This document shows positions 1-64,000 of a DNA stretch of 64,000 bases, piece by piece (position 1 is the first letter of the stretch; the number at the start of each line of letters is the position of its first letter). Made by a program: the position numbers and the translations under genes. The notes beneath the pieces are model-generated. The model was not told the origin of the DNA. It searched no databases and was given only the letters and a program-made list of their open reading frames with translations. This DNA comes from Thermostichus lividus PCC 6715 (lineage in GTDB: Bacteria > Cyanobacteriota > Cyanobacteriia > Thermosynechococcales > Thermosynechococcaceae): NCBI RefSeq assembly GCF_002754935.1, contig NZ_CP018092.1:372001-436000 (forward strand), read 5' to 3'.

Positions 1-786
1 AATGGTACCAATATCTTCCCAGTAGCCGTTAAAGACAAAGGTTTGCACACGGTGAGTACGAGCCGCCGCCGGAATAATTTCTTTGCCAAAGTCGGTGGCA
101 TCGGCCAGTTGTTGCAGCAAATCAATTAATACCTGCCGCTTAAACACATAAATGCCCATGGAGGCAATGTAGGGTTTACGGTGGGCGTCTTCGGCGCTGA
201 GGCCATAGCGGGTTGTATCAACACGCATCGATAGCAGAGCCTCCCCTTGGGGTTTTTCGCGGAAGTCTAGCACCCGACCGGTGCCGTCCACTTTGATCAG
301 CCCAAACCCAGAGGCAGCGGCTTCGTCCACCGGCAGCACCGAAAGGGTAATGTCTGCTTGGGTGTCGCGGTGGCGCTGGACAAACTGGCGATAGTCCATG
401 CGGTAGAGGTGATCCCCTGAGAGGATTAGGTACTCGTCCACGTCCCAATCGGCTAACAGCCAGAGGTATTGGCGCACGGCATCGGCAGTGCCCTGGAACC
501 AGTTGGGGTTTTCAGGGGTTTGCTGAGCCGCAAGGACTTCCACAAAACCATCGGTCAGCCCTGCAAAGGTGTAGGTGCGGGCAATATGACGGTTGAGGGA
601 GGCAGAGTTAAATTGGGTCAGGACGTAAATGGTGTTGATTTCGGAATTGATGCAGTTACTGACGGGAATATCGATCAGGCGGTACTTTCCGGCAAGAGGA
701 ACGGCAGGCTTGGCACGGCGTTTGGTGAGGGGATAGAGGCGCGTTCCGGCACCGCCTCCAAGAATAATCGCCAAGACTCGTTTCAT
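1..786 (-). CDS. glgC: Glucose-1-phosphate adenylyltransferase (ADP-glucose pyrophosphorylase), 3' end outside window
   Basis: Makes ADP-glucose from ATP and glucose-1-phosphate, the committed step of glycogen synthesis. Reading the minus strand from the ATG at 784-786 gives 262 codons that stay open to the window edge. The N-terminus has the nucleotide-binding signature [13 protein letters not shown], then [19 protein letters not shown], and further on [10 protein letters not shown] and [10 protein letters not shown], all typical of GlgC. The C-terminal half (left-handed beta-helix) lies beyond position 1. glgB is at 51.9 kb, so the glycogen genes are not in one operon here. Identification is secure; the only limitation is truncation by the window. 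Confidence 0.96.
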
Positions 787-935
787 CAAAAACTCCATCT
801 GAACGGCCACATCAACAGTGTACGCCGTGGTTGGCATTTGATCTCATCTGGCTGTGGTAGTCAGGTTTCGGTAAAGAGTCGCCGCAATGGCATGATAATG
901 ATACTTGGTCGTTGATCCCACGCGGGGAGTTGGGC

Positions 936-1139
936 ATGGGGTTTGTGGATATGGCGATCGCCCAGTTGGCTGCTGACTACGGGGTTTCTGTAGAGGTGGT
1001 CTGTGATTGGTGCGATCGCCTTGGTATTCGCTATACCAGCCCGCAGACGCGCTTGCCCCTAGAAGATGCGAAAGCGATCATTCTGGCGTTGACCACCCCC
1101 CCTGCCAGCGATCAACGGGACACACCACCGCAATCGTAA
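936..1139 (+). CDS. Small HTH-like hypothetical protein (67 aa)
   Basis: Short open frame just upstream of psbV. The ATG at 936 is preferred over a TTG at 912. The product begins MGFVDMAIAQLAADYGVSVE and continues with a pattern (LAADYGVS..VV.D.CDRLGI) like a helix-turn-helix or the N-terminal helical module of translation factor IF-2. A possible role in binding nucleic acid is inference only. It contains a HIP1 octamer and has the codon style of the surrounding core genes, so it looks native. It ends 22 bp before psbV and could be cotranscribed with it. Confidence 0.6.
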   Translation: MGFVDMAIAQLAADYGVSVEVVCDWCDRLGIRYTSPQTRLPLEDAKAIILALTTPPASDQRDTPPQS

Positions 1140-1161
1140 GACCTGCTTTATTGGGAGAACT

Positions 1162-1653
1162 ATGTTAAAGAAATGTGTTTGGCTTGCGGTAGCTCTCTGC
1201 CTCTGCCTTTGGCCATTTACCACAGGCACCGCCATGGCTGCTGAACTAACCCCAGAGACGCTGACCGTCCCCCTCAACAGTGAAGGGAAAACGGTGACCC
1301 TCACCGAAAAGCAATATCAAGAAGGCAAGCGATTATTCCAGTATGCCTGTGCGTCCTGTCATGTGGGAGGTATCACTAAAACCAATCCTAACCTTGATCT
1401 GCGCACGGAAACCTTGGCGCTGGCTACCCCCCCTCGGGATACCATTGAGGGGTTGGTGGACTACATGAAAAACCCCACCACCTACGATGGCGAAGAGGAA
1501 ATTGCCGAGGTGCACCCCAGCCTGCGCAGTGCGGATATTTTCCCCAAAATGCGTAACCTGACGGAGCAAGATCTAGTGGCGATCGCGGGTCATATTCTCG
1601 TTGAGCCGAAAATTCTCGGGGATAAATGGGGTGGCGGCAAAATTTATTACTAA
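1162..1653 (+). CDS. psbV: Cytochrome c-550, extrinsic photosystem II subunit PsbV
   Basis: Lumenal haem protein that stabilises the oxygen-evolving Mn4CaO5 cluster of photosystem II in cyanobacteria. The 163-residue product has a signal peptide (about residues 1-26, cleavage after AMA) and a mature start AELTPETLTVPLN. The c-type haem motif CASCH is at residues 63-67, and the distal haem ligand is His118 in EVHPSL. Length and layout match the family exactly. It is followed after 27 bp by the paralogue psbV2 and then by petJ, so the three lumenal cytochromes form a probable operon. Confidence 0.97.
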   Translation: MLKKCVWLAVALCLCLWPFTTGTAMAAELTPETLTVPLNSEGKTVTLTEKQYQEGKRLFQYACASCHVGGITKTNPNLDLRTETLALATPPRDTIEGLVDYMKNPTTYDGEEEIAEVHPSLRSADIFPKMRNLTEQDLVAIAGHILVEPKILGDKWGGGKIYY

Positions 1654-1680
1654 CCAATAGACAAGGATTTGTCGAAACTC

Positions 1681-2199
1681 ATGCACCTAACTCGTTTTTG
1701 GGCACCGCGCCTAGGATTGCTCCTCCTGCTTGTTATGGTTTGGTGTTGGGGGGCGATCGCGACTCCAGCCGCTGCCAGTGGGGTTGACAATTACGTCATC
1801 CAGTACCTGAAAGCAACTGAGGCCATTGAACTGCCCCTCAATGACCGTGGCGATACTCGTGCCTTTACGCCCGAAGATCTCACCCGCGGTAAGCGCCTCT
1901 TTGAGGAAAACTGCAAAAACTGTCATGTGGGTGGCACGACCTTACCCAATCCCTTGGTGTCCTTGTCCTTAAAGGACCTCAAGGGAGCCGTGCCGCCTCG
2001 GGACAACATTGCGAGCTTAGTGGCGTTTCAGCGCCTGCCCATGTCCTACGATGGCAGCGAAGAAAGCTACTGGTGCCGCCAAGTGAGTGAGGATTGGCTC
2101 ACCACCAATCAGCTAGAGGATTTGGCGGCCTTTATTTTGCGCGCGGCAGCCGTGGCTCCCGGCTGGGGCACTGAAACCTTCGCCGACAGTGCTCCCTGA
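1681..2199 (+). CDS. psbV2: Cytochrome c-550-like protein PsbV2
   Basis: Paralogue of PsbV directly downstream of it. A hydrophobic signal sequence ending near AAAS is followed by the haem-binding motif CKNCH and the family pattern VPPRDNI...YDGSEE. Where PsbV has its distal His (EVHPSL), this protein has Cys (YWCRQV). His-Cys haem coordination has been described for PsbV2 of Thermosynechococcus. Start: ATG at 1681; an in-frame TTG at 1669 would add four residues. Its function is not settled in the literature, though it can associate with photosystem II. Adjacent to psbV and petJ. Confidence 0.93.
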   Translation: MHLTRFWAPRLGLLLLLVMVWCWGAIATPAAASGVDNYVIQYLKATEAIELPLNDRGDTRAFTPEDLTRGKRLFEENCKNCHVGGTTLPNPLVSLSLKDLKGAVPPRDNIASLVAFQRLPMSYDGSEESYWCRQVSEDWLTTNQLEDLAAFILRAAAVAPGWGTETFADSAP

Positions 2200-2283
2200 G
2201 TTGGGAACTTTGCTAAACTTGCCTTTGGTGACGTTTACACTCCTCACAGCGATTCTGACGCATTCCATGAAAGGAGAACTCCG

Positions 2284-2622
2284 TTGAAAAAACTATTGAT
2301 CAGTGTTTGCGCCTTGGCGATCGCCACGTTTATGGTGCTGACCCCCGCTGCCGTTGCAGCAGATTTGGCAAATGGCGCAAAAGTCTTTAGTGGGAACTGT
2401 GCGGCGTGCCACATGGGTGGTGGCAATGTGGTCATGGCCAACAAAACCCTTAAAAAAGAAGCCCTCGAACAATTTGGCATGAACTCTGAAGATGCCATTA
2501 TTTACCAAGTGCAACACGGCAAAAACGCTATGCCTGCCTTTGCTGGCCGCTTAACGGACGAGCAAATTCAAGACGTGGCCGCCTACGTGCTGGATCAAGC
2601 CGCCAAAGGTTGGGCTGGCTAA
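2284..2622 (+). CDS. petJ: Cytochrome c6 (soluble lumenal electron carrier)
   Basis: Carries electrons from cytochrome b6f to photosystem I (and to terminal oxidases) in the thylakoid lumen. 112 residues: signal peptide to about residue 25 (cleavage AVA/AD), haem motif CAACH at 39-43, methionine ligand Met83 in NAMPAF, and the C-terminal helix [13 protein letters not shown]. The start is an unusual TTG at 2284, chosen because a good ribosome-binding site (AAGGAGA) lies just upstream and the signal peptide [13 protein letters not shown] starts there. Last gene of the psbV-psbV2-petJ run. Confidence 0.96.
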
Positions 2623-2994
2623 GGCTATTTGGCCAATAGCGCTCCTGCACTCTAGGGAAACGCAAATTGGGGAGCACGGGAGAGGGGTCAACTCACGCCC
2701 AACTCCCGTTCCCTAGCTAAGAAGTTGAGTGACGAACAAAACGATTTTTCGCAGAATCTTAACAATTCTTGCCTTGACTATCCGTAACCCAGAGAAATCC
2801 TTATAATGGTTGAGGCGGGACGTTTGTGTTGTTAATCTTGTTCCACTAAGCAATTATTACGGAATGCACTGTCGCCTTGGCTCTCCTTTAGATTTAGAGT
2901 CGTGGCGTTTTTCAGTCGCTACAGCTTAGAACTTGAACAGTGACAACCCTCTGATTTACCGCCTGCTTAAATCAACGTTTCTGTTTTCAGACCC
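2623..2994 (+). promoter_or_regulatory. Intergenic region petJ-gltS with candidate gltS promoter
   Basis: 372 bp without a gene. Just after petJ is a weak hairpin (GCTATT-TGGCC-AATAGC) with no T-tract. At 2802-2807 there is a perfect -10 hexamer TATAAT. A TTGACT at 2774-2779 resembles a -35 box, but the 22 bp spacing is long, so the -35 assignment is doubtful. If transcription starts just after 2807 the gltS leader is about 180 nt. I looked for a GTA-N8-TAC NtcA site and saw no convincing one. Confidence 0.4.
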
Positions 2995-5900
2995 ATGCAA
3001 CAACCCTCCCCTTTTTCCCCAGCCAGCGCTACCACCCTGAATAATGGTTACCATGGACAACCTTGGCTTGTGGAAGAGCGAGATGCCTGTGGCGTTGGCT
3101 TTGTCGCCCACCGCAAAGGGATGGCGAGTCACCGAATTGTGGCGCAAGCCCTAGAGGGTCTGATCTGCTTAGAACACCGCGGCGGTTGCAGCGCCGATCG
3201 CGACTCTGGGGATGGCGCTGGGATTATGACCGCGATTCCGTGGGAGCTATTACCCGAGTTTGGCATTCCGCGGCAGCGGATTGGGGTAGCCATGATCTTT
3301 TTGCCCCAAGGGGCGGCAACGGCAGCGGCAAAAGAAATTGTGGAGCGGGTGCTCAGTCAAAATGAACTGCGGTTGCTCGGCTGGCGCACCGTACCGGTTC
3401 ACCCTGAAGTTCTGGGTGTACAAGCCAAGCAAAATCAACCTCAAATTGAGCAACTGTTTGTGGCGTCCAGCAGGGCAAGCGGTGACGAGCTAGAGCGGCA
3501 GCTATACCTCACCCGTAAGCGTATTGAACGTGCCGTTGCCCAAACCACCGCCGAGTGGCGGCAAGACTTTTACATCTGTTCGTTTTCCACCCGCACCATT
3601 GTCTATAAGGGAATGGTGCGCTCAGTGGTGTTAGCTCAGTTTTACGACGACCTGCGCAACCCTAACTACGTCAGCCCGTTTGCCCTGTACCATCGCCGCT
3701 TTAGCACCAATACCATGCCGAAGTGGCCTCTGGCACAGCCGATGCGGATGCTGGGTCACAACGGGGAAATTAATACCCTCTTGGGGAATATCAACTGGAT
3801 GCGGGCACGCCAATCGCAGTTGGCTCATCCCTACTGGCAAGGTGCCTTTGAAGACTTAACCCCAATTGTGAACGCTGACAATAGCGACTCTGCCAATCTG
3901 GATAATGTGCTAGAGTTACTGGTGCAATCGGGTCGCCACCCCCTGCACGCCATGATGATGCTGGTGCCGGAGGCTTACCAAAATCAACCGGATCTAGCAG
4001 AGCACCCTGAAGTGGTGGACTTTTACGAATACTACAGCGGTATTCAGGAAGCGTGGGATGGGCCTGCGTTGGTAGCGTTTTCCGATGGCAAAATTGTTGG
4101 TGCCACCCTTGATCGCAATGGCCTGCGCCCTGCCCGCTACACCTTGACCACCGACGATTTGGTGATTGTTTCTTCGGAAGCGGGCAGTATTCAAATTGCC
4201 GAAGACACGGTTCTAGAAAAAGGTCGGCTTGGCCCAGGGCAAATGATTGCCGTCGATCTGGAGCACCAAGAATTACTCACCAACTGGGAAATTAAACAGC
4301 GGGTGGCGCAGCAGCAGCCCTACGGCGAATGGCTGAAAACCTATCGCCAAGAACTGGTGCCCCAAGCCTACTGGGAAGCGCCGCAACTCGACAGCACCAC
4401 CTGCTTGCAACAGCAGACCGCCTTTGGCTTTAGTGCCGAAGATGTGGAGATGGTAATCGAGGCCATGGCCAAGGATGGCAAGGAGCCGACGTTTTGTATG
4501 GGGGATGATATTCCCTTGGCGGTGCTTTCGTCGCAGCCCCATCTCCTTTACGACTACTTCAAGCAGCGCTTTGCCCAAGTCACGAATCCGCCCATTGACC
4601 CATTGCGCGAGAAGCTGGTGATGTCCCTTGTGACGCGCTTGGGAGCGCGGGGGAATCTTTTGGTAGAGTCTCCAGAGGATGCACGGCTGCTACAACTCAA
4701 TTCGCCCATTATTAACGAGGCGGAACTCGCAGAGATTCTCAAGGCTCCCTTTGGCACTGTGCGGCTTTCGACGCAATTTGCCATTGATCAAGGCCCAAGT
4801 GGGCTGGAAGTGGCGGTGAAGCGCCTCTGTGAGCAGGCGGCTGCCGCGGTTCAGGCTGGCTCTGCCATTTTAGTTCTCAGCGATCGCCACAATGGAGCCG
4901 GTGAGTTACAGATGGTTGCTGCGGACACTTCCTATATTCCGCCGTTATTAGCAGTAGGGGCGGTACACCATCACCTCATTGCCCAAGGCATTCGTCGGCG
5001 GGTCTCCTTGGTAGTGGAAACAGCCCAATGCTGGAGTACGCATCACTTTGCCTGTCTCATTGGCTATGGTGCCGGTGCTGTGTGCCCTTACCTCACGTGG
5101 GAGACCATCCGCCAGTGGTGGCACAGCGATCGCACCCAAAACCTGATGGCTAAAGGCAAGCTGGCCAGTATTGATTTGCAAACCGCCCAAGCCAACTACC
5201 GCAAAGCCATTGAAGAGGGACTGCTGAAAATTCTTTCCAAAATGGGAATTTCCTTAATTGCCAGCTATCGCGGTGCCCAAATTTTTGAGGCCATTGGCAT
5301 TGGGGATGATCTGCTCAACACGGCTTTTATTGGCACCACCTCTCGGGTGGGCGGCTTAACCCTGCGGGATTTAGCCCAGGAAACAATTACCTTCCACCAC
5401 AAAGCCTTCCCGGAACTGACGAGCAAGAAGCTGGAAAACTTTGGGTTTGTGCAGTTCCGTCCGGGGGGTGAGTACCACATGAACAACCCGGAAATGGCCA
5501 AAGCCCTGCACAAGGCGGTGACGGCCAATCGCTATGACCACTACGAGACGTATCGGCAGCAGTTGACGGGTCGCCCCCCTACGGCTCTGCGGGATTTGTT
5601 GGAGTTCCGCAGCGATCGCCCCAGTATTCCCTTAGAGCACGTCGAGCCTGCCAGCGAAATTGTCAAACGCTTCTGCACTGGCGGGATGTCCTTGGGGGCA
5701 CTCTCACGGGAAGCTCACGAGGTGCTAGCGATCGCCATGAATCGCCTTGGTGGCAAATCCAACTCCGGTGAAGGGGGCGAAGACCCAGTGCGGTTCCAAG
5801 TGCTCAACGATGTGGATGCTGAAGGGCGATCGCCCCAGTTGCCCCACCTACGAGGGCTGCGGAACGGCGACACCGCTAGTTCTGCCATTAAACAGGTGGC

Positions 5901-7632
5901 CTCCGGGCGCTTTGGGGTAACCCCCGAATACCTGACCCATGCCCAACAAATTGAAATTAAAATTGCCCAAGGTGCAAAACCTGGTGAAGGCGGTCAACTG
6001 CCGGGCACGAAAGTCAGCCCCTACATTGCGATGCTGCGGCGATCGAAGCCTGGGGTCTCCCTGATTTCGCCACCGCCGCACCACGACATTTACTCCATCG
6101 AGGACTTGGCGCAACTGATCTTTGATCTGCACCAGATTAATCCCCAAGCTCAGGTCTCGGTGAAGCTCGTGGCGGAAATTGGCATTGGTACCATTGCCGC
6201 GGGAGTGGCCAAAGCTAATGCCGATGTGATTCAAATTTCTGGTCACGATGGCGGCACGGGTGCGTCTCCCTTGAGTTCCATTAAGCACGCCGGTAGTCCG
6301 TGGGAACTGGGGTTAACGGAAGTTCACCGTGTTCTTTTAGACAATCAACTGCGCGATCGCGTTGTCCTGCGGGTTGATGGCGGTCTCAAGTGCGGCTGGG
6401 ACGTGGTGATGGGGGCGCTGATGGGAGCCGAAGAATTTGGGTTTGGCTCAGTGGCCATGATTGCCGAGGGCTGTATTATGGCGCGTATTTGCCACACCAA
6501 TAACTGCCCGGTAGGCGTTGCCACCCAAAAAGAAGAACTGCGCCAACGTTTCCCCGGTATGCCTGAGCATGTGGTTAACTTCTTCCTGTTTATTGCCGAA
6601 GAGGTGCGCTCAATCTTAGCCAAGCTTGGTTACCGGTCGTTGCAAGATGTGGTAGGGCGTGCGGATCTGCTGATTCCTCGCCAAGATATTCAGTTGGCCA
6701 AAACCGCTGCCCTCAACCTCGACTGCTTAACTAAGCTGCCGGATACCCGCAGCGATCGCCGCTGGCTACAGCACGAAACCGTTCATAGTAATGGTGCAGT
6801 GCTTGACGATGAGATTTTGGCGCGACCCGAAGTGCAAACCGCCATTGCCAAGCAGCAGACGGTCGAACTAGAGTTACCCATTGTCAACACCGATCGCACG
6901 GTAGGGGCGCGCATTGCCGGTGCCATTGCCAAGCAGTATGGCAACACTGGCTTTGAAGGGCAAATCACCCTCAACTTCTACGGGAGTGCTGGTCAGAGCT
7001 TTGGTGCCTTTAACCTACCGGGGATGATCCTGCGGCTAACTGGCGAAGCCAACGACTACGTGGGCAAGGGAATGCACGGTGGCGAACTCATCATTAAACC
7101 CAAGCCGAACGCCCCTTACACCGCTGCTGAGAACGTCATTATCGGCAATACCTGTCTCTACGGTGCCACGGGTGGGGTACTCTTTGCCAATGGCCGTGCT
7201 GGCGAGCGCTTTGCAGTACGTAACTCGAAGGCGCAAGCCGTGGTTGAAGGAACCGGCGATCATTGCTGCGAGTATATGACAGGCGGTGTCGTCGTGGTGC
7301 TCGGCACTACAGGGCGTAACGTTGGGGCAGGGATGACCGGTGGCTTGGCCTATATCCTTGATGAGGCAGGCACCTTCCCCGCTAAAGTTAATCCCGAAAT
7401 TGTCAAGCTCCAGCGGGTCACCTCCGCCATTGGTGCAGCGCAACTGCGGCAACTCATTACGGCGCATCGCGATCGCACGGGCAGCGCCAAGGCCGCTATG
7501 ATTCTGGAGGAGTGGGAGCGTTACTTGCCGCTCTTTTGGCAAGTCGTTCCGCCCTCGGAGGCCAACAGCCCCGAAGTGGTGGGTGAGGTTGCCGTTGATA
7601 CGGCCGATAAGGTGCTAAGTCCACTCTCGTGA
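2995..7632 (+). CDS. gltS: Ferredoxin-dependent glutamate synthase (Fd-GOGAT)
   Basis: Makes two glutamates from glutamine and 2-oxoglutarate with reduced ferredoxin; with glutamine synthetase it is the main ammonium assimilation route. 1545 residues, the usual size. A propeptide precedes the class II amidotransferase nucleophile Cys32 (ERDACGVGF), followed by the central domain, the FMN-binding synthase domain ([22 protein letters not shown]) and the 3Fe-4S cysteines at about 1160, 1166 and 1171 ([16 protein letters not shown]). The C-terminal GXGXG beta-helix domain carries repeated G.GMTGG and VVEGTGDH stretches. No separate small NADPH subunit gene is adjacent, which fits the ferredoxin type. 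Contains many HIP1 sites. Confidence 0.97.
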
Positions 7633-7719
7633 AAACTGCCGTCAGCGTGATCCCCAAATACTGCATTCTGTTCTATCCTATGGTCAATGACTGAATGCGG
7701 AACTGCTACGAGAGACCCT

Positions 7720-8652
7720 ATGCACATTCGCCGCCGTCCCCCCAATCCTGCCGTGACGGTTCATACCCTCCATTATCAAGTTCCTGTGGTGGACGGGGAA
7801 CCCCGCCATATTCTGGAAAAAATTGTTTGGCACAAAGAGCAGGAGGTTGAGCAACTGCGCGACAGCCTCCCGCTAGCAGAGTTACAACGCCAAGTGCTGA
7901 ATGCGCCGCCAGTGCGGTCGTTGATTGATGCGCTGCGATCGCCAGTGACCCGGCCTGCCCTCATTGCCGAAGTGAAGAAGGCCTCCCCCAGTAAAGGGGT
8001 GATCCGTGCCAACTTTAATCCGGTGGCGATCGCCCACGCCTACGCGGCTGCCGGTGCCACCTGTATCTCTGTACTAACAGACAGTGAGTTTTTCCAAGGG
8101 AGTTTTGAGTATCTCGAGCAGATTCGATCCGCCGTTGAGCTACCGCTATTGTGCAAAGACTTTATCATCTACCCCTACCAGATGTTTCTGGCGCGGTTAC
8201 GGGGCGCTGACGCGGTACTGCTGATTGCGGCCATCCTTTGCGATCGCGATTTGGACTATTTTCTGCGCATTGCTAACAGCTTGGGAATGACTGCCCTCGT
8301 TGAAGTGCACACGGCCAGTGAAATGGAGCGAGTCTTGGCTCTTGAAGGGGTACAGCTTGTGGGCATTAATAACCGTAATCTTGAGGACTTTAGTGTGAAT
8401 TTGGCGACTACAGAGGCACTCTTGGCAACCTATGGCGGACAACTGTGCGATCGCGGGATTGTGGTGGTCAGCGAGTCAGGCATCCACGAGCAGGCTCACG
8501 TTGAGCGGGTGGCAGCCGCTGGTGCCCAAGCCGTGTTAGTCGGAGAATCCTTAATGCGGCAGACTGCAGACACTGCCCACCTCAGTGACGAAGCGCAGAT
8601 CCAGCAGCGCATTCAGCAGTTATTCCCTGAACTTGTACAGGTATGCCCCTAA
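7720..8652 (+). CDS. trpC: Indole-3-glycerol phosphate synthase
   Basis: Closes the indole ring in tryptophan biosynthesis (CdRP to indole-3-glycerol phosphate). About 310 residues, a TIM barrel with the family motifs [34 protein letters not shown] and VSESGI. The cyanobacterial form has an N-terminal extension starting [12 protein letters not shown], so the ATG at 7720 is preferred; an upstream in-frame ATG at 7687 adds 11 residues of no recognisable character. The stop overlaps the start of the next gene by 10 bp, so the two are cotranscribed. The other trp gene in the window is trpE at 55.8 kb on the other strand. Confidence 0.96.
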
Positions 8653-9362
8653 AGGCCATTCTCTTCGACTTTAACGGCGTCATCTTGGACGACGAGCCGA
8701 TTCATGCCGCCCTTATTGATGAGATTCTCCTTCAGGAAAACCTGCGCCCCCAGCGGGGGGAGTACGACCAGTTTTGTCTTGGCCGCAGCGATCGCGCCTG
8801 CCTTGATAACCTGCTGAGTCGGCGCGGTCGTGTCATCACGGCTGACTATTTAGAGACCCTGATTCGCAAAAAAGCAGTCGCCTACCAGCAATGGTTCACT
8901 AACAGTGATCCGTTGCCGTTCTTCGCCGGTGCCCTGCCATTATTGCAACACCTGCGGGGATCAGGCCTAAAAATTGCCATTGTGACGGGAGCGCTGCGAT
9001 CAGAGGTCACCTTGGCCTTAGCACGCGCAGAGATGACATCCGCCGTTGACTGTATCGTCAGTGCTGAAGAGGTGGATCGCGGCAAACCCTATCCTGACCC
9101 CTATCAGCGGGCACTAGAGCGCTTACAGCAGCAGTTTCCAGAACTGGCTCTGGCGGCTAGCGACTGCTTAGCCATTGAAGATACGTTTGCAGGCATTGAG
9201 TCGGCAAAAGCAGCAGGCATACGGGTGATGGGCGTTGCCCACACATACCCCTTTCATATGCTGCAACGCCGCTGCCACTGGGTTCTGGATCGCCTCGATC
9301 AGTTTGAGTTAGAACAGGTTGCGGCAGTATTTAGCCGCAATGCTGCAGTCAGTTGTCGCTAG
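8643..9362 (+). CDS. HAD-superfamily hydrolase (beta-phosphoglucomutase-like)
   Basis: 239-residue HAD phosphatase/phosphomutase. Motif I is [11 protein letters not shown] (nucleophile Asp, with Asn where many relatives have D.DGV). Motif II is IVTGAL, motif III Lys is in [14 protein letters not shown], and motif IV is [16 protein letters not shown]. The helical cap lies between motifs I and II, as in the beta-phosphoglucomutase/phosphatase group. The substrate cannot be told from the sequence. Translationally coupled to trpC by a 10 bp overlap. Its stop (9360-9362) overlaps the stop codon of the convergent pntB. Confidence 0.85.
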
Positions 9363-10777
9363 AGCTGTTTCACCTCAGTAATCAGCTTATTCAGCACATC
9401 TTTGGCACTGCCAAACATCATCAGGGTTTTATCTTTGTAGAACAACTCATTGTCAATACCGGCAAAACCAGGGCTGAGACTACGCTTAATCACGATGGTG
9501 TGCCGCGCCCGATCCACATCCAGAATGGGCATCCCATACACCGGACTGCCGGGGTTGGTGCGGGCTGCCGGATTGACCACATCATTGGCTCCAATGACTA
9601 GGGCAACATCCACATTCTCAAATTCAGGGTTGATGTCCTCCATGTCCTTGAGTTGCGGATAGGGAACATTCGCCTCTGCCAGCAGTACATTCATGTGCCC
9701 TGGCATCCGTCCGGCCACGGGATGAATGGCATACTTAACCTCTACCCCTAGCCGCTCCAGTTGATCCGCCAATTCCTTAACACTGTGCTGCGCTTGGGCA
9801 ACTGCCATGCCATAGCCCGGTACAATCACCACCGACTTGGCATAGCCCAGCATCATGGCGCTTTCTTCCGAGTCAATGGTGCGAACCGTCTTGGGAGTGG
9901 CTGCGCTGGTGACGCCACTCGCTGCTTTAGCACCGCCGCCGCCAAAGCCACTAAAGAGCACATTGGCCAAGGAGCGATTCATGGCCTTGCACATAATCTG
10001 GGTCAGAATTAAGCCGGAAGCACCAACAAGGGCACCGGCAATAATTAGCATACTGTTGCCAACAATAAACCCTGCTGCACTTGCCGCTAAACCAGAGAGG
10101 GAGTTCAACAGCGAAATTACAACGGGCATATCGGCGCCCCCAATGGGGATGACAAAAAGAACCCCCAAGACACCGGCGATCGCCACCAAGCTCCAAAATA
10201 GACCCATCTGGGACGGATCCAGCCAGATGAGAACACTGGTGGCCAAAAACGCAACCAGTAAGCCAAGATTAATACCCTGCTGCATAGGGAAGATCACAGG
10301 CGTTCCGGAAATGAGTCCCTGCAACTTGCCAAAGGCCACTAAGCTGCCGGTCAGGGTAACCCCGCCAATGAGCACCCCTAAAATAATCGTCACAAGGGTA
10401 CTCAGGGGGAGCGGCTCGCCAACGGCCACAATGCGGCAAAATTCGCCAATCCCCACCAAGGCTGAGGCTGCACCGCCCAAACCGTTGAGCAGCCCGACCA
10501 TCTGCGGCATAGCGGTCATCTCCACCTTGTAGGCGGCCACTGCCCCAATGATGCTCCCCAAACCAATCGCGGCCAAAATGCCCGTATAGCTAATAATTTG
10601 CCGATCTAAAAGGGTCACAACAATGGCTAGGAGCATTCCCAAAGCAGCAAGGCGATTCCCTTGGCGGGCGGTTGCGGGTGACCCTAATTGTTTGAGGCCA
10701 ACAATAAATAGGGCGGCCGCCCCCAAATAGCTTAAGTCTTCAATCCGTGTTAACCAATCCATGGCACTCTGCCTCAC
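9359..10777 (-). CDS. pntB: NAD(P) transhydrogenase subunit beta
   Basis: Membrane subunit of the proton-pumping transhydrogenase that moves hydride between NADH and NADP+. 472 residues: about eight hydrophobic segments in the first 280, then the NADP(H)-binding domain III with GYGMAVAQAQH, HPVAGRMPGHMNVLLAEA, GANDVVNPAA and PGSPVYGMPIL. The start codon overlaps the end of pntA2 by 4 bp, so it is the last gene of a pntA1-pntA2-pntB operon. Its stop codon overlaps that of the convergent HAD gene, leaving no space for a terminator between them. Confidence 0.96.
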   Translation of the reverse strand: MRQSAMDWLTRIEDLSYLGAAALFIVGLKQLGSPATARQGNRLAALGMLLAIVVTLLDRQIISYTGILAAIGLGSIIGAVAAYKVEMTAMPQMVGLLNGLGGAASALVGIGEFCRIVAVGEPLPLSTLVTIILGVLIGGVTLTGSLVAFGKLQGLISGTPVIFPMQQGINLGLLVAFLATSVLIWLDPSQMGLFWSLVAIAGVLGVLFVIPIGGADMPVVISLLNSLSGLAASAAGFIVGNSMLIIAGALVGASGLILTQIMCKAMNRSLANVLFSGFGGGGAKAASGVTSAATPKTVRTIDSEESAMMLGYAKSVVIVPGYGMAVAQAQHSVKELADQLERLGVEVKYAIHPVAGRMPGHMNVLLAEANVPYPQLKDMEDINPEFENVDVALVIGANDVVNPAARTNPGSPVYGMPILDVDRARHTIVIKRSLSPGFAGIDNELFYKDKTLMMFGSAKDVLNKLITEVKQL

Positions 10778-11052
10778 CGCTTAAACATTTGCAACATCCG
10801 GTCGGTGACTAAAAAGCCGCCCACCACATTGACGGTGGCTAAGACCGTCGCAATAAAGCCAAGGACAACCGTCAGAGTAGTGTGACCGCTCCCCGCCATC
10901 AGCAGTGCACCAATGACGGCAATTCCAGAAATGGCGTTTGACCCGGACATCAAGGGGGTGTGGAGGGTAGGGGGCACCTTATTAATGACCTCAAAGCCAA
11001 CAAAACTGGCCAAGACAAAAATTATCAGACCGACAATAATTGGATCTGTCAT
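10774..11052 (-). CDS. pntA2: NAD(P) transhydrogenase subunit alpha part 2 (membrane domain)
   Basis: 92-residue membrane protein with three hydrophobic segments and the typical sequence IVGLIIFVLASFVGFEVI, then P.LHTPLMSG.NAISG. It corresponds to the C-terminal membrane part of the single alpha chain in Escherichia coli; in cyanobacteria the alpha chain is split into two genes. Sits between pntA1 (45 bp upstream) and pntB (4 bp overlap), forming the channel together with PntB. Confidence 0.94.
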   Translation of the reverse strand: MTDPIIVGLIIFVLASFVGFEVINKVPPTLHTPLMSGSNAISGIAVIGALLMAGSGHTTLTVVLGFIATVLATVNVVGGFLVTDRMLQMFKR

Positions 11053-11097
11053 AGAACAACACCTCTAAAGGGCAGCACGATTGTCTGTAAAACTTCC

Positions 11098-12258
11098 TTA
11101 AACACTGACTGCCAAAGTGTCCGCAGGGTGTAAAAGTTGCAGTACCCGTGGGTTGCGCACTTGACCTTCGTGGGTAATGCAGGCTGCATCAATAATGTCA
11201 TCGCCAAAATTCAACTGCAATTCTTGGTTCGGGCTGAGGTACTTCAGAAGGGTTGAAATATTTTTGGCGTACATTTGGCTGGCGTGAATGGCCATGGAGG
11301 ACGGCAGGTTAATAGCGCCAATGATCGTTACCCGCTGATGGCAGATAGAGCGCCCCGGCTCGGTGCACGCGCAGTTGCCCCCCTGCTCAGCCGCCAGATC
11401 CACAATGACTGAACCGGGTTTCATGCTAGCCACCATCCGCTCAGTCACCAAGAGGGGGGCTGGTTTACCCGGAACCTGAGCAGTGGTAATTACGACATCG
11501 GCACTGTGAACATGGGCAGCGATCGCCTCTTGAGTTTTGTGCTTGGCACTCTCCGAGACGTCCTTGGCATAGCCACCCGCGGCAACGGTGTCTTCGTCTA
11601 GGTTTACCTCCACAAATTTTGCCCCTAAGCTTTGCACCTCTTCCTTGACCGCAGGCCGAATATCAAAGGCTTCGACCACCGCCCCTAGGCGACGAGCGGT
11701 AGCGATCGCCTGCAAACCCGCCACTCCAGCCCCGATCACGAACACTTTGGCCGGGGCAATGGTGCCTGCGGCAGTGGTGAGCATAGGGAAAAACCGCGGC
11801 AGATTTGAGGCAGCCAATAGAACCGCAGCATAGCCCGCGACCGCTGCTTGGGACGAAAGGGCATCCATGCTCTGGGCACGGCTACTGCGGGGAATACATT
11901 CAAGGGCAAAGGCAGTAATATGGCGTTCTGCAAGGTGCTGCATCTGCCATGGGTTCCCCAAAGGGTTCAGAAAACTAATGAGGGTTGTGCCTGGGCGAAT
12001 CCACTCCACTTCCCGATCGCGTAGGGGAGAAACCTTCAGCAAAACATCAACCCCGCCCCACACGTCTTCGATTGAGGGATAGATGTCTGCACCCGCTGCC
12101 CGATAGTCATCATCGCTGAAGTGAGCCATATCGCCCGCTCCCGCTTCCACACAGATGTGATACCCCTGCTGTACCAGCTTGGCTACGACATCGGGAATGA
12201 GGGCGACCCGCTGCTCTCCCACTTCGCGTTCCTTAACGACCCCAACTTTCATAGGCAT
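11098..12258 (-). CDS. pntA1: NAD(P) transhydrogenase subunit alpha part 1 (NAD-binding)
   Basis: Soluble NAD(H)-binding domain I of the transhydrogenase, 386 residues. Shows the alanine dehydrogenase/PNT N-terminal domain (KVGVVKEREVGEQRVAL), the Rossmann loop VIGAGVAGLQAIATARRLGA and the mobile-loop region near KPGSVIVDLAAEQGGNC. The start at 12258 (MPMKVG) has a second ATG two codons later; either is possible. First gene of the pnt operon. The 280 bp upstream of it (12259-12538) has no gene and no feature I can name. Confidence 0.95.
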   Translation of the reverse strand: MPMKVGVVKEREVGEQRVALIPDVVAKLVQQGYHICVEAGAGDMAHFSDDDYRAAGADIYPSIEDVWGGVDVLLKVSPLRDREVEWIRPGTTLISFLNPLGNPWQMQHLAERHITAFALECIPRSSRAQSMDALSSQAAVAGYAAVLLAASNLPRFFPMLTTAAGTIAPAKVFVIGAGVAGLQAIATARRLGAVVEAFDIRPAVKEEVQSLGAKFVEVNLDEDTVAAGGYAKDVSESAKHKTQEAIAAHVHSADVVITTAQVPGKPAPLLVTERMVASMKPGSVIVDLAAEQGGNCACTEPGRSICHQRVTIIGAINLPSSMAIHASQMYAKNISTLLKYLSPNQELQLNFGDDIIDAACITHEGQVRNPRVLQLLHPADTLAVSV

Positions 12259-12538
12259 TCTTTAGGTAGATTTTGCGTCATCCACAGAGGCAATCTTCGG
12301 CGCCCTGCCATACTGTGATGGAAAAAGCAGTCTAGCCGGCACGCCTAGCATCTGACAAACACCATTGGCTCGTCATTTGCTGCCCTGTACTGATTCTCAA
12401 CCTACTGCGATCGCCCCTAAGGATGCTAGGAAATGTCAGCGGTTCGTAGGAGTTCTCCACAAGTCTTATGATCCCCGCCGCCTCTTGTAACAATTGTTGA
12501 CATCAATCATCAGTCGTCGTAAGTATTTTCACTTAGCT

Positions 12539-13228
12539 CTAGATTGCTTCCCAGTGGTAGCCAAACTGGGCGATCTCGTTGGCACAAACCGCTTCAATCC
12601 GCTGCCGCGCCGCCGCATTTAAGACCCGACTATAGTGATCGCGATTTTTACGATACCCAGCCTTAGCTCGCGGCAAGTTCAATGGCCGTGGCAAACCAAG
12701 TTTCTCTTGGATAATGGCCAAATCCTCATTTAGGCGTTCGTAGCGCCCCACAAAGTCCACCGCAATCTGATCCGCAATGGTGTAAATCCCCCAGTTAGAC
12801 AATAAGTCCGGTTGGACACTTTGCAGATACTCATCAATGGGAGGGCGCGGTTCGTTGGTGTTCCAGTAATAGCGACTGATGGCCTTATCAAAGGGGTTGC
12901 GCTCAAAACAAAACGTAAAGTACGTTTGCCAGATCTCTGAGCCAACCACCCGCTGAACGTGCTTTGCAGGGTCATGATTACTCAGGAGTCGCTTTGGACC
13001 ACGGTAAAACAAGGCCAGCCAATCTGAGGGAGTATAGTCTGACACGGGAGCGCGATAGTTACGAGGCCCCACGTAGCCTAATTGGCGACGAATCCGCTCA
13101 TCCTGCCAGCGAATGGGCGTGATGGTGTCCGTGGCCGTACAAAACTGCGAGAGGGCAATTTCTAGGCTCGTTCCCGCTGTTTTGCGAGTTTTTAGGAAGA
13201 TGAACTTGTAGGTGTGGTTAATAATCAA
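12539..13228 (-). CDS. Sulfotransferase-family protein
   Basis: 229 residues beginning with a strand and phosphosulfate-binding loop, FIFLKTRKTAGTSLE, the 5'-PSB motif of PAPS-dependent sulfotransferases (P-loop-like K.RK.AGTS). An Arg/Ser-rich stretch (FERNPFDKAISRYYWN) matches the second, 3'-phosphate-binding motif. No signal peptide. It lies 11 bp downstream of the NDP-sugar pyrophosphorylase gene and near the polysaccharide locus, so sulfation of a surface sugar is a reasonable inference, but the acceptor is unknown. Confidence 0.75.
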   Translation of the reverse strand: MIINHTYKFIFLKTRKTAGTSLEIALSQFCTATDTITPIRWQDERIRRQLGYVGPRNYRAPVSDYTPSDWLALFYRGPKRLLSNHDPAKHVQRVVGSEIWQTYFTFCFERNPFDKAISRYYWNTNEPRPPIDEYLQSVQPDLLSNWGIYTIADQIAVDFVGRYERLNEDLAIIQEKLGLPRPLNLPRAKAGYRKNRDHYSRVLNAAARQRIEAVCANEIAQFGYHWEAI

Positions 13229-13239
13229 TTCCCACCCCG

Positions 13240-14385
13240 CTAGGAGACAACTTCTTTGAGATTTAGGGGGCTAGGCAAAATCTCGGTTTGCCGAGAGTCC
13301 GTGATTAACCAATCGAGGGCGGCAGCTTTGAGGTCAATGGTGGTTCCCGTTTTATCCACACAGTAGCGACCAAAAACGAGCTTATCCACTAGGCGGACAT
13401 CCGAACCAAGGCGAGAGTACTCAAAGATGACACAGTTATCCACCACGGCACCACCACAAACGTGGCAATTCGGCCCAATCATCGTTGGCCCAATGATCGT
13501 CGCGCCATCCTCTATTTTCGTCATGCCGCCAATATAGACCGGTCCTTGAATCGTTACCCTATCCCAGTTAACCGCTACATTCAACCCCGTATAAATCCCA
13601 GGAAAGCGCTCATGCCCAGGAATAGACACATTGGTAATTGTACCGTTGAGCACACTGCGCACCGCTTGCCAATAGTCGGGAACCTTACCAATATCAATCC
13701 ACTCAAAGTCCATCGCCAAGCCATAGAAGGGTGCCCCCATGGCTACCAGTTTGGGAAATAGTTGACTGCCGATGTCAAACTCTTGATTCGAGGGCACGTA
13801 GTCTAGCACTTCAGGTTCAAAGATATAGATTCCTGTATTGATGGTGTTGCTCAGTGCCTCTTCAATACGGGGTTTTTCCTGAAAGGCCGTGATGCGATCG
13901 CTCTCGTCGGTTACAACAACACCATAGCTGGAGACATCATCCTGGGGAACTGTTTTCATAATGACGGTGGCGATCGCCCCTTTCTGGCGGTGCCACTGCA
14001 CGGCTGCCGTCAAATCTAGGTCAATGAGGGCATCACCGCACAACACAATAAACGTATCGTCAAAGAACGGGTTAAAATCCTGAATCCGTTTGATACCACC
14101 CGCCGAGCCAAGCGCCTTCCCCACTAGCTCACCATCTTGAATGTACCCCTCAAACGAGTAGGCAATATCAACACCAAAGCGCTGCCCATCCTGAAAGTAG
14201 TTTTCAATTTCGTGGGCCAGATGGCTGACGTTCACCATAATCTCGGTAAAACCGTGCTTGCGCAGCAGCTCCACCAAAAACTCCATCACGGGTTTCTGCA
14301 AAATTGGGATCATTGGCTTCGGAATCGTGTAGGTAATCGGGCGTACCCGGGTGCCTTTTCCGGCGGCCAAGATCATTGCTTTCAT
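13240..14385 (-). CDS. NDP-sugar pyrophosphorylase (mannose-1-phosphate guanylyltransferase-like)
   Basis: Nucleotidyltransferase of 381 residues that should activate a sugar-1-phosphate. The N-terminal domain has AMILAAGKGTRVRPIT and the KP signature IPKPMIPILQKPV, with LCGDALIDLDL as the metal-binding DxD-type site. After about residue 250 there is a left-handed beta-helix of hexapeptide repeats (ITNVSIPG, VTIQGPVYIGG, ATIIGPTMIGPNC). This short form lacks the C-terminal phosphomannomutase domain of the long cyanobacterial paralogues. The nucleotide and sugar are not fixed by sequence alone. Probably transcribed together with the sulfotransferase downstream. Confidence 0.82.
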   Translation of the reverse strand: MKAMILAAGKGTRVRPITYTIPKPMIPILQKPVMEFLVELLRKHGFTEIMVNVSHLAHEIENYFQDGQRFGVDIAYSFEGYIQDGELVGKALGSAGGIKRIQDFNPFFDDTFIVLCGDALIDLDLTAAVQWHRQKGAIATVIMKTVPQDDVSSYGVVVTDESDRITAFQEKPRIEEALSNTINTGIYIFEPEVLDYVPSNQEFDIGSQLFPKLVAMGAPFYGLAMDFEWIDIGKVPDYWQAVRSVLNGTITNVSIPGHERFPGIYTGLNVAVNWDRVTIQGPVYIGGMTKIEDGATIIGPTMIGPNCHVCGGAVVDNCVIFEYSRLGSDVRLVDKLVFGRYCVDKTGTTIDLKAAALDWLITDSRQTEILPSPLNLKEVVS

Positions 14386-14463
14386 ACTGTACTTACCCAG
14401 CTCCTAACTCCCACCAAGGAGACCTCCAAGGGGCATCCCTGACATCGCATACTTGCCCCTAGC

Positions 14464-15162
14464 TTATTCTAGATCCAGCGCATACACACGCCCATGATAT
14501 AACACGCGGGTAATTCCCTTTGCCTGGAGGTAGCCAGTAACCTTGCGCAGCATTTCGCCATCAGGCACTTTGACCACTGTTTTGCGCCATTGCACATCGC
14601 TAGCTTTGAAGAGTCGTTGGTTTTGCTGTGAGTAGCGCAGCGCCACCGGACGACTATCGAAAATCGGCAGGGTGCTTTGCTGAGCCTCTTCACTAGAGAG
14701 AGGGCCTAGGCCACGAAACGCCTCTAGGGGACGGGTCAGTAGTTCAGCCCGGCGATCCACTACCACATAGCACGGGCGCGGTAGGGTGGCAGCCGCTAAA
14801 GGCATGACCTCCAAGGACTCCACCGCCTCAATCTCTGGTACATCCGGCAGAACTGGTTCAATCCCTAGTTCGTCCTCATCCAGTTCGTCTTCGTCGCTAT
14901 CGTCGTAGTCATCTTCATCTAGGGCAAGGCTTTCCCCCTCAAGCTCTTCTTCGTCGGTGCTGTCTGCCTCGGGGGGCAAGGGAGCCGCTGCCAGACTCAG
15001 AAGCGGCAGAGCTGGCGACTCGGTTTCCATTTGCTTAACAATGCGACGAATGGTATTTTCGCTAACGCCAAATTCAGTCGCTAAGTCTTTGACCGTTAGC
15101 CCTTGGCTGTACTGCTGGAAAACACGCTGGCGTTCGGTTTCGCTGAGTCGCTTATAGGTCAT
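14464..15162 (-). CDS. HTH-domain protein with long acidic linker
   Basis: About 232 residues from the ATG at 15162; an in-frame ATG at 15195 would add 11 residues. The N-terminus is a homeodomain-like helix-turn-helix (SETERQRVFQQYSQGLTVKD, then LATEFGVSENTIRRIVKQ), similar to the resolvase/transposase HTH_23 type. It is followed by a linker very rich in Asp and Glu (about residues 65-105) and a C-terminal domain of about 110 residues with no motif I recognise. It looks like a DNA-binding protein of cyanobacteria, but its target is unknown. The acidic linker could be a charge mimic or a flexible spacer. Confidence 0.7.
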   Translation of the reverse strand: MTYKRLSETERQRVFQQYSQGLTVKDLATEFGVSENTIRRIVKQMETESPALPLLSLAAAPLPPEADSTDEEELEGESLALDEDDYDDSDEDELDEDELGIEPVLPDVPEIEAVESLEVMPLAAATLPRPCYVVVDRRAELLTRPLEAFRGLGPLSSEEAQQSTLPIFDSRPVALRYSQQNQRLFKASDVQWRKTVVKVPDGEMLRKVTGYLQAKGITRVLYHGRVYALDLE

Positions 15163-15235
15163 GAATGGCGGAGTGGGGATGAGAGGGTACTGCAATCAAG
15201 ATCTATTATGATCCTTGATTGGCCGAAAACAAGGG

Positions 15236-15386
15236 GCTTTACGGTGTTCTTCGGTAAAATGGCAATTCGTCACCGCCATAGCGCGCCACTAAATCTGCTG
15301 AACGTTTAATGGTTTTGGCGATCAGAACCAAGCAATCATCGCCGGCAAGATGCCCATAACAGTCATCAAGGTTTGGCAAATATCAG
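15236..15386 (-). pseudogene. Remnant of a GGDEF (diguanylate cyclase) domain
   Basis: Minus-strand translation of this stretch gives NLDDCYGHLAGDDCLVLIAK followed by SADLVARYGGDE, the heart of a GGDEF domain (substrate-binding N.D..GH and the signature GGDE). The frame is lost immediately after GGDE: continuing in the next frame gives F-AILPKNT, the expected sequence. Upstream sequence is also shifted. Only about 50 codons remain. The likely 5' part of the same gene, a PAS-like fragment, lies at 16544-16804 on the other side of the insertion element, so this was probably one PAS-GGDEF gene. Confidence 0.75.
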
Positions 15387-15509
15387 TGCTGAAGTGAAAC
15401 CGCTGGAGAAATTTATAGAAAATGGAGGGCACGGGAACCAGATAAACCCCCTTGCTTCAGGTCGGGGATACAGAATGGTTCCCGCGCCGCTGCAAAGCGG
15501 CAGAGTTGA

Positions 15510-15932
15510 TCAACCCTGGCACTCCTCGATATAGCGCTTAACGGTTTGAGCCGACACATTGCCACAGGTTCCCCAATAAAACGACCTGGCCCAAAGCGGA
15601 TCTTTTTGGTAGAGCTGCTTCAGCCAGGGAAACTCCATCCTAAGATGCCGTGAACTGTAGCCTTTCAGGATGTTCACGACTTGAGACGCTGACATTCTAG
15701 GCGGGAATGATGCAAAAACGTGAACGTGGTCTATCAGGGTGCGGTCAATCTCGATGGCCTCAATCTCAATGTCATTGTTCGCTGCCGCCTCTCGGATATA
15801 CCGCTTCGTGGCCTCAATGATAGCCTCATCCCGAAAGATTTTGCGCCGCTTAAAGGGTATCCAGACAAAGTGGTGCCCTGATTGATACTTGGCGTGGCGC
15901 GTTGACTTGACCTGTATACCATCTTGCCTCAT
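15510..15932 (-). CDS. tnpA: IS200/IS605 transposase TnpA (Y1 HUH)
   Basis: Single-strand transposase of the HUH type. The HUH motif is seen in IDHVHVFASF, and the catalytic tyrosine in AQTVKRYIEEC near the C-terminus. Length about 140 residues, full for the family, with no internal stop, so it may be active. The start MRQDGIQVKSTRHAKY at 15932 is preferred; an upstream frame start at 15956 adds eight residues. The divergent partner tnpB starts 80 bp away and is broken. Confidence 0.92.
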   Translation of the reverse strand: MRQDGIQVKSTRHAKYQSGHHFVWIPFKRRKIFRDEAIIEATKRYIREAAANNDIEIEAIEIDRTLIDHVHVFASFPPRMSASQVVNILKGYSSRHLRMEFPWLKQLYQKDPLWARSFYWGTCGNVSAQTVKRYIEECQG

Positions 15933-16011
15933 AGCGGTTAAACCGTTGCCCTGCATATTGCCGGTAACTGCACACCTATAGTATAGTTTTTAGGACGGAC
16001 GCACTACAGTC

Positions 16012-16504
16012 ATGCTGATTAACAAAGCCTACAAATTTCGCATCTACCCGAATCAGGAACAGGAGCAATGCTTTGCTCACCACTTTAGCTGTGTGCGGTT
16101 TGTCTACAACCGGATGTTGGCGCTGTTCAAGGAAACGCGCCAGTTCAATAAGAATCAGTACAAGGTGATGCTGCCCGACTTGAAGCGGCAATTTGCGTGG
16201 CTGAAATACCCCAATTCACAGTCACTCCAAAGCGCCGTAGATAATCTGTATCCGAGCGCTGCACGTTTACACCACCTATAAGGGCAAGTGGTACGGAGCT
16301 GCCGTTCAATTCATTGAGGGCTGGTTCCCGTCCACCAAGCTTTGCTGGGATTGCGGGTCACTGAACGACAATTTGACGCTCAGTGACCGAGAGTGGAGGT
16401 GCCCATCGTGCGGAAGGCAGCATGTTCGCGACGTGACCGCTGCATGGAATATCCTGCAAGAGGCGGTTCGTCTTTTACTGGGGAACACGGAATTAAGCCC
16501 CTAA
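16012..16504 (+). pseudogene. tnpB: tnpB with internal deletion (RNA-guided nuclease remnant)
   Basis: The 5' part (16012 to about 16255) encodes a normal TnpB start: INKAYKFRIYPNQEQE, then FNKNQYKVMLPDLKRQF, SLQSAV. The frame then breaks into unrelated sequence and stops at 16281. A second frame (about 16288-16504) gives the TnpB C-terminus: zinc ribbon CWDCG...CPSCG, then VRDVTAAWNIL with the last RuvC aspartate, and a stop at 16502-16504. Most of the RuvC core (about 200 residues) is missing, so the protein cannot cut DNA. The right end and any guide RNA region downstream remain. Confidence 0.88.
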
Positions 16505-16543
16505 CCGGGGTAGAAGCCTCGCCCTTCTAGGGCGGAGTTCAGT

Positions 16544-16804
16544 TCACGAAACCCCATGCGTCCCACTAAATTCATCGCGATCCCGACTGAGCATCTGGGC
16601 AATGACTGGGTTAACCACTAGGCAGCGGAAGTCTTCAGTGGTTCCTGTGGTCGGTTCCCATACTGCTTGAAGGGCAGCAATCCCATCTAAGGAGCAGTTC
16701 AAGACACTAATCAACGATGGAACGAGAGATATGATAAAAGAGTTTTTGAAGGGCGCGTTGTGCCAACGAAGGGCACTAATGAGGAGGAGACGTTGATGGG
16801 GCAC
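16544..16804 (-). pseudogene. PAS-domain fragment of a broken PAS-GGDEF gene
   Basis: Minus-strand frame giving ISVLNCSLDGIAALQAVWEP, then EDFRCLVVNPVIAQML and SRDRDEF. The pattern S.LDGI.A..AV......DF.CL.VNP....L.R is typical of PAS domains in cyanobacterial signalling proteins. It stops at the border of the insertion element. The GGDEF fragment at 15236-15386 lies on the same strand past the element. About 180 residues that should connect the two are missing, so a deletion accompanied or followed the insertion. The 5' end overlaps the start of the divergent Wza-like gene. Confidence 0.65.
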
Positions 16805-17923
16805 CTACGCTTCAATATGCTGCAGCAAGTAACAACACCGTTGGCGATCGCTGGCATACTCACCCTGACCCCGCTGATGGCTCGCCCCACAATGGCTCAA
16901 ATGGCTCCTATCACGCCAACGACCTACAACTTTGGCGTCAATCCCCTTGCTGACTATATCTTAGGTGCTGGCGATATTCTGTTTGTGGAAGTGGTCAACC
17001 TCCCCTCGAGTGTGACGAATCAAAAACAGTTTACAGTCAACCTTGATGGCTCTGTTGTGTTACCCCTAGCGGGGCGGTTGGTGGTGGAGGGACTCACGGT
17101 GCCACAAGCGGAGCAGGTGATCCTCAATGCGTATAGTAAAGTCATGCGTTTTCCAGCAGTAACCGTGTCTTTGCAAACGCCCCGACCCATGAAAATTCTT
17201 GTGGCGGGTGAGGTGAGCCGACCGGGCAGTTATATTGTGCCGTTTACTGGGGTATCCGTGTCTACTGGCGCGGGTCTAGGCGACACCATGAGTTTGTCTG
17301 GGGGGTTGACATGGCCACGCCTGAGCCGTGCTCTCACACAAGCAGGGGGAATTACCCAAGATGCGGATATTCGCAATATTGAGGTACGCCGCCAACTGGG
17401 AAACGGTCAAACAGCCGTCACCAAAATTAATCTTTGGGAATTAATCCAATCTGGCGATGCCACCCAAGATATTACGCTGCGCAGTGATGATGTGATTGTG
17501 ATTCCCAAGGCGACCACTGTGAATGCGGCTGAAGCGGTGCGAGTGGCCTCTGCCACCTTTTCCCCCCAAGTGATCAATGTCCAAGTGGTGGGAGAGGTGC
17601 TCAAGCCTGGGTTAGTGCAGGTACCTGCCAATGCTACCCTGACCCAAGGGATTGGTGCCGCTGGTGGGTTTAACGTTCAGCGAGCCAACACCTCCCGCAT
17701 CACCCTCGTGCGTCTGAATCGGGATGGAACAGTGAGCCGTCGTCGGATTCCCTTTAGTATGGCAGCGCAGCCTAGCGCGAATAGCAATCCGGTCTTGCAG
17801 CAGGGAGATGTGATTGTGGTGGAGCGGTCGGGCTTGACTCAGTTTGGGGATGCAGTGGGGAATGCTTTGCGGCCTCTAGGGGCGTTGGGAACGTTAGGTA
17901 TTATCATCAATCTATTGGATTAG
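16796..17923 (+). CDS. Wza-like polysaccharide export protein (SLBB domains)
   Basis: 375 residues. Start ATG at 16796, chosen for the strong ribosome-binding site GAGGAGGAG at 16781-16789 and because the signal peptide begins there; a frame start at 16760 is less likely. A hydrophobic leader (LAIAGILTLTPLMA) ends near residue 35. The Poly_export domain starts DYILGAGDILFVEV and is followed by soluble ligand-binding beta-grasp (SLBB) segments at about residues 150-250 (ILVAGEVSRPGSYIVP) and 265-340 (VQVVGEVLKPGLVQVP). Function in the family: periplasmic/outer membrane channel for capsule or exopolysaccharide. Ten bp before the Wzc-like gene. Confidence 0.9.
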   Translation: MGHLRFNMLQQVTTPLAIAGILTLTPLMARPTMAQMAPITPTTYNFGVNPLADYILGAGDILFVEVVNLPSSVTNQKQFTVNLDGSVVLPLAGRLVVEGLTVPQAEQVILNAYSKVMRFPAVTVSLQTPRPMKILVAGEVSRPGSYIVPFTGVSVSTGAGLGDTMSLSGGLTWPRLSRALTQAGGITQDADIRNIEVRRQLGNGQTAVTKINLWELIQSGDATQDITLRSDDVIVIPKATTVNAAEAVRVASATFSPQVINVQVVGEVLKPGLVQVPANATLTQGIGAAGGFNVQRANTSRITLVRLNRDGTVSRRRIPFSMAAQPSANSNPVLQQGDVIVVERSGLTQFGDAVGNALRPLGALGTLGIIINLLD

Positions 17924-17932
17924 TAGTGACTG

Positions 17933-20122
17933 ATGCCATTGCCCCAAAAGGTACCTAATTTACGGGTGGTAAAGGGCGCGTCGTCCCACTCTATGCCGCT
18001 GCCAACTCCAAAGGGGGCGTTGGCGAATGGGGTGCGGCATTCATTCTTGGATCGCTGTAGGCAGCGCTGGCGGTTGCTGTCCGGAACTGTTTTAGTATCA
18101 TTCTTGGCCACAGTCACGTACGTGGTACTGAACCCACCATCCTATGAAGCGCGTTTTCGGCTGCTGGTTGAACCCACTAGAACTACTCTACCTGACTCGC
18201 CGGCTGCTGCTACAGAAGGGATAGCAGGCACTCTGCCGGAATCTCAGCCTGCTTTACCGCCACCGATACCTACACAGTCGGATGTGGAGACGCAAATTGT
18301 TGTGCTTGGGAGCGATAAAGTCCTTGCGCCGGTGGCTGAGCAGATGCAGACTTCTACCCATGATCTGAGTCAGCGGCTCACAATTCGCCCGGTGCGTCCT
18401 ACAGAAGCAGAGCCAGCGAAAGTGCTTGAGGTTACCTATCGCGATCGCGATCCGGAGCGGGTGAGTGCAGTGCTGCACGCCTTGGCAGAGACATTTATGG
18501 CTTACGGCCAGCGCGATCGCCACCAGCAACTGGAACGCACCCTCAGCCAAATCAACAAAGATATTGAACAGTACCTCACGGAGCTAGAGCAACTGCAACG
18601 GGACTTGCAGGCGGTGCAACCCACTGGAGCCAGCCTGCAACCATCGGAACAGATGCGTTTATTGACGGAGCAATATCGCCAAATCCACTCCTTGCGGCAA
18701 GCAGCCCGCCTCAAAGCAGTAGAAGCCTATGGCCGCTTTCAAGGGCTACAACAACAGCTAAACATGACTCCCGCTGAAGCCCTAGCGGCTGCTAACTTAA
18801 GCGCATCCCCCGCCTATCAACAGCAACTGGCACAGATTCAGGACGTGGATCGGCAGATTGCTGAAAATCTGGCGATTTTCCGCGAAGGGACTCCCATTCT
18901 TCTTGCCCTTGAGGAGCAGCGCAATGCTCTGGTGGCACAATTGCAAACCATTGCGGCTGAGGTGATTGGTGAGCAGTATCGGGTTGAGAATCCTACCGCT
19001 CTGGGGTTTCAGGGAGCTGTCTCCCAAACGTTGATTACCAACTATTTGATGGCATGGATTGAGTACGACACCCAACAGCGCTATGATGCCAAACTGGCAG
19101 CTCCCCAAGCGGCGATCGCTAGGGAATTACAGCAGTTAAGCAGCCAATTACCAAAACTGGGTCGCATTGAAAACCGCATCCGCACGGCTCATCACTCCCT
19201 TGAGGGGTTGAATAAGGCGCGGCAAGCGGTGCAATTACAACTTGCTCAAGACAATTTTGCATGGCAGCTCCTCACAGATATTGACAATACTCCCGTCATC
19301 CCAACGGTCTCGCGACTGCATTTACTGCTCCTCGGGGCGATCGCCAGCCTTGCTGTAGGCGTTCTGGCAGTTGTCATTGCAGATGCCCTTGACAATACCT
19401 TTAGCAGTGCCGAACAGGTTCAGGCTACCCTTAAGTTGCCCCTACTGGGGCGTATCCCCACAGCGGAAGGACAACCGAACATCCGCCTCGAGCAGATAGC
19501 GAAGATTGGTAATGTGGCATGGCGGGTGACCCAAGTGCTGCCAGCGATCGGCGATTACGAACAGGTACAAGAAGCGTTCCATCATCTTTACGCCAACTTG
19601 GCGCTAGCAGGCCATGGTCGCTCCCTTGCTATTATTTCCCCTAGCCATGGTGAAGGTCGCACCAGTGTTGCCCTCAATCTGGCCTTGGCGGCTACTGCCA
19701 CCGGCAAAAACGTCTTACTTATTGATGGGGATTTGCGGCGACCCGCTCTGCATCGCTATCTTGGCTTAAATGATGGCCAAGGCTTAGCGGATCTGTTAGC
19801 GCAGGGAGAAGCCAGCGATCGCCTTGCGCCACAGGCCGGTTTAACCATCCTCACAGCTGGTCAACTGCGACAGCACCCAGTGCACCTCCTCAGCCATGAA
19901 TCGCTCACCCGTTTCATGGGGGCGATCGCCGACCGCTTTGATTGGGTAATTGTAGATACACCACCCCTGCTAAGCGCTGTGGATGCAAAGCTATGGTCAG
20001 CGGTTGTGGATCAAACACTATTGGTGCTGAAGCTGCATCAGTCATCCCCAATGAACGTGCGCCGCGCCTTACAAGAATCTTTCTTCACCACAGATCTCTT
20101 AGGAGTAGTGGTACGGGAGTGA
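17933..20122 (+). CDS. Wzc-like polysaccharide co-polymerase, probable C-terminal frameshift
   Basis: 729 residues. An N-terminal transmembrane segment (VLVSFLATVTYVVL), a Wzz chain-length domain, long coiled coil (about residues 190-420), and a second transmembrane segment (LLLLGAIASLAVGVLAVVIA) are followed by a cytoplasmic ATPase domain. That domain has a Walker-A-like loop SPSHGEGRTSVALNLA, Walker A' LLIDGDLRRPA and Walker B WVIVDTPPLL. No tyrosine-rich tail is seen, so tyrosine kinase activity is uncertain. It ends abruptly at GVVVRE. If one base was lost near 20113, the frame continues VTGVSINELTINH to a stop at 20172, more like the family. Confidence 0.9.
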   Translation: MPLPQKVPNLRVVKGASSHSMPLPTPKGALANGVRHSFLDRCRQRWRLLSGTVLVSFLATVTYVVLNPPSYEARFRLLVEPTRTTLPDSPAAATEGIAGTLPESQPALPPPIPTQSDVETQIVVLGSDKVLAPVAEQMQTSTHDLSQRLTIRPVRPTEAEPAKVLEVTYRDRDPERVSAVLHALAETFMAYGQRDRHQQLERTLSQINKDIEQYLTELEQLQRDLQAVQPTGASLQPSEQMRLLTEQYRQIHSLRQAARLKAVEAYGRFQGLQQQLNMTPAEALAAANLSASPAYQQQLAQIQDVDRQIAENLAIFREGTPILLALEEQRNALVAQLQTIAAEVIGEQYRVENPTALGFQGAVSQTLITNYLMAWIEYDTQQRYDAKLAAPQAAIARELQQLSSQLPKLGRIENRIRTAHHSLEGLNKARQAVQLQLAQDNFAWQLLTDIDNTPVIPTVSRLHLLLLGAIASLAVGVLAVVIADALDNTFSSAEQVQATLKLPLLGRIPTAEGQPNIRLEQIAKIGNVAWRVTQVLPAIGDYEQVQEAFHHLYANLALAGHGRSLAIISPSHGEGRTSVALNLALAATATGKNVLLIDGDLRRPALHRYLGLNDGQGLADLLAQGEASDRLAPQAGLTILTAGQLRQHPVHLLSHESLTRFMGAIADRFDWVIVDTPPLLSAVDAKLWSAVVDQTLLVLKLHQSSPMNVRRALQESFFTTDLLGVVVRE

Positions 20123-20170
20123 GCATCAATGAACTAACAATTAATCATACTTTACCGAAAAAAACGCCGT

Positions 20171-20205
20171 AAAGCCCCTAGCTTTAGCGATGGGGATATA
20201 AGGCG
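20171..20205 (+). repeat. Solitary IS605-type left end hairpin
   Basis: Hairpin CCCC-TAGCTTTAGCGAT-GGGG followed by ATATAAGG. It matches the left-end hairpin of the elements at 46249-46686 and 28231-29888 (CCCC-TCCGCTTTAGCGA-GGGG-ATACA) in loop sequence and in the trailing bases. No transposase gene follows in this orientation, so it is a solo end. It sits directly behind the end of the Wzc-like gene and marks the left edge of the foreign block. Confidence 0.6.
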
Positions 20206-20340
20206 CAAATTATTTTCTTTTGTGCCGCACTAGTACTAGTGGCAAGGTATGCAACCACTCAAAAAACCGAGTTATCTAACCGATAGCAAGCACCATAAAA
20301 ACCCAGTATTGTAGTTTTTTTTGCTGTACCGTAGGGCATA

Positions 20341-20510
20341 CGGAAGCCTCTGTAATGGGGTGAACGACTGGGGAGATAAACACCTCTGGAGTAACGTAGG
20401 AAACTGCTATGCTTGAAGTGTTGTCGGTGAACCAGTCATTCTAAGCTGTGAGGCTAGAAGAATCCCCAAGAATCCCCTGCCTTTAGGCAGGGAGAGCATA
20501 TCAAGAATGC
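20341..20510 (+). pseudogene. tnpB 3' end and right-end remnant
   Basis: Residual 3' end of a second TnpB type. The frame reads AMLEVLSVNQSF followed by a stop, close to the usual C-terminal tail of canonical TnpB proteins (KLPVEASVVNQEF), then AVRLEES. It ends with GAATCCCC and the hairpin CCCTGCCTTTAGGCAGGG (20474-20491), the typical right end and guide-RNA 3' region of such elements. Everything upstream of about 20341 is missing. The remaining 20206-20340 is AT-rich and shows nothing I can name. The fragment abuts the truncated asnB. Confidence 0.55.
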
Positions 20511-20968
20511 CCCAGTACAGGGGCTTTTCGCGCACGCGGTCGCGCGCCAGCACCAAGGTGCGTGCTTTGCGGTCCCACAGAGCCAGCGCAAACATACCCA
20601 CCGCCTGCCTCCACCCTCCACGCCTCGATGGCCGCGAGCAGCGTTTCCGTGTCCGAATGCCCGCGCTAGGCGGGCGCAGCGCCCTGCGCGGCGAGCTGCT
20701 GGCGCAGCACCAAGTGGTTGTACACCTCGCCGTTGAAGGCGATGACGAGGCGGCCGCTGGCCGACACCATCGGCTAATGCCCAGCGGGCGAGAGGTTCAG
20801 AATCGTCAACCGACGGTGCCCCAGCGCCAAGCCGGCAACTGGCTCCACCCACACCCCTGCATCGTCCGGGCCGCGGTGGACTAGGGCGTCGGCCATGCGC
20901 TGGGCGATGGCGTGGGGTTCTTCGGCAAAGGAGCCGTAAGGTTGCCAGAAACCAGTGAGGCCGCACAT
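20500..20968 (-). pseudogene. asnB: Asparagine synthetase N-terminal fragment (GC-rich, inactivated)
   Basis: Begins MCGLTGFWQPYG (Cys2 nucleophile of class II amidotransferases) and continues LVHRGPDDAGVWVE and GHRRLTILNLSPAGH, then meets TAG where relatives have CAG (HQPMVSA). Later a second stop replaces Trp in APAWRGHSDTETLL, and a frameshift precedes VGMFALALWDRKART. It ends at REKPLYWG by fusion to an IS right end. The DNA is about 65% GC, unlike the other asnB copies at 30.4 and 31.9 kb, so this copy has a different origin, probably proteobacterial. Confidence 0.85.
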
Positions 20969-20981
20969 GACTCTGGTCTTC

Positions 20982-21415
20982 CTATTTTTTTACAAGAATA
21001 TCAAAACCCGAAACATTGAGTATATCTTCTGGTAGTAAAGCAAATTCAGGCGCCATTTTTTTTCGAGGGGTTGGTAGTTGATCCCATCGGCGTACGTTGA
21101 CAAGTTGTACCTCAAAGCCTACCGATTCAAAAATATTCATCATTCTGTTTAATTGTATGCGGTTTGTGTAAAATCCTGAAGAGGCAAAAAGATCCGATTC
21201 CCATATCTGATGTTTAAAACGCAAATTATTGAGCTGACCGCCTAAATGATCTCTGAGGTCGACTGTGTGAGAACAAGTTCCACTTGGTTTGAGTACTCGA
21301 TACAATTCTGTTTGGATCAGTTCAAATTCTGCTAGTCGAATGTGCTCTAATACAGCGTGAGAAAAAACAAAATCAACGGAATTATCATTTATGTATTCCT
21401 CATAAGCGAATCATA
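20982..21415 (-). pseudogene. Methyltransferase C-terminal fragment
   Basis: Minus-strand frame reading SVDFVFSHAVLEHI, then LYRVLKPSGTCSHTVDLRDH and a C-terminal half ending FDILVKK. The stretch DFVFSHAVLEH...RVLKPSG is the second half of a class I SAM-dependent methyltransferase (Methyltransf_11). The N-terminal part with the SAM loop (motif I) is missing: the frame runs straight into the end of the next glycosyltransferase gene at a tandem copy of TCATAAGCGAA (21400-21421). Base composition is AT-rich, unlike the GC-rich genes on both sides. Confidence 0.7.
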
Positions 21416-22545
21416 AGCGAAATCCCGGCTTCCTGCCATACATATCGATACCGCGCCACCATTGCCTCGATGCCAAAGTTTTCTTGGATCCGCTCGCGGC
21501 ATGCCCGCTGGCGTGCCCGCCATGCCGTGTGGTCGCGCCACGCTGTCAAGGCGGCCTGTAGGGCATCCGCCAGCGCCTCGGGGTTCCTGGGTGGCACCAC
21601 CCAGCCCGTGTCGCCCACGATAGTGGCCGCGTCGCCGACATCGGTGGTCACGCAGGGCGTGCCGCAGGCCATCGCCTCAGCGAGAACGTTGGGGAAGGCT
21701 TCGCCGCTGGCTGATGACAATACATGCACATCCAGCGCCGACATGATGGCTGGCACATCCGGTCGCACGCCGAGCAGACGCACACGTTCCGCCAGTCCGG
21801 CAGCAGAGATGCGCTGCGTGAGCTCGGCGTTGTCGGGCGTCATGCCGGTGCCCACCAGCACCGCCGCGTAGCGCAGTCCTCGCTGGGTGAGCAGGGCCAG
21901 CGCATCGATCAAATTGGCGTGATCCTTTTGCGGATGAAACCGCGCCACCATTCCAATCAGCGCAACATCATCCGCGACACCCCAATCGGTGCGCAGGCGC
22001 TGACGGGCTGCACTGTCGGGCACGAAGTGCCCTAGGTCGTAGCCGTTGGGGATCACGACCATCCGCTGGGCGTCATAGCCCAGTTCGGCATGCACCGCCC
22101 GTGCCGCCTGTGCGCACGCCACGATACGCGCTGGCACGTGCCGGGACAGCCGTGCACAGGCGCGCGCTACCCATATCGTGGCACGCGAGGAGCGGCCAAG
22201 CTCCAGCGTCGTGTTGCGGATACCCCACACGACCGGGATGCCCGCCGCGCGGGCCGCAATGCCGCCGACCAAGTCAGCGTGGTACATCCAGGTCTGCACC
22301 ACGTCAGGCCGCAGCCGTCGCAGCACCAGCCACAGTCCACGCAACCCACGCCACGTCAGCCGCCTGCGCGGCATGTCTAGGGTCACGACGTCGACCCCCA
22401 TCGCGCGGAGCAAGGGGCCATATTTGCCCTCGCCAGTCAGCGACACCACCACGTGCTGGTTCTGCGCGTCGTGGGTGACGAGGCGAAACAGCACAGCTTC
22501 TGCGCCGCCATTGCTGAGGCCGGTGATGATGTGTAAAACCTTCAT
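21400..22545 (-). CDS. Glycosyltransferase family 4
   Basis: 381 residues of GT-B fold. The N-terminus KVLHIITGLSNGGAEAVLFRL is the classic GT4 start. The middle has RIVACAQAARAVHAELGY and VVIPNGYDL, and the C-terminal donor site has HVLSSASGEAFPNVLAEAMA (E..FP...EAMA nucleotide-sugar motif) followed by ACGTPCVTTDVGDA. Donor and acceptor are unknown. GC-rich with no HIP1 site, so acquired. Its last residues (ISLMIRL) are encoded in the short tandem repeat at the junction with the methyltransferase fragment, so the native C-terminus may be altered. It overlaps the upstream glycosyltransferase by 4 bp. Confidence 0.9.
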   Translation of the reverse strand: MKVLHIITGLSNGGAEAVLFRLVTHDAQNQHVVVSLTGEGKYGPLLRAMGVDVVTLDMPRRRLTWRGLRGLWLVLRRLRPDVVQTWMYHADLVGGIAARAAGIPVVWGIRNTTLELGRSSRATIWVARACARLSRHVPARIVACAQAARAVHAELGYDAQRMVVIPNGYDLGHFVPDSAARQRLRTDWGVADDVALIGMVARFHPQKDHANLIDALALLTQRGLRYAAVLVGTGMTPDNAELTQRISAAGLAERVRLLGVRPDVPAIMSALDVHVLSSASGEAFPNVLAEAMACGTPCVTTDVGDAATIVGDTGWVVPPRNPEALADALQAALTAWRDHTAWRARQRACRERIQENFGIEAMVARYRYVWQEAGISLMIRL

Positions 22546-23675
22546 GCGCGTGATGGGTTCCCCGGAACCGGAGGCAGCCCGAGGGCCGCGAGGTAGGTGT
22601 CGATCGCGCGCTCCTGGTCAAAATCCGCAGCGCGCAGGCGTACGTTGGGCAAGCTGTCGCGCGGGGCAGCCAGCACCGCATCGATGGCATTGGCTAGTGC
22701 CGCACTATCGCCCACGGGTACTAATCGGCCCCACCGGCCACCCTCCAGAATCTCGTTGGGACCGCTGGGGCAATCGGTGCTTACCACCGGCGTACCACAC
22801 GCCATGGCTTCGATCAACACGCCTGGCAAACCTTCCCAGCGCGAAGAGAGCACGAAAACCCCTGCGCGCGCAAGAAACGCATACGGATTATCGATGAAAC
22901 CGGGCATCTGAAAATCCTCTTCCTTCAGACCGCAGGCGGCAGCCTCGGCCAATAGGGCTGGCCGCAGCGGCCCCTCGCCCAAAATCAGTAGTCGGGCATT
23001 GCCGCGTAATCGGCTTTGCGCGAAGGCGCGAATCAGCGTTGAAAAGTTTTTTTGTTCGGTGAGCCGTCCAATGGCGAGCACGACCGGCGGCTGGCCGGGT
23101 GCGAGCCAGGGGTGTCGTGGTTCATTGTGCGCCATCCGATGGATGCGCTGAAGGTCAAAAGGATTGTAGATGGCACGCACCGCGCCGGCGGGAAGGTGTG
23201 CAAACTGCTCGAGGTCGCGCGCTGCCGCCTGTGATACGGCAGTGAGGCTATCAGCCCAACGGTACATCCATGGCACCAGCGCATACACGATACGCCCCGC
23301 GACACTCCGCTCCCGCTGGGCCACGACACTGATGGTGTTATGTTCTGAAAGCACCAAACGGCTGGGAACGCCCGACCAACGATGCGCGAGCGCGGCCACG
23401 ACATTGGCATGGTTCATGGCCGACAGTAATGCCGCTGGTCGGGTACGCCGCAGATGGCGTGCCAGCGGCAACAGCGCCTTGATAACACGCCCCGCCCGTA
23501 GGTTCACGATCTGCACCTCGGGCCGTACATCCTTCAAATACGGCCCTTGCGCCGTGGCCAGCACAAGATCTACGGCATAGCCACGCGCCGCGAAGCCGTT
23601 GGCCAGCGTGACCATGACCCGCTCGGCACCGCCGCCGTTGAGGGAGGGGAGGAAAATCGAAACCTTTTCCGTCAT
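22542..23675 (-). CDS. Glycosyltransferase family 4
   Basis: 377 residues: N-terminal ..VSIFLPSLNGGGAERVMVTLA, linker VRAIYNPFD, central LAIGRLTEQKNFSTLIRAFA and donor site FVLSSRWEGLPGVLIEAMA. GT4 with the E.LP....EAMA motif, retaining mechanism in the family. Start and stop overlap neighbours by 4 bp on each side, so it belongs to one transcription unit with the GT4 downstream and the hypothetical gene upstream. GC-rich codon use, foreign to the host. The sugar linkage cannot be predicted. Confidence 0.92.
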   Translation of the reverse strand: MTEKVSIFLPSLNGGGAERVMVTLANGFAARGYAVDLVLATAQGPYLKDVRPEVQIVNLRAGRVIKALLPLARHLRRTRPAALLSAMNHANVVAALAHRWSGVPSRLVLSEHNTISVVAQRERSVAGRIVYALVPWMYRWADSLTAVSQAAARDLEQFAHLPAGAVRAIYNPFDLQRIHRMAHNEPRHPWLAPGQPPVVLAIGRLTEQKNFSTLIRAFAQSRLRGNARLLILGEGPLRPALLAEAAACGLKEEDFQMPGFIDNPYAFLARAGVFVLSSRWEGLPGVLIEAMACGTPVVSTDCPSGPNEILEGGRWGRLVPVGDSAALANAIDAVLAAPRDSLPNVRLRAADFDQERAIDTYLAALGLPPVPGNPSRA

Positions 23676-24427
23676 CGACCGTCTCCGCTTGGTGAAAGCT
23701 GCTTGAACAGCGCGGAGCCACCTTTCTTGAGCAGGTCGTACAGTTCTTTGCCAACTTCCTGAGTCAGTGGCCCACCCACATCACCTGCAATTTGCTTGCC
23801 CAGGTGCCACAACACCCTACCAAGAATCGTCTGCAGATCGTCGCTATGAGAGGCTTTAACAGACTCGCGCGCAGCGGCCAGTAACGCTTCGCGCTTTTGA
23901 GGAGGGACAAGACAAGCCACAACCGCTCCATAGGCAGCGGTAGGCAGCTTGATCAAGTTCGGGGAAAAACTGCCATCAGAAATGAAGCCCTCTTGACGAA
24001 CCAGTTGTCTGATGCGGTCTGCAACTAGGGGAAACGGTACATCGAGAAGCCACGTAATTGGTTCGTCATCACGGCCTGAAATTTTTCCGATCCTGGGGTA
24101 AGCTAGGACCTCGTGTACACGATCGTCTAGTGCCGCCATGTCCTGCACGTCGGCTAATTGAGCGTGATAGAGCAATGCCCTCGCCTTGGCCCGAGTGACC
24201 CGCAATGTCATCACAAGATCCAGCTCGGTTGCCCGGACGGAAACCACCCCCAGCAGCTTCAAGGCTCGGAGCACTGACACCTCATGCTCAACGGTTTTGC
24301 CAGTACCGAAAGTCGGTCTGAAATACGGCGTGAGCAGTGCCAGCAGTGCTTCTTGGATGCGTTCACGCGAAGCCGCTTGAACTTGTTGGTGCAACGACGC
24401 CGCCATGTCGAAACTTGGCATATGCAA
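23672..24427 (-). CDS. Unknown protein between glycosyltransferases (251 aa)
   Basis: No family recognised. The protein is soluble, with no signal peptide or membrane segment. It begins with a helical stretch (SLHQQVQAASRERIQEALLA), followed by HEVSVLRALKLLGVVSVRAT.LD and VTRAKARALLYHA, which could be a winged-helix DNA-binding module. Further on are a charged middle and an amphipathic C-terminal part ending LYDLLKKGGSALFKQL. It overlaps the GT4 gene downstream by 4 bp, so it is part of the transferred sugar operon. Slightly lower GC than the glycosyltransferases. A regulator or accessory protein is possible; that is inference only. Confidence 0.65.
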   Translation of the reverse strand: MHMPSFDMAASLHQQVQAASRERIQEALLALLTPYFRPTFGTGKTVEHEVSVLRALKLLGVVSVRATELDLVMTLRVTRAKARALLYHAQLADVQDMAALDDRVHEVLAYPRIGKISGRDDEPITWLLDVPFPLVADRIRQLVRQEGFISDGSFSPNLIKLPTAAYGAVVACLVPPQKREALLAAARESVKASHSDDLQTILGRVLWHLGKQIAGDVGGPLTQEVGKELYDLLKKGGSALFKQLSPSGDGR

Positions 24428-24470
24428 TAGATTCCTTTTTTGTCTTCCCTGAAATAAAGTCTTCTTATCT

Positions 24471-25205
24471 CTAAGACTTGCGAAAGATCACAAGCACATT
24501 GTTATAGTAATTTTTTGTAGCATCAATGGCATCTAGTAATAGACCAAACAAGTTCATCGCAAGGCAAAAAGGCACCCACAGCGGAAATACCAGCACTTTG
24601 ACGAAGCGCGTCAGCTTGTTGGTATTAAGCATATCGTTTAGCCAATTCAAACTCAGAATCACTAGCGTACTACCAAACCCACCTTGGCGCTCCAACATTT
24701 CGATTTCATAAGGCAACAATTGTGCAGCACCGTGTATCGTAAAGCGCTGGAAATCAGATGGTGCTCCATGCTCATTATACAGGAATGGGAAAGATAGCAC
24801 GATCAGTCCACCGGGCTTACAAACGCGTGATATCTCACTAAGTGTATGTGAAAGATATTGCACATGCTCAACCACCTGTGTGGCAAACACAACATCAAAT
24901 GAGGCATCATCTAGAGGCCAAATGCCAGAAGGAACCACAGTGATATCTGCTCCCTCTACCTCCACAACATCGATGCCCACATAATCGGTTGCTTGGGAAA
25001 ATAATGGACGATAAGGCTTCTCACCGCAGCCCACATCCAAGACACGCCCCTTCAAGTTTGGTAATTGATCTCGCAAAGCCCGCATCAAATAAAATGTACC
25101 CAGCCACTGAAAATGTCATGGACGCAAATGCGGGTGCCTGCCACAAATCGTTTCGTAAGTGCGGCGATAAAGCGAGCTAAGATGCGATTCTGAGTTATTT
25201 TCCAT
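24471..25205 (-). pseudogene. SAM methyltransferase with in-frame stop at codon 30
   Basis: The intact frame from 25085 starts MRALRDQLPNLKG, then RVLDVGCGEKPYRPLF (SAM motif I), DASFDVVFATQVVEHV and SRVCKPGGLIVLSFPF. Upstream in the same frame is an N-terminal part from an ATG at 25205 (MENNSESHLSSLYRRTYE ... HLRP), then TGA at 25116-25118, then HFQWLGTFYLMRAL. Relatives have Trp at that place (PWHFQW), so TGG has become TGA. Either a nonsense mutation, or translation restarts at 25085 and gives a 204-residue protein that still has the whole SAM fold. AT-rich, part of the foreign block. Confidence 0.72.
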
Positions 25206-25349
25206 GTTGAATGCTCCGATTGCACTTTCAAAAGCCGCTGCTAGCTCGACAGCGTCTTGGGATTGACCTACAACACAAATATGTGGTGCTTATCACCGCA
25301 ACTCGCACCAGCAATATCGGCAACTGTTGACGTTGAAACTTAGTTAGCT

Positions 25350-26495
25350 TCATGATCCACTCTCTAATGCTTCGTGCTGCAGTTCATTCAATAAAGCTGC
25401 CCACATCTCCGAAATTTTTTCTAGCGAAAACCGATCACGTACGTCCACCGCCTTGGCAGCAAATTGCTTGCGCAATTTCTCATCTCTCATCAGGTATTCT
25501 AGGGCATCTTTCAATGCAGCAACATCACCATTGGGTACCAGCAGGCCATCCACATTATGACGGATGATGTCACGAGGGCCAGTGTCGCAGTCGAAACTGA
25601 CTGCTGGGCAACCATGCGCCATTGCCTCACCAAGGCTGTTAGGAAAGCCTTCAAAGCGGGAACTCATTACGTAGAGATCGGCGCGCTGATACCAGTCGCA
25701 AATATTACCTGCTCGACCCGGTAGCGAAGCTCGCTCCTGCAATCCGAGTTGTCGAGCCAAAAACTCTAACTCCGTGCGCAATGGCCCCTCACCTAGAATA
25801 ACCAAATCCCAATCAGGGTTACTTGGCGCGAGGTGTGAAAAAACTTGCAGCAGATGATCAAATCCCTTCTGTTTATCTAGGCGCCCAACTGCTAGCAACA
25901 ACCTACGCCCCTGCTCAATCACTGAATCAGGTTCTATCAGTGGTTCTGAACTATGCAATGGAAAAGGAATGGGATTAGGTATTACCACCCCACGTGCCTT
26001 GGGTATCTCTTCACTCAACCAATCTAGTCCTTCTATAGTGAGCATGACAACTCTATGAGCCAGAGGGTAAGCCCATCGCCGCAGCCTCTCCCACATTGGC
26101 TTCAGAGGTATCATGGGCGGATAGATATGCTCAGAAACAATGGTGACACAGGACAAACGCCATGCCGCCAGTAATAGAAGAACAGCAGCAGTGCTCATCA
26201 TGCCAATCGCGACATCCGGTTGAATTTTACGTAAGACCGAGCGCAAGGCCGCTATACGTCTTAGATTATTAATGACCGCATCCAGCGGATCGCGGCTTTC
26301 TTCCGCCAAATTTAAATCAACGCGCTGCACTGCTAGGGGGAGATCATAGAAATCTTGTTCTCGAGACTCCAAAGTCACTACCGTGACCTCCCAACCCCGC
26401 TCAACCCAGTGACTAGCTAGGTTAGCTGTAACTCGCTCTGCACCACCAGCGCGCATGGAGTGAATGAAAAACAAACAGTTCATTGCTTCTTCCAA
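25350..26495 (-). CDS. Glycosyltransferase family 4
   Basis: 381 residues: MNCLFFIHSMRAGGAERVTA at about residue 5 (a start at that Met, 26483, is equally good), then RGVVIPNPIPF, LLAVGRLDKQKGFDHLLQVF and the donor site YVMSSRFEGFPNSLGEAMA. GT4, close to N-acetylgalactosamine/amylovoran-type transferases; specificity unknown. It overlaps the upstream methyltransferase by 4-16 bp. Moderate GC (about 48%). The 144 bp between it and the next gene (25206-25349) reads in one frame as VGQSQDAVELAAAFESAIGA, perhaps a relic of another gene. Confidence 0.92.
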   Translation of the reverse strand: MEEAMNCLFFIHSMRAGGAERVTANLASHWVERGWEVTVVTLESREQDFYDLPLAVQRVDLNLAEESRDPLDAVINNLRRIAALRSVLRKIQPDVAIGMMSTAAVLLLLAAWRLSCVTIVSEHIYPPMIPLKPMWERLRRWAYPLAHRVVMLTIEGLDWLSEEIPKARGVVIPNPIPFPLHSSEPLIEPDSVIEQGRRLLLAVGRLDKQKGFDHLLQVFSHLAPSNPDWDLVILGEGPLRTELEFLARQLGLQERASLPGRAGNICDWYQRADLYVMSSRFEGFPNSLGEAMAHGCPAVSFDCDTGPRDIIRHNVDGLLVPNGDVAALKDALEYLMRDEKLRKQFAAKAVDVRDRFSLEKISEMWAALLNELQHEALESGS

Positions 26496-27169
26496 GCAGA
26501 GAAAAAGAAATTCTCGCTACTTCCTCTGATCCCAAGAAATACACAAATTTTTTTAAGCAGCCAACTAATTTTTCCTTTCCAATTAAGAGTCTGCCAGTTG
26601 CCAAAATAGTGACGGCTAATAACGCAACGATCAAATTGCCGCTCCAAGAGCTGTCTTAGCCGTTGCTCGCTAAATTCCTGTAAGTGCCCCCATCGATGAA
26701 ACACTTTTCCACAATCAGGGCATACCACACGACTCTCTAATAAAACCTCATCGGCGGGCACAGTTCCAATAAACCTTCCACCCTTACGAAGAACCCTATG
26801 ACATTCCTTCACAGTTTTGTTGAGCACTTCATCAGAGAGGTGCTCTAGAACCTCTGACATCACAACTACATCAAAACTGCTGTCATCAAATGGTATTGCT
26901 TGCGCATAACCAAATTTTGCTCGTTCAGCTAAGCCAAATTCTTCTTGGATTTTTCGTATTGATTCTTTATTTGGATCAAGGCAGTAAACATTAACTCTCT
27001 TGTCTAAAAGCATTAGTTCGAGACCACCTTTGCCTACACCAATATTCAAGACATCCGAGCCAGATACAATCTTGTTTGCAATAAACCGATAACGGGCATC
27101 AGCATTAAACGCCAGGCTGCCTATTTCTGGGTTATTTTGAAAGTAATCCCAAATTTTTTCTTGATTCAT
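26480..27169 (-). CDS. Class I SAM-dependent methyltransferase
   Basis: 229 residues. Motif I is SDVLNIGVGKGGLELMLL (G.G.GG, slightly unusual), the acidic residue is in VYCLDPNKES, and there follow FDVVVMSEVLEHLSDE and CHRVLRKGGRFIGTVP. A Cys pair (VVCPDCGKVFH) could bind zinc. Methyltransf_11-like. Adjacent to the TylF-type gene (8 bp) and overlapping the GT4 gene, so in the same operon; most likely modifies a sugar or its carrier-linked form. Low GC (about 40%). Confidence 0.85.
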   Translation of the reverse strand: MNQEKIWDYFQNNPEIGSLAFNADARYRFIANKIVSGSDVLNIGVGKGGLELMLLDKRVNVYCLDPNKESIRKIQEEFGLAERAKFGYAQAIPFDDSSFDVVVMSEVLEHLSDEVLNKTVKECHRVLRKGGRFIGTVPADEVLLESRVVCPDCGKVFHRWGHLQEFSEQRLRQLLERQFDRCVISRHYFGNWQTLNWKGKISWLLKKICVFLGIRGSSENFFFSAWKKQ

Positions 27170-27176
27170 AAATTCC

Positions 27177-28007
27177 TCAACCCAAGACAGGAGTACCTTT
27201 AATTATGAAACCGCCTCCATCAGGAAGTGCAAGCATTTGTTCTGGTTTGTTTTCAAAATATTCTTCTACAGCTTTTTTAACACCAGGACACGTATCAAAC
27301 CCATAATCATCACAAAGCAGGATTCCACCTTTTTTCAATCTAGGATAAAAGAATCGAAATGAATCAATCGTTGGCTGATAAAGATCGACATCGACATGAA
27401 CGAAACTAAATTCCCTATCGTTTAATTCATCAAATCGGTCAGGTATCCAACCTTGATAGATCAAAAAATCTTTATCAATAGTAAATGGCGATAAATTAGA
27501 GATGACCTCATTTACCGAACTACTTAAGTCACCTCTACTCCAATGGTTACCATCCACTAAGCTCGGATCGCTTAAACCTTCAAAAGAATCAAAAATATGA
27601 TGAACTTTTTGATTTGTCTTTGTTGAGTTTTTGTTTGCGAGAAGAATTAAGTAACTACTGCAACCACGAAAAACACCACATTCAGCAGTGTCACCATCAA
27701 CATGTGCAGTAAGTCTAAGTAATTGCTTAAGTGTCCAGCGACGATAGCAGTCAAACCCATTTAATTCATCAAATTTCATCAAAAATCTGTTGAATTCATC
27801 ATCATTCCACCACTCTATTTCTGGCCAATTAAATTTATATGATGGAAGCAGGTGCCCAGCAAGAGCTGTAAGCAGCCTAAAATTCGTATATTTATCACAG
27901 CTACTTGGGTTAATTAAACAGCGAATGTATCTAAATGATTTAAATACTCTAGAAAAATTGACCATTACTGATGCTGGATTTTTCTCACTACTGAATAGTT
28001 TATTCAT
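27177..28007 (-). CDS. TylF/MycF-family O-methyltransferase
   Basis: 276 residues. The family pattern is clear: GDTAECGVFRGCSSYLI, then HIFDSFEGLSDPS, HWSRGDLS, FVHVDVDLYQPTIDS and GGILLCDDYGFDTCPG. TylF/MycF enzymes O-methylate sugar hydroxyls using SAM and Mg2+, with the DDYG aspartates binding metal. Here it probably methylates a sugar of the surface polysaccharide. First gene of the minus-strand operon. AT-rich (about 37%), distinct from both the host and the GC-rich genes downstream, so the operon is a mosaic. Confidence 0.88.
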   Translation of the reverse strand: MNKLFSSEKNPASVMVNFSRVFKSFRYIRCLINPSSCDKYTNFRLLTALAGHLLPSYKFNWPEIEWWNDDEFNRFLMKFDELNGFDCYRRWTLKQLLRLTAHVDGDTAECGVFRGCSSYLILLANKNSTKTNQKVHHIFDSFEGLSDPSLVDGNHWSRGDLSSSVNEVISNLSPFTIDKDFLIYQGWIPDRFDELNDREFSFVHVDVDLYQPTIDSFRFFYPRLKKGGILLCDDYGFDTCPGVKKAVEEYFENKPEQMLALPDGGGFIIKGTPVLG

Positions 28008-28093
28008 AGCTTAAGACTTTTCTGAATAGATAGCGCTTAAATTGTAATAAAAGTTAACATTTCGGCTGAGCCTATCAAGTACTGCAGTGAAAT

Positions 28094-28230
28094 TTATTTC
28101 TCATAGCTGGTTTGACTCGTCTGCCTGTCGACACGTTGATGCCGATTCCTTGGGAAGACCTCATCGTAAGCTGGCCAGAAATCGGTATAAGGAACGGCAC
28201 ACTGTCGATAGCCAGCGGGTAAGGCATCCC
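28094..28230 (-). pseudogene. IS1-family transposase, 3' part (interrupted copy)
   Basis: Minus-strand sequence gives WDALPAGYRQCAVPYTDFW, then PAYDEVFPRNRHQRV and QTSQTSYEK before a stop. This is the C-terminal part of an IS1-type DDE transposase. Joined to the 5' part at 29889-30355 after removal of the element 28231-29888, the frame reads GAQEL-WDALPAGYRQCA without any gain or loss of bases. The last 40 or so residues after QT..T are missing. 28008-28093 upstream of TylF holds no gene. Confidence 0.82.
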
Positions 28231-28274
28231 TTGACTTCTCCCCTCCTTGAAAGAGAGGGGATTCCCAAAGGATA

Positions 28275-29564
28275 CTACGCAACGGGCTGAAGCCGCGTTG
28301 CTTCGCTTTTCCCTTGAGCTGTCACCCACAACTTAATACGGGTGGGGGCAGTCAAAGACCCCCTACCAACTCCGCTCAGACTCAATCCAAGCATCGTCGC
28401 TACTTTACGCAGGATGTTGGCAGCGCCATTACAATCCGCGTTGATGTACCAATTCTGAGCAGTCCTGAACAAGCCTCGCTTCGTCCGCTTCCCCGATGAC
28501 TTCCAGCTATCAGGTTTTTCACCGAATGTCGGCAAAAAGTCACCATCCACAAACGATGCTTGAGAGGTATACGACTCCTCAGTTTCAACAAACTCTATCC
28601 CGTACTGCTCCGCTAATTGAGCAATCCGCTCTTTCAATCTCGCAGTTGGGATCTGCACAAACTTCTGATTGGTCTTCTTGCCCAGGTTGGAACCGTCCTT
28701 TTGCCGCTGGTTCCAGCCAAATACAATCCGACCAATCCGGTTACGGGTGCAATGGTCAATCACAATCCTGGCCGCTTTGTTCACTGCATCACGTATCTGC
28801 CGATTGCGCTTCTCAGTGAGTTGTGCCAGTCGCTTTGACCAAAAGCCTTGAGGCTTACCTTCTTTCAGCTTGGCAATTTGCTTGTTGTACCAGCGGTTCA
28901 ACGATTTCAGGTGCAGTCCATCCACAATGAAGCTGGTTCCCACATTGCTGACGCAGGTGAGCCAGTTGTTTAATCCCGAATCGATGCCCAGCACCCGCAT
29001 CGGGTCTACATCAACCTGAACAGGTTTCAGCCGATAGACAAACTCAGCGTAGAAACACCCGTTGCGCGGCAGAATCCGCAGTTCCTTGATGTCCTCAAAT
29101 TTGAGATTGGAGGGCATGGGGACAGTAAACGAGTCAATCTGAAACCACACTTTCACTAACTGCCCCAGCGGAACCCGGATCATCCCATCAACCAACTTCA
29201 GCGCTTGTTTGGGATAGCTGACTACTGCCAACCCTCCCTTCTTGCGATAATTTGGCATCTTGGGTTTCTCTGCCAGTTCTCCACCTCGCCACAGTTTCAA
29301 CAATGCTCGGTAGGACTTAAACGACTCGTAGACCGAAATCAAGGTTTGCTGTGCAGCTTGGGAGTAAAGAGCTTGGAAGTGCTTACTGGTCTTGTATTCG
29401 TAACTCAGGCTATGCTTGCCAATCCACTGCCCGGTCTTAAAGTGCAGTTGACGAGCATAGTAGATGCCCTGATTGGTTAGCTTGTTTGCCTCAGAGCAGA
29501 CAAATTCCATCACCCCCTTAAGTTCGTTATTGGGGTTGAGCAAAACTTGCTGACATCCAAACAT
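28275..29564 (-). CDS. tnpB: TnpB-related protein without zinc ribbon
   Basis: 429 residues from the ATG at 29564 (MFGCQQVLL); a frame start at 29600 adds 12. RuvC-I is VLGIDSGLNNW (Asp) and the last RuvC Asp is in INADCNGAANIL. Canonical TnpB has a zinc ribbon with two CxxC pairs; here that segment reads ASFVDGDFLPTF...RGLFRTAQNW with no cysteines. The usual second acidic motif (..IEDL..) is replaced by IVFGWNQRQK, with VETEESYTSQ following. TnpB proteins are RNA-guided nucleases that help IS605 elements persist. This belongs to the variant group seen again at 62622. Intact frame. Confidence 0.88.
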   Translation of the reverse strand: MFGCQQVLLNPNNELKGVMEFVCSEANKLTNQGIYYARQLHFKTGQWIGKHSLSYEYKTSKHFQALYSQAAQQTLISVYESFKSYRALLKLWRGGELAEKPKMPNYRKKGGLAVVSYPKQALKLVDGMIRVPLGQLVKVWFQIDSFTVPMPSNLKFEDIKELRILPRNGCFYAEFVYRLKPVQVDVDPMRVLGIDSGLNNWLTCVSNVGTSFIVDGLHLKSLNRWYNKQIAKLKEGKPQGFWSKRLAQLTEKRNRQIRDAVNKAARIVIDHCTRNRIGRIVFGWNQRQKDGSNLGKKTNQKFVQIPTARLKERIAQLAEQYGIEFVETEESYTSQASFVDGDFLPTFGEKPDSWKSSGKRTKRGLFRTAQNWYINADCNGAANILRKVATMLGLSLSGVGRGSLTAPTRIKLWVTAQGKSEATRLQPVA

Positions 29565-29632
29565 GGTGAGTTTATGCAACAATTGACTACAGCGTAGCAC
29601 AGATAGCAGGTGAACTATGGACTACCAGAAAA

Positions 29633-29806
29633 GCCGCAGTGCATCGAATTAAGGGGCGAACTGCACAGTTCCTCAGACAGGAATTCCCTAATCCATTAAT
29701 GAAACTGCCGTCCATGTGGACATCCAGTTACTTTGTCTCAACGGCTGGCAATGTTAGCAGCGAAACAATTCAGCGCTACATTGAAGCTCAGGGCAAGAGT
29801 AATTGA
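29633..29806 (+). pseudogene. tnpA: tnpA 3' relic (IS200-type transposase)
   Basis: Plus-strand frame gives KAAVHRIKGRTAQFLRQEF, then SSYFVSTAGNVSSETIQRYI, EAQ and a stop at 29804-29806. The segment S.YFVSTAGN..SETIQRYIE.Q is the C-terminus of IS200-type TnpA, with the catalytic tyrosine in QRYI. The N-terminal half with the HUH motif is absent, so the element can move only with a transposase from elsewhere. Divergent from tnpB, the IS605 arrangement. Confidence 0.85.
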
Positions 29807-29888
29807 CCTTACTAGGGGCTAAAGCCCCCTGAGTTGGCTGTATCCCCTCGCTAAAGCGGAGGGGTTTTAGCCCGCCCACATCACTCCT

Positions 29889-30355
29889 ATAATTCCTGTG
29901 CTCCCTTACGGCTACGATCCTCCAAAAATACCCCCACCATTTCTCGTGTTTCACCTCTATTGCTAACCACATCTTGTTCCCTGTGTTGCCGAAAAATGAC
30001 CACATCTAGTGACACTGAACCGTCAACCGACCTGTTTCTCTAAACCGACACCTCAACTTGACCGGGCACTACCTCATATTTGGTGTTAACGTAATACTCG
30101 GGGTTAACGTAGTTTTGCAGCCAAGGCTCTGAAAACTCCCACGACTCTAGGGATACCAGCCAACGGAACCTTCTCCAATACTAGCGTGTCGATTACGGTG
30201 TTAGTCGTCTGATCAATACTCTTCTTCTGTGGGTCTTGGACAAACTGTTTCCCACACTCACGACACTTAAAGTTCTATTTGCCGTTGTGGGTTTTGCCAT
30301 TTTTGACTGCGTGAGTTGATTGACACGCAGGATACGACGGTAAAGCTATTGACAT
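29889..30355 (-). pseudogene. IS1-family transposase, 5' part (interrupted, frameshifted)
   Basis: Starts at ATG 30355: MSIALPSYPACQSTHAVKNG, then KTHNGK, a stop in place of Gln, and FKCRECGKQFVQDPQKK. This is the InsA-like zinc finger (CxxC...CxxCG). After VLEKVPLAGIPRVVG the frame shifts to EPWLQNYVN...TKYEVVPGQVEV, another stop follows, and later MWSFFGNTGNKMWLAIE and VFLEDRSRKGAQEL lead into the nested element. Clearly an inactive IS1-family DDE transposase of the cyanobacterial type. 30356-30452 is the leader of the next fragment; its last 50 bp match the leader of asnB at 31.8 kb. Confidence 0.8.
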
Positions 30356-30452
30356 CAAGCACCTAGGGTAATGTTGCCATAAATTCTAACTCAGCGTTGG
30401 TTTATCTGCTAAAGTCAGTAGTAACAAAATTATCAGAGGCAATGCTAAGCAG

Positions 30453-30824
30453 ATGTGCGGCCTTGTTGGGTTAATTAGCCTTGGTGAGTCTCTGGACCTG
30501 AGGTCAACGGTTCAAACGATGGTGGCAACTCTCTATCATCGCGGTCCTGATGACGAGGGAACGTGGATCGATGAATCGGCCGGAATTGCCTTGGGGCACC
30601 GTTGTCTGGCCATTTTAGATCTCTCGCCAGCAGGGCATCAGCCCATGGTCTCCGCCTGTAGCCGCTATTTATACTTAATTCCCATTCAACTCTATGTTTT
30701 TGGAAATTTACCGTATCTTTTCTTCCCAAAGCAACATCAGCTATTTTTTCGTTGGCTCTTTCTAGTGATCGGGTACAGTTTTGTGGTACTATGGCTGTGG
30801 CCTCAATTTACAGATCAGGCTTGA
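30453..30824 (+). pseudogene. Chimeric remnant: asnB 5' end fused to polymerase gene 3' end
   Basis: One open frame of 123 codons from two genes. Codons 1-71 (MCGLVGLISLGESLDLRS ... HQPMVSAC) are almost identical in DNA to the start of asnB at 31862. From about 30665 the sequence (YLIPIQLYVFGNLPYLFFPK ... SFVVLWLWPQF) is almost identical to 34703-34857 in the polymerase-like gene. The two parents lie in the same order downstream (asnB, then polymerase), so a duplicated asnB-polymerase unit lost its middle. Parents share only CGCT and a few bases at the joint. Unlikely to be functional. Confidence 0.88.
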
Positions 30825-30845
30825 ATAGAAGGTATGAATAAAGGT

Positions 30846-31694
30846 ATGTCTGAGCCTAAGAATTTACACAAAAATATAGATCCTGAAGTCGTTCGTGGTT
30901 TTGGTGATGAGTGGTCTAGATTCACTTACATAAACTTGAACGAGAAAGTATTAGAGCAAATGTTTTCGGATTACTTTTCTTTACTTGACTGGTCAAGATT
31001 ACCACCTAAAGCTGTGTGTGCAGATTTAGGCTGTGGTAGTGGTCGTTGGTCTAAATTTGTAGCTCAACGGGTTGGCCATCTCATTCTAGTTGATGCTAGT
31101 CCAGAAGCTTTAGAGGTTGCAAAAATAAACCTCAAGAACTTTACAAATGTTAGCTTTATTAACTCTTCTATTGAAGACTTACCTATAGAAAATGAATCTC
31201 TAGATTTTGCATTTTGTCTTGGTGTTCTTCACCGTATGCCTAATCCAGCAGCAGGTATTGATAGTATCGCTGCTAAGCTTAAAAAAGGTGCTCCATGTTT
31301 AATTTATGTTTACTACGCATTTGATAATCGTTGCTTTATTTATCAAATTTTATGGGGGTGTAGTGACTGGATACGTCGCTTAGTATCTCGCTTACCTTAT
31401 ATTTTGCGCTTTTTCATTAGTCAAATTATAAGTATATTTATCTATTGGCCATTGGCAAGAATGGCATTGCTTTTAGATTACTTGCGCTTACTACCTGATT
31501 CTTGGCCATTAGCGTATTACCGTGATAAACCATTTTATGTAATGAGAAATGATGCCCTAGATCGATTTGAAACAAAATTAGAGCATCGCTTTAGTCGATT
31601 TGAAATCAATGAAATGCTAACTAATGCTGGTTTTAATAATATTCGCTTTTCGGATCGTCCACCTTATTGGTGTACACTGGCCATCAAGAGTTAG
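30846..31694 (+). CDS. Class I SAM-dependent methyltransferase
   Basis: 282 residues from ATG 30846 (MSEPKNL); an ATG at 30834 is possible. Motif I is VCADLGCGSGRWSKF, followed by LILVDASPEALEVAK and LDFAFCLGVLHRMPNP. A hydrophobic stretch in the second half (FFISQIISIFIYWPLARMAL) suggests membrane contact, perhaps with a lipid-linked substrate. This is like methyltransferases of O-antigen clusters. AT-rich (about 37%), no HIP1, in the right-hand part of the foreign block between the chimeric remnant and asnB. Its substrate is unknown. Confidence 0.85.
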   Translation: MSEPKNLHKNIDPEVVRGFGDEWSRFTYINLNEKVLEQMFSDYFSLLDWSRLPPKAVCADLGCGSGRWSKFVAQRVGHLILVDASPEALEVAKINLKNFTNVSFINSSIEDLPIENESLDFAFCLGVLHRMPNPAAGIDSIAAKLKKGAPCLIYVYYAFDNRCFIYQILWGCSDWIRRLVSRLPYILRFFISQIISIFIYWPLARMALLLDYLRLLPDSWPLAYYRDKPFYVMRNDALDRFETKLEHRFSRFEINEMLTNAGFNNIRFSDRPPYWCTLAIKS

Positions 31695-31861
31695 TCTATC
31701 TGATGTGCCTAGGGTAACTATGTAGTTAAGATTGCAGCCACTGAGATTAACCAGCAAACTCTTGGTAAATCGAATAATCAATCGGCTTATAGCTACTATC
31801 TTAATCTTCATTCATCTGCTAGAGTTAGTAGTAACTAATTATCAGAGGCAATGTTAAGCAG

Positions 31862-33826
31862 ATGTGTGGTCTTGTTGGGTTAATGAGCCTTGGTGAGTCT
31901 CTGGACTTGAGGTCAACGATTCAAACGATGGTGGCAACTCTCTATCATCGTGGTCCCGACGATGAGGGAACGTGGATCGATGAATCGGCCGGAATTGCCT
32001 TGGGGCACCGTCGTCTGGCCATTTTAGATCTCTCGCCAGCAGGGCATCAGCCCATGGTCTCTGCCTGTGGCCGCTATGTCTTGGTCTTTAATGGTGAAAT
32101 TTATAACCATTTGGATCTGCGACAGTTGCTGACAAGCACTGGTGCTGCACCTGCTTGGCGGGGTCACTCGGATACAGAAACCCTCTTAGCAGCATTTGCT
32201 TACTGGGGCATTGAAGCCACCCTAAAGCGCACGGTGGGGATGTTTGCTCTTGCTCTGTGGGATCGTTCAGAACAGACATTAACCTTAGCGCGCGATCGCA
32301 TTGGGGAAAAGCCCCTTTACTACGGCTGGGTCAATAATGCGTTTGTGTTTGCCTCTGAACTAAAAGCATTGCGAGCTTGCCCTAATTTTCAAAATTCAAT
32401 TAATCGCCAAGCACTCACATTATATTTACGTTATAACTACGTTCCCTCACCTTACAGCATTTACGAGCACATTTGGAAGCTACCTGCGGGCACTTACCTT
32501 CAGTTACCTACTAACGCCTTGGTAAAAGGCAGCCAAGGAGAACCGCAAGCCTACTGGTCGTTACAAACGGCTGTTGAGCAGGGTTTAGCTGAGCCATTTC
32601 AAGGAACAGAGCAAGAAGCGGCAGGTGAGCTGGAGCGACTGCTACGGCAAAGTTTGCAAGGCCAACTCTTAGCCGATGTTCCTCTTGGCGCATTTTTGTC
32701 TGGGGGGGTAGACTCTTCTACAGTTGTGGCCTTGATGCAAAGCCAATCTGCTCAACCGGTCAAGACTTTTACCATTGGTTTTTACGAAGATCAGTATAAC
32801 GAAGCACAGTATGCTAAAGCGGTAGCTACCCATCTAGGCACAGATCACACAGAATACTACCTGACAGGTCAAGATGCTCGGGATGTCATCCCCAAGTTAC
32901 CAACCCTTTATGATGAGCCTTTTGCTGATTCATCGCAAATTCCCACCTTTTTAGTCTCAATGATTGCTCGCCAGCACGTAACTGTGGCACTTTCCGGTGA
33001 TGGTGGGGACGAACTATTTGGGGGCTACACGCGGTATTTCTTGGCTCCAAGTATTTGGCAAAAAATACAATTACTCCCAGCACCCATACGTACAATGTTA
33101 GCAACTGCACTGCGAGTTCTACCTCCAAGGCAATGGGATCAATTGTTGGGCGGTATCAACCGCTTCTTACCCAAGCACTTAAGATATACAACTATTGGCG
33201 ATAGAATCAGTAAACTAGCTAAGCTTTGTGAGCTAAGATCGCAAGATAGTGTTTATCTTTCCTTTTTATCGCATTTTAATCCACCTTCAAAGATAGTCAT
33301 TGATGGCAAGGAGCCAACCTCACTACCCATTGAACCCCCCAGTTGGTTGTCTGGCTTGCCGTTCGAGTCATACATGATGATACTAGATGTGCTCACGTAT
33401 CTTCCTGATGATATTTTGGCTAAGGTAGATCGGGCAGCAATGGGGGTTAGCTTAGAAACCCGCATTCCTCTGTTAGATCACCGCATTGTTGAATTTGCCT
33501 GTGCTGTGCCGCTATCGATGAAAATCAAGCAGCAAACAGGAAAACACATTCTGCGTCATATCCTTTATCAGCATGTTCCTAAAGAACTCATTGAACGGCC
33601 AAAGATGGGATTTCGTGTTCCTATTGCCCAGTGGCTACGCCATGAACTACGAGAGTGGGTCGAGGACTTATTGAACCCTACACGACTCAAACAAGAGGGT
33701 TTTTTGTATCCTGAATCTATTTGGCAGTACTGGCAAGAACATCGTCAAGGACATCGCAACTGGGCTTTTCCGCTTTGGGATATTTTAATGTTTCAGGCAT
33801 GGCTAGAAAACAATCGTTCAGTGTAA
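31862..33826 (+). CDS. asnB: Asparagine synthetase (glutamine-hydrolysing) in polysaccharide locus
   Basis: 654 residues. Class II amidotransferase with Cys2 (MCGLVG), LYHRGPDDEG and FNGEIYNHLDLR, then the synthetase domain with the pyrophosphate loop LSGGVDSSTVV and ALSGDGGDELFGGYTRY. Ends with FRVPIAQWLRHELREW. Genes of this type are common in O-antigen/exopolysaccharide clusters and may amidate a uronic acid; free asparagine synthesis is the alternative. Here the dehydrogenase and UDP-uronate epimerase downstream make uronic-acid amidation plausible. It contains the first HIP1 octamer after the foreign block (about 32293). Followed 5 bp later by the polymerase-like gene. Confidence 0.92.
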   Translation: MCGLVGLMSLGESLDLRSTIQTMVATLYHRGPDDEGTWIDESAGIALGHRRLAILDLSPAGHQPMVSACGRYVLVFNGEIYNHLDLRQLLTSTGAAPAWRGHSDTETLLAAFAYWGIEATLKRTVGMFALALWDRSEQTLTLARDRIGEKPLYYGWVNNAFVFASELKALRACPNFQNSINRQALTLYLRYNYVPSPYSIYEHIWKLPAGTYLQLPTNALVKGSQGEPQAYWSLQTAVEQGLAEPFQGTEQEAAGELERLLRQSLQGQLLADVPLGAFLSGGVDSSTVVALMQSQSAQPVKTFTIGFYEDQYNEAQYAKAVATHLGTDHTEYYLTGQDARDVIPKLPTLYDEPFADSSQIPTFLVSMIARQHVTVALSGDGGDELFGGYTRYFLAPSIWQKIQLLPAPIRTMLATALRVLPPRQWDQLLGGINRFLPKHLRYTTIGDRISKLAKLCELRSQDSVYLSFLSHFNPPSKIVIDGKEPTSLPIEPPSWLSGLPFESYMMILDVLTYLPDDILAKVDRAAMGVSLETRIPLLDHRIVEFACAVPLSMKIKQQTGKHILRHILYQHVPKELIERPKMGFRVPIAQWLRHELREWVEDLLNPTRLKQEGFLYPESIWQYWQEHRQGHRNWAFPLWDILMFQAWLENNRSV

Positions 33827-33830
33827 TGAC

Positions 33831-34895
33831 TTGCTTATGTTTCCGTATTTTCTAGTATTTGCCCTAACCAGCTTCCCGATCATTATCGAAGTACCCCAGT
33901 GGTATAAAGTCTTTCTTTTTTGTGTTTATGTACTATTTATTGGTTTACGTTTTGAAGTAGGTGGAGATTGGACAGGATATCTTTATATTTTTGAGAGTGT
34001 TAAATTCACACCTTGGTTTGGATATGAAACTACATCTTATGATCTGGGCTACTATTGGATCAATAAGATTGCTATTGCCTTAAATCAAGATATATATTTT
34101 GTTAATTTTTGTGTCGCCATTATTTTTGTTTCTTGTCTTTTCAATTTTTGCAATAAATTAAAAAATCCATACCTAGGTCTAAGCGTTGCATTTCCTTATT
34201 TGACTACAGTTGTAGCAATGGGATACACACGCCAAGCTGCAGCCATTGGTTTTGAACTGTTAGCTATCCTTGCACTTACTCAAAATAAGCGATTAAGATT
34301 TTTCGTCTATTTCTTTTTGGCCTTGTTATTTCATAAAACTGTAATATTTTTACTTTTAGTTCCACTTTTAATAACAATGATAAAATCAATAAAAGAAAAG
34401 AAAGTAATTAATATTACTTACCTAGTGATATTGACTTTTGTGCTGTTAGTCGGCACAACAATAATTATAGAATCAACTCCTAGATTTGCTAGCAGCTACA
34501 TAGAAGGTCAAATGTCATCCTCAGGAGCGTTAATTAGATTAACAATGAACCTATTGCCTGCGATAATCTTTCTTCTAGAATATTATAGAGGTAAAAATTT
34601 CTTCAAACATTCACCAAAGGTTTATTTGGCATTATCTTGGTTAGTTATTTTCTCATTCTTGCTTCTGCTAACAGGCTCAACAACTACTGCCGATCGCCTC
34701 GCTTTATACTTAATTCCTATTCAACTCTATGTCTTTGGAAATTTACCGTATCTTTTCTTCCCAAAGCAACGTCAGCTATTTTTTCGTTGGCTCTTTCTAG
34801 TGATTGGGTACAGTTTTGTGGTACTATGGGTGTGGCTTCAATTTGCAGATCACGCTTTTGCGTGGCTTCCTTACCGAATGTATCCTTTTATTTAA
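33831..34895 (+). CDS. EpsG/Wzy-like polysaccharide polymerase (multi-pass membrane protein)
   Basis: 354 residues with about ten hydrophobic segments. Motifs of the EpsG family are GLRFEVGGDWTGYLYIFE (R.. .G.DW..Y) near residue 38 and a Gly-Tyr-Thr-Arg-Gln stretch (AMGYTRQAAAIG) near 132. Role in the family: polymerises undecaprenyl-linked repeat units at the outer face of the inner membrane. The start is taken at the first codon after asnB, but MFPYFLVF two codons later (33837) is equally likely. AT-rich as polymerases usually are. Its 3' part was copied into the chimeric remnant at 30.66 kb. The next gene starts 1 bp after its stop. Confidence 0.85.
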   Translation: MLMFPYFLVFALTSFPIIIEVPQWYKVFLFCVYVLFIGLRFEVGGDWTGYLYIFESVKFTPWFGYETTSYDLGYYWINKIAIALNQDIYFVNFCVAIIFVSCLFNFCNKLKNPYLGLSVAFPYLTTVVAMGYTRQAAAIGFELLAILALTQNKRLRFFVYFFLALLFHKTVIFLLLVPLLITMIKSIKEKKVINITYLVILTFVLLVGTTIIIESTPRFASSYIEGQMSSSGALIRLTMNLLPAIIFLLEYYRGKNFFKHSPKVYLALSWLVIFSFLLLLTGSTTTADRLALYLIPIQLYVFGNLPYLFFPKQRQLFFRWLFLVIGYSFVVLWVWLQFADHAFAWLPYRMYPFI

Positions 34896-34896
34896 G

Positions 34897-36054
34897 ATGA
34901 CGGTTCAATCTGTTTCTAATAGCGTTGAATTAAGATCACTGTCAATTTTATTGCTGTGCAACAATGCTCAGATGTTGCTCAACTTTCGAAGTGAGCTAAT
35001 TGCAGATCTTGCAAATGCAGGCTTAGAGGTGCACTGTTTAGCACCTGATTTTTCTGAGGTAGAGAAATCAAAGCTCAATGCTCTTGGTGCAATTTGTCAT
35101 AGTTTTTATCTTGTTCGCAATAGCATTAATCCCTTAGATGATATAAAGTCCTTTTTTTCATTAGTCAAATTAATGAAACAAGTCAATCCCGATTCTATAT
35201 TAGCGATTAGCGCGAAGCCAATTATTTGGGGATTATTAGCTTCTAATTTCGTTAATGTCAAATCACGACTTGTCCTATTTACTGGTTTGGGCTATGCATT
35301 CACACCGACTGACAAGTTAAAGCAAAATCTATTAAAAAATCTTTTAACCTTTTTGTATAAGCTGACGTTACCTTTTGCCCATAAGGTTATTTTCCAAAAT
35401 CCAGATGATTGCTGTGAAATTACTGAGATTTGCGGTCTGAATCAGGATAAAACGCTAGTTATCAAAGGAACTGGAGTTAACCTTCAAGAGTGGCCTTTTT
35501 GTCCGCCTCATCTTACGCCTCTGACGTTTACACTTGTTGCAAGATTGCTTATTGAAAAAGGCATCCTTGAATTTTTAGCGGCTGCTCAGCACCTAAAAGC
35601 TATCTATCCTCAAGTGCAATTTTGGTTGATTGGTGGGCTAGACACAAACCCAGGTAGCTTATCTCAGTCGCAGATAGATGAATTTATAGCCTCAGGGGTG
35701 GTTGAGTGGTTTGGCTTTGTGAATGTCAAGGACTATTTACCCATCACCAGTGTCTTTGTCTTACCGTCTTATTACCGTGAAGGCGTTCCCCGCAGCACTC
35801 AAGAAGCCATGGCCATGGGGCGACCGGTCATTACGACTGATGTCCCAGGTTGTCGCGAAACGGTTGTTGACGGCCACAATGGTTTTCTCATTCCACCCCG
35901 AGATGTTGCTGCCCTTATTGAGGCAATGCAGAGGTTTATTGAGAACCCTGATCTGATTCCATCCATGGGCTACAACAGCTACCAGATGGCGGTGGAGCTG
36001 TTCGATGTCAGGAAAATCAATGCCCAGTACCTCAAACTACTCCGTGAGTGCTAG
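34897..36054 (+). CDS. Glycosyltransferase family 4 (PglA-like)
   Basis: 385 residues from ATG 34897, which follows the polymerase stop directly; an upstream open frame from 34804 only overlaps the polymerase. N-terminal LSILLLCNNAQMLLNFRSEL, then VNVKSRLVLFTGLGYAF, KTLVIKGTGVNL, and donor site FVLPSYYREGVPRSTQEAMA followed by MGRPVITTDVPGCRETV. The E..PRS..EAMA type donor motif is typical of transferases adding GalNAc or a related sugar in O-antigen and PglA-like pathways. Exact linkage unknown. Confidence 0.9.
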   Translation: MTVQSVSNSVELRSLSILLLCNNAQMLLNFRSELIADLANAGLEVHCLAPDFSEVEKSKLNALGAICHSFYLVRNSINPLDDIKSFFSLVKLMKQVNPDSILAISAKPIIWGLLASNFVNVKSRLVLFTGLGYAFTPTDKLKQNLLKNLLTFLYKLTLPFAHKVIFQNPDDCCEITEICGLNQDKTLVIKGTGVNLQEWPFCPPHLTPLTFTLVARLLIEKGILEFLAAAQHLKAIYPQVQFWLIGGLDTNPGSLSQSQIDEFIASGVVEWFGFVNVKDYLPITSVFVLPSYYREGVPRSTQEAMAMGRPVITTDVPGCRETVVDGHNGFLIPPRDVAALIEAMQRFIENPDLIPSMGYNSYQMAVELFDVRKINAQYLKLLREC

Positions 36055-36088
36055 TCTTCTTAGGAGCTAAACTTGCAAGCTGCTGTAC

Positions 36089-37388
36089 ATGGCTGATTGT
36101 TCTATGCCTTTTGACTCTTTAGGAAAAACACAAATTGCTGTTGTTGGGTTGGGTTACGTTGGCTTACCATTGGCCGTTGAATTCGGCAAGCCTTACCATA
36201 CTATTGGTTATGATGTCAATGCGCAGCGCATTGCGGAGTTAACTCAAGGCAGTGACCAAACTGGAGAAGTTAGTAAGGCAGATTTACAAGCCTCTACACT
36301 ACTGACCTACACGACCAGTTTAGACGCGCTAAAAACCTGCAACGTCTTTATTATTGCTGTACCGACCCCGATTGATCGCTATAAAATCCCTGACTTAACA
36401 CCTCTGAAGAAAGCCTCTGCCAGTATTGGCCGAGTGTTATCTGCTAACTGTATCGTCATTTATGAATCTACGGTTTATCCGGGGGTTACTGAAGAAGTCT
36501 GTGTCCCGATTCTGGAGCAGGAATCAGGATTGAGGTTTAATCAGGATTTTTTTGTGGGCTATAGTCCGGAGCGTATTAATCCGGGTGATCAAGAGCACCG
36601 TTTAACCACGATTAACAAAGGTCACGTCAGGTTCCACCCCTGAAGTTGCCGACTTCGTCGATCATCTGTATGCGTCAATTATTCCTGCCGGAACTTACAA
36701 AACTAGCTCAATCAAGGTTGCAGAAGCTGCAAAAGTGATTGAAAATATTAAGCGAGACATCAATATTGCTTTTGTGAATGAACTGGCACTCATTTTTAAT
36801 TTGTTGGAGCTTGATACCGAGGAAGTGTTAGCTGCAGCCAGCACTAAATGGAATTTTCTACCCTTTCGGCCAAGATTAGTGGGAGGGCACTGTATTGGTG
36901 TTGATCCCTATTACCTGACCTATAAGGCGATCGCCCACAACTACCATCCTGAGCTGATTTTGGCTGGTCGTCGTATCAATGATAATATGGGCTTTTATGT
37001 AGCGGCACAGTTCCTGAAATTATTAGCTAAAAAGGGAATTAGTCTTTCAGAAGCCCGTATTTTAGTCATGGGCTTAACCTTTAAGGAAAACTGTCCAGAT
37101 CTACGGAACACTCGTGTTGTTGATATTATTGCTGAACTCCAAAGTTATGGTCTGCACGTTGATGTTTATGATCCATGGGTTGATGCCATACAAGCCGAAA
37201 TAGAATACGGAATTCAGCCTATTCAGCATCTGCAGCCCAATATGTGGGATGGCATTGTGATTGCTGTAGCTCATCAACAATTTCGCGATATGGGGTCTGC
37301 TGGAATTCGTCAACTGCTTAAAGCAGAAGGTGTTCTCTATGATGTGAAGTGGATTTTGGCGAAGGACGATGTCGATGGTCGGCTGTAG
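36089..37388 (+). pseudogene. Nucleotide-sugar 6-dehydrogenase (TviB/WbpO type), single-base frameshift
   Basis: Oxidises a UDP-hexose(NAc) to the uronic acid. The first part has the Rossmann loop QIAVVGLGYVGLPLAVEFGK, YDVNAQRI and YSPERINPGD, ending [15 protein letters not shown] and a stop at 36643. In the other frame the protein continues [20 protein letters not shown] ... [17 protein letters not shown] ... [16 protein letters not shown] (catalytic Cys) to 37388. One extra G at 36620-36621 explains the break; without it the product has the normal length of about 432. Either a recent mutation or a read error. The pathway continues with the epimerase 16 bp downstream. Confidence 0.9.
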
Positions 37389-37404
37389 TTAGGAGGCGGC
37401 TTGC

Positions 37405-38427
37405 ATGAATATTTTGGTGACTGGCGTTGCGGGCTTTATTGGCAATGCAGTAGCTCTGAAGCTTCTACAGCGGGGCGACATTGTCATTGGCCTTGATAAC
37501 TTAAACAACTACTATGATGTCAGCCTCAAGAAGGCACGGCTCCAGCGGCTGGAAGCGTTTCAGCAAACTCACCAGTTTGTTTTTAGAAAAATCGACTTAG
37601 CCGATCGCCAAGATGTAAACCAGCTTTTTGAAGATTATCCGCCACAGCGAGTCATTCACCTTGCGGCTCAAGCGGGGGTGCGCTACTCCATTGAGAATCC
37701 TCTAACCTATATCGATAGTAATATTGTTGGCTTTACCCACATTCTTGAAGGCTGTCGGCACCATGCCGTTGAGCACCTTGTCTATGCCAGCAGTTCGAGC
37801 GTCTATGGTGCTAACAAAAAACTCCCCTTCTCTGTTCACGACAATATCGATCATCCCCTGAGCCTGTACGCCGCCACCAAAAAAGCCAATGAACTGATGG
37901 CTCATACCTATAGCTACCTTTACGGTATTCCGACCACAGGGTTGCGCTTTTTCACCGTTTATGGCCCTTGGGGGCGACCCGATATGGCACTTTTTAAGTT
38001 TACCCAAGCCATCCTCAATGATGAACCATTGCCAGTGTTTAACTATGGCAAGCATCGGCGGGATTTTACCTATATTGATGACATTGTCGAAGGCATTATT
38101 CGTGTACTGGATCGCCCTGCCACCCCCAATCCTCAGTGGGATGGCTATGCCCCGGATCCCGGAACCAGCCTTGCCCCGTGGCGGGTGTACAACATCGGTG
38201 CCCACACGCCGGTGGAACTGCTACGCTATATTGAGCTTCTAGAAACTTATCTTGGTAAAAAAGCACAATTGAACCTTCTGCCCCTACAACCCGGTGATGT
38301 CCCCGATACCCATGCTGATGTCTTGGCTCTCAAGGAGGATACCGGTTATGAGCCAACGACCTCCGTCGAGGTTGGTGTGCAGCGATTTGTGGAGTGGTAC
38401 TGTGACTTTTATCAAATTCAGATCTAG
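37405..38427 (+). CDS. NAD-dependent epimerase (UDP-glucuronate 4-epimerase-like)
   Basis: 340-residue extended SDR protein: [18 protein letters not shown] (GxxGxxG), [33 protein letters not shown], catalytic [15 protein letters not shown] (YxxxK) and [13 protein letters not shown]. The N.YYD..LK..R motif is characteristic of UDP-glucuronate/UDP-GalA 4-epimerases (LpsL/CapI group). It follows the nucleotide-sugar dehydrogenase, so the pair would supply a UDP-uronic acid to the glycosyltransferases. A ribosome-binding site (TTAGGAGG) is present at 37388-37395. Confidence 0.9.
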
Positions 38428-38447
38428 CTGTACTGAGGTTCGCGTTA

Positions 38448-40817
38448 ATGTCACTAGACAGTCGTTATGTAAATGGTAGCTTGGGGGCAGAAGGTCTGTT
38501 AATGAGTGACCCTGAGCCTCATTCAGAAAGCCTCCTGCAACCCATTACTGCTGATAAAATCACCATTGGTGAATTTCTAGCGGGCATTAAGCGGCGATGG
38601 AAACCTGCAGTTATTGCTGGCGCAGTCACTGCAGTAGCATACTTAGGCTACTACTACCTATTCTTAAGGAGTTATCAACACACCATTTCACTACAGGTAG
38701 AGGCCATCAAGCCCTTAGGAGCTAGGCAGGGTACCAGTTTAGAGGCTATTCGTGGCCTATCGGTACCGAGTCTACCGCTCCTCTCAGGTGAAGCAGTAGG
38801 AGATACCACTACGCTTGTACAAATCCTCAATAGTGATTTAGTCCTCAGGCCGCTCTATGAGCAGTTGGTAGAACAAAATCCCGACTTAGATCCACAAACG
38901 TACACCTATCGCGCTTTTCGTAAAAGTCTCAGCATTGAGGAGCCAAGACCAACTGGTCTATTGGGTAATCGTGGTAATGCCAAAGTGCTTCAAATAACTT
39001 TTTCGGCAAATAATAAAAGTATAGTAAAAAATGCGCTTGATTTAATTTCAAAAGAGTTGACTCAGTTTAATGAAGCAGAAAAGCAGGAACAGATTTTTCA
39101 AAATCTACGATATGTTAATCAAGAAATTCAAAAAACTCTGAGCCAAATTGATGAGCTTGAGGATCAATTGAATCAGTTCCGATCTGAAAATCAAGTGCTG
39201 CGCCCTGATTCTGCTATTGCAGGGGGCATAAGCGGTGGGCAAGGCGGTAGCAGCGACGCAGATCTGTATCGGGTGCAACTTGCAAATTTATTACAAATTA
39301 AAAGTGAAAATGATAGGAAGCTCGAATTTACGCGGGAAACGTTTGATGCCTTAAACAGACAATTAAGAATGTCACCTGCAGAAGCGCTTGTGGCTTCAAA
39401 TTTGAATACATCACAGAATTATAAGAGCCTCCTTCAGAATTTAACCGAGGCAGAGCAACTTTTAGCGCAAGAAATGGCACGGTTACAGCCGAATTCTCCA
39501 ACGGTTCGCAGTCTTGAGGAAGAAAGGCGTCTATTATTAGCACAACTCAAGCAGGAAGCTCAACAAATTGCTCGCCGTAATCAAGTCAGTAACCCTGAGA
39601 GTCTCATTGGCTATCAAGGTGCTGTTACCGAAACGTTAATTGGCAAGTACCTTGAAGCTAAAGTTGAAATGGAATCACTACAACGGATGGATGCTGAGCT
39701 TTCGCGGCAAATAGATACTGTGCGCGCAGAGCTAGATCGCATCATGCGGTTGGCGAATCCCTACCGAAAAATTGAACAGCGCATGGCAGTGGCACAGCAA
39801 TCTCTGCAGTTGTTACTGCAAACTCGGCAATCGCTACAACTACAAATTGCCCAGCAAGATTTTACATGGCGGCTACTGTCGGATATTGAGGATACTGAGC
39901 AGTACACGACAACGATGCGGCTGCTGGTTGCGTTGGCGATCGCTCTTGTTTTAGGGGGTGTCTCTGGGGTGGTGCTCGCTTTGGTCTTGGAGCTACTGGA
40001 TGCGCGGTTTTTGGAGGTGGATCAGGTTCGTCAAAACACTCGTTTGCCGGTTGTTGGCCAAGTACCTATTGCCAGTGAATTTGATCAGTATTCGTTTAGC
40101 CGTTTGGAAGCCCCTCTGACCCTTTGGGGGCTGCAACACCACCTTGCTGGGGCAACACCAGCGTTTAAGGAAAGTTTTTACTTTCTGCTGAGCCATTTAG
40201 AGCAGCTTGGTCTGCAGCGGAGCCTTGCGATTACCTCGGCACAAGCAGGTGAAGGGCGCAGCACTATTGCGGCCTATATGGCTTTAGCCGCAGCAGCCAT
40301 CGGTAAGCGGGTATTACTCATCGATGCCAATTTACGGCAGCCGGGACTCCATCAGACGTTGGGCATTGCTAACACATCGGGGTTGGCAGACCTTTTGAGT
40401 GGGGCATTTCCCCTGCCCGAATGGTCAAGCCTCTTAAGCGCCCAGACCGAAAGGTTGTGGGTGCTGACAGCGGGTCAGCCCCAGCAAGAGCCAATGACAC
40501 TCCTGAGCAGTGATGCATGGCACGCCTTACTAGACGCTGCCAACGCGGCGTTTGATCTGGTGATTATTGATACTGCTCCCCTAGTCTCCTTTGCGGAAAC
40601 CAATCGCTTATTGGCTAGGGTGGAGCAATCGTTATTTGTGGTTCGCCTCGGCAAAACTAAACGAGATGCCTTTGCAACAGCCCTCAAGGAATATGATCTT
40701 GGCCTAAAGGACAAAATATTGGGCATTGTCGTTAATGGCACGGCTGCTGCTAAACAGTCAGAGGCAGAGATTTCGCCAATTCCATCAATGATTACACCAG
40801 TGGCAGTCAATACTTAG
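38448..40817 (+). CDS. Wzc-like polysaccharide co-polymerase (second copy)
   Basis: 789 residues; ATG 38448 or 38502 (MSDPEPHSESLL). The Wzz domain begins after ITIGEFLAGIKRRWKP, with transmembrane segment VIAGAVTAVAYLGYYYLF, coiled coil (about residues 190-470) and a second segment LLVALAIALVLGGVSGVV. The ATPase part has TSAQAGEGRSTIAAYMALA, VLLIDANLRQPGLH (Asn where Asp is usual in Walker A') and LVIIDTAPLV. The tail PSMITPVAVNT has no tyrosine cluster, so autophosphorylation is doubtful. It parallels the gene at 17933; both flank the foreign block. Last gene of the polysaccharide operon. Confidence 0.9.
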   Translation: MSLDSRYVNGSLGAEGLLMSDPEPHSESLLQPITADKITIGEFLAGIKRRWKPAVIAGAVTAVAYLGYYYLFLRSYQHTISLQVEAIKPLGARQGTSLEAIRGLSVPSLPLLSGEAVGDTTTLVQILNSDLVLRPLYEQLVEQNPDLDPQTYTYRAFRKSLSIEEPRPTGLLGNRGNAKVLQITFSANNKSIVKNALDLISKELTQFNEAEKQEQIFQNLRYVNQEIQKTLSQIDELEDQLNQFRSENQVLRPDSAIAGGISGGQGGSSDADLYRVQLANLLQIKSENDRKLEFTRETFDALNRQLRMSPAEALVASNLNTSQNYKSLLQNLTEAEQLLAQEMARLQPNSPTVRSLEEERRLLLAQLKQEAQQIARRNQVSNPESLIGYQGAVTETLIGKYLEAKVEMESLQRMDAELSRQIDTVRAELDRIMRLANPYRKIEQRMAVAQQSLQLLLQTRQSLQLQIAQQDFTWRLLSDIEDTEQYTTTMRLLVALAIALVLGGVSGVVLALVLELLDARFLEVDQVRQNTRLPVVGQVPIASEFDQYSFSRLEAPLTLWGLQHHLAGATPAFKESFYFLLSHLEQLGLQRSLAITSAQAGEGRSTIAAYMALAAAAIGKRVLLIDANLRQPGLHQTLGIANTSGLADLLSGAFPLPEWSSLLSAQTERLWVLTAGQPQQEPMTLLSSDAWHALLDAANAAFDLVIIDTAPLVSFAETNRLLARVEQSLFVVRLGKTKRDAFATALKEYDLGLKDKILGIVVNGTAAAKQSEAEISPIPSMITPVAVNT

Positions 40818-40870
40818 TCGTTAGCTGATCCGACGGATAGTGCTCGCGGTGTTGCTGAATGTAGTTATGA

Positions 40871-40955
40871 ATTGCCCTCATCCCCACCCCTTATCCCTAG
40901 GGAGAAGGGAGCTAAGATTCTTGTTCCCTCTCCTTCGGGAGAGGGCGGCAAGACT
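40871..40955 (+). repeat. Interspersed repeat of CCCTCATCCCC type
   Basis: Pyrimidine-rich stretch CCCTCATCCCCACCCCTTAT followed by CCTAGGGAGAAGGG, then TTCTTGTTCCCTCTCC and TTCGGGAGAGGGC. It contains two imperfect inverted repeats (CCCTAGGG and CCCTCTCC..GGAGAGGG). The same style of repeat is widespread between genes of other cyanobacteria. It could also serve as a terminator for the polysaccharide operon. Non-coding. Confidence 0.5.
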
Positions 40956-41050
40956 CAAACCCGAACATCATACTTCTATTCAGCAACGCCTTGCTCGCTA
41001 TAATCGTAAAGATAATTTCCATTCGTCCCATTCGTCGTAATTGCTCAAGG

Positions 41051-42145
41051 ATGCCTATGTCTGCGCCAACCCTCACCTCTGCCGTAAGAATGGATGCTCT
41101 CAAGCACGGCTTGCCCGTTACAATCATCACCGGCTTTTTGGGGAGTGGCAAAACGACACTCCTGAACCACATCCTCACCAATCAGGAGGGACTAAAAACC
41201 GCTGTCCTCGTCAATGAGTTTGGTGAAATTGGCATTGACAATGAGCTACTGGTGGCTAGCGACGACGACATGGTGGAGTTAAACAATGGCTGTGTCTGCT
41301 GCACGATTAACAATGACCTTGTTAATGCAGTCTATCGGGTGTTCGAGCGTCAAGACAAGGTGGACTATCTCGTGGTAGAAACGACAGGCTTGGCGGATCC
41401 CCTACCGGTTGCCCTCACCTTTATCGGTACCGATTTGCGGGATGTTACCCGCTTGGACTCCATTATTACCGTAGTTGATGCTGAGAATTTTAGCCTTGAT
41501 CTGTTCAACAGCAGTGCTGCTCAAAGCCAGATTGCCTATGGCGACATTATCCTACTGAATAAAGCAGATCTAGTCAGTGAGGAACGCCTCGCTTATTTGG
41601 AATCTCGGATTCGTGAGACTCGCGAAGGTGCCCGCATCATCCGCACCATCAATGCCCAAGTGCCTCTACCCCTCATCCTGAGTGTGGGGTTGTTCCAGAG
41701 CGATCGCTATTTCCAGCCGAACCCTGAAGCTCACCATTATGAGACTGCCGAACATGAGTGTGATGAGCACTGCGATCACCCCGATCACCATCATCACGAT
41801 GATCATGGGCACCACCATCATGCTCACTCAAATCATCTTGAAGAGGATGGCTTTACCTCAGTTTCATTTGAGAGCGATCGCCCCTTTGAACTGCGCAAAT
41901 TTCAGTATTTTCTAGATCACCAGTTGCCAGAAACAGTGTTTCGCGCTAAAGGCATTCTTTGGTTTAAGGAAAGCCCTCGCCGCCATGTGTTTCATCTCAG
42001 TGGTAAACGCTTTAGCTTGGATGATGAGGACTGGAAAGGCACCCCCAAAAATCAACTGGTACTCATTGGCCAACAGCTAGATCACGCCACCTTGTTGGCA
42101 CAGCTCTCTGAGTGTGTGACTGCTGCTGAGGCAATTGTCAGCTAG
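41051..42145 (+). CDS. CobW/COG0523-family GTPase with His-rich metal loop
   Basis: 364 residues from ATG 41051; the longer frame from 40991 lacks homologous character. G3E GTPase: Walker A ITGFLGSGKTTLLNHIL, the metal-binding CxCC motif in NNGCVCCTINND, VVETTGLADPLPV, and NKADLV for guanine. Around residues 235-260 there is a loop with about 14 histidines and several aspartates. The C-terminal CobW_C domain starts SFESDRPFELRKF. Such proteins deliver zinc or cobalt to target enzymes. The metal is not fixed by the sequence, though a His-rich loop favours zinc. Followed 12 bp later by a DUF2256 gene. Confidence 0.92.
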   Translation: MPMSAPTLTSAVRMDALKHGLPVTIITGFLGSGKTTLLNHILTNQEGLKTAVLVNEFGEIGIDNELLVASDDDMVELNNGCVCCTINNDLVNAVYRVFERQDKVDYLVVETTGLADPLPVALTFIGTDLRDVTRLDSIITVVDAENFSLDLFNSSAAQSQIAYGDIILLNKADLVSEERLAYLESRIRETREGARIIRTINAQVPLPLILSVGLFQSDRYFQPNPEAHHYETAEHECDEHCDHPDHHHHDDHGHHHHAHSNHLEEDGFTSVSFESDRPFELRKFQYFLDHQLPETVFRAKGILWFKESPRRHVFHLSGKRFSLDDEDWKGTPKNQLVLIGQQLDHATLLAQLSECVTAAEAIVS

Positions 42146-42157
42146 GCGTTCATTACC

Positions 42158-42310
42158 ATGGCAAAACAGCGTCGCAAAGCCGAATTGCCTACAAAGGTGT
42201 GTCCCGTCTGTGGTCGCCCATTTCAATGGCGTAAAAAGTGGTCAGCCTGCTGGGAAGACGTTAAATACTGTTCTGAGCGGTGCCGCCGTCGTCGTCCGTC
42301 CACTCATTAA
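42158..42310 (+). CDS. DUF2256 small zinc-finger-like protein (50 aa)
   Basis: Short gene missed by length cut-offs. ATG 42158 to TAA 42308-42310. The product starts [20 protein letters not shown], then PFQWRKKW, and has CPVC at 15-18 and C...C near 38-42 ([11 protein letters not shown]), a four-Cys zinc-binding arrangement. The pattern VCPVC.RPF.WRKKW......V.YCSERCR defines DUF2256. Function unknown. Close behind the CobW GTPase (12 bp), so cotranscription and a link to zinc handling are plausible but inferred. Confidence 0.85.
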
Positions 42311-42477
42311 AGTTTGCAGCGATTCGGCAGGCGTGCTGGCCTGTGAACACTGGGTAGTCATAAGCATGGATAAAATTCCACATTTGGAACTGCTGTCACA
42401 CCCCTTTGCTGATCTACGTCACAGGGGATCTGTGTGTTCTGTGGCACACTAAGCAGTAAGGTTTCTGATAGACCCTC

Positions 42478-43359
42478 ATGTTCAACCCTCTCACCGTTCG
42501 TTTTTGGGGGGTGCGCGGCAGCATCCCCTCTCCGGGTTCTCACACCGTTCGCTATGGCGGGAATACCCCCTGTGTGGAAATCCAAGCCAACGGTCAGCGC
42601 ATTATTTTTGATGGCGGTACAGGGTTACGGGTTTTAGGCGAGCACCTGATGGCGCAATTGCCCGTTTCTGCCCACCTCTTTTTTACCCATACCCACTGGG
42701 ATCACATTCAAGGGTTTCCCTTTTTTCAGCCCGCCTTCGTTCCGGGGAACCAATTTCACATCTACGCCGTTCCGGGTCAAAATGGTCAGGGTATTGAGCG
42801 CCGTCTCAACGATCAGATGCTACATCCTAACTTTCCGGTTCCCTTACAGATTATGGGGGGCGACCTTCACTTTCGCGATCTAGAGATTGGCGAGCAGGTG
42901 CCCCTAGGGGACGGGGTTACAGTCAGCAATCAAGCGTTGCACCATCCGGGGGGTGGCGTGGGTTACCGTGTGAGTTGGCAGGGGATCCATGTGGCCTACA
43001 TCACCGACACAGAGCATTTACCCGATCAACTCCATCCCGGCGCCTTAGCCTTGGCCGATCACGCCGATGTCATGATCTACGATGCTACCTACACCGACGA
43101 GGAATATTACCATCCCCGTCAAAGCAAAGTTGGTTGGGGGCACTCCACATGGCAAGAAGCCATTAAATTAGCGGCAGCGGCTAGCGTCAAGCAGCTCATC
43201 CTATTCCATCACGATCCCAGCCACGATGATGATTTCCTTGATGTCATTGGTGACCTAGCGCGAGAGCGGTTCCCCCAAACCCTCTTGGCACGGGAAGGCT
43301 TAGTCATCTCCGTCTATCCAAATGTGATACACTTCCCAGCGACGGCTCAAGCAAGCTAA
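42478..43359 (+). CDS. Metallo-beta-lactamase fold hydrolase
   Basis: 293 residues, beginning LTVRFWGVRGSIPSPG and RYGGNTPCVEI, with the metal motif THTHWDHIQGFPFF (HxHxDH), ITDTEH as second Asp and LILFHHDPSHDD near the end. This subgroup (PhnP/RNase-Z-like, GVRGSIP) is common in cyanobacteria and other bacteria and probably hydrolyses a phosphodiester. Precise substrate unknown. The 167 bp before it (42311-42477) holds no other gene. The following lipase-like gene starts 7 bp after the stop. Confidence 0.88.
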   Translation: MFNPLTVRFWGVRGSIPSPGSHTVRYGGNTPCVEIQANGQRIIFDGGTGLRVLGEHLMAQLPVSAHLFFTHTHWDHIQGFPFFQPAFVPGNQFHIYAVPGQNGQGIERRLNDQMLHPNFPVPLQIMGGDLHFRDLEIGEQVPLGDGVTVSNQALHHPGGGVGYRVSWQGIHVAYITDTEHLPDQLHPGALALADHADVMIYDATYTDEEYYHPRQSKVGWGHSTWQEAIKLAAAASVKQLILFHHDPSHDDDFLDVIGDLARERFPQTLLAREGLVISVYPNVIHFPATAQAS

Positions 43360-43366
43360 ACTCACC

Positions 43367-44068
43367 GTGTTACCTGTCGTTATTCTGCCGGGATATCTAG
43401 CCCCTGCTTCGGATTACTATCCTCTGCGGGATGAGTTGCGACGGCTGGGGTGGATAGTCGAAGTGGTGCCGCTAAAGGTGCGCTCATGGCTGCCTACCTT
43501 GGGCGGCCGACCTGTGACCCCTATTTTGCGAGTCTTAGAAGCAACTGTTCAATCTGTCTTAACTACCAGTGGTGCAAGTCATGTCACACTGATTGGCCAT
43601 TCCGCAGGGGGCTGGATTAGTCGGATTTACCTTGGCGATCAGCCCTATGAGGGGCAGGTATGGGCAGGGCAGCAGCGGGTGCGTACCCTCATTACCTTAG
43701 GCACCCCCCACACCAGTCAAGAACGCTGGACGCGCCGTAATCTCGAGTTTGTCAATACAACCTATCCAGGGGCGTACTACTCCCACATTCGCTATGTTTG
43801 TTTGGCGGGCAAAGCCATTTATGGTACACCCTACGGCTCCTTTGCCAATTGGTTTACCTATCAAAGCTATAAACTCACCTCTGGGGAGGGCGCCTGCTGG
43901 GGAGATGGGGTTACCCCCGTAGCCGCTTCGCACTTGGCAGGGGCACACAACCTGACCTATGACGGTGTATTGCACGCCCCTCGCAGTCGGCTGCGCGATC
44001 GCCCCGATGCCCCGTGGTACGGCTCCCCTGAAATCATCGCCTCATGGCAGTCTTATTTAGACATTTAG
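43367..44068 (+). CDS. Alpha/beta hydrolase, lipase-like
   Basis: 233 residues with GTG start at 43367. Begins PVVILPGYLAPASDYYPLRD (oxyanion HG-type loop as PGY), nucleophile elbow LIGHSAGGWISRIYLG (GHSAGG), then TLITLGTPHTSQERWTRRN and SHLAGAHNLTYDGVLHAP, where the His could complete the triad. Similar proteins in plants and cyanobacteria are annotated as lipases or PGAP1-like esterases. Substrate unknown. Seven bp after the metallo-beta-lactamase gene, so cotranscribed. Confidence 0.85.
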   Translation: MLPVVILPGYLAPASDYYPLRDELRRLGWIVEVVPLKVRSWLPTLGGRPVTPILRVLEATVQSVLTTSGASHVTLIGHSAGGWISRIYLGDQPYEGQVWAGQQRVRTLITLGTPHTSQERWTRRNLEFVNTTYPGAYYSHIRYVCLAGKAIYGTPYGSFANWFTYQSYKLTSGEGACWGDGVTPVAASHLAGAHNLTYDGVLHAPRSRLRDRPDAPWYGSPEIIASWQSYLDI

Positions 44069-44462
44069 CTTGAGCAAAAACCGCAAGACCCCTCCGCTTC
44101 AAATCTTTGATTGATGACCCAGCCTAAAATTCCTTTTCTAAAGTGGTCAACGGCTCTCCACAGCCAGATTTTGTTTTTTTGAGCCGACATAAGGTGTGGA
44201 TCCCATGGCAGGATTTAGTCAATGCTGGGCTGCGCAATCTTGGGGGCGATCGCGAAATTATTGCTGGGGTTGAGCACGTTTCTCTCCGGTCCCTTGCGCC
44301 GGACATTACCTTTGAGCGGGATGATGCAGCACTGATATTGCGGCTGCAAACACCTGCAGCAGCCCTAGAAACGGGCGTGGTCAACTTTAACCCCAGTAAC
44401 GCACCTAGCGGCATTCTCTACAGTCAGCCGTTGAGTGCCTATCTGAACTATGGGGTAAACTA

Positions 44463-44672
44463 CTCCCAGCTAAAGCAGGGAGCTTTTAGTAGCCCTGCAG
44501 TTAGCAAGCCAACCGCGAGCCTCTGGGGTGGTTTACAACACCCCCAATCGACCGTTACCAGTGCCTTGAACAACCGTTTCTGGTGTCCGCAGTACAATTA
44601 TAACCTAAAACAACTGAAGTTGCTAAAGGAGCTTTCCTCCCCGCACTGAAGTACGGGGCTTCCAGCCCTACC
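44463..44672 (-). mobile_element. Short IS200/IS605-derived insert (MITE-like) in the usher gene
   Basis: About 200 bp with a hairpin at each end: CTCCC-AGCTAAAGCA-GGGAG at 44463-44482 and CCCCG-CACTGAAGTA-CGGGG at 44639-44658. On the minus strand the first 80 bp resemble the 3' end of canonical tnpB and its right end (compare 49912-50020: GGTTGTAAAC, GGAGGCTC, GGGCTGCTGAAAA). The other end resembles the left end at 57860-57920 (AACTAAAGTTGC...TACTAAAGTA). So only both ends of an element remain. Outer borders are approximate. Confidence 0.7.
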
Positions 44673-46248
44673 CGATGTGTGAATACCGATACGTTGGGGG
44701 GGGTGGCCTACTGGGGGGGATTAGCTGGGGGCGCAATTTTGAGCTGAGTCCTTACCTCATTCGCCAGCCTAGTTTTGATGCATCAGGGGTGGTGGATAGC
44801 CCCGCCAAGGCAGAGGTGTACCTCAATAACCGTTTATTAAGTACCCTTGAGTTACCGCCGGGGCCGTTTCGGCTGGAGAATCTACCCTACAAGGCTGGGT
44901 TTAACCATATCCGTGTGGTCGTTACGGATGCTGAGGGCAAGACTCAGGTATTCGACTCTCGCTATGTGCAGTTTTCGCGCTTGCTGAAGCCGGGGCTGTC
45001 TGAGTTTTTGATTACTGCTGGTTCAGAGCGGCAGAACTTCGGCACCGATAACTTTCGCTACGATGATACGCTGCGTATTCTTGGCTTTTATCGCCAAGGG
45101 GTACTCACAAACCTCACTCTTGGGGGGCGCATCGAAGCCACCGATCAGCTCATTAGCACGGGTGTATCTGTGAGTACGGCGTTGCCGTTGGGCACGGTGG
45201 ATGTGGCGGCGGCAGTGAGTAGCAACGCAGGGGTGATGGGGCATGCGGTTGCTGTGTCTTATTTTTATCCGGGGCAGTGGCTCGGATTTGGCGGCGGGGT
45301 GCGCCTCAGTAGTGACTTTTACACAAATACTAGCCTTGCCCTTGCGGGCGATCGCCCCCGTCTAGAAGCCTTTTTTACTGCATCAATGCCCCTTGGCTCT
45401 CGCATTAACCTCAGTGGCCAGTACAATTACACAGACCAGCGAGATGCGATCGCCCGCGATCAGATTAGTCTATCGGCTCAAGTTCGCCTTAGTCGCCAAC
45501 TCAATCTCTTTATCCAAGCCACGCAGTCACAGACAGCGAACCAATCCCCTGACAACCGTTTTTCTGTCAACCTTAACTATTTCCTCGGGGGAACACAAAC
45601 CTGAATGCAGGCTGGCAGCAACAGGGCGACCAAGGGGTTCCCTCCTTTTCGGTACAACAGTATTTGCCTCAAGGAGAGGGTTATGGCTATCGGGTGCAAC
45701 TGGAGCAGCAAAATGAACAGGGGCGCGCGTTCAATACCCTTCTGTATAATGCCCCTTGGGCAAGCTATCAGCTGGGCTACAGCCGCAATGGCGAGACTGA
45801 CAGTACACTGCTGGCGATGGAAGGGGCGATCGTGGCGATCGGGGGTGGCCTGCACCTGACTCGGCCTATTCGCAATAGCTTTGTCCTTGTCGATCTTGAC
45901 AATGTGCCAGGAGTCTCAACCTTCCTCAGTAACCAACTCATTGGGCGCACCAACCGCCAAGGAAAGATCATTATTCCCAACCTCATTCCCTACTACGGCA
46001 ACCAAGTGAGTATTGATCCTGACAGCGTTCCTGAAAATTACCTTGCGGAGGGAGATTCTTTGTTAATTGCGCCACCGTTTCGGGGTGGCGGCATTGCCCG
46101 CTTTACCGTACAGCGCATCCAAAACTTTATTGGCACTGTGGTATTGCAGCGCTCAGGTACCCCAATCATTCCAGCGCTAGGGCAGTTGACCCTACAGCGG
46201 GGACAAGAAACCGTGGCCTCTCCCTTAAACCGCAATGGCCAATTTTAT

Positions 46249-46686
46249 AGTAGTGATGTGGGCGGGCTAAAACCCCTCCGCTTTAGCGAGGGGATACAGC
46301 CAACTCAGGGGGCTTTAGCCCTCTCTATGCGTTAAACTAGAGACGTGGAAAGTAGGCGTATCAACTACGCGAAGAAACATCCTAGTACGGAGAGATCCCG
46401 GCAAGTAAGTCACTACCGCTTTGGCGGCAAGCCTAAACCACTGCAAGCAATGGCAGGATGTTGAGCGTATCGAATTGGCTAGTGTTGAAAAGCGCGAAAC
46501 CACAAACCGAAACATAAACGTAGTCCCAATAGCAGGAATGCTTGAGGTGAGTAGGGGGTCTTTGACTGCTCCCACCCGCATTAAGTTGTGGGTGACAGCT
46601 CAAGGGAAAAGCGAAGCAATGTGGCTTCAGCCCGTTGCGTAGCATCCTTTGGGAATCCCCTCTCTTTCAAAGAGGGGAGAAGTCAA
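46249..46686 (+). mobile_element. Non-autonomous derivative of the 28.2 kb IS605-type element
   Basis: 438 bp. The left end (AGTAGTGATGTGGGCGGGC and hairpin CCCCTCCGCTTTAGCGAGGGG) and the right end (TTGGGAATCCCCTCTCTTTC to GAGAAGTCAA) match those of the element 28231-29888. Internally only short pieces of tnpB are left; the 3' tail VSRGSLTAPTRIKLWVTAQG is still readable. Deleting it joins NGQFY to FDTLAAGDY in the usher gene without frame change. It follows TTAT, with no target duplication. It can only move with TnpA supplied elsewhere. Confidence 0.88.
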
Positions 46687-46889
46687 TTCGACACCTTGGC
46701 TGCCGGCGACTACAGCGCTCAAGTTCGCTTTGAACAGGAGGTGTGTACTTTTAGCCTCACTATCCCCGAAAGTGAAGAACTGTTTGTGGAGTTGGGTACC
46801 CTCACCTGTGTGCTCCCCTAGGATTGGCGCTGTCAACCTAAATGGGGAGCTTGAGGCGCGCTCTACCCATAAGAAGCGTCGGGAGGATC

Positions 46890-47303
46890 CTACTCAGGCA
46901 GTTGCCGTCTTCGTTTTTTACGGCGCGTTGTTGCCGGATCAATGGGGAAGCCCGCTAGGGGCACAATTTGATCAAGGCGTTCTTTTTCCAAACGCTTCAG
47001 CTCTGTATAATCCACCCAGTGAATACAGTCCACCGGGCACGTGTCAATCGCCTCTTGAATCAGCTCTAGGGGATCGCCATCTTGACGCACCACTCGCGAT
47101 CGCCCGTAGTTTGGCTCGATATAAAACGTATTACGGGCAACATGGGCGCAATGCTTACAGCCAATGCAGGTAATTTCATCCACGTAAACACCCTGCTGAC
47201 GGTGGACTCCCCCCAATTCTGGCTCATAGCCGCTGCGCTCCTCCCCTTGGCGGAGGTGACCGCCTAATTCTGGCTCTAGACCGAGGGGTTGCCCGTCTGT
47301 CAC
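46890..47303 (-). CDS. 4Fe-4S ferredoxin-like protein
   Basis: 137 residues. Cluster ligands in ITCIGCKHCAHVARNTF and, further on, DTCPVDCIHWVDY: CxxCxxC...C of a bacterial-type ferredoxin domain of about 65 residues (residues 35-100). A Gly/Glu-rich N-terminal part and a basic tail (RRKKRRRQ) flank it. Cyanobacteria and chloroplast genomes keep this type beside Ycf35. The protein probably carries electrons in the stroma/cytoplasm. Third gene of the minus-strand cluster DUF2997 - ycf35 - ferredoxin. A longer start is possible; the N-terminal 30 residues are poorly conserved in character. Confidence 0.88.
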   Translation of the reverse strand: MTDGQPLGLEPELGGHLRQGEERSGYEPELGGVHRQQGVYVDEITCIGCKHCAHVARNTFYIEPNYGRSRVVRQDGDPLELIQEAIDTCPVDCIHWVDYTELKRLEKERLDQIVPLAGFPIDPATTRRKKRRRQLPE

Positions 47304-47341
47304 TGACTGACCCTACCCTTGCAGAACTCTTTAGGACTGCC

Positions 47342-47728
47342 TTAAGAACGCCAGCGCTGTAAGACTAGCTTGACGCTGCCATCGGCCTGCTGCTCTTCGG
47401 TTTGTACCTGAAACCCTTGTTCGCTGGCGGACTGCAAAACTGCATGGTAGGCGTAGCGTTGGCTGACTTTATTTAGGAATCGTTCCACCGACCATGCCTG
47501 CCGCCAAAACTCTAAATCCGCCACTAACTCATACTCTGTACCGTTCCAGCGAAAGCCAATATCGTAGCCATTCTCTTGGGGTATCACCACTTGAGCCGTC
47601 TCGGTTTGGCCACGAAAGCCGCGCACTTCCTGAGATCCGGATTGCCATGGCAACCCCAAGTCGGTCAAGGCAGACTGTAACGCTGGCAAACTACGAATCT
47701 GGGTTTTAATTTGGCTGAAGTGCGACAT
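47342..47728 (-). CDS. ycf35: Ycf35/DUF1257 protein
   Basis: 128 residues starting MSHFSQIKTQIRSLPALQSA, the typical opening of Ycf35, then LVADLEFW and RYAYHAVLQSASEQGFQV. Conserved from cyanobacteria to red algal plastids. Function unknown. It sits between the DUF2997 gene (20 bp upstream) and the ferredoxin gene (38 bp downstream). The set is kept together in many cyanobacteria, so a shared redox-related job is likely; that is inference. Confidence 0.9.
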   Translation of the reverse strand: MSHFSQIKTQIRSLPALQSALTDLGLPWQSGSQEVRGFRGQTETAQVVIPQENGYDIGFRWNGTEYELVADLEFWRQAWSVERFLNKVSQRYAYHAVLQSASEQGFQVQTEEQQADGSVKLVLQRWRS

Positions 47729-47748
47729 TGTTCATCAATCCTCAACGA

Positions 47749-47961
47749 TTACCACTGGGACGGCATAGACTGCAGGAGGAATTGACCCTCTTCTACCTTT
47801 TGGGTAGCGTAATACTCGGATGTGGGCTGCTGGCTAACCACACACCCAAGTTGGTCTTCAATGGCAGCAGTAACTTCGGCACAGGATGCCCCGGAAATCC
47901 CCGTGACGGTTTCGACAACACGACCATCGGGATAAATGATAAACTCTAGGGTCTCTATCAT
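47749..47961 (-). CDS. DUF2997 protein (70 aa)
   Basis: Small protein starting MIETLEFIIYPDGRVVETVT at 47961; an in-frame start at 47973 adds four residues. Pattern: I.PDGRV.E.V.G..GA.C...T..IE..LG....... T.EYY, which is DUF2997. Contains two Cys (ASCAEV and LGCVVS). First gene of the DUF2997-ycf35-ferredoxin cluster. Function unknown. 47974-48233 upstream shows only one HIP1 octamer and no gene. Confidence 0.85.
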   Translation of the reverse strand: MIETLEFIIYPDGRVVETVTGISGASCAEVTAAIEDQLGCVVSQQPTSEYYATQKVEEGQFLLQSMPSQW

Positions 47962-48233
47962 TGCTGCTACCAAAAACCGCCGCTACCAACAACCTCGTAA
48001 TTGTCTATTGAAGTTACAACTCACGAGCTAGGGTCAGGAGTCTCTCCATGCAAATCATTGTGACTAAGGGCAACCAAAAGAGTCAAGGTCTTCAATAAAC
48101 TTAACAATTTGCAGCAATTGTCCCAGCGATCGCCGCCGGTGGTTACCTTGCCCTAGGAGTCTGCTGCTAGTGCGTGACCACTTGAAGCAGGGGGTATGAT
48201 ATAGAGCAACTCATCTTTAGTAGGAATCGTTCT

Positions 48234-48689
48234 ATGGGTCAATCCACCCATCGGCTATGGTTAGTTCGTTGCTTGCTAACCCTTTTATGGAGCGTGCCAT
48301 TGCCCTTCCTAGGGGCGATCGCCCAGACAATGCCCCCAGCCACACCCCAAATGAGCCTTGGCAGCCTCAGTACCCTCCAGACGGCAGAGCAGTTCATCGA
48401 TGCGCTATTTGGTAATGACTTTCAGCGGGCGTGGATTTACCTAAACCCAATTCTGCAAGAGGAAATTACGCCACAGGGATTACAGCAGCGACAACAGGTA
48501 TTTTTGAAACGGGTTGGTGCCTATCAAAATCGTGTCGATGCAGAACTTGACGGTAACATTGTCAGCATTAAGGTTGCGTTTTCTAACATTACTGATACAT
48601 TAATTTTAATTTTTGACGAAAATGGTAAGATTACGGGAGTTGACTTTCCCGCCAATCCCAACAGTCTATCAATTCAATCTCCCCGTTAA
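48234..48689 (+). CDS. Exported DUF3887-like protein
   Basis: 151 residues with a clear signal peptide (LWLVRCLLTLLWSVPLPFLG, cleavage near AIAQ). The mature part has TAEQFIDALFGNDFQRAWIY and LNPILQEEITPQGLQQRQQ, and a C-terminal half with repeated short strands (NIVSIKVAFSNIT, TLILIFDENGKITGVDF). The fold resembles DUF3887/NTF2-like domains that often act as small periplasmic or lipid-bound modules. Role unknown. It is followed 5 bp later by a Crp-type regulator gene. Confidence 0.75.
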   Translation: MGQSTHRLWLVRCLLTLLWSVPLPFLGAIAQTMPPATPQMSLGSLSTLQTAEQFIDALFGNDFQRAWIYLNPILQEEITPQGLQQRQQVFLKRVGAYQNRVDAELDGNIVSIKVAFSNITDTLILIFDENGKITGVDFPANPNSLSIQSPR

Positions 48690-48709
48690 CCATCTTGTCT
48701 TTGACTGCT

Positions 48710-49405
48710 ATGCAAGAACGGCGTGGCTCCACTACCCCTGATCGGTCTCTTTACGACACTCCCTTTTTCCGGGACTTGCCGCAGTCAACAGTCGAGACCG
48801 CGTTGGCACACGTGGTTACACGCCAGCATCCAGCGAATCGGGTCATTTTACTGGAGAACGATTGGGGCAGCTCCGTTTACTTTATCCTGAACGGCTGGGT
48901 CAAAATTCGCACCTACAATATCGACGGCAAAGAAGTGACCCTTAATATTTTAGGGCCAGGGGAACTGTTTGGGGAGATGGCTCCTCTTGAAGAAGTACCC
49001 CGCTCTACCGACGTGATTACGCTTACGCCAACGGTCGTTGCCAATATGCCAGCTACAGATTTTGTCAACCTAGTCAATACGGAGCCGCAGGCGGGTATTC
49101 GCTTAGCAAAGTTGATGGCACGACGGCTGCGGCAGTTAAACCGGCGACTACGGTTACGGGAATCGGATAGTACCTCGCGAGTAGCAGATATTCTCTTATT
49201 TCTGGCAGATGGTCAAGGGCGACAAAGTGCCGACGGCCTCGAAATTCCTAACTTGCCTCACCGGGAGTTGAGCAGCCTCAGTGGGATGGCTCGCGAAACG
49301 GTCACCCGTGTTCTCGGTAAACTAGAGCGCAAGGGCATTATTCGCCGTAGCCAAGACGGCCTTTGTATTACCAATCTGCGTGCTCTTGAGAGCTTACTGT
49401 TGTAG
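48710..49405 (+). CDS. Crp/Fnr-family transcription regulator
   Basis: 231 residues from ATG 48710 (MQERRGSTTP); a TTG at 48695 is possible. The cyclic-nucleotide-binding-like beta barrel shows VYFILNGWVKI and ILGPGELFGEMAPLEEVPRSTD. This is close to a true cNMP pocket (FGE.A......R....), with Arg followed by Ser. The long dimer helix is LAKLMARRLRQL, and the HTH is RELSSLSGMARETVTRVLGKL. The R-S pair suggests that it may bind cAMP, as SyCRP1-type regulators do. Target genes unknown. Confidence 0.85.
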   Translation: MQERRGSTTPDRSLYDTPFFRDLPQSTVETALAHVVTRQHPANRVILLENDWGSSVYFILNGWVKIRTYNIDGKEVTLNILGPGELFGEMAPLEEVPRSTDVITLTPTVVANMPATDFVNLVNTEPQAGIRLAKLMARRLRQLNRRLRLRESDSTSRVADILLFLADGQGRQSADGLEIPNLPHRELSSLSGMARETVTRVLGKLERKGIIRRSQDGLCITNLRALESLLL

Positions 49406-49560
49406 ATGGGTTGCAACGGCTGCAGAATTCAACAAAACCTCCGAGAATCCCCGCGCTTCGACAAGCCGCGGAGGGATAGGAGCGGCGGCTGAGGGGCACA
49501 CCTTCAGTGGGCTTTGCCTACGACACCCCGAGAAGCCGCCAATAGCGTATAGTCCTAGCA

Positions 49561-50020
49561 GTGAATCATACCATCAGTTATCGACTCATCCAGCAGGCTA
49601 AGGCGACAAATCAGGCCATCGCGATTGAATATCTCACCGGCATCCGAGAACGCACCAACGAATTGCCCCGTTCCAAGACTGAACGGCGATGCAGTAATAG
49701 CTGGGCGCTCTATCAGCTTCGCCAATTCCTCGCCTACAAGGGCGTGAGGGTTGGCGTAGCCGTGAAGCGTGTAGCTCCTCGCTACACCTCGAAAACCTGT
49801 CATTGTTGCAACGTGATAGGTCATCGGCAGGGCAAAAGGTTTGCGTGCCTGAACGTGTCCTGCGGCTGAATAGGTGATGCTGATGTGAATGGAGCAAAAA
49901 ATATCGCTACTTTGGGGGGGGTTGTAAACACCCTTGGAGGCTCCGAGATACTGTCTTGCTCATTGCAGGATGGTGTCTTGAGGGCTGCTGAAAACCCCGT
50001 CCTCTATAGGGCGGGGTAGT
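49561..50020 (+). pseudogene. tnpB: tnpB 3' half (canonical TnpB), IS200/IS605 right end
   Basis: Frame NHTISYRLIQQAKATNQAIA, then EYLTGIRERTNELPRSKT, VAVKRVAPRYTSKTCHCCNV and RFACLNVSCG, a TGA replacing Trp, then IGDADVNGAKNIATLGG. This is the C-terminal half of a zinc-ribbon TnpB, with the last RuvC Asp in GDADVNGA. The N-terminal half is gone. It ends with the right-end hairpin CCCCGTCCTCTATAGGGCGGGG (about 49998-50019). 49406-49560 contains another hairpin (CCCCGCGCTTCGACAAGCCGCGG, 49458-49480), perhaps a left end. Inactive. Confidence 0.85.
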
Positions 50021-50132
50021 TTACAGAGTATAATAAGCAACCATAGTTGAGATCGTCCGATGCCGATGGCACGTCGCCAATAGGGCGATCACGGATTAAA
50101 ACACGCAAGCATTGTCGTTAGGAGCGATCGCC

Positions 50133-50678
50133 ATGAGTACCCCTGAACCTCCCCAACCCCCCACCGAAGAAACCCCTGCTAAAGCCAGCCGGAGTCCCCG
50201 TCGTCCTGCTGTCGCTAAGGAAGCCAGTGGTCAAATGGTCTCTTTGGCTGAAAAAGCAGCTCCCCTTGCCACCACCAGCCCCACAACCGCCACGGATATT
50301 GTGGTCTGGGAAACCTTTAACAGCGCTGGGCTGCGACCCATTGAAGCCAGCCGCGTCCAAGTCGTGCACATGATTAAGGATGCGGGCGATCGCCCGGTCT
50401 TGAGCAGTGGGCTACAAATTTACGACAACATCAACTCCGCAGGCATTCGCCCCATCGTTGCCACCGATTTTCGCGTTGTCGAGACCCTAAACATTATGGG
50501 AGTGCGACCCATTGCCGCCAACACTTTTGAAATCTTGGAAACCGTCAACTGGATGGGGATCCGTCCCATTACCACCAGTGGCCTGCACATTGCTGAGACC
50601 TACTATTCCGCTGGGGAGCGACCCGTGGCCTCCAATATCATTGACGATTCCCCTGTGCTCATGGGGTATCTGGATTAA
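50133..50678 (+). CDS. GxRP-repeat protein of unknown function
   Basis: 181 residues from ATG 50133, which has a good ribosome-binding site (TAGGAG). The N-terminal 60 residues are Pro/Thr/Ala-rich and disordered in character. From residue 65 to the end there are six copies of a unit of about 20 residues centred on G.RP(I/V): SAGLRPIEAS, DAGDRPVLSS, SAGIRPIVAT, IMGVRPIAAN, WMGIRPITTS, SAGERPVASN, each followed by a strand such as FRVVETL or FEILETV. No family name recalled. The regular repeat suggests a solenoid or binding scaffold. Seven bp upstream of pyrD. Confidence 0.8.
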   Translation: MSTPEPPQPPTEETPAKASRSPRRPAVAKEASGQMVSLAEKAAPLATTSPTTATDIVVWETFNSAGLRPIEASRVQVVHMIKDAGDRPVLSSGLQIYDNINSAGIRPIVATDFRVVETLNIMGVRPIAANTFEILETVNWMGIRPITTSGLHIAETYYSAGERPVASNIIDDSPVLMGYLD

Positions 50679-50684
50679 GTTCCC

Positions 50685-51784
50685 TTGGAGTTAGACTTTT
50701 ATCGCTCGCTGTTGCGTCCAGTTCTCTTTTCAGGTCTCAAGGCCGATCCTGAGCAGGTACAGCAGCAATTCATAGCCGTCTGTCGCTGGCTAAACGCCGA
50801 TACCCCCGTGCGCCGCTATCTGCGCCAACAGCTGCAACAGCGATTTGCTTATTCAGATGCGCGCCTAGAGCGACAGTTGTGGGGGCTGCGGTTTCCCAAC
50901 CCCATTGGCTTAGCAGCGGGGTTTGACAAAAATGGTGTAGCTAGTTCAGTTTGGCAGGCCTTTGGCTTCGGCTTTGCGGAACTGGGAACCGTGACATGGC
51001 ATCCCCAACCGGGTAACCCCCGGCCGCGTCTGTTTCGTTTACCCGCTGATTGGGCAGCTATTAATCGCATGGGCTTTAACAACCTTGGGGCAGAGGCAAT
51101 GGCACAGCAACTGGCGCGATCGCCCCGACCGTCGATTCCCATTGGCATTAACCTAGGGAAATCCAAAATCACTCCCTTAGCCGACGCTAAAGACGACTAT
51201 CTTGCCAGTTTTCGTTGCCTGTATCCTTGGGGGGACTACTTTGTGGTGAATGTGAGTTCTCCCAATACCCCTGGATTGCGGGATCTCCAAGCCAAGGAGC
51301 AGCTAGCCCCCATCCTAGAGGTGCTCCAACACGCCAACACCCCTCGCAAACCCCTTCTGCTCAAAATTGCCCCTGATCTGAGTTGGTCAGAGATTCGCGC
51401 CATCCTTGATCTCATCGAAACCTACGAACTCAGCGGCATTATTGCTACCAATACCACCATCTGCCGCGACGGCCTCAAAACCACCGTCATTCCTGCAACG
51501 GGGCGATCGCCCACAGAGGAAGCAGGGGGCTAAGTGGTGCACCCCTCAAGGATCGTGCCACAGAGGTCATTCGCTTTATTCATCAAGAAACCCATGGTCG
51601 CTTACCAATCATTGGGGTTGGTGGTATCTTTAGGCCAGCGGATATTCACGAAAAATTAAATGCGGGGGCTAGTTTGGTACAACTGTACACCGGTTGGGTG
51701 TATCAAGGCCCCACCCTCCTCAAAGAGCTGCTTCAAGGCATGTTAGCCCTTTCAGCACCCTCTATCCCCGATCAGCCGATTTAA
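50685..51784 (+). pseudogene. pyrD: Dihydroorotate dehydrogenase (quinone), one-base frameshift
   Basis: Fourth step of pyrimidine synthesis, class 2 membrane-associated enzyme. The first frame (from TTG 50685) has [48 protein letters not shown] and [16 protein letters not shown] (catalytic Ser), [11 protein letters not shown] and IIATNTTI, ending EEAGG and a stop at 51533. Adding one G to the G5 run at 51525-51529 continues [14 protein letters not shown] ... [20 protein letters not shown] ... [16 protein letters not shown] to 51784, the normal length (366). pyrD is usually essential for prototrophy, so a read error is as likely as a true mutation. Confidence 0.9.
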
Positions 51785-51872
51785 AAAATTCCGCCATGGC
51801 TTGTCAACAGGGGCATACAAATTGTTAACTTTTCTATAGTATCCCGTCTGTATTTTACGAAAGTATAAAAAT

Positions 51873-54173
51873 ATGACAATTTCGCCCGATCAGATTGACC
51901 GCATTGTATCCAACCAGCACCACGATCCCTTTGAAATTTTAGGATGTCATCAAATCAACGAAAATGGCCAGTCAGTGTGGGCGGTACGAGCCTATTTACC
52001 CAACGCCGAGCGCGTTAGTGTTCTGTGTCCCGAACAACGGCAGGAATACCCTATGGAATCGGTGCATCACCCCCACTTTTTTGAGTGCCGGATTCCTGTG
52101 GCTGAACTCAACAATTATCAACTGAAAATTTTTGAAAACGGCCATGAGCGGGTGACCTACGATCCCTATGCCTTTCGCTCCCCCAAGCTGACGGACTTTG
52201 ACATTCATCTTTTTGCCGAGGGGAATCACCACCGCATCTACGAAAAACTCGGTGCCCATTTGCTGACGGTGGATGGGGTCTCGGGGGTGTACTTTGCGGT
52301 TTGGGCCCCCAATGCTCGCAACGTCTCCGTGATCGGCAACTTCAACCATTGGGATGGTCGCCAGCACCAGATGGCGCGGCGTGGTAATGGCATTTGGGAA
52401 CTCTTTATTCCCGACCTTGGCGTGGGTGAACACTATAAGTACGAAATTAAAAATATCGACGGTCATATTTACGAAAAGTCGGATCCCTACGGTTTTGCCC
52501 AAGAACCACGCCCAAAAACCGCCTCTATTGTGACTGACTTAAACGCCTATCAGTGGCACGATCAGGAGTGGCTGGAAAAACGGCGCCACAGCGATCCCCT
52601 CAGTCAGCCAATTTCTGTCTTTGAGGTTCACCTAGGCTCTTGGCTGCACGCCTCGATGGAGGAACCACCGCTGGATGCCACTGGTGCGCCCCAAGAACCC
52701 GTTCAAGTCGCAGAACTCAAGCCGTGGGCACGGTTCCTCACCTATCGGGAGCTGGCTGCAAAACTCATCCCCTACGTTAAGGAATTGGGCTACACCCACA
52801 TTGAACTGCTCCCGGTGGCCGAGCATCCCTTTGATGGCTCCTGGGGGTATCAAGTCACTGGCTATTTTGCACCGACCTCCCGCTATGGCACGCCTCAAGA
52901 CTTCATGTACTTTGTGGATCAGTGCCACCAAAATGACATTGGCGTTATTGTGGATTGGGTTCCCGGTCACTTTCCGAAGGATGGCCATGGCTTAGCCTTT
53001 TTTGATGGCACCCACCTCTACGAGCACGCCGACCCCCGTAAAGGGGAGCATAAAGAGTGGGGCACCCTTGTGTTTAACTATGGCCGCCACGAAGTCCGTA
53101 ATTTTCTGGTGGCCAACGCCCTCTTTTGGTTTGATAAGTACCACATCGATGGCATTCGCGTGGATGCGGTGGCCTCGATGCTGTATTTGGACTATGGCCG
53201 CAAAGAGGGAGAGTGGATCCCCAACGAGTATGGTGGACGCGAAAATTTGGAAGCAGCTAACTTCCTCCGCCAAGTCAACCATGTCATTTTTAGCTATTTT
53301 CCGGGCATTCTCTCGATTGCCGAAGAATCCACGGCATGGCCAATGGTCTCTTGGCCTACCTATACCGGCGGTCTTGGCTTTAACCTCAAGTGGAATATGG
53401 GGTGGATGCACGATATCCTTGACTATTTCAGTATGGATCCGTGGTTTCGCCAGTTCCACCAAAATAATGTCACCTTTAGTATGTGGTATCACCACAGCGA
53501 AAACTTTATGCTGGCCTTATCCCACGATGAGGTGGTGCACGGCAAGAGTAACATTATTGGCAAAATGCCGGGCGATCGCTGGCAGAAGTTTGCCAATTTC
53601 CGCTGTTTATTCACGTATATGTTTACGCATCCGGGCAAGAAAACCATGTTTATGGGGATGGAGTTTGCCCAGTGGAGTGAATGGAACGTCTGGAGTGATC
53701 TAGAGTGGCACCTGCTTCAGTATGAACCCCACCAGCAAATCAAACGCTTCTTTTGTGATTTGAATGCCCTCTACCGTTCTGAACCATCCCTCTATAGCCA
53801 AGATTTTAGCCAAGATGGGTTTGAGTGGATTGACTGTAGCGACAACCGCCACAGTGTGGTCTCCTTTATCCGTTGGGACAAAGACTATAAAGATTTTACA
53901 GTCGTTGTTTGTAACTTTACGCCCCAGCCCCATAGCCACTACCGCATTGGCGTGCCCGAACACGGGTTCTATACCGAACTGTTTAATAGTGATGCCCGCG
54001 AATACGGTGGCAGTAACATGGGTAACCTAGGGGGGAAATGGGCCGATGAATGGGCCTACCACCATCGCCGCTATTCCCTTGATCTGTGCTTACCTCCCCT
54101 TGGGGTGCTCATTCTGAAATTAGATCGGCAAAAAACCGCCGCCGAGCGCGCTCGTTATAGTGATACGGAGTAG
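51873..54173 (+). CDS. glgB: 1,4-alpha-glucan branching enzyme
   Basis: GH13 enzyme that introduces alpha-1,6 branches into glycogen. 766 residues: N-terminal carbohydrate-binding module (HHDPFEILG), second CBM48 ([20 protein letters not shown]), then the catalytic barrel with [17 protein letters not shown], nucleophile Asp431 in [12 protein letters not shown], acid/base Glu484 in [10 protein letters not shown] and [11 protein letters not shown]-terminal all-beta domain to ARYSDTE. Normal length. The AT-rich 90 bp upstream (51785-51872) includes TATAGT and TATAAAAATA near the start and may hold its promoter. A pathway partner of glgC at position 1. Confidence 0.96.
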
Positions 54174-54307
54174 CGAGTATTCGCGCCCACAATGAAAAAC
54201 TCGCAGTAGGTGGATTCCTATTGCGAGTGATTGGCCTATTCGTATTCGAGTTCAACATTCAAGAGCCAACCCATGGCTCGCTAGAGCTAGTGTTGCTCCT
54301 CGTGCCT

Positions 54308-54751
54308 TTAGCTCATTGTGGCGTGGCTGCGATCGTAACTTGTCCACGTGCCGGGCTTAATTTTGCCCTGAATCTGGCTCCAGTAGTGACCAGCAGCGGC
54401 GGGTAAGCCCATCTGGGCAATCATCCGTGTTAAGAGGGATTGCTCGCGATTTTTGATGTTTTGATGATGGTGAGTCATCAGTGCCCGCGACAGTTCTGTG
54501 AGGGTCACGGCTGGTTGGCCAGCATCGTCGGTAGCTACCATGCTAAGCGCTGGTGCAACTCCTTGGGCACCTGTGCGATAAGCCACACCGCGATAGAGTA
54601 AATCGTTGACTGGCTGAGCCGGAGGATTCACTGCGCGGGTGCAGTGGTAGTTCCAACCGCGGTACTTGGCAACAACATCGGTAGCTTCGGTGCGGACTGC
54701 CGGAGGAACGTAATCGTACTGAATGCCGCGATAAGTAAGCGTGGTTTTCAT
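54308..54751 (-). CDS. DUF4278 protein
   Basis: 147 residues from ATG 54751 (MKTTLTYRGIQYDYVPP). Two copies of the DUF4278 motif Y-R-G-(I/V)-x-Y: LTYRGIQYDY at the start and LLYRGVAYRTG near residue 68. The C-terminal part holds a helical stretch with HHHQNIKNREQSLLTRM. Family of unknown function, found almost only in cyanobacteria and often strongly regulated by stress. The 243 bp upstream (54758-55000) is AT-rich, with an inverted repeat near 54890-54930, and may carry its promoter. Nothing else seen there. Confidence 0.75.
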   Translation of the reverse strand: MKTTLTYRGIQYDYVPPAVRTEATDVVAKYRGWNYHCTRAVNPPAQPVNDLLYRGVAYRTGAQGVAPALSMVATDDAGQPAVTLTELSRALMTHHHQNIKNREQSLLTRMIAQMGLPAAAGHYWSQIQGKIKPGTWTSYDRSHATMS

Positions 54752-55000
54752 AATCATCGCCCCAAATCATGAACTAGGTGGTTTTTAGCAACTGAGGCGC
54801 GTTCCTTCGGGAGAGTCTCCCTACTTCCGTCTTCGCTGGCGATTTTTAAGTCGTGCCCTAGCGAAGATGAACGATTTATTTCTGTATCTAATTTAACACT
54901 TTTGCCTCTATGAGAGCAAGTTTTTATAAAAATTCATACTATTAAGCTCTAAGAGGCTCCATCGGTATGAACCGCACGCGGTTTTTAGTAAGGCGAATGC

Positions 55001-55639
55001 CTAGAGGGGGGAGGGCTCGCTGTTGGCGGTAATGATAATGTGGCGATCGCGATCGTAGGTGAGCCAGTGTTCAGCGCGGAGTTTGCCGAGCAAACGAGTC
55101 ATCGTCACGCGACTGGTACCGATAGCGGTGGCGAGTTGTTGGTGCGTTAAGCGAACGCTGTAGCGGCTACCGAGGGGATGGGGCTGGCCAATTTCTGCTT
55201 TTAGGAGCAGGAGGAGATGACGGAGGCGCTCTTCAATGCGGCGGTGGCTGGCGATGGCCAGTAGCACTTCTGCTTGACGCAAGCGCCGGGTCAAGCCTCG
55301 CACTAAGCCTTGGGTTAGGTTTGGCGAGGATTCCACCTCCACTAATGAGAAGAGCATTAACTCAACCCTTGAAAGTGCTTTGGCGTGGTAGGCATTTAGG
55401 CTACTGAAGGGGAGGCCAAAGGCCGTGCTAGGGGTCGCTAGACCCACCACCACTTCTTCACCGTCGGGGTGTAGCAAGTTTAGGAGGACAACACCCTTGC
55501 TCACGAGCCAAACGCGCTCTGGTTCCATCCAGATGACATCTCCTGCTCCGAAGCTGTGGAGTCGCGAGGGAGAGGGAGTCGCTGTTTCCCGAAAGAGTCC
55601 CTCTGGGCGAGGCGGCGCAGCAGCAAGGAAGTTGGCCAT
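55001..55639 (-). CDS. Crp/Fnr-family regulator with NtcA-like HTH
   Basis: 212 residues. Reduced N-terminal beta barrel (FGAGDVIWMEPERVWLVSKG), dimer helix region LTRRLRQAEVLLAIASHRRI, and a C-terminal winged HTH VRLTHQQLATAIGTSRVTMT and RLLGKLR. The recognition helix (SRVTMTRLLG) is nearly that of NtcA (TRVTVTRLLG), but the effector domain is shorter and lacks the cNMP-binding pattern, so this is not NtcA itself. Target and signal unknown. It is transcribed away from trpE's end; 55640-55813 between them shows no gene. Confidence 0.82.
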   Translation of the reverse strand: MANFLAAAPPRPEGLFRETATPSPSRLHSFGAGDVIWMEPERVWLVSKGVVLLNLLHPDGEEVVVGLATPSTAFGLPFSSLNAYHAKALSRVELMLFSLVEVESSPNLTQGLVRGLTRRLRQAEVLLAIASHRRIEERLRHLLLLLKAEIGQPHPLGSRYSVRLTHQQLATAIGTSRVTMTRLLGKLRAEHWLTYDRDRHIIITANSEPSPL

Positions 55640-55813
55640 GGTATCAAGACCTCAAGCAAGATAACCAATGTTGAACCCATAGCCCAAGACATTGGTGGCT
55701 TTGACGATTGAACGACTCACACTTACGACATGAACTGAGTCAGTCAGGACAAAACTACTGCTCACTATAGGTGGTCAATGTGAAGTTTAGTTAAAGTGTT
55801 TGTCAATGTTAGG

Positions 55814-57335
55814 TTAAGGTTTGGCACTCAGGGCAGAAATGGCCTCCAGTAAGCCCCGGGCTTTATTGAGGGTTTCTTCAAATTCTCGCTGTGGATCAGA
55901 GTCCGCCACAATCCCCGCGCCAGCTTGAACGTGGATCAGGTGTTGGTCTGCCTTGAGAGGCTGTACCACCATGGTGCGGATGGCGATCGCCGTGTTGAGT
56001 TGGCCTTCAAAGTCGTAGTAACCGTAGGCACCAGAATAGGGGCCTCGTCGCTTGCCTTCAAGGGCATGGATAATCTCCATCGCACGAATTTTGGGGGCAC
56101 CACTGACGGTTCCTGCCGGAAAGCAGGCTTGCAGTAAATCCCATGCGGTTTTTCTCTGGCAACAGTTCACCAATGACATTACTGACAATGTGCATGACGT
56201 GGGAGTAGCGTTCAATTACCATGAACTCTTCCACCTGGACGCTGCCTTGGCGACAGACCCGCCCTAAATCGTTGCGACCTAGATCCACGAGCATGACGTG
56301 TTCTGCCACTTCTTTATCGTCGGCTAGGAGCTCTGCCGCTAACTGTTGATCTTCGGCGTAGGTGCGCCCCCGTTTGCGCGTTCCCGCAATGGGGCGAACG
56401 GTGGCCAGCAGGCGATCGGGCTGGGTGGGGTGGTGTTCTGCTTTGACCATCACCTCAGGGCTAGAGCCAATAATCTGCCAATTGCCAAATTGAAAGTAGG
56501 CCATGTAGGGGGAGGGGTTGATCAGCCGCAGGGAGCGGTAAAGAGAAAAGGGATCGCCACGATAGGTGGCACTGAGGCGTTGGGAGAGCACCACTTGAAA
56601 AATATCCCCGGCGCGAATGTAATCTTTGGCACGCTCAACGTTGGCACAAAACTGCTCAGGGGTGGTGTTGCTGGTGTAGATGGGGGAGGGCTGGTGAGGC
56701 TGCCAGTGGAGATGAGTACTGTTGCTGGGATGTCCTATTTGGAGTTGGGTCAGGAGCCGCTCGAGGCGATCGCCCGCGTGGGTATAGGCGGTTTTAAGGT
56801 CAGTGTGGCGAGTGTCGGCATAGACCACGGCCCAAATTTTACGCTTCACCTGATCAAAGATAAGGATTTGATCCACTTGCATCCACACCCCGTCTGGCAG
56901 GTCATCAGCGGTGGGGGGATGAATGGGTACGCGTGGTTCAATCCACTGAATAAGTTCATAGCCCCAAAAGCCAAACAGACCACCAATGCCAGCAGGAAGT
57001 TGAGGGAGTTTGACTGGCTGGTAGGGTGCCAAGCACGCCGCCAAAATCTCAAAGGGGTTGCCTTCAAAGGTGGTTACCCCGCCATCGCGGTGGGTTTGGG
57101 TGGTTTGGTTCCCCCGGGTTTCCAGAACCCACAGGGGATCGCAACTCAGCAGGCTATAGCGAGCTAATGTCTCACCCCCCTCAACGGACTCCAGCAAAAA
57201 GTTATAGGGGCGATCGCGACAGACCCGATACCACGCCGAGACGGGGGTATCCATATCGGCAACCCACTCTTGGTAAAGGGGAATGAAGTTACCAGTGGTG
57301 GCAAGATCGCAAAACGTCTTGAAGTCGGGATACAT
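55814..57335 (-). pseudogene. trpE: Anthranilate synthase component I, one-base frameshift
   Basis: Chorismate to anthranilate, first step of tryptophan synthesis. From ATG 57335 (MYPDFKTF; a start at 57350 is possible) the frame shows PLYQEWVADMDTPVSAW, SPEVMVKAE, TVRPIAGTRKRG, LVDLGRNDLGRVC and [13 protein letters not shown], then breaks after LLPEK. In the next frame it continues [20 protein letters not shown] ... [12 protein letters not shown] ... [13 protein letters not shown] to 55814. One extra A in the run at 56149-56153 (T5 on the plus strand) explains it. The repaired protein is of full length (about 506). Essential for prototrophy, so a read error is likely. Confidence 0.9.
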
Positions 57336-57367
57336 GGGTGCGCCAGTCAAACCTATACGATTGTCGC

Positions 57368-57697
57368 CTATTGGGGGGCATTCGTAGCGGCAACAGCAAT
57401 CTCAACCCCCAAGGTTGTATGACTTTGGGGCGGCACTTGGAGGAGATCCACCCCTGTATTCAAGGCATTGCGGGGGGCGGTCCATGGTTCTAGGCAATAG
57501 TAGGGTTTACCCTGAAGTGTCCAAAATACCAACGTCGTAAAAGCGAGATCGTAGCGCAGGGTGAGGCAGTACTGCTGCTGATGATCACAAACCTGTGTCC
57601 GCTGACCCTGCAGAGGACGACACGCCAAATCCAGTTCCGCAGCCCCCCAGTCAAAGGTACCCGCAAAGGTTAAGGGCTGCTTTGACACTCCCACCAC
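57368..57697 (-). pseudogene. Aldose 1-epimerase-like protein, N-terminal part lost
   Basis: C-terminal 100 residues of a galactose-mutarotase-like protein: FDWGAAELDLACRPLQG, YCLTLRYDLAFTTLVFWTLQ and PYYCLEPWTAPRNALNTG, the last being a hallmark of the cyanobacterial family. Full-length relatives have roughly 290 residues. Here the 5' part is cut by an IS relic that begins at 57682, and the first codons are IS sequence. The upstream part of the gene is not present beyond the relic (57945), so this is a deletion, not a simple interruption. Confidence 0.72.
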
Positions 57698-57940
57698 CTA
57701 AAGGTGGGGGATTCTTACGCAGTCCATAAACGAACTCATAAAGGCGTTGTCAAGACGCCCCTACACAGTTCCTAGAGGCAAAGCCCCAAGGTTCTGCTTA
57801 CTTGTAACAACTGTCGCCGATTGGGTTTTTCACCAAGGATGGCGACCAAGTATAGTTTAGCACAGAGCAACTAAAGTTGCTTTAGGGCTTTTCCACCCCG
57901 TACTAAAGTACGGAGCTACCAAGCTAACCCTCTGTGTAGG
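57682..57940 (-). mobile_element. Short IS200/IS605-derived relic
   Basis: About 260 bp. The right end on the minus strand is GAATCCCCCACCTTTAGGTG, then GTGGGAGTGTCAA, ending at 57682; this is the hairpin plus GTGTCAA typical of this family. The other end has the hairpin CCCCG-TACTAAAGTA-CGG at 57896-57913, the same as at 44639-44658. The interior shows no transposase. It truncates the aldose epimerase gene. Borders approximate at the right. Confidence 0.65.
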
Positions 57941-58028
57941 GCATGACCATCTCTTTGCTCCATGCTGGATTCTAGGATACACCGACCGCCTAAGCTACAA
58001 TAGCGGCAATGCCCTTGGAGGGATTGCC

Positions 58029-58397
58029 ATGACCCTAAAGTTTGCCAGCTTGAACCCGACCCTACGTTTTTGGCTCACCATCTTAGTAGTGACGTGGCTG
58101 TTGGGGGTGTTGGGGTTGGGCTGGTTGGTGCAGTCCGTTGCGATTCTGCTGCTCATTCTGATGGTGACACCAGTACTGTTGGTGGTAGGGTTGCAACTGT
58201 GGTTGCGATGGACGCTGGTGACCGCCGCCTGTCCAGTGTGTAGGTTTGAATTTAGCAGTCTCAATAACACCCAAACTCAGTGCCCGGCCTGTGGTGAAGT
58301 GCTGGTGGTGCGCGATCGCCAGTTTCAGCGGTTAACACCGCCTGGAACAATTGATGTTACCGCAGTAGAAGTCAATGCTAGTGTGATCGACGATTAA
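58029..58397 (+). CDS. Small membrane protein with zinc ribbon
   Basis: 122 residues. Two transmembrane segments (LRFWLTILVVTWLLGVLGLG; SVAILLLILMVTPVLLVVGL), then a cytoplasmic zinc-ribbon-like part CPVCRFEF...CPACGEVLVV, and a tail rich in valine and threonine. The CxxC-x(14)-CxxC spacing suits a structural zinc site. Not a family whose function I know. 91 bp from the IS relic upstream, so it may have been affected by that event, though the frame is intact. Confidence 0.75.
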   Translation: MTLKFASLNPTLRFWLTILVVTWLLGVLGLGWLVQSVAILLLILMVTPVLLVVGLQLWLRWTLVTAACPVCRFEFSSLNNTQTQCPACGEVLVVRDRQFQRLTPPGTIDVTAVEVNASVIDD

Positions 58398-58447
58398 CCA
58401 CGGTGGTATGATCAGCCTCAGACCGTGAGTGTGTGGCAGGATGCCCT

Positions 58448-58790
58448 ATGCGACAGTTAAACTTCGTTATGATATTTGTCATTGGCTTGGCTCTAGTTCT
58501 CTTTAGTATTCAAAATACGGATCCTGTTAGTATCAAAATCATTGAAGGAAAAGTCATTCAAGCCCCCCTCTGCGTCGAGTTGATTGTGGCGATGGGGATT
58601 GGTGCCGTTTTTTGCGTGGGTCTTTAACGTTTGGGTGCAGGTACAACGCATCTTCACGGTACGGGTGGAAATGGAGGCTCGCGATGAGCAAATTGCCCAC
58701 CTTGAGGAAGATTTAGAGCGCTATAAAGCCGCCCTTGAGGAGCAGCAACGTCTGCTGCCGAGTGTCAGTAGTGCATCGGTGGAGCAGTAG
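58448..58790 (+). pseudogene. LapA-domain (DUF1049) membrane protein, one-base frameshift
   Basis: The first frame from ATG 58448 has MRQLNFVMIFVIGLALVLFS, then IQNTDPVSIKIIEG and GIGAVFCVGL and stops at 58627. The other frame gives GAVFAWVFNVWVQVQRIF and a coiled coil to SSASVEQ at 58790. One extra T in the run 58608-58613 explains the break. The repaired protein of about 113 residues is a typical LapA/DUF1049 two-helix membrane protein with a C-terminal coiled coil. Mutation or read error cannot be told apart here. Confidence 0.85.
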
Positions 58791-58856
58791 GCCAACGGCA
58801 GCAAAATTCGTTAGGCTATTTACAGTGATTAAGTTTTGTTGTCCTTTACGTGTCCT

Positions 58857-59429
58857 ATGGCTACCTCTGAATCCCTTGGTATTGAAAAGAAAAAGTTAAA
58901 AAAGCCGCCGTTGCAACTGCATTACCTTGGCGATCGCATCCTGCGTCAGCCCGCCAAGCGGGTTGCCAAGGTCGATGACAGTGTTCGTCAAATTGTCCGA
59001 CAAATGCTTCAAACGATGTACAGTGCCGATGGCATTGGTTTGGCCGCTCCTCAAGTCGGGATTAATAAACAAATTTTGGTTATTGATATTCACCTTGATG
59101 ATCCTGACGTTCCCCCCTTGGTGATGATTAACCCGGTGATCAAGGAGGTGAGTGAGGACTTAGAACTATCTCAGGAAGGCTGCCTCAGTATTCCGGGGGT
59201 ATTTCTGGAGGTGCGCCGACCCGCCATGGTGGAAGTGGCCTACAAAGATGAGTGGGGACGGCCTCAGACCCTCGTGGCTGGGGGGCTGCTGGCGCGTGCC
59301 ATCCAACACGAAATTGATCACCTCATGGGTGTGATGTTTGTGGATCGGGTGGAAAATCAGGCATTGTTGCGCCACGAGCTGAAGGAACACGGGTTTGCCA
59401 ACAGCACAGTGCGCTCCATTGCTGCTTGA
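58857..59429 (+). CDS. def: Peptide deformylase
   Basis: Removes the formyl group from nascent proteins. 190 residues from ATG 58857 (MATSESLGIEKKKLKK). The three motifs are complete: GIGLAAPQVG, EGCLSIPG (Cys metal ligand) and QHEIDHLMG (two His and the catalytic Glu). A cyanobacterial type with an N-terminal extension of about 25 residues. Followed 11 bp later by a small membrane protein gene and then gcvH. Confidence 0.95.
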   Translation: MATSESLGIEKKKLKKPPLQLHYLGDRILRQPAKRVAKVDDSVRQIVRQMLQTMYSADGIGLAAPQVGINKQILVIDIHLDDPDVPPLVMINPVIKEVSEDLELSQEGCLSIPGVFLEVRRPAMVEVAYKDEWGRPQTLVAGGLLARAIQHEIDHLMGVMFVDRVENQALLRHELKEHGFANSTVRSIAA

Positions 59430-59440
59430 GGACACCCTGA

Positions 59441-59641
59441 GTGCTGAAAAGTTACCTCTACTTGTTAGTAGCCTGTATTGCGGCGATCGCCACAATTGGG
59501 TCTATTTTTGAGCTAAGCTCCGGGGATGCCCAGCTTGGCACCGCCCTCACCACAGGGATTTTAGTCCTCAGTGTGCCCCTTGGCCTCGGTTGTTTTATTG
59601 CTGCTGTACGCCTTGGTCGCATGGGCGATCGCTCCGAATAA
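59441..59641 (+). CDS. Small two-helix membrane protein
   Basis: 66 residues, GTG start, with two hydrophobic segments (YLYLLVACIAAIATIGSIFE; LTTGILVLSVPLGLGCFIAA) and a short basic C-terminus with RLGRMGDRSE. No family recalled with certainty; similar small proteins are found next to def or gcvH in related cyanobacteria. Close spacing to both neighbours (11 and 22 bp) makes an operon def - this gene - gcvH - natD likely. Contains HIP1 sites, so native. Confidence 0.65.
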   Translation: MLKSYLYLLVACIAAIATIGSIFELSSGDAQLGTALTTGILVLSVPLGLGCFIAAVRLGRMGDRSE

Positions 59642-59663
59642 TGCCCCCTCACCTTAAGTGCCT

Positions 59664-60047
59664 ATGACCCTCACCTACCCCGACGATCTGCAATACCTTG
59701 ACACCCACGAGTACCTCCGCCTTGAAGGAGAGATAGCCACCCTTGGCATTAGCGCCTTTGCAGTGGATCAACTGGGGGACATTGTATTTGTTGAGCTACC
59801 CGCTGTAGGAGACACCCTAGACCCCGGTAAGCGGTTTGGCACCATAGAGTCGGTCAAGGCAGTAGAAGATTTGTACGCTCCCTTTGCCGGAACGGTGATT
59901 GCTGTTAACGAGGCCGTTGTCGAGAATCCTGAGCAAATTGCCCTAGATCCCTATGGTGAGGGTTGGCTAGTGCAGGTTCAGGTGACCACTCCCCCCACCG
60001 GCACCCTTTCTGCTAGTGCCTATCGTGCTCTGGTGGAAGGGACATAA
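59664..60047 (+). CDS. gcvH: Glycine cleavage system H protein
   Basis: Lipoyl carrier of the glycine cleavage complex, important in photorespiration. 127 residues from ATG 59664; a GTG at 59658 adds two. Contains [50 protein letters not shown] (lipoylated Lys) and NPYGEGW-like [10 protein letters not shown]. All family features are present. The next gene starts 5 bp later. Confidence 0.94.
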
Positions 60048-60052
60048 CCCCG

Positions 60053-60988
60053 ATGGTGATTCCCAGCCTGCAACTTGTTGTAGATGGGCTAGCCACGGGC
60101 AGTGTCTATGCCATTTTTGCCCTTGGCTATACACTGGTGTTTTCAATTCTCGGCATCATTAACTTTGCCCACGGTGCTCTATTCGCCGTAGGGGCTTACA
60201 TCACCTATGCATTGTTGGGGGGGCGCTTTGGCTTTAATGGCATCTTAGCCAACTGGCAACTGCCCATTGCCTTGCCCTTTGCGGCTGCTCTGATCTTGAG
60301 TAGCTTGCTCTGTGGGCTGCTAGGGGTTGCCATTGAATGGGGGGTTTTTCGGCCATTACGCCAGCAACGTGCCGATACGCTCCTCACCGTTGTGGCTAGT
60401 CTAGGGGTGGCTGTGCTCTTAACTAACCTCATTCAATACCTTGTCGGGGCTGAGGTTTACACCTACCCTGATCAACTCTACGGTGCGCTGCCTTTAACGC
60501 TTCGCCTTGGTGAGTTGAGCCTGCGCAGCAGTCAATTTGTGATCCTCAGTGTTTCCCTAGTATTGATGGTGGCGCTAACCTATTGGGTGAACTATACCCG
60601 CCTAGGCAAAGCCCTACAAGCAGTGGCGGAAAATCCGCTGGCGGCTACCCTAGTGGGAATTGATGGCGATCGCATCATTACCCTGACGTTTTTTGTTAGC
60701 AGTGCCCTTGCAGCAGTTGCCGGTACCCTTGTTGCCTCTAGTGTCAGTATCACAGGCCCGCAGTTTGGTGTCACCTTTGGTCTTAAGGGCTTAGCTGTCA
60801 TTGTTTTGGGGGGGCTGGGGAGCTTACCCGGAACCATGCTGGCAGGGTTTTTGATTGGGTTAATTGAAGCGATGATTCCCGCTGCAGCCTCCGGCTTTCG
60901 TGATGCAGTGGCCTTTGGCATTTTGTTTCTTATCCTGCTGCTGCGCCCTCAAGGGCTGCTAGGGCGACCCCCCATCGAAAAAGTCTGA
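60053..60988 (+). CDS. natD: Branched-chain/neutral amino-acid ABC transporter permease (LivH/NatD-like)
   Basis: 311 residues with about eight membrane segments. Begins LVVDGLATGSVYAIFALGYT, then GIINFAHGALFAVGAY (the INFAHG motif of LivH-type permeases) and later LGGLGSLPGTMLAGFLIGLI (the contact loop for the ATPase). In cyanobacteria this permease is NatD of the Nat-I neutral amino-acid transporter; the other subunits are encoded elsewhere. It starts 5 bp after gcvH and is the last gene of the group. Confidence 0.88.
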   Translation: MVIPSLQLVVDGLATGSVYAIFALGYTLVFSILGIINFAHGALFAVGAYITYALLGGRFGFNGILANWQLPIALPFAAALILSSLLCGLLGVAIEWGVFRPLRQQRADTLLTVVASLGVAVLLTNLIQYLVGAEVYTYPDQLYGALPLTLRLGELSLRSSQFVILSVSLVLMVALTYWVNYTRLGKALQAVAENPLAATLVGIDGDRIITLTFFVSSALAAVAGTLVASSVSITGPQFGVTFGLKGLAVIVLGGLGSLPGTMLAGFLIGLIEAMIPAAASGFRDAVAFGILFLILLLRPQGLLGRPPIEKV

Positions 60989-60991
60989 CTC

Positions 60992-61008
60992 CCAACCTCA
61001 ACGGTTGG
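60992..61008. terminator. Candidate bidirectional terminator between natD and the next gene
   Basis: Perfect hairpin CCAACC-TCAAC-GGTTGG in the 38 bp between two convergent genes. The stem has only six pairs and there is no T-run, so it is a weak candidate based mostly on its location. Confidence 0.35.
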
Positions 61009-61026
61009 TCAGTGCCACAAAAACAG

Positions 61027-61407
61027 TCATTGCCGACACACCCAATGCCATAGGGGATGCTGCGCTCCCTGATGGCGAATACGCAACACTTGTTTCTCTA
61101 ACCGTTGTTGCCACTTGGGCGATCGCCCCCACAAAATATTGCGGGTCTGCCAGTAGAGAACACTGAGGGTGAGGCCAATACAAAACGCTAAGCCCAACGA
61201 AGGCAGACGATTAAACATAATGCCGTAGCGCAGAGCGGCCCACGTAAAATGCTCCTTGAGCAAGCTCATCTCGTAGCGAAAGCCCCACAAACTGGCTAGC
61301 CCCACCGTCAACCACAGCACAAAAACCATACTCCATCGCATGTAAACCGTTAACCGATGGAGGCGCTCCACTTGTTGCTGAAATTCTGACTCAACTACAT
61401 CTTGCAT
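61027..61407 (-). CDS. Two-helix membrane protein of unknown function
   Basis: 126 residues: an N-terminal helix VESEFQQQVERLHRLTVYMR, a first membrane segment (WSMVFVLWLTVGLASLWGF), then LRYGIMFNRLPSLGLAFCIG as a second segment and a basic C-terminal part with WGRSPKWQQRLEKQVLRIRH. A type common in cyanobacteria, but no function is known to me. Convergent with natD. Confidence 0.75.
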   Translation of the reverse strand: MQDVVESEFQQQVERLHRLTVYMRWSMVFVLWLTVGLASLWGFRYEMSLLKEHFTWAALRYGIMFNRLPSLGLAFCIGLTLSVLYWQTRNILWGRSPKWQQRLEKQVLRIRHQGAQHPLWHWVCRQ

Positions 61408-61683
61408 CTGTCGTAATCATACTGCGATCCTCTGGCTATTTAGTTGTGGCTCATGGCTGCGAGTTTGACGACGCTGTTCCAAGCACACACCACGGTATCC
61501 CCCTACCCCTATTCCTTTCAATTCTATAGCGTTGGCCTGCCCAGATGGGGGGTCTCATACCCCAATGCCCCGTCTGTTGACCTAGGTGCTGCCCTGTCTA
61601 AGGCAGCTTACCTCTCAAGCTATAATGAACTGGATAAATTCCTGAGGGTGCTTGTGTCCTCGGTGTCACCCGGAGGTTAACCT

Positions 61684-62586
61684 ATGGTTCGACGTCGCTC
61701 AACTCCTTGGATTCATCGCTGGTCCCGCTGGTTTATTAGCGGTATTGCCCTTGCGGGGATGGCGGTTACCGCTTACTTGACGATCGCAAAGTTAACCAAT
61801 CAGGATGTCACCTGTCCAACCAATGGTTGCGACATTGTACTCAATAGCCCGTGGGCAACTGTGTTTGGCATTCCCCTATCCCTATTGGGGTTTGTGGCCT
61901 ACACAGGGATGCTGTCGCTGGCACTCTTCCCACTGCTGCTGCACCAGCCCCAACAAAAGGAGTTGCGCAAGCGCGCAGAGGGCACGACGTGGATGCTGCT
62001 ATTTATAGGTGCCACCGCCATGGCGGCCTTTAGTAGCTATTTAATGTACATTTTGGCCACCGCCATTCAAGCGTCTTGCCCCTACTGTATTGCCTCCGCT
62101 CTCTTTAGCTGGGCCTTTTTAGTATTGGCAGTGATTGGTCATGACTGGGGCGATCGCGGCCAATTATTTTTTACAGGCTTTATTGTAGCAGTGATTACAC
62201 TGGTGGGGGTATTTGGCGTTTACAACACAACGATGGTGCGGGATGACAGTGGCCCTGGGATACCCATCGTCAATACCTCTGGGCCTGCGGAAATTGCCTT
62301 GGCACGCCATCTAACCCAAAGCGGTGCCGTGATGTACGGTGCCTATTGGTGTAGCCACTGCCACGATCAAAAAGAACTATTTGGCAAAGAAGCCGTCCGT
62401 GAACTCACCTACGTTGAATGTGATCCCAATGGTGCCAACCCCCAAGTAGAGCGCTGCCGGGCAAAGGGGATTCAAGGCTATCCTACGTGGGAAATTAATG
62501 ATCAACTCTACTCAGGAACGCGATCGCTAACCGAATTGGGGCAGCTCACCCAGTATCGTGGCTCCTATGCCTTTAAGAACCAGTGA
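61684..62586 (+). CDS. VKOR-thioredoxin fusion (thiol oxidase for disulfide formation)
   Basis: 300 residues. The N-terminal vitamin K epoxide reductase domain has loop cysteines Cys44 and Cys49 (CPTNGC), the NSPWATVFGIPLSLLGF signature and the quinone-site pair CPYC at 132-135. It has four to five membrane helices. The C-terminal thioredoxin-like domain has CSHC at 223-226 and a cis-Pro in GYPTWEI. In cyanobacteria and plastids (LTO1) such proteins oxidise cysteines in the lumen and help assemble photosystem II. The stop lies at the edge of an IS element. The 276 bp before it holds no convincing gene. Confidence 0.93.
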   Translation: MVRRRSTPWIHRWSRWFISGIALAGMAVTAYLTIAKLTNQDVTCPTNGCDIVLNSPWATVFGIPLSLLGFVAYTGMLSLALFPLLLHQPQQKELRKRAEGTTWMLLFIGATAMAAFSSYLMYILATAIQASCPYCIASALFSWAFLVLAVIGHDWGDRGQLFFTGFIVAVITLVGVFGVYNTTMVRDDSGPGIPIVNTSGPAEIALARHLTQSGAVMYGAYWCSHCHDQKELFGKEAVRELTYVECDPNGANPQVERCRAKGIQGYPTWEINDQLYSGTRSLTELGQLTQYRGSYAFKNQ

Positions 62587-62621
62587 CACTCCCCGCCGTG
62601 GAACGGCGAGGCTTCTCTGAG

Positions 62622-63929
62622 TTAGGCTAGAGCAAAGCCAATCTGCTCTAACTTGACCTTAGAAGGGGCTGCCACAGCCCCTCTACACACTCCACTCAAA
62701 TCGATATTGAGCTTTGTGCTTACCTTTCTCATGATGTTGCAGGCTCCATTACAGTCTGCATTGATAAGCCATCCTTGAGCAGTTCGATACAGACCTCTAA
62801 GAATTCGTTTTCCTGATGCCTTCCACCCTTCAGGTTTTTCGCCGAACGTAGGCAAGAAGTCATTATCAAAAAACGAGGCTTGAGACGTATACGATTCTTC
62901 GGTTTCGACTAATCGAATCCCGAAAATTAAACAAAGCTGCTTAATTCGTCCAAACAGCTTGTAGTGCGGAATTTGCACGAACTCCTGATTCGTTTTTGCA
63001 CCCAAATTGATTTCATCTTTCTGCCCGTTGTTTCGACCGTAGATGATCGTATCGATGTCGTTTTCCAAGCAGAAGTTGACGACCCACCGTGCTGCTTTGT
63101 TGATGTAGTCTCGCACGTAGCAATTTCGCTTATGGGTAATAAGTTGGATTCGCTTCGAGGTCGCGCCCTTCATAGATGGCTTGCCATGAGTCAGAATCGA
63201 TTTGAATTTGGCAACCTGCTTATTGAACCATTGGTTTCGAGATTTCAACCCTCTACCATCCAGCACAAAGGCAAGTCCAGTATTTGTCACGCCGGCCAAG
63301 AGGTTATTCAGTCCTGAGTCAAGCGCTAAAACGTTTTCAGGACACAATTTGCAGCATTGAGCAGTCTTGTCCATCGTGAAGTAAACATACTCAACAACCC
63401 ACTGCCCATTCGTCGGAATGAATCGCAGTTCTCGGATATGCACATCCTTTAATCGTTCTGGTAACGGGATGTAGAACGCATCTCTTCCAACTGCAGCTTT
63501 TCCACCGTTGCCCAAAGGAACTCGAATCAAGCCTTTCTCTACTTTCAGGGATTGCCCCGTGAATACGACCTGATACAACCCGCCTTTGGTGCGGTATCGC
63601 GGCAATTTTGGTTCATGTTCGAACTGCCCCAGTTTGAACAGTTTTGAGAGTGATTTGAAGCTTTTGAACGCCTCATTCACAGATTTCAACACTTGCTGTG
63701 CAGCCTGAGAATGTAACAGCTTCCCGTTTTCACTCTCCTTCAGTTTTGCGTAGAGGTTGACATACTTCAGAACCTTGAACGGTTTCCGTCCTTGCTCAAA
63801 GAAGTATTGCCGAGACTCATACACGCCTTGGTTGTAGAGATTGTTGGCAAGACGCGCTAACTCAGTAAGCAACTGAGCAAGCTGCTTGTCAGGTTGAAAA
63901 ATATCTTTTTGGACGGCTAAAAACATCAT
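62622..63929 (-). CDS. tnpB: TnpB-related protein without zinc ribbon
   Basis: 435 residues, intact; start ATG 63929 or 63926. It resembles the TnpB at 28275 throughout: ENVLALDSGLNNLLAGVTNT (RuvC-I Asp), DTIIYGRNNGQKDEINLG where canonical TnpB has its second acidic motif, RLVETEESYTSQASFFDNDF, then RGLYRTAQGWLINADCNGAC with the final Asp. No CxxC pairs are left in the usual zinc-ribbon place. A divergent tnpA begins 30 bp upstream. Expected to be an RNA-guided nuclease or a derived protein; whether it cuts is open. Confidence 0.88.
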   Translation of the reverse strand: MMFLAVQKDIFQPDKQLAQLLTELARLANNLYNQGVYESRQYFFEQGRKPFKVLKYVNLYAKLKESENGKLLHSQAAQQVLKSVNEAFKSFKSLSKLFKLGQFEHEPKLPRYRTKGGLYQVVFTGQSLKVEKGLIRVPLGNGGKAAVGRDAFYIPLPERLKDVHIRELRFIPTNGQWVVEYVYFTMDKTAQCCKLCPENVLALDSGLNNLLAGVTNTGLAFVLDGRGLKSRNQWFNKQVAKFKSILTHGKPSMKGATSKRIQLITHKRNCYVRDYINKAARWVVNFCLENDIDTIIYGRNNGQKDEINLGAKTNQEFVQIPHYKLFGRIKQLCLIFGIRLVETEESYTSQASFFDNDFLPTFGEKPEGWKASGKRILRGLYRTAQGWLINADCNGACNIMRKVSTKLNIDLSGVCRGAVAAPSKVKLEQIGFALA

Positions 63930-63958
63930 TGGGTTAAGATGGTATGCAGTTATTATAG

Positions 63959-64000
63959 ATGCCGATTTACGTGAATAGCAACCGTATGAGAGAAGATGGT
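63959..64000 (+). CDS. tnpA: Probable TnpA start (truncated by window)
   Basis: Fourteen codons from ATG 63959 (MPIYVNSNRMREDG) open to the edge. Position and direction fit a divergent tnpA of the IS605 layout, and NRMREDG resembles the N-terminus of the TnpA at 15932 (MRQDG). Too short to prove. Confidence 0.5.
   Translation, partial: MPIYVNSNRMREDG

Follow-up and report, generated by a model that had tools for sequence, protein, structure and literature searches.

An in-frame asnB-epsG chimera beside an exopolysaccharide operon of Thermostichus lividus PCC 6715, probably the remnant of a duplicated segment

We describe an open reading frame of Thermostichus lividus PCC 6715 that joins the 5' end of an asparagine synthase gene (asnB) to the 3' end of epsG, a presumed polysaccharide polymerase gene, both of which are present intact downstream. 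We consider the stretch from 30401 to 30822 to be an inert relic, left in a variable locus after part of an exopolysaccharide operon had been duplicated, and give this reading a probability of roughly two in three. Duplication followed by a large internal deletion is the simplest account of the arrangement. Positions refer to the window, by which we mean the whole stretch of 64,000 nucleotides analysed.

Structure of the chimera and the genes beside it

Both parts of the chimera keep the reading frame of their parents and align with the intact genes at a constant offset, +1409 for the asnB part and +4035 for the epsG part (Table 1). A whole-genome search matched the asnB part, including the tail upstream of it, at E 9.5e-112 and the epsG part at E 4.3e-65, which excludes a chance match. 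The in-frame chimera of asnB 5' end and polymerase 3' end described by the first-pass annotation is thus real. The extent of 155 nt given there for the polymerase part (34703-34857) also stands, whereas the asnB part, put at 210 bases, comprises 216 nt. The inner junction had been placed at a few bases of homology; in the present-day sequence a single base (30668) is common to the asnB and epsG sides, which is, by reasoning rather than computation, no more than chance often gives.

Table 1. Coordinates of the chimera, its parent genes and the neighbouring features in the window.
Feature	Position	Strand	Remarks
IS1-family remnant, C-terminal part	28097..28282	-	far side of the IS605-type element; 15 plasmid records
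IS605-type (OrfB) element within the IS1 remnant	28230..29893	-	OrfB_IS605, E 1.1e-17
Degenerate IS1-family transposase remnant, N-terminal part	29894..30385	-	stops and frame breaks; right edge approximate, near end of copy homology
Copy 1 of pre-asnB sequence, relic of glycosyltransferase gene 3' end	30401..30452	+	88% to 31811-31861 over 52 columns
Chimeric ORF, 123 aa	30453..30824	+	first 72 asnB codons joined in frame to 51 epsG codons from near the epsG 3' end
asnB 5' segment, 216 nt	30453..30668	+	matches 31862-32077; 12 differences (8 synonymous, 4 nonsynonymous)
epsG 3' segment, 155 nt	30668..30822	+	matches 34703-34857; 8 differences over 153 nt of whole codons (3 synonymous, 5 nonsynonymous)
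SAM methyltransferase gene, 286 aa	30834..31694	+	between the two copies; Pfam Methyltransf_31, E 1.7e-18
Copy 2, glycosyltransferase gene tail directly before intact asnB	31811..31861	+	88% to copy 1
Intact asnB, glutamine-hydrolysing asparagine synthase family, 654 aa	31862..33826	+	Pfam PF00733, E 2.6e-116
Intact epsG, EpsG family, presumed polysaccharide polymerase, 354 aa from TTG	33831..34895	+	Pfam PF14897, E 7.4e-51

With 72 of 654 AsnB codons and 51 of 354 EpsG codons retained, most functional parts of the parents are gone. On the right the homology ends 38 nt short of the epsG end, the last 12 epsG codons before the stop are absent, and a TGA stop was created at the edge of the homology. 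Pfam recovered positions 1-41 of 130 of the amidotransferase domain GATase_6 in the chimera and no PF00733, where an AsnB would carry PF00733 and the full amidotransferase domain; PF14897 was not matched at E 0.001, so that the chimera does not belong to the EpsG family either. Its frame has no internal stop and no frameshift, and a disabled frame is usual but not required for a pseudogene. As expected of a gene remnant, it clearly derives from genes that are intact elsewhere in the same genome.

The intact asnB reached 463.8 bits with TIGR01536 (cut-off 267.1) and 569.4 bits with TIGR03108, which is under the cut-off of 816.9. For epsG, an alternative ATG start at 33837 suits the relatives in the EpsG alignment better. 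Elsewhere in the window (20509-20968, minus strand) we observed a second asnB remnant with two in-frame TAG codons, a frame break and its 3' side cut off, which matches the first 155 residues of the window's AsnB protein at 61% (121 aa) and 71% (34 aa).

The two copies are separated by 988 bp (30823-31810) that include the methyltransferase gene, on which the first-pass annotation was silent. Because of this gene, a plain tandem copy of the asnB-polymerase pair, as had been proposed, does not fit; either the duplicated unit included the methyltransferase gene or the second copy entered otherwise. Duplication and deletion themselves are in keeping with the similar divergence of the two parts (12/216 in asnB, 8/153 in epsG).

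We infer the following order of events. A stretch with glycosyltransferase tail, asnB and epsG at its end would have come to exist twice in an ancestor, with tandem duplication as the putative source of the second copy; the duplicated unit probably had the methyltransferase gene in front and would then measure about 4,035 bp, matching 30823-34857. The first copy would have lost 2,626 bp (4035 minus 1409, if it had today's layout) by illegitimate deletion at about 1 nt of homology, an event that happened to join the asnB start in frame to the epsG end. The left side of this copy would have been cut off or replaced close to the now-dead IS1, and the chimera would have drifted since, while the second copy was kept functional. 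The tandem step is without its expected left remnant, since no trace of a first-copy methyltransferase gene was detected elsewhere in the window at E 1.

The same structure might be the product of a single event, if template switching during replication copied just the two short pieces, so that a full second copy never existed. The inner junction with its 1 nt of homology would suit such an event, as would the similar divergence of the pieces and their parental order and orientation. Several switches would be needed, however, all of them happening to keep order and orientation, and duplication with deletion is the commoner route; we regard template switching as improbable.

The stretch before asnB and the IS elements at the left edge

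A duplicated leader before asnB had been reported at about 30405 and 31813. The duplication is confirmed, with the two copies starting at 30401 and 31811; its nature as a leader is not, because the stretch resembles the end of a glycosyltransferase gene. Read from 31804, the intact tail gives IFIHLLELVVTNYQRQC-stop and resembles the end of the homologous glycosyltransferase gene in one relative from the genus (relatives are labelled G001 and so on), G010, which ends FIHLLELLIANQNKLC-stop. In G004 and G007 a glycosyltransferase gene (PF13692, E 8.8e-17 and 5e-17) ends five bases before asnB; G001 has a different gene there. By local alignment with a shuffle test, three of ten tail comparisons were significant, namely intact tail with G004, intact tail with G010 and chimera tail with G004 (0/500 shuffles each); the last had a score of 32 that was never reached in 500 shuffles. 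The other seven of the ten were not significant, including the chimera tail against G005, G007, G009 and G010. From these few relatives, we interpret the sequence preceding each of the two asnB starts as the tail of a lost glycosyltransferase gene. No convincing remnants of that gene past the short tail were found within the window.

A regulatory leader was considered and rejected on three grounds: the stretch is, on the evidence of few relatives, a glycosyltransferase gene tail, it matches no Rfam family at gathering score, and no promoter-like site was found on the coding strand of the tail upstream of the chimera. Owing to the first and the last of these, a transcript from the duplicated leader, which the first-pass annotation had suggested looking for, is unsupported here. 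The window's only Rfam match at gathering score is a glutamine riboswitch (RF01739, 54796-54875, minus strand, 54.2 bits, E 4e-09).

BLAST homology between the copies ends at 30401, and a degenerate IS1 lies just to the left. Its naming rests on matches in plasmid records. The N-terminal piece of 56 aa matched 20 of these, and among the ten matches listed four carry the annotation 'IS1 family transposase' (E 4e-13 at best); for the C-terminal part six of the ten matches listed were annotated as IS1 transposase (best E 3e-11). Both parts match NZ_CP071726.1 on the same strand, at 12869-13021 and 13222-13368. Judged by its sequence, the IS1 is dead and is split by an IS605-type element. The left edge of the latter is approximate, as it overlaps in position with the last 53 nt of the IS1 ORF. 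The 11 loci compared include five at which the IS605-type element is full-length (98.0-98.7%) and two at which it is in two pieces. Pfam found nothing over the cut-offs in four short IS pieces.

One end of the IS605-type element has at least 32 further matches of 77-82 nt in the genome (40 of 69 candidates scored). In all four of the short relatives examined, both ends lie close together and the gene is missing.

Divergence of the copies and alternative readings

Alignment of the two regions, proposed as a check by the first-pass annotation, gave 20 differences in 369 positions, 17 of them transitions, with both parts colinear with the intact genes. An assembly artefact would have to account for this divergence. 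The region does contain repeated elements; the differences between the copies, however, follow a coding-like pattern, and the genome of PCC 6715 (Synechococcus/Thermosynechococcus lividus), present as one contig of 2,659,739 bases, was built from about 400-fold PacBio and 520-fold Illumina coverage according to its sequencing report (PMC9120777). Misassembly, named by the first-pass annotation as the finding that would overturn its reading, is therefore very unlikely, to the point of being negligible. Table 1 of a comparative study lists 196 pseudogenes for PCC 6715 (coding density 80.1%) as against 33 for TA-1 and 37 for CL-1 (PMC9403480).

We polarised the differences by majority, with four relatives as reference for asnB and seven for epsG. 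Seven nonsynonymous and six synonymous changes fell on the chimera branch and one and five on the intact branch, with one ambiguous site. This contrast is suggestive of a drifting remnant beside a constrained gene, though it is not significant (Fisher p 0.16, ambiguous site counted on both branches). When the ambiguous site is charged to the chimera (8/14 nonsynonymous), the ratio agrees with neutral drift (P 0.08-0.25). If all 20 differences are treated as neutral drift, nine nonsynonymous ones are too few (P 0.0015-0.024), which indicates that part of the divergence arose under constraint, either along the intact branch or at a time when the deletion had not yet occurred.

In a different history, the two copies would be alleles: a slightly different asnB-epsG from another strain would have recombined into the locus beside the resident copy, and one of the two would later have been reduced to the chimera. 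Possible horizontal transfer or recombination of exopolysaccharide-linked asnB has been inferred for the genus (PMC9403480). With eight synonymous to four nonsynonymous differences, the asnB part looks more constrained than a copy that was dead from the start, and in raw identity the pre-asnB tails are less alike (88%) than the coding parts (about 95%). A second copy from another strain would, moreover, look much like an in-situ duplication. The synonymous changes, however, split six to five between the branches, which is equally expected from duplication in situ, and we judge an allelic origin possible but unlikely.

One point against an inert remnant is the reading frame, which continues without a stop through the junction, though one join in three would fuse the two frames. 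In simulations the frame stayed open in 53-57% of cases after 14 random changes and in 41-44% after 20; with about half of the simulated frames remaining open, an open frame is no evidence of use. It has nevertheless to be asked whether the chimera was kept because it is translated, either to yield a small fusion protein or, as a leader, to bring ribosomes to the methyltransferase start. The arrangement would allow this, as the in-frame ORF ends at 30824 and the next start follows about 10 nt downstream, at 30834. Against it stand the openness expected by chance, the changes on the chimera branch, which look relaxed, if not significantly so, and the absence of a promoter-like site on the coding strand of the upstream tail. 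In addition, four residues identical in the compared relatives are replaced: C51 and S70 of the chimera stand in place of residues shared by five asnB compared, and L336P and H341Q alter residues shared by seven aligned EpsG. The arginine that is cysteine in the chimera would correspond to a glutamine-binding arginine of E. coli AsnB. Conservation in other species of the genus, expected of a functional fusion, was seen in 0 of 10 other genus genomes. We regard retention through translation as very improbable. Likewise, it is highly improbable that duplication and deletion made a new in-frame peptide of 123 aa, or a translated leader, by which the downstream methyltransferase gene is now coupled to the exopolysaccharide operon as a small regulatory novelty.

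Relatives in the genus and likeness to known systems

An epsG homologue is present in eight of 11 genomes of the genus, the window's own included. Downstream of epsG, the seven other loci encode a glycosyltransferase, then a nucleotide-sugar dehydrogenase, an epimerase and a Wzc-type protein, with the first two of these genes split in G002. Directly before epsG lies asnB in the window, G001, G004 and G007, and not in G002, G003, G005 and G010. In G009 an asnB lies about 970 bp from the end of a contig, and the search recovered no epsG from this genome. The gene preceding asnB differs among genomes. Since the downstream genes are conserved and the gene before asnB varies, the chimera lies at the variable edge of a conserved operon.

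In the window, the nucleotide-sugar dehydrogenase of the same operon is in two ORFs (36089-36643 and 36735-37388; 36089-37388 overall, plus strand), and the intervening sequence still reads on in another frame, as after a frameshift. Of the seven relatives compared, six carry the gene as a single open frame, and G002 has it split. The break in the window may mean that the operon is impaired, or it may be a sequencing error.

The order chimera, methyltransferase, tail, asnB and epsG in the window draws on the same parts as two of these relatives. G005 has a broken asnB, a methyltransferase fragment (45%) and a glycosyltransferase, and G010 a glycosyltransferase followed by a methyltransferase (61% homologue of the window's gene). 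Together with the order glycosyltransferase-asnB-epsG in G004 and G007, the G005 arrangement supports the reading of the chimera as a remnant. As the asnB of G005 is also broken, asnB decay recurs in the genus. The G005 gene (L079 12078-14514, plus strand) is a different asnB, in pieces, with the methyltransferase fragment directly after it.

A partial epsG match of the chimera type was found in none of the ten other genus genomes, of which G006 and G008 are fragmented and without asnB and epsG, G009 is fragmented and without epsG, and G002 has a split epsG, which is a different thing; the window's own was the only one among the 11. A DNA search of 29 genomes, including its own, gave only separate asnB or epsG pieces elsewhere. 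Searching the genome contigs with a single EpsG protein gave no match, and with seven aligned EpsG three distant matches (31-37% identity).

In a limited literature search we found no report that combines duplication with a chimeric asparagine synthase in a cyanobacterial exopolysaccharide context. For exopolysaccharide-linked asnB of the genus, possible horizontal transfer or recombination has been discussed, with the mechanism left unsettled there (PMC9403480), and the chimera bears on this question of how such genes recombine or move. On its own it is an ordinary scar; it is also a readable record of turnover in an exopolysaccharide locus, whose asnB edge, near IS elements, is where genes are shuffled and duplicated and fall into decay. 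The intact genes of the window are the cluster of asnB, epsG, glycosyltransferase, sugar dehydrogenase, epimerase and Wzc known from the genus, whereas the chimera occurs only in the window's own genome of the 11 searched.

Chimeric genes formed by duplication followed by deletion are a known kind, and so are gene remnants in variable exopolysaccharide and capsule loci. The chimera resembles the former in that the 5' part of one gene is joined to the 3' part of its neighbour, with the order of the parents kept and minimal homology at the junction; it differs in that a methyltransferase gene separates the copies and in that a selected function is without support here. With the remnants of exopolysaccharide and capsule loci it shares truncated locus genes beside IS debris and a position at the variable edge of a conserved operon, and it differs from them in that a single open frame spans pieces of two adjacent genes.
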